DNA from: a virus
Length of the DNA: 28,033 nt
Direction: 5' to 3' (one strand)
Virus record (IMG/VR): IMGVR_UViG_3300021139_001732
Coordinates: 1 to 28,033 of that record
The notes under the pieces: model-generated
What the model saw: the letters and a program-made list of their open reading frames with translations, nothing else
Database searches by the model: none
What the model was told of the DNA's origin: nothing
Part shown: piece after piece, positions 1 through 28,033 of the stretch
How positions within the stretch are numbered: position 1 is the first letter of the stretch
Layout of the letters: each line of letters opens with the position of its first letter
Made by a program: the position numbers and the translations under genes

Positions 1-500
1 CATCCTTTATACCACCCTGCCCATCCATTACCGGATTTTTTTGGGGATGGCTTTCCATACATAGAATTATTTTCTCCCCTGCTCTTTAATGATATTTTTT
101 CTTTCCATTCTAGAATTTTTTTATTCCCTTCTATCTTCCCATATCTATTTATAAACTCCTCTAATAAATGAGTACCAAATCTAGGGGATTTTTCTCCTGT
201 TTTACCAAACATGGGATTCTTTTCTCCTGATATATTCAATTTACCATTTTTATAAAGACTCTTAATTTTATTACTCATATTATCCTTCATCTCTATCGAA
301 TGGCTCTTTCCCTGAAATCCATTAACTGCCTTTCCCTCCTTAATCCTTTGGTCTAAATTCTTAAATTGTTTAATAGCATTACATTTTTTACAATTGGTAT
401 TTTTATTAGCAGCATATTTTAATGCCCATTTGGTAGAGTATGTAATTTCATTACTACATAATGGACAATTTCTTTTATATTCCAGTTCTTCTTGCTTCAT
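1..500 (-). CDS. NUMOD3-motif homing-endonuclease-like protein (partial, 3' end outside window)
   Basis: This minus-strand frame opens with ATG at 500 and runs off the left edge after 166 codons, so the C-terminus, and probably any catalytic part, is missing. Residues 12-15 and 37-40 form two CxxC pairs (CPLC, CKKC) that look like a zinc ribbon. Three copies of the NUMOD3 DNA-binding motif are visible: GEKNPMFGK near 92-100, a degenerate GEKSPRFGT near 102-110, and GENNSMYGK near 142-150. NUMOD3 is typical of the DNA-binding part of GIY-YIG and HNH homing endonucleases of phages. The last visible residues, GNGWAGWYKG, recall the start of a C-terminal domain found in T4-like phage endonuclease-like proteins, but its type cannot be decided here. 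The gene is divergent from its right neighbour. It is probably a free-standing selfish element. Confidence 0.72.
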   Translation of the reverse strand, partial: MKQEELEYKRNCPLCSNEITYSTKWALKYAANKNTNCKKCNAIKQFKNLDQRIKEGKAVNGFQGKSHSIEMKDNMSNKIKSLYKNGKLNISGEKNPMFGKTGEKSPRFGTHLLEEFINRYGKIEGNKKILEWKEKISLKSRGENNSMYGKPSPKKSGNGWAGWYKG

Positions 501-514
501 CTATAATTATAGAT
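499..514. promoter_or_regulatory. 16-bp perfect AT-rich palindrome at the start of the endonuclease-like gene
   Basis: ATCTATAATTATAGAT is a perfect inverted repeat without a spacer. It covers the first two bases of the start codon of the leftward endonuclease-like gene and lies in the 52-bp divergent intergenic region. It could be an operator for a dimeric repressor or simply AT-rich coincidence. No terminator-like stem is formed. Confidence 0.3.
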
Positions 515-552
515 TAAACCATAAATAAAGTTTCAATCTGGATAAATACTTC

Positions 553-963
553 ATGAAACATTTGAAATTATTCGAAGAACTTAGTCCATATACAGAGTTA
601 TTAATATTCGGGGATCCATATATTGAATTAGGTGAGGAATGGAAAAATAAGATAATACAATATCTAGGATTAAATAATCATCCTGATTTAATTCAGGATA
701 ATGATGATTACCAAAGAAATTATTTATATTGGGCTACGCCAGAAACTGAATGGGATGAACAAAATAAGCATTTCAATAATATAGAAACACAATATGGAAT
801 AGTTATAATAGGAGGATTTAAAAATGCTATTTGTATAGTAAGAAAAGAGTTAGGTTTTTATGATAAAGTTAAGGAAGAATATTTAAATGTTTCATTGGAG
901 AATTATTTTAATAGAAATAGAAAATTGATAGATAAAGCAATAAAAAAACAAGAATCTTTATAA
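553..963 (+). CDS. Hypothetical protein with possible capsid-targeting N-terminus
   Basis: This is a 136-residue soluble protein I do not recognise. It has no signal peptide or membrane segment. It is acidic, rich in aromatic residues and Asn. A hydrophobic strand near residues 82-97 (YGIVIIGGFKNAICIV) suggests a small alpha/beta fold. The N-terminus MKHLKLFEEL contains LFE followed by E, which fits the L/I-x-E cleavage rule of T4-type prohead proteases and resembles short capsid-targeting leaders. The protein could therefore be an internal head protein, though this is only inferred. The start at 553 follows an A-rich leader containing GATAAATAC, similar to a T4 late promoter box. It is one of only two rightward genes here. 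Confidence 0.7.
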   Translation: MKHLKLFEELSPYTELLIFGDPYIELGEEWKNKIIQYLGLNNHPDLIQDNDDYQRNYLYWATPETEWDEQNKHFNNIETQYGIVIIGGFKNAICIVRKELGFYDKVKEEYLNVSLENYFNRNRKLIDKAIKKQESL

Positions 964-1025
964 CCAATATAGCTACTTTAACAAAATTAAAACGCCTTAG
1001 ATTATTTTATTCAGAACTTTTATAT

Positions 1026-1033
1026 TATATTTG
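1026..1033 (+). promoter_or_regulatory. Possible Bacteroidota-type -7 box (TATATTTG)
   Basis: TATATTTG fits the TAnnTTTG -7 element known for Bacteroidota housekeeping sigma factors. It ends 4 bases before the ATG at 1038, so transcripts would be nearly leaderless. I see no clear TTG at the -33 spacing, so the assignment is weak. Confidence 0.22.
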
Positions 1034-1037
1034 TAAT

Positions 1038-1484
1038 ATGAAAAGAAATTCTCTGTTAGTTTCGATGGTAATTTTCTTTATAATATTCGGAGCAATATTG
1101 TTCTTTGGAGAAAGACGAGAACTTATTTTAGGTATTCCTAGAATATACTTAAAAGACCCATCATGGGTAAAATCCACAATTTATTACCCTTTCAGGAAGA
1201 AGAAAAATATAACTGCTAGTGGATATAAATTCAAAAGTAAAATTTCAGACACGACTAGAATAATAGCAATTAGTAGGGATTTACAAAAAAAATTCCCGTT
1301 CCATACTAAGGTCCTATTAGTTGGAACGGGAGATGATGATGGTATTTATAAGATTGAGGATTTAATGAATTCCCGCTTTAAAGGTCGTATAGATATACTT
1401 GTAAATGGAACACATAAATTAATAATGTATGATTCTATAAAAATATACGAAATTAAAGAAGAGTATTTTAGATTACAACACTGA
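1038..1484 (+). CDS. Membrane-anchored 3D-domain (double-psi beta-barrel) protein
   Basis: This is a 148-residue protein with one N-terminal transmembrane helix (about residues 5-23) after a short basic start (MKRN), giving a probable N-in, C-out anchor. Residues 58-140 resemble the 3D/RlpA-like double-psi beta-barrel. The visible elements are TASGYKF, then IAISRDLQKKFPFHTKVLLVG, then GIYKIEDLMNSRFKGRIDILV, with Asp at 81, 108 and 119 in the places expected for the three-Asp signature. In known families this fold occurs in MltA-type lytic transglycosylases and Rpf/YabE-like cell-wall proteins, so a periplasmic role in lysis or wall remodelling is plausible. Catalysis is not proven by the motifs. 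Its 3' end overlaps the convergent 794-residue gene by 12 bases. Confidence 0.65.
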   Translation: MKRNSLLVSMVIFFIIFGAILFFGERRELILGIPRIYLKDPSWVKSTIYYPFRKKKNITASGYKFKSKISDTTRIIAISRDLQKKFPFHTKVLLVGTGDDDGIYKIEDLMNSRFKGRIDILVNGTHKLIMYDSIKIYEIKEEYFRLQH

Positions 1485-3857
1485 TGCAAACTTCTTCTGG
1501 AATTCCCTAATCTCATCAGTATTTGTCATTTCATCGCTTAAATCTTTATCTAGATTATGTTTTTTACCTTTATCCCAATATGGACTATGTGCAACAGAAT
1601 AAGCCATTGAAAGTAGTTTCACTTGTTCTGGTGTCCAATTCATTAGCTCCCTGTATAATTGTTTATTTCTACTACCATCACCATAAATATCTTCCACTAA
1701 TTTACTTAAATATGCAGCATACTTTGATGGTAAATTATCATTCTTTATTAGATCTACAATTTTATCCTGTGTTCCATCCTCCCATTTACAAACACCTGCC
1801 TTTAAATCAAATGTTCCCATTTCTTTATCAAATGTTCTCATGACTGCTCCATTCTCAAAGAATCTAGCACCTGTCCCACTAGCAATACAAGTAGCACCAT
1901 CTTTACCATAGTTTTCATTCTTCTGAGCCCCCATCTTAGTTAATTCATCTATTAATTGCTGTATCTTATATCCTTTAATAGCATCATTTTTTATCTTTGC
2001 TACATCCTCCTGTGGAACTTTCTTTAAATTTGCTTGTTTAGAAATATTATTTGCCTGGTCTACATCAATTTTTGTAGCCCTATTCTTTTTTGGATTTCCC
2101 CCTCCTTCTTGCTCCCTGGTACCTAATACAGTTTTAGCAGCCTTCATATCAAATTGTTCTGATACCCTATTAAACATCTCAAAAGAAAACGTTCTTTTTT
2201 CCTGTATTTTACCATCGAAAGAATTAACCTTATCTATAAGTTCTTGTGTTATATCAGATGTATTATCCGTCATTTTAAATCCGGCTTTTAATGCCTTTAC
2301 TATTCTTTCTGTTGTAGGGCCAAATTTACCGTCTCCCTGAAATTTAACAAATTTCTGGAATGTTTGTTCGTTTTTAAATCCATCAAGATTACCAAATTTG
2401 TTGATTACTAAAGATTGGAATTTAGAAACATTTTCATCCTTTACTCCTTTCTTTAATCCAGCCTTTATTGGAGAATCAAGTTTTAAATTGTTTTTAACAT
2501 CACTCCCAGCATCGGTTGTTGTATTTTGTATTGCTTTCCTATTTTGTATTGAATAATTTTCTACTTTTTGTCTGGCATTATTTCCTTGTAAGATTAGATC
2601 AAAAGCTTCTGGGCTCTTACCTTTTATACTATTTTTACTTTCTAGATCATCTAATTCATGATTATATTGGTCTCTAAATTTCTTTTCTAATGAAACATAA
2701 TCCTTTAATTTTGTTTCGTATCTTGTAATCAATCTATTAACACTCTCTATACTTTCAGGATCTTGTGTTTTTAACTGGTCCCTCATAGTTTTAATATCGG
2801 ATGCCAATGCAACAAATTGGTCTTCCATTTTAAAAGACCCAAAATTAGCCTGATTTGGATTAGCAGCACCGATCGCTATTTTATTACGAACTGCATCTAC
2901 TCTACCCATTACATCTTCGCAACCATCTATTAATTCTACAAAAATTCTTCTCTTAATCCGGTCAGTTGCTCTTTCTTTTCCTTCCTTTTGTTTATCCTCT
3001 GCTCTTTGTAAGTCTGATTTTAATTTATCTAACGATTGGTTATCATCCTCACCCAAATCTTCTTGTTCTAATAACATAGCTTCATAAGCATGGAAATTAG
3101 TAAAATCCCCAAATCCCTTGTTAGGGGTCTCTGCTGGCTTTTGTACCTTCTTTGGAGTAGCAGCAGCCATGTTGTTTATGTTCGATTGAAGTACATCTAC
3201 TTGTGGTTTAATATATGCACCAAGATCTGGAATTTCCATTGTTAGTGCATCTGGAAATTTAGATAAAGCATCCTGATACATCTTTAAAGCCTGATCCTTT
3301 GCAGATATAAAATCTCCATAAAATTTAGCATCCTCGTCACCATTAATAACGGATGTAATCGAATCTAACCCAGTAATGATACCTTTTATAAAAGCATCCA
3401 TCGTTTTTGTTCCTGATAAATCAGAAAGGCCTGGTATTTGATTGCTGGAAACAGCTGGGGAATTTACATGGTATGCAGATAGTAGAGTTAATAAGTTACT
3501 TGCTATAACCTTACAAACATATATAATGTCTTTTGGTGCTACTGCTGCAGGTTTAGCTTGATTATTTTGTTCAGGCTTTTGCTCTGGTTGCTTATCATCC
3601 TTTTTTTCAACAGAAGCTTGTCCAGAAGTAGAAGTAGAAGTATTATTTACTGCCCCATTATTAGCCGGAGTTGGCTGTTGTTGTGGTGTTTTTAAAGGAG
3701 TAGCAGGCTTATTCCCTTGAGCCGGCTGTGATGTAGTACCGCTAGCTCCATTATCCTCCGCTTCATTTAATGGTACTAAATGGGTATAGTTTTTAGCTCT
3801 TTCTAAAAGCTTATCAAATGTTGGGTTTGATATATAATCTCTACTTGACCTTATCAT
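1473..3857 (-). CDS. Large virion-like protein with peptidoglycan-binding-like motif and prohead-protease site
   Basis: This 794-residue protein is probably part of the head or its contents. Residues 30-33 read LNE/A, a good match to the L/I-x-E cleavage rule of T4-type prohead proteases, so the first 32 residues are a likely propeptide. A low-complexity linker rich in Pro, Gln, Asn and Thr (about 35-105) follows, then long charged helical stretches. Near the middle, FQGDGKFGPTTERIVKALK resembles the D-G-x-F-G-xx-T core of PG_binding_1 domains. The C-terminal third is helical with many charged residues. It is the last gene of the head block, 14 bases downstream of the 308-residue gene. I do not recognise a family for the whole protein. 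A role as an ejected or internal protein is inferred. Confidence 0.72.
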   Translation of the reverse strand: MIRSSRDYISNPTFDKLLERAKNYTHLVPLNEAEDNGASGTTSQPAQGNKPATPLKTPQQQPTPANNGAVNNTSTSTSGQASVEKKDDKQPEQKPEQNNQAKPAAVAPKDIIYVCKVIASNLLTLLSAYHVNSPAVSSNQIPGLSDLSGTKTMDAFIKGIITGLDSITSVINGDEDAKFYGDFISAKDQALKMYQDALSKFPDALTMEIPDLGAYIKPQVDVLQSNINNMAAATPKKVQKPAETPNKGFGDFTNFHAYEAMLLEQEDLGEDDNQSLDKLKSDLQRAEDKQKEGKERATDRIKRRIFVELIDGCEDVMGRVDAVRNKIAIGAANPNQANFGSFKMEDQFVALASDIKTMRDQLKTQDPESIESVNRLITRYETKLKDYVSLEKKFRDQYNHELDDLESKNSIKGKSPEAFDLILQGNNARQKVENYSIQNRKAIQNTTTDAGSDVKNNLKLDSPIKAGLKKGVKDENVSKFQSLVINKFGNLDGFKNEQTFQKFVKFQGDGKFGPTTERIVKALKAGFKMTDNTSDITQELIDKVNSFDGKIQEKRTFSFEMFNRVSEQFDMKAAKTVLGTREQEGGGNPKKNRATKIDVDQANNISKQANLKKVPQEDVAKIKNDAIKGYKIQQLIDELTKMGAQKNENYGKDGATCIASGTGARFFENGAVMRTFDKEMGTFDLKAGVCKWEDGTQDKIVDLIKNDNLPSKYAAYLSKLVEDIYGDGSRNKQLYRELMNWTPEQVKLLSMAYSVAHSPYWDKGKKHNLDKDLSDEMTNTDEIREFQKKFASVL

Positions 3858-3871
3858 TTTATTATCGTATT

Positions 3872-4798
3872 TTATTTTACCTCTGTTGAATTCACTAAAC
3901 GACCAATATAGTCAACCTTCATTCTCATATAGTTTTTGAAAGCTTCTAATCTATTTTCTGCCGCTTTCTTATTTCTCTCAATCTCTTCTATCTCCACATC
4001 ATAGATTGGTGCATTAGCAGCATATCTATTTTTCTCGGTATTTAGGAATTTCTTTCTTGCATTAAGTTCGCTTATTAATTCCTTGTGTTCGTCTAGGTAT
4101 CTTAATTTAATAGCAAAACCATCATGTTTCCATTTAATAAGTTCTTGCTCTGTTCTTCCTTGTAAGTATTGTATAAAAAATTCCCATTTAAGACAATATG
4201 GTTTTTCTATTTTATATTCACCTATTTCAGATATTTCTTCTAATTCACCATCCTGGTCTGTCTTATTTCCAGTGGCAGGTAAAGTATTTCCTAAAGATTT
4301 TCTAAGATTTTCCATATCCAAAAATTGTGCCTGATAAGTATCTGCATACTGGCCATTATGGTGTCTTTTAGCTACCTTGTAAGCATAATCTGCAATAACC
4401 TTATCTGCATTGGCAGCTTCTTTATTATAGTATTCTGCTAACTTTCTATCTTTTTTTATTATCCTCATTAGATCATCCTGTAAATTAGCAATTTGGCTAT
4501 CCCTTGATTTCTCAAAGGCATCCAATGCTTTTTTACTAATAAGTGCCTTTTGTTTTAACAATGGACTTACTCCGGGGGCTTTTACTTTTTTCCTAGAATC
4601 TAAAGTCTGGGCCATAAAGATATTAAAACTTAGTTCATCTGTTTTGTCTATAAAATCTTTTTCTACCTGTATCATCTTACTGATGATAGTTTTTATTTTA
4701 GACGAACTAGTAGTAAACATAGACTTAATTCCACCAGATATTGTATCCAGTAGATTTTCGTTTATGAATTTTTCATATTTAAGTAATTTTTTCTCCAT
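3872..4798 (-). CDS. Coiled-coil internal head protein candidate with FINE targeting peptide
   Basis: This 308-residue protein is almost entirely helical and charged. The N-terminus carries FINE at residues 11-14, with cleavage predicted after E14. This closely resembles the T4 capsid-targeting sequence MKTYQEFIAE, which directs internal proteins into the prohead and is removed by gp21. Residues 30-60 (SSKIKTIISKMIQVEKDFID) match residues of the upstream 372-residue protein (SKLDTILKKMDETENKFVD), so the two are tandem paralogues. Its start codon lies inside the 3' end of that gene (20-base overlap), which implies translational coupling. It is probably an internal or prohead-core protein. The function is not known from the sequence. 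Confidence 0.72.
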   Translation of the reverse strand: MEKKLLKYEKFINENLLDTISGGIKSMFTTSSSKIKTIISKMIQVEKDFIDKTDELSFNIFMAQTLDSRKKVKAPGVSPLLKQKALISKKALDAFEKSRDSQIANLQDDLMRIIKKDRKLAEYYNKEAANADKVIADYAYKVAKRHHNGQYADTYQAQFLDMENLRKSLGNTLPATGNKTDQDGELEEISEIGEYKIEKPYCLKWEFFIQYLQGRTEQELIKWKHDGFAIKLRYLDEHKELISELNARKKFLNTEKNRYAANAPIYDVEIEEIERNKKAAENRLEAFKNYMRMKVDYIGRLVNSTEVK

Positions 4799-5897
4799 TT
4801 TCTACTGGTTCTGGTTTTTTTGCAACTGGTGCTCTCTTTTTCTTTTTCTTTTTGACTACACCTTGATAAGGGGGAAATTGGTAATCAATTAATTCCTTTT
4901 TAATCTTATCTAATTGTTCCGTATAATATTTAACAGCATCCTTTAATTGATCTGTACTTCCATCAGGTGCCAAAGAATTAACACTATTTATTTTACCTTC
5001 TATTCTTTTTATAGCAGTACCTTTCTTAGCAACGAAAGAAGATTCCCTCTTAGAATGTTCCGATTTATTAGCGGAAGGATTTAATTCTTCTTGGTTTATC
5101 ATTTCATAAAGGCCATTCTTGTACTTGGTAGCTACAACATGCGCATCCTTCATTTTAGCTTCTGCATCTCTAAATACAATAGATTTCCATTCTGGTCCCG
5201 GATCATATTTAGATACCTTTTGCTGTATTTCCTGTGCTTGATTTTGAACTACCTCTGCTTCCTTTTGTGCTTCCTCTGGAGTACCAAATATCTCTCCTAC
5301 TTTTTGTTGTATATGAGAATTATCCTGATACTTTGTTAATTTATATTTATTATCAGCCCTTCTTTTCTTAGCTTCTGCAGAATCCCTTGACCTTTTGAGG
5401 TTATAATAATCTGCTTTTCTATTACTACCTTTAGTTATAATATCAACCTCTTTTTCCAAATCATCCATTATGGAATTATAAGATCTAATTATTTCTCTCA
5501 TTTGAGATTCTAATTCTTGTAATCTAACCTGTACTAGACCCATTCTACTCTTGTCCTGGGCTTTAAATTTTAAATGAACAAATTCCCTAAATAGTTGGGT
5601 ATATTCAGTTTCAATTTTGTTTTCCCTATCTACAAACTTATTTTCGGTCTCGTCCATCTTTTTAAGAATAGTATCTAATTTTGATACATCTCCACCTAAA
5701 TGCTTAGAAAGACCATTCATGATTTTACTCCCCCAACCTTCTTTTACTGCTTGTACTGATTCCCTTAAGTTATAAATTGTTGAATCTGGATATTTTGTAT
5801 TTCTGAGATATTCTGCAGCTAATTCTACTTCTCCATAACACTCTATAAGAGCTAATTTACAATCCTCGTAAGATTTGAGATTATTGATGAAATTCAT
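4779..5897 (-). CDS. Coiled-coil head-block protein, paralogue of the 308-residue neighbour
   Basis: This 372-residue protein has long Lys/Glu-rich helices. Its block at about 94-116 aligns with the downstream 308-residue protein, and a further weaker match begins at RKADYYNLKRS against KLAEYYNKEAA. LIE/C at residues 17-20 could be a prohead-protease site but is a weaker case than in its paralogue. The C-terminus is strongly basic, with a run of seven lysines (KKKKKKK) followed by RAPVAKKPEP, suggesting contact with DNA or acidic scaffold. It begins a unit right after the capsid-gene terminator and has a strong late-promoter-like box 14 bases before its ATG. It is likely a prohead-core or DNA-associated internal protein, analogous in position but not recognisably homologous to T4 core proteins. 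Confidence 0.7.
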   Translation of the reverse strand: MNFINNLKSYEDCKLALIECYGEVELAAEYLRNTKYPDSTIYNLRESVQAVKEGWGSKIMNGLSKHLGGDVSKLDTILKKMDETENKFVDRENKIETEYTQLFREFVHLKFKAQDKSRMGLVQVRLQELESQMREIIRSYNSIMDDLEKEVDIITKGSNRKADYYNLKRSRDSAEAKKRRADNKYKLTKYQDNSHIQQKVGEIFGTPEEAQKEAEVVQNQAQEIQQKVSKYDPGPEWKSIVFRDAEAKMKDAHVVATKYKNGLYEMINQEELNPSANKSEHSKRESSFVAKKGTAIKRIEGKINSVNSLAPDGSTDQLKDAVKYYTEQLDKIKKELIDYQFPPYQGVVKKKKKKRAPVAKKPEPVENGEKIT

Positions 5898-5910
5898 TAG
5901 GAACTATGTT

Positions 5911-5924
5911 TTTTATATATATCT
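5911..5924 (-). promoter_or_regulatory. Putative phage late promoter box (AGATATATATAAAA)
   Basis: On the minus strand this reads AGATATATATAAAA, ending 13 bases before the ATG of the 372-residue gene. A 17-base version (TTAGATATATATAAAAA) is identical to the one before the 727-residue gene. It resembles the T4 late -10 element TATAAATA in composition and position. Confidence 0.55.
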
Positions 5925-5948
5925 AATTTTTCAGTAAAGGATACTCAT

Positions 5949-5977
5949 AAAAAAAGTCCTAGATTTCTCTAGGACTT
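5949..5977 (-). terminator. Rho-independent terminator after the major capsid gene
   Basis: A perfect 10-bp stem (5954-5963 with 5968-5977, AAGTCCTAGA and its complement) with a 4-base loop is followed, on the minus strand, by a run of seven U residues. It lies 28 bases after the capsid-gene stop codon and separates it from the next promoter-like box. Confidence 0.88.
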
Positions 5978-6004
5978 CTAATTGCGTACTAATCGAGGTT
6001 ACGA

Positions 6005-7774
6005 TTAAACGATACCAGCAGCTGGCATAGTAACATAGAATGTAAGGTACATAGTTTGTGGGTGATGTCCCGCTTCAACCAATGCATACCTAGATTTTAC
6101 TGCGATTTTTGGTGACATAGTACCTTCAGAAATTGTCTGAATTGATTCTGCCATCATATAAGGCATAAATTTCATACCAGGTTCGTCGTCTCCACCTTTT
6201 CTTCCTACTAATACCCTTGTATCAGAGTATTTCATATTCTGGTCGACATAAACTGTCATACCTGCTATAGCACCTACAGGGTAAAGTGTACCGTTGTTCT
6301 GAGTAAGTGTGTTAGAGAATGGTGCGAATGTGAACTGACTGATGTCCTGTAATGCAGAAGCAATCTGTGAGTTACAAACTACGAAGTTAGCTGGTCCTCT
6401 CCTACCTCTGTTAGCAACTACGTTAGCAGCAGCTAATAGCCTAGAGAATAATCTCCTCTGAACGGTAGACTGGTTTTCGTAACCACCGGTTGCTATTTGG
6501 CCAGGTGTAGAAAGAGTGATAAGAGATTCACCTTTACCGATATAGCTAGCAGTAGAACCACCACCTGCACCAATACCAAGGTTAATGTTCATGTTCTGTC
6601 CTTCTACAGTGTAGAATTCATAGTGATTTGACCAACCAAGTGCAAATGCCCTAGAAAGGATGTGTTTGTTAATAGCCTGAGATACTTCGTTAACAAGAGA
6701 GTTTTCGATCATAGAAACTACGTCAATACCAAACTGCTTGTTAAGATCTTGTATCTGTTCAGTTGTAACACCTGCAGCTATCTGGAATGTACCAGCTTCA
6801 ACGAATTTAGTGAAGGTGTTAAGCGCCATTGATTTGAAGTAGGTAGTTTCACCAACACCTCTAGCCATTGGGTCATAAGCAACTGTACCATCAACGTAAG
6901 GTCCCTGCCAGTTGTTAGTATTTGCAAGACCAGCACCAGTAAATCCTTGAATGTGATCTTCAAGAGCTTTAACAAGAGCTGCTGAACCTGAAGTTGAATC
7001 AACCGGGGTAGCAGAAGTTACTGTTAAAGTTGTTCCAGAATAAGTAGCTGAGTAAATATCAGCAGTACCAGTAGAAGGGATAGCAGTATTAATAGACTGT
7101 CCATTAGTGATACCCTGTACCCTAAATATTGGATAACCATCGATCCTAGAGTTACCTACGAACTGAGCATAAATCACAGCAGTACCCGTTGAAGCAAGGT
7201 TATAAGTAGTTGCTGCAAGACTAACACCAATAGCATAAATTGTGCCTGTTGTTAAGTTAGTTGCAGGGGATGTACTACTAGTAGGAACTTTAATAAGATC
7301 AGGAGCATTAGCTGTATAAGTAGTAGTAGCATCAGAAGATACACCACCAAGCTTACCACCAGCATATACGTAATCTAAATAGCTAAGAACGCCTGTTGGT
7401 CCTTGCATAGGTATAACTGGAACGATGTCGAAACCGACAGTCTTTGCAGCTACCTGAATAGCAAGAGGAAGTAAGGATGGGAATTTATCACCTGATCCAA
7501 GACCTGAACCTGAATAGGAACCGCCAGCATAGAATGCAGCAGGACCACCGGAACCGCCATTAGCAGAACCACCATAAAGGTTACCAGCAGGAGCAACGTT
7601 ACCCATACCGTTCAATACACCTAGGGAGTTATAAGCACCAGCAGACTCGTTTAAGGAGTGGTAGTGGCAATAAGTAGATAACCAGTCTATTTTAGACCTA
7701 TCAGTTATCCCGGTTTTACTTTCGATAATGGGTGCCCATGTATCGTAGATTTCGTGATGATTAATAAGATTCAT
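6005..7774 (-). CDS. 23: Major capsid protein, T4 gp23-like (HK97 fold)
   Basis: This 589-residue protein forms the capsid lattice. Residues 113-128 (VGFDIVPVIPMQGPTG) match the conserved gp23 block around VQPMNSPTG. Later blocks also follow gp23: a helix-rich stretch with VTTEQIQDLNKQFGIDVVSMIENSLVNE, then NFVVCNSQIASALQ, then GMTVYVDQNMKYSDTRVLVGRKG and a C-terminal KSRYALVEAGHHPQ block. LNE/S at 41-44 is a clear prohead-protease site, giving a mature protein of about 546 residues. A Thr/Ser-rich insert (roughly 150-270) has no close counterpart in T4 gp23 (521 residues) and may form the surface insertion domain. The gene follows the protease-scaffold gene by 25 bases and ends just before a strong terminator, consistent with high expression. 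Confidence 0.95.
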   Translation of the reverse strand: MNLINHHEIYDTWAPIIESKTGITDRSKIDWLSTYCHYHSLNESAGAYNSLGVLNGMGNVAPAGNLYGGSANGGSGGPAAFYAGGSYSGSGLGSGDKFPSLLPLAIQVAAKTVGFDIVPVIPMQGPTGVLSYLDYVYAGGKLGGVSSDATTTYTANAPDLIKVPTSSTSPATNLTTGTIYAIGVSLAATTYNLASTGTAVIYAQFVGNSRIDGYPIFRVQGITNGQSINTAIPSTGTADIYSATYSGTTLTVTSATPVDSTSGSAALVKALEDHIQGFTGAGLANTNNWQGPYVDGTVAYDPMARGVGETTYFKSMALNTFTKFVEAGTFQIAAGVTTEQIQDLNKQFGIDVVSMIENSLVNEVSQAINKHILSRAFALGWSNHYEFYTVEGQNMNINLGIGAGGGSTASYIGKGESLITLSTPGQIATGGYENQSTVQRRLFSRLLAAANVVANRGRRGPANFVVCNSQIASALQDISQFTFAPFSNTLTQNNGTLYPVGAIAGMTVYVDQNMKYSDTRVLVGRKGGDDEPGMKFMPYMMAESIQTISEGTMSPKIAVKSRYALVEAGHHPQTMYLTFYVTMPAAGIV

Positions 7775-7799
7775 TTTATATGAATTATTTTATTTATTT

Positions 7800-9923
7800 T
7801 TACTTTCTGAACCTAATGTCTAATTGTGCAGCTATGTTGTTGATATAATCAGAACCATAAGCTTTACCATTTTGACCTGAGATTACTTTTTTACTTTCGT
7901 CTAACTGCTGAACATTCTTAGCTGGTACTTTAATTCCCCTTGATTTCCAGAAGTGATTGATTTGGTATGGAGTATCAAGCCTATAAGACGTACTCTGTGC
8001 AATGATTGATGCCTTCTGGCCTTCATTCATTACTTCCCATGCTCCTTTAAATTCCTCTGGCATCATATCAAGAAATTTCTCACCAGACCTTGCCTGCTCT
8101 GTTAGAGCGTTGCCCATGATGTCAATTACTTCTTTTTCGGATGAATAATTGTTCTCATTAAGCGCTTTTGTCACCTTTTGTTTTTCGGCTTCGTTTAGAG
8201 ATAAAAATCCAGTTTTAACGTCGTTATTCACTAACTTTAAGAAACCATATCTTTTCTCATTTATTATCTCATCTGTCTTTTGTTTATTGACAGATTCTAT
8301 TAGACTATCTATTTTAGTAGAAATTCCTTCATAATTTCCAGAGAATCCTGAAACCCTCTTATTTTCGGAAATAGCTTGAGTAATTTCTTTTGTCAAATTT
8401 TTGTTTCCTTTTATGTGGTTCATTGATTCTGCCAATGCTTCTGCATAACCAATATTGTTACCTAATTTTTCTGATAAGTAATCAGAGAACTGAATGCTCT
8501 TGTGTAGGTTTTCTGCAAGATAGTCAGCAAATGCTAGACCCTGATTAACCTTTTCTCCAATGCTTTCAGAATATCTAATACCCCTGTCCAAATTCAATGC
8601 TAAATACTCACCATAAGAAATACTCCTATCTAGATTTTCAGCAAGGTAGTTTTGGTAAGAAATAATCTTGTTCATATTTTCGGTAAGATACTCACCATAT
8701 GTCATACTCTTATCCAAATTCTCTGCAAGATATTCACTATACCTTATATTCTTATCTACATTTTCTGCAATGTATTCTGTGTAAGATACTGCTTGCCTAA
8801 TTTTTTCTTCTAATGTAGCAAATTTAGCAACACTATTATCTACATTTTCTGCAATGTACTCTGCGTAAGAAATATTGTTATCAAGATGCTCAGCCAAATA
8901 TTTAGAATATGCTATTACCTTTTGTATAGTTTCATTCATTTTCCTATTCTCGGTAACTGAACCTTCTAGATGTTCTGAAAGATATTCACTATACTTAATA
9001 GATGCTTCTAAATTTTCAGCAAGATAGTCACAATATTTTTCTAGCTTAGAAATTCTTTCTTCTGAACTCATGCTACTAGTCTTTTCTGTTTTATCAGTTT
9101 TAGCTTTTTCATTAATCTTAACTGGTACCTTAGTAGTCTTCAAAGAAGATAGAGAAGCTTTAAGTGAAGCCATCTCCTTTTGAAGTAATTTGGTATATTC
9201 ATTAAGTTCTTCCGCAGTAACAAAATTTTCCATGCTCGATTGCTTATTTGTAGTATTTTCTTTTTTGGATAGCAATTTTGCTATTTTCTCTTGATCTTTG
9301 ATTCTATATATCCTAATATTAGAATCATTTTTCAATCCAAAATTCTCATTAATAACGGAAAGCCCATTAATAATGGAATCTTTCTTATTTTTTTCATTTA
9401 ATCCAGATCCAAAACTTTCATAAACCCTACCTAATTGAGCTGTTTCAAATCCGGGATCTGCTACTAGGTCATATGTAAATATCCTTTTGATCTCTACTCT
9501 TTTATTAGCACCAACTACACCTGCAGCTCTCGAAGAAATAGAGATCGGTATTCCTGCTTCTACTAAGGATCTAGCAATCTGCCCTGCTGGGGTATCCAAA
9601 AGTTTAACTCTAATTCTAACAGTCCTATCTTCTTTGTTATAAACAAGCTTCTCAATAACATGAGAAAGGTTTTTCAAAGAAACATCAAATTCTTTTGGAT
9701 GATCTAATTCACCACAAAGCCTTCTTTGGTTGATCTTCTCGTTTAAATATTCAAGGTGAGGAAGGTATTCACTTTCCTCATATATCCTTTGATTGGAATT
9801 TTCCTTACCAAAAACTGCAGCAACACCTTCTAAATAGATGTCATTGGAGTTTTGGCTTCTCTCTGTTTTTAAATTAGAAAGAGATCTTTCCAATATTAAA
9901 ACGTAATCCTGGTTTTGGGCCAT
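7800..9923 (-). CDS. Prohead protease (gp21-like) fused to repeat-bearing scaffold domain
   Basis: The 707-residue product appears to join two T4 functions. Residues 1-170 are a gp21-type serine protease. GELDHP at 71-76 carries the catalytic His75, SISSRAAG at 128-135 holds the SSR serine motif, and YDLVADPGF at 151-159 is the conserved closing block. LNE/K at about 175-178, INE/N at 191-194 and INE/K at 270-273 are likely self-cleavage sites between protease and scaffold. Residues 296-505 are fifteen contiguous 14-residue repeats (consensus YxEYLAENLDxSI), a long alpha-helical scaffold. The last 200 residues are charged and resemble a gp22-like core protein tail. In T4, gp21 and gp22 are separate genes directly upstream of gene 23, so position and content both support a fused core protein. 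Confidence 0.88.
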   Translation of the reverse strand: MAQNQDYVLILERSLSNLKTERSQNSNDIYLEGVAAVFGKENSNQRIYEESEYLPHLEYLNEKINQRRLCGELDHPKEFDVSLKNLSHVIEKLVYNKEDRTVRIRVKLLDTPAGQIARSLVEAGIPISISSRAAGVVGANKRVEIKRIFTYDLVADPGFETAQLGRVYESFGSGLNEKNKKDSIINGLSVINENFGLKNDSNIRIYRIKDQEKIAKLLSKKENTTNKQSSMENFVTAEELNEYTKLLQKEMASLKASLSSLKTTKVPVKINEKAKTDKTEKTSSMSSEERISKLEKYCDYLAENLEASIKYSEYLSEHLEGSVTENRKMNETIQKVIAYSKYLAEHLDNNISYAEYIAENVDNSVAKFATLEEKIRQAVSYTEYIAENVDKNIRYSEYLAENLDKSMTYGEYLTENMNKIISYQNYLAENLDRSISYGEYLALNLDRGIRYSESIGEKVNQGLAFADYLAENLHKSIQFSDYLSEKLGNNIGYAEALAESMNHIKGNKNLTKEITQAISENKRVSGFSGNYEGISTKIDSLIESVNKQKTDEIINEKRYGFLKLVNNDVKTGFLSLNEAEKQKVTKALNENNYSSEKEVIDIMGNALTEQARSGEKFLDMMPEEFKGAWEVMNEGQKASIIAQSTSYRLDTPYQINHFWKSRGIKVPAKNVQQLDESKKVISGQNGKAYGSDYINNIAAQLDIRFRK
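8409..9038 (-). repeat. Fifteen tandem 14-residue (42-bp) degenerate repeats in the scaffold domain
   Basis: Residues 296-505 of the protease-scaffold fusion divide into 15 units of exactly 14 residues. Typical units are RYSEYLAENLDKSM and SYQNYLAENLDRSI. Units 3 and 6 keep the length but have lost the YxEYLAE consensus. A 14-residue period equals two heptads, so a continuous coiled-coil rod with no phase breaks is predicted. Confidence 0.9.
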
Positions 9924-9940
9924 TAGTTTTTGATATTATT

Positions 9941-9954
9941 TAATGTATATATCT
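9941..9954 (-). promoter_or_regulatory. Putative late promoter box before protease-scaffold gene
   Basis: The minus strand reads AGATATATACATTA, sharing AGATATATA with the boxes at 5911 and 12203. It lies 17 bases before the ATG at 9923, in a 60-base intergenic gap. Confidence 0.45.
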
Positions 9955-9983
9955 ATTTTCCTATGTCTATTTTTCCGAGGGTG

Positions 9984-12167
9984 TTATTTCTCCTCGCCTG
10001 AATTTTTTTTAGCTGCTTGTATTTCTGGCTTAGTGTCACCACCCTCTAATTCACTAGAAGGATTTTCGATTTCTTCTATCTTTTTGGGATCCATGGAAGC
10101 TAAATATTTACCAAAATTATTTTCGTTGCTATCTAATGATTTTGTAGCATCTTCTATTAATGTTTTAGCTTCATCTGCAGAAGTTCCAGTTGGGGTTTCT
10201 TTTCTTTGTTTAAAGTTTGGAAATGCTTTTATGTCTCGAACCATGTTTGTTCCCCAATCATAAGCTTTTACTGATAAATTTCCATCACCGCCTTCTTTAG
10301 TGTATTTGCTTTTTATATAAGACCAAGCAGAAATGGCTTTATTTCCATCTATAGTATATCCTCCCTTAATATAACATAGTGACTGCATAATTGCTAAAAT
10401 ATCATCCCTACTAACAAATCCATCTAGAGAATGTACAAGACCTACTGCTATAACATCACAGAATTTTTTATCTATGAAGCCACCTTTGATATTAATTTTT
10501 ACTGTATTTCTACCTCCAAATAGTTCATGTGGCAAAAAACCAACTATAGCGCTATTAACTAAAAAGTGTGTCATACTCTCGTCATAGTTTATAGGATATG
10601 TACCATCTGCCATTGGTTTAAATCTTTTTATAGATTCATCTGGACCTGCTGGTTTAGCCGGACCTGTTGCACCTGTTGCACCTGCTGTACCAGCAGGTCC
10701 AGTAGGTCCCGTAGAACCCCCATTACCACCAATTGATTTTATTTTGTCTGATACTTTTTTACAAATTAGATCTGCATCACTAATAATTTTTTGGTCCTCT
10801 TCAAATATTTTTTTGCTTTTATCGAAGACTTTACCAAAGTCTTCGAATTTTAGGGTTTCCTCTTTTTTAGATGCTTCTACTTCAAATATTTTAGTAGATA
10901 ATATAGCTTTAACATTTTCCGCAACTTTTACTCCTGTATCAAATTTCATTATACCATTAAACATTTCCTGTGTTAATACAGAGCTAGAAAATTTATCATT
11001 CTTAGTTATTACACTATAGGCAGCATTAGCAACGGTAGAAGTAAATTTACCATACTTACCATCTGCTCCCCCATGTTTCATTAATTGATCCTTAATACAA
11101 GCAATACCCATCAAATGAGATTGCAATTTTTTAACCTCATCACATACATGTAAAGATATAGCAATTGGAAATTTACAATTTCCTGGATTAATGTTAGTTT
11201 GTTTCTGCCCACTATTTTTGTCCATACCAGATGAACCTGTTTTTGGTGTATTAATTGGTGGGGGGGGTGGAATCTTAGTAATTTTTTGTTTAATTGCATT
11301 TAACGCATCCCTTTGCCTCTTAATCTCGTCAATAAGATTTTCACATGAAATTCTAAAATCTCTACCCTTCATTTTACCCCCTGCAGTGTTTATCTTACCT
11401 TTAATAAGAAAACCTTTCCTTTTTCTATCAACCTGAAGTTTTTTTGCATTTGCTAGAAATTCTGCTGCCTTTGATATAATAGATTTCGCTTGTGCATCTC
11501 CTGCAACATTAGGATCTAATAATGGAGCAGTTGTTTCAGAATTAAAAGTAGTAGCCATATCCATTACATGGTTTGCTAATGTTACATACCACTTATTGCT
11601 AGGCGTATCATCTGCATCATCTGCATCAGATCCATCATCTGTGTCATCATCTGTGTCATCATCATTACCACCAGGAGATTTAGAGGTGCCTGTATTTTCT
11701 AAGTATCCGTGGTCTTCTCTTAATAAGGCTTCCTCTACAGCTTTTACTTGTTCAGTCTGAGCATATTTTTGCTTACATGAATTAATTATTTCATCTAATT
11801 TCTTTTTGATGTCTCCAAACTTATTATTAACATCTGGTACCTTCATTAATGTATTAAAAACATTAGCTATATAATCATTAGCAGCCCTTTTAGAATTATC
11901 GTCAGGAAAAGTAACACTTCCAACTATATTGATCATTGATTTCCTTACTTCATCTAAATTATTAGCATTTTGTAAATCCTTAGTAGCTGCATCAAAACCA
12001 GATGAAGTATCATTGTCTAAATTATAAACAACAATAACATTATTCAAATACGTAAATAATTGGGTTACCGCTGCTACGGGATCTACCGTGTTGGTATCTT
12101 CTGCTGGTTTTTGGTCCTGCATCTGTTCGTAGATAAAATTGTAGCCCTTATAAATGTTTTTTGACAT
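9984..12167 (-). CDS. Large virion-like protein with collagen-like segment and targeting peptide
   Basis: This is a 727-residue protein. FIYE at residues 11-14 is in exactly the same place as FINE in the 308-residue protein and matches the T4 capsid-targeting FIAE pattern, so removal of 14 residues and packaging in the head are likely. An Asp-rich run occupies about 167-190. Near 363-385, GADGKYGKFTSTVANAAYSVI resembles the core of a peptidoglycan-binding domain, as in the 794-residue protein. A short collagen-like run with GPTGPAG and GATGATG lies at about 480-510. The C-terminal part is a predicted globular helical domain (for example GLVHSLDGFVSRDDILAIMQ). I do not recognise the family. 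Its place immediately before the protease-scaffold and capsid genes suggests a head protein, but it does not look like the gp20 portal. Confidence 0.7.
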   Translation of the reverse strand: MSKNIYKGYNFIYEQMQDQKPAEDTNTVDPVAAVTQLFTYLNNVIVVYNLDNDTSSGFDAATKDLQNANNLDEVRKSMINIVGSVTFPDDNSKRAANDYIANVFNTLMKVPDVNNKFGDIKKKLDEIINSCKQKYAQTEQVKAVEEALLREDHGYLENTGTSKSPGGNDDDTDDDTDDGSDADDADDTPSNKWYVTLANHVMDMATTFNSETTAPLLDPNVAGDAQAKSIISKAAEFLANAKKLQVDRKRKGFLIKGKINTAGGKMKGRDFRISCENLIDEIKRQRDALNAIKQKITKIPPPPPINTPKTGSSGMDKNSGQKQTNINPGNCKFPIAISLHVCDEVKKLQSHLMGIACIKDQLMKHGGADGKYGKFTSTVANAAYSVITKNDKFSSSVLTQEMFNGIMKFDTGVKVAENVKAILSTKIFEVEASKKEETLKFEDFGKVFDKSKKIFEEDQKIISDADLICKKVSDKIKSIGGNGGSTGPTGPAGTAGATGATGPAKPAGPDESIKRFKPMADGTYPINYDESMTHFLVNSAIVGFLPHELFGGRNTVKINIKGGFIDKKFCDVIAVGLVHSLDGFVSRDDILAIMQSLCYIKGGYTIDGNKAISAWSYIKSKYTKEGGDGNLSVKAYDWGTNMVRDIKAFPNFKQRKETPTGTSADEAKTLIEDATKSLDSNENNFGKYLASMDPKKIEEIENPSSELEGGDTKPEIQAAKKNSGEEK

Positions 12168-12202
12168 CTTGATATATTTTATTTGAACCCTAGGAGTTCA
12201 GT

Positions 12203-12216
12203 TTTTATATATATCT
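12203..12216 (-). promoter_or_regulatory. Putative late promoter box before the 727-residue gene
   Basis: The minus strand reads AGATATATATAAAA, identical to the box at 5911, with three further identical flanking bases. It lies 35 bases before the ATG at 12167 and just after the terminator at 12253, the expected place for a new late transcription unit. Confidence 0.55.
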
Positions 12217-12252
12217 AAAGAAGAAAAGGTTTAATTCACTATAATAGGGCAC

Positions 12253-12279
12253 AAAAAAAGGTCCCTGAGAACAGGGACC
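12253..12279 (-). terminator. Rho-independent terminator after the exported small protein gene
   Basis: A perfect 8-bp GC-rich stem (12260-12267 with 12272-12279, GGTCCCTG) with a 4-base loop is followed on the minus strand by seven U residues. It closes the unit that ends with the gene at 12305 and insulates the head block. Confidence 0.88.
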
Positions 12280-12304
12280 CCTAACACAACAAATAGTAAC
12301 TAAA

Positions 12305-12706
12305 TTAATAGTTTGATCTTGTTATGCCATCATGTTTATACTTTCTAATTTCACCAGTCAACCAAATGAAATGGGATGGTATATCCTTATCATTGGAATT
12401 AGCAAAGACTGTAAACAATATATGAACTTCTGGAATATAAAGTTTATAGTAATTAGGTTTTAATAAAAAATACAAATTATCATTGGTACGATCATACATT
12501 TCACCATTGAAAATTTCTTTTAATGGAACTCCGACATTAAAAAATTCGGAATATAGTGTATAATTTTGTAACTGCCCGGCCATAACAATAGAATCCTGCT
12601 CGATCATTTTCTTTTGAACAAAACCCTGATAGTCAGCAAATCTTGGTTGGGAATAACCCAATAAAAAAGAGGATACCATAAAGGTAGTAAGTAGAATTTT
12701 TTTCAT
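12305..12706 (-). CDS. Small exported protein of unknown function
   Basis: This 133-residue protein begins with a clear Sec signal peptide: basic MKK, hydrophobic core ILLTTFMVSSFLLG, and a cut likely after residue 19 before Gln (YS/Q), the pattern common in Flavobacteriia. The mature part (about 114 residues) has Tyr-rich beta-strand-like stretches (YTLYSEFF, YYKLYIPEVHILFTVFA) and ends HDGITRSNY. There is no lipobox Cys and no motif I recognise. The product should reach the periplasm or cell surface of the infected cell. It follows the exonuclease gene by 14 bases and ends 26 bases before a strong terminator. Possible roles are superinfection exclusion, envelope modification or lysis control, but none is shown by the sequence. 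Confidence 0.75.
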   Translation of the reverse strand: MKKILLTTFMVSSFLLGYSQPRFADYQGFVQKKMIEQDSIVMAGQLQNYTLYSEFFNVGVPLKEIFNGEMYDRTNDNLYFLLKPNYYKLYIPEVHILFTVFANSNDKDIPSHFIWLTGEIRKYKHDGITRSNY

Positions 12707-12720
12707 TTTAAATTATTTAA

Positions 12721-13413
12721 TTAGAAACTAAGTTTGTGAAAACATTCAACGACCGCTCTTACATCCTTTTCGCAATATTTCTTAATATCTTCTATTTCCC
12801 CTTTATAGAAAGCTTCATGAACCTGGGAGCCTTCCATTTCTCCTTTGGGGGATTCAACACCTAAAACAGTGCACATTAAATCTAATGATGTATGTGCTTG
12901 CCCATATGCACCGAAACTAAATGTATCTGTTATATCCAAAGTAGTCATTTCCCAGGGCTTCTTGTTATAGAAGTTAATTAATTCCGGGGGTTGGATACCA
13001 TTAATTACCATTCTTTTACCAATAAATGGTATATCAAAGTTTTTAATGGTGTGGCCTGCTAGTTTTAGATTTTTTGATGCTGCATTACCAAAAATAATCC
13101 TAGTTTTGTTCAGTATATCAGCTTCCTCTCCTATTAAACTGGTTACGTTTAAATCTGCTTTATTATATGCTCCAATAGAAACACAAACAATCTTAGCAAA
13201 TTCAGGATGGAGTGAAGATTTTTCTAACCAGAGCTGGGCATCGGTTGGTTCAAATAATTGTGCAGGGGAATTTTGTCTTAGCCATTTACATCTCTTTGAC
13301 CAAAGTTCTGCTAACTTTGGATTTTTTGATGCTAACTCTTCAAATGTGGCATATAGCCCCACAGATTCAACATCAAAGAATAGACTCTTTAATAAAACGT
13401 CGTTTGGTATCAT
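12721..13413 (-). CDS. 3'-5' exonuclease, predicted PolB-like exo2 family (DEDDy)
   Basis: This 230-residue protein has the three exonuclease motifs of the DnaQ/PolB superfamily. Exo I is FFDVESVG with Asp14 and Glu16. Exo II is HTIKNFDIPFIGKRM with Asp127. Exo III is YCEKDV with Tyr213 and Asp217, where the Tyr marks the DEDDy subclass. The stretch HTSLDLMCTVLGVESPKGEM and its following Gly-Ser-x-Val are typical of the predicted 3'-5' exonuclease family related to PolB (PF10108). It likely degrades or proofreads single-stranded 3' ends. In T4 a different nuclease, DexA, has a comparable size, but the sequence here is closer to the exo2 type. It follows the 121-residue gene by 6 bases and precedes the exported protein. 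Confidence 0.87.
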   Translation of the reverse strand: MIPNDVLLKSLFFDVESVGLYATFEELASKNPKLAELWSKRCKWLRQNSPAQLFEPTDAQLWLEKSSLHPEFAKIVCVSIGAYNKADLNVTSLIGEEADILNKTRIIFGNAASKNLKLAGHTIKNFDIPFIGKRMVINGIQPPELINFYNKKPWEMTTLDITDTFSFGAYGQAHTSLDLMCTVLGVESPKGEMEGSQVHEAFYKGEIEDIKKYCEKDVRAVVECFHKLSF

Positions 13414-13419
13414 ATTCTC

Positions 13420-13785
13420 TTATTTTAATTTGTACATAGAATTGGAGAATCGCGCCGCTACTGCCCAGTCATATTCGTCCAATACATATTCATTGAATTC
13501 GCCCTGGGAAAGTTCGACCTCATCTTTTATCTCCCATTGAAAGGTCTGGAGAATTTTGTCGTATTCTGTTTCGCGGTTAACCGGAGTAGTAAGTTGAATG
13601 CGGATATCTAATTCTCCCTTGTCCAATCTTTTCTTTTGGTCTGCCAATTGTTTTTTGGCTTCCGCACGATAGGCAGCTACTGCTTCGATGTAATCTGCTT
13701 TGTGGTTTTCTTTGTTTTCCTTAATTTTAGTAATTAAGTCAGCCTTTTTAACATTAATTATGCGGGAATTAACATTAGCTCTCAT
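13420..13785 (-). CDS. Conserved-looking small phage protein of unknown function
   Basis: This is a 121-residue protein. Its N-terminal half (20-60) is a charged helix with regular Ala and Lys/Glu, followed by DIRIQLTTPVNRETEYDKIL and an acidic block (VELSQGEFNEYVLDEYDWA) ending with FSNSMYKLK. I recognise the pattern (helix, a 'P-V-x-x-x-x-x-Y-D' segment, then a 'Y-V-L-D-E-x-x-W' segment) as recurring in tailed-phage hypothetical proteins, but no function is attached to it. It is the first gene of a small unit, with 93 bases of upstream space that hold a possible -7 box. Codon use resembles the flanking genes, though the region is slightly richer in G+C. Confidence 0.78.
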   Translation of the reverse strand: MRANVNSRIINVKKADLITKIKENKENHKADYIEAVAAYRAEAKKQLADQKKRLDKGELDIRIQLTTPVNRETEYDKILQTFQWEIKDEVELSQGEFNEYVLDEYDWAVAARFSNSMYKLK

Positions 13786-13822
13786 TTGTAAAATATTTAG
13801 TTGTTTTAACTTCTTATATTTA

Positions 13823-13830
13823 CAAATGTA
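13823..13830 (-). promoter_or_regulatory. Possible Bacteroidota-type -7 box (TACATTTG)
   Basis: TACATTTG on the minus strand fits TAnnTTTG and lies 37 bases before the ATG at 13785, in the only sizeable gap of this block. No clear TTG at -33 is seen, so confidence is low. Confidence 0.28.
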
Positions 13831-13878
13831 ATGAAAAGTTTTTGAATAAAAAAATAAAGTTCAAACTATTTTTAATAA

Positions 13879-14658
13879 TTATTTAGGGTCAGGTAATTTG
13901 TTATCAAAAACAATATCCAGCTGTAATCCAAATGGGGAAGTCCCTCCTGCTACATCAGGTGCATCTGAACCATCTGGTAAATATATGAATAGTGGATTTA
14001 CCTGTCTATTCCAAGTAGAAGCTGCAAGGAATAAAGACTCATTAAGAGTTAAATTACCCTGATTTGTTGGATAAGAAATAGACCTAAATACTATTGGTAT
14101 TTTTAGTTTATAAAATACCCCTGGTAATAGGTCCTTTACAGAAAAAAGGCTTGGCTTATCATCATTAATTACCGCAACCCTAGAAATTTCGTCTTTTGTA
14201 AAATTACTTTCTAATATAGTACAGAATTTTTCCATCGTTGTTTTCCTATCACCCTTTGCTCCCCCTACATGAACTATAACAGGAGATTCCTGATCTATAT
14301 CAGTAATACATTTTGAAAACGAAATACATTTTTTCAATTCGTCTATTGCTATTACTACATCTTCTGGAAAATCAGAGGTCAAGGATTTTTTAGATTTAAT
14401 ATAAAAACCAACACGTGTATCTTTATCCGATATTAGTTTCTTTAATGAACCAATATCTAGACAATCAGAAAAATCTAATATAGAAAAATCCTCTTCCACC
14501 AATTCAAAAATAAAACATCTGTACCCTAATGATTTCCCTTCCTTAATTTTCTGGAAACAAAAATCAGAAAATTTAATCATGAAACTACTACCCTTCTTCC
14601 CCTTAGGAGAGAATGGAAATCTTAATGTTATTCCATTTCTAATATTTTCTCTTACCAT
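13879..14658 (-). CDS. UvdE-like TIM-barrel protein lacking several metal ligands
   Basis: This 259-residue protein resembles UV damage endonuclease (UvdE/UVDE). The sequence of blocks agrees with that family: a helix-strand segment ending TRVGFYIKS (80-89), then VIVHVGGAKGDRKTTMEKF (127-145), VAVINDDKPSLFSVKDLLP (161-179), then IPIVF (187-191) and a late TW (215-216). In active UvdE the corresponding places read HPGQ, HVGG, ENDD and a D-x-H-H after the IPxVFD strand. Here the HPGQ His is replaced in FYIKS, the Glu of ENDD is Ile164, and the Asp/His pair is RSISY. Only His130 is clearly kept. It probably has no UvdE chemistry and may bind DNA or another ligand. It sits 2 bases after the DUF115-like gene. 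Homology is judged by eye. Confidence 0.6.
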   Translation of the reverse strand: MVRENIRNGITLRFPFSPKGKKGSSFMIKFSDFCFQKIKEGKSLGYRCFIFELVEEDFSILDFSDCLDIGSLKKLISDKDTRVGFYIKSKKSLTSDFPEDVVIAIDELKKCISFSKCITDIDQESPVIVHVGGAKGDRKTTMEKFCTILESNFTKDEISRVAVINDDKPSLFSVKDLLPGVFYKLKIPIVFRSISYPTNQGNLTLNESLFLAASTWNRQVNPLFIYLPDGSDAPDVAGGTSPFGLQLDIVFDNKLPDPK

Positions 14659-14660
14659 AT

Positions 14661-15374
14661 CTAAAAATTATTAAAATCCTCTTGACTCATATAAGGCCAA
14701 CTAGTAATCCGGCTAATACTAGAAAGATTTGCTACCTTTATTCCCCTTGTCACTAATGCACTTGCTAGTTTCCTGTATTCTTCATTAACTGCATCATATC
14801 TAGTAGTTAATAAATGATTTCCAGTCTTATCGAAGAAATGATCTGGTGTTAAATCAACCCCAATCAATCCGATCTTTGAAGCACCTAGCTGATATGCTAT
14901 TATTACTGCCATATAAGGCGAATTTGTTGTGTAATCAATTTGTCCAATGTTATCTATTCCGGTGCCTTCGCGTGCTCCTAAATCAAAGTAAACAGTTGCT
15001 TCGTGCTTCACTGGACTAAGAGATCTTAAATGTGTAAAAAAATATTCCGATGTATGATTTTGCACCCACTCATATCTTCCTCTTTTGAATGTGTGAGGTT
15101 CATTTACACAAATAAGATATTTGGTTTGGAGTTTTCTATTTATATCATTTACTCCAAAAAGAATACTTTTTTCATCAGGAACAAAAGTATTTATAGAAGT
15201 GCCACATCCACAAATTATAAAGGCTTTATCTTTTTCAGACCCAACCAAACTTTTATATCTTTCTAGATTATTAGATTCCATTTTACTTTTAAATAATGCG
15301 TCAGATTTAATTGGTATCTGCTTTTGCGAAACCTTTGCTGAAACCCCTAATGTTCTTCGGAAACGATTTATCAT
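14661..15374 (-). CDS. DUF115/MptE-like protein, possible glycosyltransferase-related
   Basis: This 237-residue Rossmann-like protein has the signature of the DUF115 / 6-hydroxymethylpterin-pyrophosphokinase MptE-like group, which includes Maf motility accessory factors. A nucleotide-binding loop, FIICGCGTSIN, lies at 52-62. GVNDI follows at 74-78, with the 'cannot-see' strand KYLICVNEP after it. The highly typical C-terminal block NSPYMAVIIAYQLGASKI / GLIGVDLT covers 151-176. Maf proteins attach nonulosonic sugars to Ser/Thr of flagellin, and related phage proteins are often called glycosyltransferases. The two Ser-rich collagen-like fibres encoded just upstream could be substrates (inference). 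The start codon overlaps the stop of the metallopeptidase gene (ATGA), so the two are translationally coupled. Confidence 0.65.
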   Translation of the reverse strand: MINRFRRTLGVSAKVSQKQIPIKSDALFKSKMESNNLERYKSLVGSEKDKAFIICGCGTSINTFVPDEKSILFGVNDINRKLQTKYLICVNEPHTFKRGRYEWVQNHTSEYFFTHLRSLSPVKHEATVYFDLGAREGTGIDNIGQIDYTTNSPYMAVIIAYQLGASKIGLIGVDLTPDHFFDKTGNHLLTTRYDAVNEEYRKLASALVTRGIKVANLSSISRITSWPYMSQEDFNNF

Positions 15375-16279
15375 TTTAAAATACCATCAATAGTTTTTAG
15401 GTTCGCATCCAAGCTCTCCCCATAAGAGCATTTGTGCCTTCCAAGGAAATTCGATACTATTATTTTATAGGGGGAAAGATATCCTTTGTTTCTTAATAAT
15501 CTTGCAGCAACAAGATCACAGATAATTTCTATATTATCTTTTATTGTTTCCTTAATCATATTATGAGCAGACTCATGAGCTTCAATAGTAAGTAAATGGA
15601 CGTCTGTTAATCTTTGAAAATCCGGATTAGTAGCATCTATATAAATAGTTCTTGTTTTACTATCCATATATGCAATCCCCAATTTTTTAAAATTTGGTTG
15701 GTGTATTTCTGAATGAGGATCATCATGAGAAACAACAGAAAGTGTTAATGAATTATCTAATATTCCTTTTCTTGTTGCTTTTTGTCCATTATTGGTTAAT
15801 AAAATATCATTTTTATGTAATTTAGATTCTAATTTACCCCAGACTAATCCTCCGTGGTTATATTTCATATTCAAAGCCATCTTCTCTTTGTTCATATCTA
15901 CTGAAGTAGTAGTTCTACCTGCCCAGAAACCAGATCTTTGAACTAATTCCATTGATGATGGAATAACAGGAAATACTTTATTTGTTTTTTCACTCTTAAC
16001 TTTGAAGTGATATTCAGTAGCATCTTGATTTCTCATCATGGAAATAACTCTTCCCTCTACTGGAGATTCAGAACCAGCTATTTTTGCTTTTACTAAATCA
16101 CCAATAGCAAACTCTTCCCCCTTGATATATTGGGAAGGTATTACATCACGCCCCTTGGATATAGAAAGGTCATCATAAGGTTTATATTGAACCTTAAAAA
16201 CACCATTAGAAGTATTATACCCATCGCCAGAAAAAGACTGGGAGAAATACTGTTGCTCATGTAATCTTTTTATTCTCAT
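15371..16279 (-). CDS. HExxH zinc metallopeptidase-like protein
   Basis: This 302-residue protein carries HESAH at 235-239 in the helix LTIEAHESAHNMIKE, a HExxH zincin motif. A downstream acidic pair is available as third ligand (Glu251 or Asp255 in NIEIICDLVAARLL), the arrangement of gluzincins. Residues 55-95 (GEEFAIGDLVKAKIAG and EGRVISMM) resemble a small SH3-like or KOW-like beta barrel. There is no signal peptide. LHE/Q at residues 6-9 could be cut by the prohead protease, in which case the enzyme would be packaged in the head, a possibility only. Its substrate is unknown. It might mature virion proteins or act on host proteins after entry. It lies 1 base after the UVR gene and overlaps the DUF115-like gene by 4 bases. 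Confidence 0.68.
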   Translation of the reverse strand: MRIKRLHEQQYFSQSFSGDGYNTSNGVFKVQYKPYDDLSISKGRDVIPSQYIKGEEFAIGDLVKAKIAGSESPVEGRVISMMRNQDATEYHFKVKSEKTNKVFPVIPSSMELVQRSGFWAGRTTTSVDMNKEKMALNMKYNHGGLVWGKLESKLHKNDILLTNNGQKATRKGILDNSLTLSVVSHDDPHSEIHQPNFKKLGIAYMDSKTRTIYIDATNPDFQRLTDVHLLTIEAHESAHNMIKETIKDNIEIICDLVAARLLRNKGYLSPYKIIVSNFLGRHKCSYGESLDANLKTIDGILK

Positions 16280-16280
16280 A

Positions 16281-16829
16281 CTATTTCTTTTTTAGTTCTT
16301 CTAGTAAATCCCTTAATCTGGATGCAATCATCCATTCTTCTTTATCTATTGCTTTCTTTAATCTGGATTCTAAGAATAATATATCATCAACTTCATCCTC
16401 TATAAAACCATCCTCGTCTTCATAATCATCATCATCCAAATCAATATCAAGGAATTCTTTAACTGTAGTACTTTGTGGAATAAAATGAATTTGTAATTTA
16501 GATTCCATTATTGGTACAATTAAGGAATCTAAATCAGGCCTTTCAGGGGCTATCTCAATTTCCCATTCTCCATTTACCCAATATATTGACCATGGACCAT
16601 ATTGAAGTTCTGGTACGTCATTATCAACAATATAGTTTAAAACTAATTCTATTTCTTTTTTTATAGATTCTGGGGTAGTCTTCTGCTTTTTATTTAAACC
16701 ATCAATCTTAATTGTTTGGCTGCCAACTTTTAATCCAAGGATCTTATACATTTTACTTATATCATCCCAATCAAAAGAATTTATAGATTTTTCTATTATT
16801 CCCTTATTAACTTCTAAATATTTATCCAT
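16281..16829 (-). CDS. Acidic protein with C-terminal UVR motif
   Basis: This is a 182-residue protein. Residues 153-180 form a UVR motif (LESRLKKAIDKEEWMIASRLRDLLEEL), with the characteristic Ala-Ser-x-x-Arg-Asp core. In UvrB and UvrC this antiparallel helical hairpin mediates UvrB-UvrC contact. It also occurs in McsA and Clp proteins as a protein-binding unit. Before it lies an Asp/Glu-rich run at 129-149. The N-terminal part (1-125) has YGPWSIYWVNGEWEIEIAP as its most distinctive stretch, which I do not recognise. It could bind a host or phage UvrB-like partner, or merely dimerise. It begins the accessory block, 24 bases after the 1002-residue fibre gene, with no late-promoter box of its own. 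Confidence 0.72.
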   Translation of the reverse strand: MDKYLEVNKGIIEKSINSFDWDDISKMYKILGLKVGSQTIKIDGLNKKQKTTPESIKKEIELVLNYIVDNDVPELQYGPWSIYWVNGEWEIEIAPERPDLDSLIVPIMESKLQIHFIPQSTTVKEFLDIDLDDDDYEDEDGFIEDEVDDILFLESRLKKAIDKEEWMIASRLRDLLEELKKK

Positions 16830-16853
16830 TGCTTATATTTTTATTATTTATCA

Positions 16854-19800
16854 TTAGCTAATTACTCTTTTGGAAGATAGAAAGTGCCCATAGAACCAAG
16901 TACCATATCCCTCATTAGTTAGAGCAAGGGGTTCACCAAGCCAACCAAATCCAGACGCCATACTATATGGTACAATATAAACTGTAACTCCCATAACATG
17001 TGTTAGTAATAATGCGTATTGGTCTCTAGTGCTAGCTCTTACGATAGCATTTATTTCCAATGTTATATAGGAACCTGTCCCTGCATTTATCTCTTCCCAA
17101 ATAGTTTTTATAAAATATGGAGAAGATTCAAGATTAACTAAGCTTAATGCTATTGATCCGCTAGTACCCCCATTAGGAATATAAACAGTAACACTAGCTG
17201 ATAATTCCCAAGTATCCCCTCCAACAACTCCAGAAGTGCCAGCAGGAGATAAGTAATCATTAAAATAGTAGCCAGAAGTACTTACCCAAGGATTTGTATC
17301 AGCTCCAAATCCCAAAAATGTTCCATAATCTACTGCAGTATCATATTCCATTAAATTGAATGGTACTATAGTTCCACCAGTTCCACTTGTAGCAGGACAA
17401 CCTTCTGTAGGGATAGTAATTGCTAAACCTGTGGTACCATTTGTTCCGGATAATCTATATTGAAAATTATCTAGACCAGAAGTTCCAGATGATCCAGAAG
17501 TTCCCGAAGTTCCAGGGGCACCATTAGTTCCACTTGAACCAGCAGAACCAGAAGTACCTGTAATTCCAGGAGCTCCATTAGCTCCACTTGAACCCGCAGA
17601 ACCGGAAGTACCCGAAGAACCAGAAGTACCAGCAGAACCAGAAGTACCCGAGATACCGCTAGATCCAGCACTTCCCCTTGATCCAGAGCTTCCGCTTGTT
17701 CCAGTAGCACCATTAACTCCAGAACTACCAGCAGAACCAGATGTGCCTGCTGCACCATTAGCACCAGAACTACCAGATGAACCAGAAGTACCATTTATGC
17801 CACTAGAACCAGTAGAGCCTGATGTACCCGCAGAACCAGCAGAACCATTTGCACCAGAAGAACCAGAAGAACCGGATGTACCAGCAGCACCATTTACACC
17901 AGAACTCCCGGACGAACCTGTTATACCAACAGAACCATTAGCTCCAGAAGAACCAGAAGTACCATTAAAACCACTAGAGCCAGCAGAACCGGATGTACCT
18001 GCTGCACCTATACCACCAGCTGAACCACTAGACCCGCTGGAGCCAAAAGTACCTGCAGCACCACTAGAGCCAGCAGAACCAGCACTTCCAGATATACCAG
18101 CAGCACCATTAGATCCACTAGAACCAGAACTACCAGAGGAACCCGTAGTACCAGAGCTTCCTGCAGAACCAGAAGTTCCATTAGCACCAGATGAACCAGA
18201 AGAACCTGCACTACCATTTGTTCCAGCAGCACCATTGGACCCAGAACTACCTGCAGAACCGGAAATACCAGAACTACCTACAGAACCAGAAATACCAGAA
18301 GTACCGCTAGATCCAGAACTACCAGAGGATCCTGTAATCCCTGAAGACCCTGAAGTACCTTTTGTACCAGAAGTACCCGAAGAACCAGAAGTACCGGCAC
18401 TTCCACTAGATCCAGAAGAACCACTGGTTCCATCAATCCCAGAAGATCCGGAAGAACCTGCAGTTCCAGAAGAACCAGAGGTTCCAAGCCCACTTGAACC
18501 GGAAGAACCAGAAGCCCCATCCGTACCCGAACTACCTGCAGTACCATTACCAGAAGAGCCTGAACTACCTGCAGTAGCATTAGCTCCAGAACTACCAGAG
18601 GAACCTGTAATTCCTGAAGACCCAGCAGATCCAGCAGATCCAGAACTACCTGCAGTACCATTACCCGATGAACCAGAAGAGCCCTTATCACCAGATGAGC
18701 CGGAAGAACCACTAGTACCTGCAGAACCAGATGTACCATTTATACCACTAGAACCCGCAGAACCGGATGTACCATTAGTACCCGAAGAACCAGATGAACC
18801 ATTAACACCACTAGAGCCAGCAGAACCTGATGTACCTGCTGATCCGGCTGAACCATTGCCCCCGCTAGAACCCGCAGACCCTGAAGTACCCCCAGAGCCA
18901 GAACTACCAGAAGAACCACTAATTCCATCATACCCACTAGTACCAGAAGAACCATTACCAGAAGAACCAGATGTACCAGTAGATCCAGAACTTCCAGATG
19001 TACCAGTTGTTCCCGATGATCCAGAAGAACCCCCAGTACCAGATGTTGCAGCACTTGTACCAGCAGATCCGGATGAACCAGAAACACCATTACTAGATCC
19101 GCCAGAACTAACAATTACAAATTGCGTTCCATCATAAGCAAGCATAGTAAATCCTGCCCCAGCAATATCTCCTGGCGCCACATTTCTAAGAAAGCTTGGT
19201 GATGAAGAAGATAGATCTTTAATATTAATTGCACCTAATCCATTTATGTTTAATGTAGAAGCGCCAGTATTAGTATGTGGAAATTGAACTATATAGACTA
19301 TATTTTTACTATATCCAGTTAATTGATTTGGATTTTGAGTATTCGCAGTATAAGTATTAGTTCCACTAGCACTTAAGAATAAAACCCCAGTATTTCTTGC
19401 TCCAATATATTTAAAGAAACTTAATTTTGGTGGGGTAGACGAAGAAACTCCAGAAGGTAATCCTCCATAAAATGTTAATACCCCAGATTGTGTATCTAAT
19501 AGCCAATCATAAGATCCGAAAGGAATAACAGAGCCAGTCTGTGTTGTTAATACGTATCTATAACTAACTCCATCTCCATAATTAAAAGGAATAACATTAT
19601 TTAAATTTGGATGTGTAAATGAATTTGGATATGAAGAGTCTCCATTTAATTGGAGTGCATTATAATATTGAACTAGGCCAGCAACCCCTGCACTACCAGC
19701 AGTAGATGGTATACCTAATTGATCTATCCAAATGTCTGTTGGGGAAATTGATGAATAGGTACCAATTGGCTCCTCATAGAATTGTTTATTTTGATCCCTT

Positions 19801-19862
19801 TCAGCTTGTTTAAATATTAATTTATAAAGCCTACCTGCCTGTTGCGCTGTTGTAAGTGCCAT
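16854..19862 (-). CDS. Giant collagen-like fibre protein (1002 residues)
   Basis: Three parts can be seen. Residues 1-254 form a non-repetitive N-terminal domain that begins MALTTAQQAGRLYKL and probably attaches to the virion. Residues about 255-797 are almost pure Gly-X-Y collagen-like repeats dominated by Gly-Ser-Ser, Gly-Thr-Ser, Gly-Ala-Ser and Gly-Asn-Gly-type triplets, roughly 180 triplets, long enough for a trimeric rod. Residues 798-1002 form a non-repetitive beta-rich C-terminal domain with several aromatic residues (ending GYGTWFYGHFLSSKRVIS), probably the receptor-binding or trimerising head. Pro is rare, unlike classical collagen. There is no signal peptide. It follows the 914-residue fibre gene by 28 bases, with its own late-promoter-like box. 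A tail fibre or head decoration filament fits; which one cannot be told. Confidence 0.82.
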   Translation of the reverse strand: MALTTAQQAGRLYKLIFKQAERDQNKQFYEEPIGTYSSISPTDIWIDQLGIPSTAGSAGVAGLVQYYNALQLNGDSSYPNSFTHPNLNNVIPFNYGDGVSYRYVLTTQTGSVIPFGSYDWLLDTQSGVLTFYGGLPSGVSSSTPPKLSFFKYIGARNTGVLFLSASGTNTYTANTQNPNQLTGYSKNIVYIVQFPHTNTGASTLNINGLGAINIKDLSSSSPSFLRNVAPGDIAGAGFTMLAYDGTQFVIVSSGGSSNGVSGSSGSAGTSAATSGTGGSSGSSGTTGTSGSSGSTGTSGSSGNGSSGTSGYDGISGSSGSSGSGGTSGSAGSSGGNGSAGSAGTSGSAGSSGVNGSSGSSGTNGTSGSAGSSGINGTSGSAGTSGSSGSSGDKGSSGSSGNGTAGSSGSAGSAGSSGITGSSGSSGANATAGSSGSSGNGTAGSSGTDGASGSSGSSGLGTSGSSGTAGSSGSSGIDGTSGSSGSSGSAGTSGSSGTSGTKGTSGSSGITGSSGSSGSSGTSGISGSVGSSGISGSAGSSGSNGAAGTNGSAGSSGSSGANGTSGSAGSSGTTGSSGSSGSSGSNGAAGISGSAGSAGSSGAAGTFGSSGSSGSAGGIGAAGTSGSAGSSGFNGTSGSSGANGSVGITGSSGSSGVNGAAGTSGSSGSSGANGSAGSAGTSGSTGSSGINGTSGSSGSSGANGAAGTSGSAGSSGVNGATGTSGSSGSRGSAGSSGISGTSGSAGTSGSSGTSGSAGSSGANGAPGITGTSGSAGSSGTNGAPGTSGTSGSSGTSGLDNFQYRLSGTNGTTGLAITIPTEGCPATSGTGGTIVPFNLMEYDTAVDYGTFLGFGADTNPWVSTSGYYFNDYLSPAGTSGVVGGDTWELSASVTVYIPNGGTSGSIALSLVNLESSPYFIKTIWEEINAGTGSYITLEINAIVRASTRDQYALLLTHVMGVTVYIVPYSMASGFGWLGEPLALTNEGYGTWFYGHFLSSKRVIS
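17471..19100 (-). repeat. Collagen-like triplet-repeat region of the 1002-residue fibre gene
   Basis: About 1.6 kb encodes Gly-X-Y triplets. The nucleotide sequence is repetitive (GGT/GGA Gly codons with varied Ser, Thr and Ala codons) but synonymous codons are mixed, so exact long direct repeats are few. The bias leaves open frames on the opposite strand. Confidence 0.92.
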
Positions 19863-19870
19863 TTTTTATA

Positions 19871-19883
19871 CTATTTTATATCT
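19871..19883 (-). promoter_or_regulatory. Putative late promoter box before the 1002-residue fibre gene
   Basis: The minus strand reads AGATATAAAATAG, 8 bases before the ATG at 19862. It is a shorter variant of the AGATATATAAAA box. Confidence 0.42.
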
Positions 19884-19890
19884 ATCATAT

Positions 19891-22635
19891 TTATCTGAGT
19901 ATTACACTTACTGATTTAAATTTTTTATCCGAGTCTAAAGGAAGTCCAACCCTAAGCCAGAAAATTCCACTATGTGTTATATTACCAAAAGTAAAATCTT
20001 TCACTGATGCGGTTGTTGGCGTTCCTGGTATCATTGCGAAGTCTCCATTAGATTCCGGATCAGTACCAGTTAACCAAGGATTATTGCAATCAATCCAACC
20101 AGTAGTTGTAGGACCAGGGGAATGTATATCATCGACTTTAGCAAATATCTTCAGACCAGAAGTAACATATGTTATTGGATCTGCAGACCAGGTACCCAGA
20201 ATGTTATTTATTGTTATTATACCACCAGAAATACCATTCTGTGGGCCAAATTGAAATAATACCCATCTATAAAGTCCTCCATTAGTTTCGGATGAATAAT
20301 CAGGGCCTACTGCTGGATAGTTAGTGTTATAATTGGTTCCACTTAATCTCTGATAGTAGCCATTTAACATTTGTAGCTCATAAGTATATGATGCTGCTAC
20401 TAATGATTGTGTTGGATCAAATGTTTCCCCATAGACAGTAGGCGCATTTCCATCAGTTCCACCTGATAAGAACCTTAATGATTCATCCGATATAGTATCT
20501 GCCCTCATAGTTTTACCAGCAAAGGAATTACTTATACTAATGTTTGAATTAATGCTGCTCCCTTTTGCATTATATCCAGTTGCATTTACTACTATATCTT
20601 CATTATAAATATTGTTTCGAATTGTACCTTGTGCAGTTATACCAGATAATGTTCCTGGAGATTGGGAGCCAGCTACAGAGGACCCAAAAGAGCTCATTAA
20701 AACTTCAGTTGTACTAGCAACAACAAGAGGCTTTGTTAAATAAAACTTAGAAACTGCGTTTCCTATAGCAACGGTAGCAGTAACAATATTAGTATCTAAT
20801 AATGATGGTACCCCTGAAATCCATTTTGCTGTTCCAGTAGATCCATTTGTAGAAAATGCCTTAGATGAAAATGTGGGACTTAATGGATTATCATACCAGA
20901 ATAATGTTGACAAATTAGTTCCCCCTGAAACCCAAGAAAGCTCTGCTGTATGAGACCCATAACTAGCACCAGTCATAAAGCTGGTAATTTCTGCTAATAA
21001 TGCTGGCCAAAATCCTGCTTTACCAGGTATACCATTCCAATAATCATACTCGGTAACAGTTAAAGATCCATTGGTTGTAACTCCTGGATTTATCGAATTG
21101 TCTAAATAAGTTATAGAACCTAAATTTGTAGAATCTCTAAATGCAGTAAGAATCTTTTGTGGCTCCTTTGCAAATCCCCCACCAGAGGTCCAAGCAGAGG
21201 TTGACATATTTTCAAGTACTACGTTAGTACTTGAAGAATCTGTAATTATTGTATTTGATGTCGCTGCACCACTAGAACTTAAATTAATTGCTAATCCGCT
21301 AGATCCAGCAAAAGATGGATAATATGATAAAGGATTGGAATAATAACTATCAAGATATAAAGGGGGTTCACTACTTAATAATGGCGCTGATGTCGGGGCA
21401 AGTAATTTTATTACCCTATCTAGGTCTTCAAATGCCTGACCTGATAAGTAGGTATTAGACCATGAAGCAAAAAATCCACTACTCCAAGCATATCCAGTAG
21501 TACTTGAATCCCCTAATTTAATATCAAAACTTGATAAAGATCCCAAAGAAGGGGAAGTACCAGAGGATCCGGAAGTTCCTGCAGTTCCTACACCCCCACT
21601 GCTTCCTGACGTTCCATCATTACCATTGAATCCCCTTGGTCCTATTCCTCCATCTTGCCCACTGCTTCCAGCAGAGCCGCTAATACCAGAAGATCCATTA
21701 ATACCAGAAGATCCAGAGGATCCATTAATACCACTACTTCCATTAATACCACTACTTCCACTAGTTCCAACAGATCCATTAATACCAGATGAACCAGAGG
21801 ATCCACCAGCAGGACCAGTGGGTCCTGCTGCTCCACCAGTCCCAAAAGTAACCCACTCTTTAATGCCATTAATACCACCTGACATTGTCCCGGATGTAAT
21901 GTTTGTAGATATTGTTCCGGTGATAGCCATTACAGCAGAGTTTAATGTAACTGCTAGTCCAGAAAGAGAACTTATTGTAATTACTCCACTAGAATATGAA
22001 GCGGTAACATAAATATTACCACTGGTTACAATCGAATTAACTAAACTTAATGAGGTTGTTACTGTATCACTTGTCCAAGTAGAAGTTCCTATTGTTATTC
22101 CATTTATTTTAACCGTAATTGTTTGACTACTGCTACCACCAGTAATTATAAAAGAAAAAGTTGAGGGTATTTCACCTTGAATAATATAACCCTGGAAATT
22201 TGGGCCGGTAAATCTAAAATCCCCTAATTTTGGTGGTTTAGTAGTGTCTGAATTACGATCCGTATACAATCTTACTCTACCACCCTTACCATTCGCCCCT
22301 ACATAAACGTCATTACCACTGTAAATATCATTGTTTGTAGATATACCAGAGCAAGTTATATTGCCATTAGAACCATTAAAAATAATTGTAGCTGCCCCTG
22401 TATTATTAGGGTTGCCTATATTAGGAAGATAAATTTTATCGGCAGAAACTTGCCCGACAAAGATTTTAGTCGCCGGGTTGGCGATTGTATTATTTTGGAT
22501 CTGCAGTCCAAATGTAGATTGTAATAATAAAATAGAGGCCTGAACCTGTGCAAAATTCTGATTTATTATCAGAGTATTTGTGGAGGTGTTATTGGATAGA
22601 AGGTCCTTTATTGTTAAATCGGTTAGTTCTTTCAT
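19891..22635 (-). CDS. Collagen-like fibre or baseplate-associated virion protein (914 residues)
   Basis: The N-terminal part (1-140) starts MKELTDLTIKDLLSNNTSTN and continues with coiled-coil-like NQNFAQVQASILLLQ, then beta-rich segments with GADK-like loops, as in phage fibre proteins that carry an N-terminal shaft-binding region. Residues about 140-265 are beta-rich with Thr/Ser. Residues about 266-361 hold a short collagen-like Gly-X-Y run (GPTGPAGGSSGSSGING). Residues 362-914 are a large beta-rich C-terminal part with many Ser, Thr, Tyr and Gly, such as RLSGTNYNTNYPAVGP. The RLSGTN motif is shared with the 1002-residue fibre. There is no signal peptide. It is the first gene of the fibre unit. 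A role in adsorption is likely; the exact virion location is unknown. Confidence 0.78.
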   Translation of the reverse strand: MKELTDLTIKDLLSNNTSTNTLIINQNFAQVQASILLLQSTFGLQIQNNTIANPATKIFVGQVSADKIYLPNIGNPNNTGAATIIFNGSNGNITCSGISTNNDIYSGNDVYVGANGKGGRVRLYTDRNSDTTKPPKLGDFRFTGPNFQGYIIQGEIPSTFSFIITGGSSSQTITVKINGITIGTSTWTSDTVTTSLSLVNSIVTSGNIYVTASYSSGVITISSLSGLAVTLNSAVMAITGTISTNITSGTMSGGINGIKEWVTFGTGGAAGPTGPAGGSSGSSGINGSVGTSGSSGINGSSGINGSSGSSGINGSSGISGSAGSSGQDGGIGPRGFNGNDGTSGSSGGVGTAGTSGSSGTSPSLGSLSSFDIKLGDSSTTGYAWSSGFFASWSNTYLSGQAFEDLDRVIKLLAPTSAPLLSSEPPLYLDSYYSNPLSYYPSFAGSSGLAINLSSSGAATSNTIITDSSSTNVVLENMSTSAWTSGGGFAKEPQKILTAFRDSTNLGSITYLDNSINPGVTTNGSLTVTEYDYWNGIPGKAGFWPALLAEITSFMTGASYGSHTAELSWVSGGTNLSTLFWYDNPLSPTFSSKAFSTNGSTGTAKWISGVPSLLDTNIVTATVAIGNAVSKFYLTKPLVVASTTEVLMSSFGSSVAGSQSPGTLSGITAQGTIRNNIYNEDIVVNATGYNAKGSSINSNISISNSFAGKTMRADTISDESLRFLSGGTDGNAPTVYGETFDPTQSLVAASYTYELQMLNGYYQRLSGTNYNTNYPAVGPDYSSETNGGLYRWVLFQFGPQNGISGGIITINNILGTWSADPITYVTSGLKIFAKVDDIHSPGPTTTGWIDCNNPWLTGTDPESNGDFAMIPGTPTTASVKDFTFGNITHSGIFWLRVGLPLDSDKKFKSVSVILR
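21552..21838 (-). repeat. Collagen-like triplet-repeat region of the 914-residue gene
   Basis: About 95 residues of Gly-X-Y triplets (GPTGPAGG, then GSSGING units). The triplet vocabulary overlaps that of the larger neighbouring fibre. Confidence 0.88.
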
Positions 22636-22638
22636 TTT

Positions 22639-22664
22639 CCGGATACTTTGTTTTATATATCCGG
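22639..22664 (-). promoter_or_regulatory. Putative late promoter box inside a CCGGATA inverted repeat
   Basis: The minus strand reads CCGGATATATAAAAC, then CAAAGTATCCGG, ending 3 bases before the ATG at 22635. GATATATAAAA matches the late box. CCGGATA and TATCCGG form a 7-bp stem with a 12-base loop, so the site could also fold as an RNA hairpin that covers the ribosome-binding region. Confidence 0.42.
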
Positions 22665-22680
22665 TAAATGAAAGAGGCCT

Positions 22681-23079
22681 TTAAGAAATCATTTCCTTGA
22701 CCGATTCGCAGTACTTTTTGAATTCCAGGGGATAGAATTCAATTAAATCATTAATTTCCCTCATGGAAATCTCATATTTCTCACATAGGAATTTTGAGAC
22801 CTCTGGGGGTATAGGTTTCTTAGCAGCAACCTTTTCTTTCTTACCTGTAGAGGTCCAAATAAAGTTAGTTTGTTCGTTTTTAGTTACAAACATAGATTGG
22901 AACCAATCCACTGTCTTCGCTGGGTCTATTTTTGTATGATTAAACCCATGAGCCTGTAATGGGAACTTCATTGCCATATATCTATTGAACATGAAGAAAT
23001 TTTTAGACTTATCTGTATTAGTAATCTTTTCCCATTCCTCTTTATTATGGAAAGCTTTTATTATATCAAAATGGCTCAT
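22681..23079 (-). CDS. Candidate clamp-loader small subunit (gp62-like)
   Basis: This is a 132-residue protein. Its N-terminal half aligns by eye with T4 gp62: FDIIKAFHNKEEW against FEIIGAINNKTKC, then SKNFFMFNRYMAMKFP and a conserved Asn after about nine residues, against SKFMVENALSQFP and MN. The C-terminal segment VSKFLCEKYEISMREINDLIEFY recalls the gp62 stretch LLAKRYQVNTNDAINYKSIL. It is shorter than T4 gp62 (187 residues). In T4 gp62 binds gp44 to form the 4:1 clamp-loading complex that opens the sliding clamp. Here gp44 is encoded 2.6 kb away, with kinase, SLOG, nuclease and an unknown between them. It is the last gene of the replication block. Low sequence similarity means the assignment needs a profile search. 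Confidence 0.5.
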   Translation of the reverse strand: MSHFDIIKAFHNKEEWEKITNTDKSKNFFMFNRYMAMKFPLQAHGFNHTKIDPAKTVDWFQSMFVTKNEQTNFIWTSTGKKEKVAAKKPIPPEVSKFLCEKYEISMREINDLIEFYPLEFKKYCESVKEMIS

Positions 23080-23082
23080 ATA

Positions 23083-23349
23083 TTATTTTATTCTATCAAA
23101 TTGTGGTTCTAACTCTAAATAAATATCTCCAGACTCGGTAAGTACAAGATATTGCCATAATCCTCCATCATTCCAACCGCTACGGTTTGTTCGGACTGAT
23201 ACTCCTTTATCGAGAAAAATTATATCCCCTTTCTCATATTTATCCCGAGCCCATTTGGGTATAGATCTCCAATCCTCGTTCATCCTTCGTAAAATGTCCC
23301 TAACCGAAATAAATTCTATTGGATCTTCTTTTATCATTATTTCTTCCAA
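23083..23349 (-). CDS. Hypothetical 88-residue protein
   Basis: I do not recognise this protein. It has a Trp- and Arg-rich centre (RMNEDWRSIPKWARDKYEKG), then short beta-strand-like stretches (DIIFLDKGVSVRTNRSGW, YLVLTESGDIYLELEP), giving the appearance of a small beta-rich fold with an SH3-like pattern. It has no signal peptide or membrane helix. The start overlaps the end of the nuclease gene by 13 bases and the stop is 3 bases from the next start, so it is translated with both. In T4 the comparable positions near rnh hold dsbA and gene 33, but no similarity to either is visible. Starting at the internal MIKED (fifth codon) is equally possible. Confidence 0.65.
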   Translation of the reverse strand: MEEIMIKEDPIEFISVRDILRRMNEDWRSIPKWARDKYEKGDIIFLDKGVSVRTNRSGWNDGGLWQYLVLTESGDIYLELEPQFDRIK

Positions 23350-24476
23350 TTAAAAGGATCAAAGTGTGAGGGTGTTAATTCTGCAGCCCATTTAGATCTG
23401 GCTATCATAGTTTTTCTATCAAATAAAATAGGCTTAGCTTCTAACTTATGTAAATTAAAACTTTCTTCCATGTTATTGATTACTTCTTCTGGTATTACCT
23501 TATCAGAAAGCCAAACTAACTGGGCATTCTCATGGTAGTTATTTATTGCTAGTTCCCTATTTTCTGAACTATCTGTGGAATTCATACTTCTAAGAATAAA
23601 ACCGGCAATCCAGTCCCTGAATTCAGGGTTATCCCAAATCTCATTAATATTTTGTGTGCCCCAACCACTTGCTTTGTAATGGTTATAAATTGCAGTTGAT
23701 TTAGAATCAGTAAGTTTGAATAATTTTCCTGGTGTTTTTTCGTAAGCCCAAACACTTGGTACATCATCTCTCTTATCTCCAGTTAATATTTTCTCGAATA
23801 TTAATCTTTCCGGATCTATTTCTTCTAAGACACAAGATCCCAAAATCTTTCTTATTTTTTCTTGTTCAGTTTCAGTATCAAAGGAAATATCAAAAACTGA
23901 TAATTCCTGTTCTTTATTGAGATACTTTTCTTGCCATCCATTAGCAGCAACTATTTTGTTACTTTTAGAATTAGCATTCCAACAAATAGTCCAACCAGTT
24001 TCATCAACACCTGTTAATTGATGTGAATCCTTATCTCCAGAAAATATAACAACATTAGATCCACCATCTCTTAATTTCTTATTCCAGAACCAAAGAAGAT
24101 CATCTCCTTCTGCCCCCTGTGCTTTAGAATAAGTATATCCATTCAATTGAATAAAATTCCCGAAATCTTCTATGAGTTCAAAGAATGATCCCCAATCGAC
24201 TTGTTTATCTTTCTTTTCTTCTCTTGAACCTTTATACTCTGCACGTTCTACTTTTAAATTCTTTCTCCATGATCTAGAATCTTTTACAAAGATTACGTGA
24301 CCGTCTATTGGTATTTGGTTTAGGGAATAGCAAAGGTCCGTAATAATCTTCCTCATGAAAATATTCCTATCCGATTCTTTGGATAGGATTTCTCCTGGAT
24401 TACTTGCGCCAAATCCTGAAAATACACCAAACGTTTTATGGAAAAGATAATTCCCATCTATTATTACTGAAATCAT
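23337..24476 (-). CDS. rnh: 5'-3' flap nuclease, T4 RNase H-like
   Basis: This 379-residue FEN/PIN-family nuclease removes RNA primers and flaps during lagging-strand synthesis. The N-terminus VIIDGNYLFHKTF has Asp7. VKDSRSWRKNL has Asp66, with YKGSR (81-85) after it. AEGDDLL carries Glu123 and Asp125-Asp126. FSGDKDSHQ has Asp148 and Asp150. GDKRDDVPSVW supplies the later acidic site. These correspond in order to the metal ligands of T4 RNase H (305 residues). The protein is longer, with an extra C-terminal segment of roughly 70 residues. It follows the SLOG-like gene by 1 base and overlaps the following small gene by 13. The gp44, ligase and nuclease together suit Okazaki-fragment processing. 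Confidence 0.9.
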   Translation of the reverse strand: MISVIIDGNYLFHKTFGVFSGFGASNPGEILSKESDRNIFMRKIITDLCYSLNQIPIDGHVIFVKDSRSWRKNLKVERAEYKGSREEKKDKQVDWGSFFELIEDFGNFIQLNGYTYSKAQGAEGDDLLWFWNKKLRDGGSNVVIFSGDKDSHQLTGVDETGWTICWNANSKSNKIVAANGWQEKYLNKEQELSVFDISFDTETEQEKIRKILGSCVLEEIDPERLIFEKILTGDKRDDVPSVWAYEKTPGKLFKLTDSKSTAIYNHYKASGWGTQNINEIWDNPEFRDWIAGFILRSMNSTDSSENRELAINNYHENAQLVWLSDKVIPEEVINNMEESFNLHKLEAKPILFDRKTMIARSKWAAELTPSHFDPFNWKK

Positions 24477-24477
24477 A

Positions 24478-25044
24478 TTAACAATTTATTAAAAATCTAT
24501 TTTTGAATTTTTCTTCGTCCTCAATATCAGTACCAGATAAATCTCTATACTTCCATCCTTTTGGACATACTATTAATGTATTTATCCCCAATTTTAAACC
24601 GGCCTTTCCCCCAGATTCATCTAATCCTGTTTGTCCTCCAGTCCTTAACAAGGAAATTTCAATCTTTATATCCTCATGGGTTAAAACTTCTGTTAACAAT
24701 TTGGAAGTATAATCATCTAGTTCCTTCTGTGTATATTTTCCTTTCAAAGTATAAATACCATTACCTGCTATATTAAGAGTAATAGTATTATCCAATATAT
24801 TTCCTTTCGTAGCAGAGTTTAATTTTTTAACTATAAATCTTACTAACTCATCATTTATAATTAAGCCATTAGTTATATCTACAGGGATATAAACATTACC
24901 TTGTTCTTCTACTAATCTCTTAGTTAGTTTTTCTCCTGCCGAATTAAAATTTGCTGCTATTGCAATAGTAGCATTAGCAGAAGCATTTTCTTTGGTCCTT
25001 CCAACATAACTTGGATCAGGATTCTCCCGAAATTTTATCTCCAT
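24478..25044 (-). CDS. SLOG-superfamily protein (YpsA/molybdenum-carrier-like)
   Basis: This is a 188-residue protein. The second half has the Rossmann-like SLOG signature: SLLRTGGQTGLDESGGKAG at 131-149, with the GGQTG loop, then LGINTLIVCPKGWKYRDLSG and a C-terminal acidic block (DIEDEEKFKNRF). This pattern is typical of putative molybdenum-carrier/YpsA-like members that bind nucleotide-like ligands. The N-terminal half (VGRTKENASANATIAIAANFN) is not recognised. SLOG proteins are known as nucleotide-ligand sensors or hydrolases in defence and signalling contexts, so a role in nucleotide metabolism, or in sensing or blocking host signals, is possible. It sits between the UVR frame and the nuclease gene. 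Its start lies within the 3' end of the UVR frame. Confidence 0.7.
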   Translation of the reverse strand: MEIKFRENPDPSYVGRTKENASANATIAIAANFNSAGEKLTKRLVEEQGNVYIPVDITNGLIINDELVRFIVKKLNSATKGNILDNTITLNIAGNGIYTLKGKYTQKELDDYTSKLLTEVLTHEDIKIEISLLRTGGQTGLDESGGKAGLKLGINTLIVCPKGWKYRDLSGTDIEDEEKFKNRFLINC

Positions 25045-25228
25045 TGTTCTGGGTTTTAATTTTTATTCTATCCCTTATAATAACTGCTACCTCAAACTGT
25101 TGTTTAGAAATAGCATTTTTTAAAATCTTGAAAAGATTTTCCACTGACAAAGATTCTACCCCTGCTACGAATTCATCAAAATTTGTAGTCCTATATAACT
25201 TCTGTATTTTTTCTATATCATATATCTC
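25016..25228 (-). CDS. UVR-motif reading frame without canonical start, +1 to the kinase
   Basis: This is a 70-codon open frame with no ATG, GTG or TTG in its first 30 codons. It starts exactly where the kinase stops, in the +1 frame (kinase TTC TGA, then GAG in this frame). Residues following VENLFKILKNAISKQQFEVA, then VIIRDRIK, form a UVR motif. The simplest reading is that the kinase is continued by a +1 frameshift or that a sequence error split one gene. An alternative is a start at the internal TTG (MSVENLF), giving 44 residues. The joined product would be about 226 residues, nearer the usual guanylate-kinase length than 157 alone. Coding character is supported by the UVR motif. Confidence 0.5.
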   Translation of the reverse strand, partial: EIYDIEKIQKLYRTTNFDEFVAGVESLSVENLFKILKNAISKQQFEVAVIIRDRIKIKTQNNGDKISGES

Positions 25229-25700
25229 AGAAGTGGGAGTTAGTTATTTCAATATCATAATCAGTAAATCCATCAAAATCTATGGAATCTGTTTTCATTC
25301 TTCTCTCTGCGTTATCTGCATCCTTTCTTTGGAGTAGCCTTTCTTTAATTATTTTCAGGCCTGGATTTATATAAACAACTAATGACCTTTGTCTATCCTC
25401 TGGTTTAAGATTTCTAACACCATTGGGGGTCATAACAAATAGGTCTGCAGTTTCAAAATCCTCTTTTAAAGTTCCATATCTCCAGCCATTAAATTCATCA
25501 ATCTCATAAAACTTATCCCTGTTCTCATCAAAATATTCCCAATTGACAAATTTATAATCTACTCCTTCTACTTCACCTGGTCTAGCAGGTCTTGATGTAC
25601 AGGAAACGCAATGTTTGAAACCTCTTTTCTCAAAGAGTTTCCTCATATAATCTTTACCGCTGCCACCTCTACCGATAACAATAATTTTACTTCTTCCCAT
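25227..25700 (-). CDS. Guanylate-kinase-like nucleotide kinase, 157 residues
   Basis: A nucleoside monophosphate kinase fold is seen. P-loop GRGGSGKD is at residues 10-17. The guanylate-kinase block SCTSRPARPGEVEGVDYKFV (about 33-52) contains the TSRPxRPGE signature and the family's conserved Gly-Val-Asp-Tyr. NGWRYGT follows as in GMK. The frame could be extended 20 codons upstream, but that overlaps the clamp-loader gene and is hydrophobic, so ATG at 25700 is preferred, a 14-base overlap. At 157 residues it is shorter than usual (about 190-200), ending DYDIEITNSHF, where a GMK would continue. It would phosphorylate dGMP or similar nucleotides for phage DNA synthesis. The missing C-terminal helix appears in the +1 frame directly after the stop codon. 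Confidence 0.82.
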   Translation of the reverse strand: MGRSKIIVIGRGGSGKDYMRKLFEKRGFKHCVSCTSRPARPGEVEGVDYKFVNWEYFDENRDKFYEIDEFNGWRYGTLKEDFETADLFVMTPNGVRNLKPEDRQRSLVVYINPGLKIIKERLLQRKDADNAERRMKTDSIDFDGFTDYDIEITNSHF

Positions 25701-26643
25701 ATTGTTGAACCATTTTTTGTATTGAAAAGAATAAAGATAGTAAACTAACAGTTCCGTCAATTACTAAATTTCTTTGAGCTTGGTGTTGTGCTACAAGTAT
25801 TAATGTACTTGGAATAATACCGATTAAATCTGGTCTTTTCTCTTGTAGCCATTCGATAAAGTCATTCCCAAGACTTGCCATTACATCGTCAATATCGGAT
25901 GAATATTGGCCCACTATGACCTTATAATTATTAACTGTATCTGTACTTGATACTAACAACTTATAGAGATCTTCATAGTTCCAAGAATCGGTTACTTTAT
26001 CCTCGCCAATTTCTTTTAAGTTTTGAATTGTCCATCTTTGTATGGTATTCAAAACTGACCGCATATCTGGAAAATTCTTTTTGATTAGAAGTTTCAATGC
26101 AGAGTCAGTTATATTAATACCTAATTTTGTTAGAATTAATTTAATCCTGGATTCCCATTCTTTTTTAAGTAATTCTTCTTCCTCTTTATCTACTGGATCA
26201 AAGATAAAAGTTTCCAATCGAGATTGGATTGGTTCTGGTATTTTGTTAAGATAATTTGTTACTCCAACAAATCTAGTCCCTTTTGAGAATTTCTCAATAG
26301 TTACTTTTAATGCCAATAATGCCTGATTTGATAATCCATCAAACTCGTCCATTATAACAACCTTCATAGAATTAGCTCCATCTATAATAGATATAGTGGA
26401 GCAAAAATCAGTGATTTTGGTTCTTATGGTTTCGATTGAATTCTCATCCGACATATTGAGATACAGGTGCGGATGAGGTGCAGCTAAGATTTTAGCTAAT
26501 GTAGTTTTTCCGCAACCAGCGGATCCAGAGAATAGGACATTTTGTTGTAGTCCGTCTTGAAATACTTCCCTTATCCTGGCGGGAAGTATCATGTGTCGAA
26601 GTTCTTTCGGTCTTAACTTTTCTGTTAAAAGTGCATTTATCAT
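25687..26643 (-). CDS. 44: Clamp-loader large subunit, AAA+ ATPase (gp44-like)
   Basis: This is a 318-residue protein, against 319 in T4 gp44. Walker A GSAGCGKT is at 40-47 and Walker B VVIMDEFD at 95-102. Sensor 1 is VGVTN at 126-130. The QSRLE motif at 140-144 is the SRC-type arginine-finger motif of RFC and DnaX family loaders. A helical C-terminal collar follows from about 160. In T4 four gp44 subunits with one gp62 load the gp45 clamp on DNA at primer ends with ATP hydrolysis. It lies between ligase and the kinase. The ATG at 26643 is 3 bases from a perfect 14-bp inverted repeat that could mask translation initiation. Confidence 0.94.
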   Translation of the reverse strand: MINALLTEKLRPKELRHMILPARIREVFQDGLQQNVLFSGSAGCGKTTLAKILAAPHPHLYLNMSDENSIETIRTKITDFCSTISIIDGANSMKVVIMDEFDGLSNQALLALKVTIEKFSKGTRFVGVTNYLNKIPEPIQSRLETFIFDPVDKEEEELLKKEWESRIKLILTKLGINITDSALKLLIKKNFPDMRSVLNTIQRWTIQNLKEIGEDKVTDSWNYEDLYKLLVSSTDTVNNYKVIVGQYSSDIDDVMASLGNDFIEWLQEKRPDLIGIIPSTLILVAQHQAQRNLVIDGTVSLLSLFFSIQKMVQQYGKK

Positions 26644-26646
26644 ACA

Positions 26647-26686
26647 AATTTTAGCAGAAACCTATGGAAAGATTTCTGCTAAAATT
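26647..26686 (-). promoter_or_regulatory. Perfect 14-bp hairpin just before the gp44 start codon
   Basis: On the minus strand AATTTTAGCAGAAA (26673-26686) pairs perfectly with TTTCTGCTAAAATT (26647-26660), with a 12-base loop. The stem ends 3 bases before ATG, and no long U run follows, so it is not a typical terminator. It may control translation of gp44 or process the mRNA. Confidence 0.6.
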
Positions 26687-26706
26687 GTTAAGAATATTCG
26701 AAAATA

Positions 26707-28033
26707 TTAAGCCTTCCCTTGCTGGGATTTTAATTTCTCGAATGTATCAGCAACCTCTTTATCCGGGCGGATTTCCAATAGAGTCGGGAGGAATAGACTC
26801 CATTCTGAGGACTTGCTGTCCTGCACCAACATATTATATTTTACCTTTGCAATTTTGCCTATATAGGCATCAGTTCCATTGGCTTTTATTTCATCCAGAA
26901 ATGCTTCGCTGAACCCAGAGCCAACCTTAACCGTTAATTTCTTATCAGAGGTTTGGCAAATAAATCCGCCTATCCAGCCGTTGTCTTCGCGTTTGCTCAT
27001 CGGATTTGGATCTTCTACACCAATAATTTCCAAATCGCAATCCTTAATTTCCTTGAGCTTAATCCAGGAGGTACTTCTTTTGCATTCATAGACGTGGTCA
27101 ATGTCTTTCAGGATAACACCCTCGCCCTTTTCTACTTCTACGATATGTTTGTATATTTCCCAGATCTCATCCTTATTGGTGATCTCCCATTTTTGGCCTA
27201 ATGCCAAATGTGTAAATGTTTTGTCCTGAAATAGCATTTCAAGTAATGCCCGGCGCTGTGGATATTTTGTTGTTCCTTTTCCCTTGATAAGGGTGTCGCT
27301 ATGTTCAACATCGAAAAGGTTAAAAAGAAATGTATCCCCGATTGATTCAGAAGGATTTCCTGCAAGGATTGAAGTTACCTTTCCACTTACCGTAGTACGA
27401 GCGAAGTCTGTTAATTCGCCATCAACAAAAATACCGGTGCGATGCCCAACCAATTCTTTGATTTGTTCCGTGATTTTTTTAAGGAACCTGGCAGGAAGTT
27501 CATTGAAGTTACGCGTGAAATAAGTTATTTCCCCATTGAGGTCAATTTTGGCTATAATCCTTACGCCATCATACTTGAACTCGCAAACAATTTTTCGCCA
27601 TTTATTAATCCTTTCAATATCATCTTTAGCTAACATTAATTCAGGATCAGGAATTAATTCGCTGCCAACTGCTTTGTTGATAAGTTTCGCACCAAGACTG
27701 ATGTTCATATTCTTGGTAAAGATACGTCCCAACATTTTTTGGAGATCTGGAGAAAGACCGGAATTGGTTATTAAACTGTATACCCTACTACGATGATCTG
27801 AATTTGCAGAGGGTGCAGCCTTAAGTTCTTCTACGAGCAACTTAAAGTTCTTAAAGAGGTCAGGGCTAACCTCAGTTACAGTAGTGGCCGCATAATCTAC
27901 CTTATTTAGTTTGGTAGTTATAAATGGATTGTAGCAAACCTGCAAAATGTAATCAAGAACCTCATCACGATTTTTCTTGATCATTTCCTGCTTCGTTGCT
28001 ACTGATCCATTACCCTTCGTTGCCTCCAACTGA
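26707..28033 (-). CDS. 30: ATP-dependent DNA ligase, T4 gp30-like (5' end outside window)
   Basis: The frame enters from the right edge and codes for at least 440 residues. The only apparent start, TTG at 28029, is preceded by an in-frame codon, and comparison with T4 gp30 (487 residues) suggests that about 10-15 N-terminal residues lie outside. FKYDGVRI supplies the motif I lysine (K152 when counted from the TTG). GIFVDGEL (motif III), GEGVILKDI (motif IV) and TSWIKLKEI (motif V) follow. The last 110 residues carry an OB-fold-like part. The enzyme seals nicks with ATP, joining Okazaki fragments and repairing DNA. It is the first gene of the replication block seen here. The only feature between its stop and gp44 is the hairpin at 26647-26686. 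Confidence 0.93.
   Translation of the reverse strand, partial: QLEATKGNGSVATKQEMIKKNRDEVLDYILQVCYNPFITTKLNKVDYAATTVTEVSPDLFKNFKLLVEELKAAPSANSDHRSRVYSLITNSGLSPDLQKMLGRIFTKNMNISLGAKLINKAVGSELIPDPELMLAKDDIERINKWRKIVCEFKYDGVRIIAKIDLNGEITYFTRNFNELPARFLKKITEQIKELVGHRTGIFVDGELTDFARTTVSGKVTSILAGNPSESIGDTFLFNLFDVEHSDTLIKGKGTTKYPQRRALLEMLFQDKTFTHLALGQKWEITNKDEIWEIYKHIVEVEKGEGVILKDIDHVYECKRSTSWIKLKEIKDCDLEIIGVEDPNPMSKREDNGWIGGFICQTSDKKLTVKVGSGFSEAFLDEIKANGTDAYIGKIAKVKYNMLVQDSKSSEWSLFLPTLLEIRPDKEVADTFEKLKSQQGKA

Follow-up and report, generated by a model that had tools for sequence, protein, structure and literature searches.

The window analysed here is the whole 28,033-nucleotide stretch of viral DNA (IMG/VR record IMGVR_UViG_3300021139_001732). 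On its minus strand, positions 7800-9923 encode a protein in which a prohead protease, a linker in which LNE and INE sites occur, an array of short repeats and a C-terminal domain follow one another in that order. The features of this gene and of its downstream neighbor are as follows.

7800-9923, minus strand: fused prohead protease-scaffold, 707 aa, one uninterrupted frame with an ATG start
9414-9923, minus strand: Peptidase S77 (T4 gp21-type) protease domain, residues 1-170 (Pfam, PHROG, PDB and alignment)
9345-9401, minus strand: candidate release sites LNE/K (175-177) and INE/N (191-193) (N192-E193 conservation and site list)
9231-9249, minus strand: candidate internal start at Met231 (ATG at 9231-9233) with AAATAA (9244-9249) (conserved Met and motif)
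8406-9035, minus strand: repeat array, residues 297-506, fifteen units of 14 residues (unit profile, register analysis and helix model)
7803-8321, minus strand: C-terminal domain, residues 535-707, common to the PTm1 and Lak fusions
6005-7774, minus strand: major capsid protein (gp23 family), directly downstream of the fusion (Pfam PF07068)
7646-7654, minus strand: predicted capsid-protein maturation site LNE/S, after residue 43 (conserved in neighboring capsid proteins)

The original prediction had placed the protease and a helical repeat domain in the same frame, and the window indeed holds a single 707-aa ORF for both. The scaffold portion is predicted to be helical, lies between the protease domain and the capsid gene, and is rich in protease-type sites. 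The gp23-type capsid protein was recognized through its PF07068 match (E 6e-39).

Residues 1-170 are a T4 gp21-type prohead protease of the Peptidase S77 family. They match PF03420 with 34.3 bits, against a curated cut-off of 27, and PHROG 207 with an E value of 6e-34; a profile search matched them to PDB 5jbl (E 2.7e-4), and the modelled domain recovered the same gp21 fold (Foldseek E 5e-9, target TM 0.69-0.71), with herpesvirus proteases as weak fold matches. The motifs on which the assignment had first been made are all present, with GELDHP around H75, SISSR containing S130 and YDLVADPGF containing D152/D156. H75, S130 and D152 are invariant in 33 relatives and align with H85, S140 and a downstream Asp of T4 gp21; by this alignment, D152 is the putative catalytic Asp. 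Sites of the type cut by such enzymes follow the domain, with LNE ending at residue 177 and INE at residues 193 and 272. The idea that the protease is released just past its domain holds up as a candidate, since an NE site is conserved there (N192-E193, invariant in 33 sequences). In T4, gp21 cuts after L/I-x-E and gp22 is reduced to small peptides (PMC9026906, PMC9958956).

Two viral-contig scans and a phage collection yielded 85 homologues, 38 of which remained after dereplication. Protease and scaffold lie in one closed frame in all 38, which excludes a sequencing error, and a frameshift merging two genes was likewise ruled out. The fusion with a long helical repeat scaffold is kept in every relative. 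In 36 of them the array holds its phase, mostly with 9-14 clear units and with up to 14-15 in the clade of the window. The relatives include LR756502, LR745206, LR756504 and LR756501 (634, 636, 642 and 735 kb), matching in length the four largest complete phage genomes in a 2020 survey that placed the largest genomes in the Mahaphage clade, with Bacteroidetes as predicted hosts. The original prediction had set the fusion against the separate genes 21 and 22 of T4, implying that it is unusual. This was not borne out. Genes are separate in PA5oct, Erwinia phage Hallingskeid, cyanophage S-MS29 and T4, whereas long fused proteins are found in Tenacibaculum phage PTm1, where the product is already annotated as “prohead core scaffolding protein and protease,” in the Lak phages and in Flavobacterium phage MaF61. 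Because the fusion is widespread in the group and annotated in PTm1, the new element is the array, which is absent from the Lak phages and PTm1 even though both carry the fusion and the C-terminal domain. No paper on the array or on fused gp21-gp22 proteins was found in the literature searched, and the text of the giant-phage survey makes no mention of any protease or scaffold protein. The organization of fusion plus array is real, conserved and, within that literature, previously unremarked. Two relatives depart from the regular pattern: the array of the 462-kb genome LR756500 (L008) is similarly long but eroded, with about one-third of the in-register units lacking the L/I-x-E motif, and that of L086 is short and phase-shifted. 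These eroded or phase-shifted arrays could reveal which unit positions are dispensable.

The window array comprises fifteen units of 14 residues, 210 residues with zero insertions; its best phase is 297-506, and the 296-505 proposed earlier differs by choice of phase only. The consensus is Y-S-E-Y-L-A-E-N-L-D-K-N-I-S, and 13 of the 15 units have [LI]-x-E at positions 5-7; one unit reads LAL instead. Both tyrosines are gone from units 325-338 and 367-380, and partial degeneration is seen in 451-464 and 493-506, leaving about 11 of the 15 clear by sequence. A unit-trained profile scored at most 3.3 in shuffled proteins, and most real units scored 12-41 in a similar six-protein scan made with a different profile, so that the two ranges can be compared only roughly. 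At the DNA level, a tandem-repeat finder sees only 2.2 copies, and the units have diverged to pS = 0.68 and pN = 0.43. These values indicate an old repeat maintained by protein-level selection, and a recent DNA tandem duplication was rejected as its origin. AlphaFold drew a continuous helix through the region, with modest confidence in the best model: the full-length protein gave a single helix at residues 286-502 (pLDDT about 40), and the best fragment model a single helix at 287-502 with pLDDT about 65-85 across most of the array, the other four fragment models scoring 31-41. At 1.5 Å per residue, helix 286-502 would measure about 32 nm if straight.

The original prediction passed over the protease's own motif, which recurs in nearly every unit and is, we think, the more telling feature. 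The unit register was set from eleven other columns and columns 5-7 were then inspected. Among 412 units from 38 proteins, Glu-7 is kept in 411, and its entropy of 0.02 bits is below that of every other column of the 14; [LI]xE is present in 91.5% of the units, and 99.8% have hydrophobic-x-E. E3, the second glutamate of the unit, occurs in 78% and in no case forms L/I-x-E. All six in-array units lacking both tyrosines, four of which are one homologous unit, keep [LIM]xE. On a 3.5-residue wheel E7 falls on the side opposite to the hydrophobic residues, and packing of the core therefore offers no simple explanation for its conservation. Relative to shuffled expectation, [LI]xE is enriched 2.5-fold in the arrays and 2.8-fold in T4 gp22, which is a known substrate; the background, taken from 147 further proteins encoded at these loci, has a median of 1.19 and a 95th percentile of 1.94. 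The range for T4 gp22, cyanophage gp22 and the candidate scaffolds of PA5oct and Hallingskeid is 2.1-3.2-fold. The protease domain itself also exceeds background (1.87-fold), which makes region-wide density a weak test, and it was replaced by the position-specific one.

Other proteins of these loci show related sites. The capsid proteins encoded next to the fusion in relatives have [LIM]-x-E/[SN] at about residue 43. Within the first 60 residues of the proteins of these loci, [LIF]NE is several times as frequent as farther along the chain, a distribution that would suit propeptides; both patterns are expected if the protease recognizes [LI]-x-E. The P1' residue in the array is Asn in 71%. The P2 residue is Ala in the array (LAE) and Asn in the propeptide and junction sites (LNE/INE), so the array sites may be weaker or may not be sites. 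Complete cutting at [LI]xE of window residues 231-507 would, by computation, give pieces between 12 and 31 residues long, of which ten have exactly 14.

We favor, as somewhat probable, a model where the scaffold array is a regularly spaced self-cleavage ladder that would be cut into peptides by the protease fused to it. Counting against this model are the Ala at P2 of the array, the missing motif in about one-third of the LR756500 units, the LAL unit of the window and the above-background [LI]xE of the protease domain. A purely structural rod is an unlikely alternative: the 14-residue period would represent two coiled-coil heptads, E7 would be kept for helix-helix or scaffold-capsid contacts, and the rod would be removed through the LNE/INE sites flanking it. 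Such a rod would account for the indel-free phase in 36 of 38 relatives, the strong conservation of Y1, Y4, A6 and I13 as well, the array P2 being Ala and not Asn, and the continuous predicted helix, but it fits poorly with an E7 that is conserved beyond every core position, outlasts Y1/Y4 in degenerate units and lies away from the hydrophobic stripe, or with the same L/I-x-E excess in unordered T4-type scaffolds. The array had also been proposed as a molecular ruler, the number of units setting the size of the core and hence of the capsid. Copy number does vary between related phages, as had been anticipated, and in whole units, and the array is present in all four of the largest genomes of the 2020 survey. 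However, the 735-kb genome has 11 clear units and those of 634-642 kb have 9-10, the 462-kb LR756500 has an array of similar length, if eroded, the ~540-kb Lak phages have none, the clade of the window attains 14-15, and close relatives (protease domains 90-92% identical) differ by 0-2 units. Copy number therefore does not track genome size in the few cases where size is known, a comparison of genomes and not of capsids, and the ruler is weakened to the point of being very improbable.

A separate question is whether every scaffold copy carries a protease. A Met preceding the scaffold is conserved in 37 of the 38 relatives, at a varying distance from the conserved VT motif that follows. In the window, AAATAA stands at -16 of this Met (Met231). 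The scaffold Met is preceded by it in 27 of 37 relatives, whereas among the remaining internal Mets of these genes 2 of 362 are; its codon phase differs between the two main clades. The hexamer is found 9-22 bases upstream in 26% of gene starts, compared with 2.1% for internal Mets; its mode is at -15. A Shine-Dalgarno sequence was uninformative as a test of the internal start, since only 3% of the true starts of these phages have one. AAATAA was chosen after looking and the relatives represent few independent lineages, which makes the evidence for an internal start suggestive only. An internal start of the Met231 type would probably yield protease-free scaffold, as in herpesvirus UL26/UL26.5. 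If instead there is no separate scaffold product, each scaffold copy would carry a protease and Met231 would be a mere linker residue. We give this a sizeable minority chance: by a general start profile the context of the scaffold Met falls short of genuine starts, ranking between the 46th and 98th percentiles of internal Mets, and 10 of the 37 relatives lack AAATAA, set against the contrast with other internal Mets, the two codon phases and the proportions in T4, where about 580 copies of the scaffold accompany 55-100 of the protease (PMC9958956). Across the loci, AAATAA lies about 15 bases before the start of a quarter of the genes, in place of a Shine-Dalgarno sequence, and could serve in ribosome binding or as part of a late promoter.

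The self-cleavage model would work as follows. The gene product, a T4-type prohead protease joined to the head core (scaffold) protein, would contribute a long rod, built of helical 14-residue units and measuring about 32 nm if the helix is straight, which may self-associate and in which nearly each unit would offer one L/I-x-E site at a constant repeat position. The internal start at Met231 would probably supply surplus protease-free scaffold. Once the shell is closed, the protease would free itself at the [LI]NE sites past its domain and then cut the rod into mostly 14-residue pieces of about 1.6 kDa, which would exit the prohead and make space for DNA. The full combination, with each unit both a coiled-coil block and a protease site, a fused protease, a nested scaffold-only product and a metric rod cut into equal peptides, in the group with the largest known phage genomes, is one that we propose tentatively, at a little under even chances.

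Compared with T4, the protein shares a homologous protease with aligned catalytic residues, the order protease-scaffold-capsid and a scaffold rich in L/I-x-E; an internal start is likewise annotated in T4 gene 21, at a different place from Met231. T4 differs in having two genes, irregular site spacing and no tandem repeat. The PTm1 and Lak proteins are one-frame fusions with a homologous protease and, by profile, a homologous C-terminal domain (535-707), but they have no 14-residue array: PTm1 has only a few loose repeats with LSE/ITE-type sites, and the Lak proteins an acidic linker. The C-terminal profile gave no significant match to T4 and cyanophage gp22, and the domain was rejected as a diverged gp22. 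Herpesvirus UL26/UL26.5 and lambda C/Nu3 also combine a protease-scaffold fusion with scaffold made alone from an in-frame internal start, although they have few release sites, not arranged as a ladder along a repeat rod, and lambda C belongs to an unrelated protease family. The likeness to the UL26/UL26.5 type lies in the nested scaffold-only start, which in this gene is predicted.

The organization bears on how phages of 500-735 kb build and empty very large heads; even the core structure of T4 is unresolved (PMC9958956). With one candidate cut in each of its regular units, the array leads to a simple testable core model with fixed axial spacing, predictable peptide products, and builder and remover in one gene. 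The array could also serve as a sequence tag for finding the scaffold in metagenomic giant phages.

Several other genes of the window may belong to the head or tail. Three minus-strand products have N-termini ending in protease-like sites: 3872-4798 (MEKKLLKYEKFINE/N), 1473-3857 (...HLVPLNE/A) and 15371-16279 (MRIKRLHE/QQ, where relatives read KLNE/QF). Judging from these termini, they are candidate capsid-targeted internal head proteins, like the T4 IP proteins and Alt. Upstream of the fusion, a 727-aa protein (9984-12167, minus strand) has a short collagen-like segment (481-511), [LI]xE at 1.9 times expectation and no family match elsewhere; it may be another core or head protein. Two large proteins (16854-19862 and 19891-22635, both minus strand) with long GSSG-rich, collagen-like low-complexity stretches are probably tail fibers.
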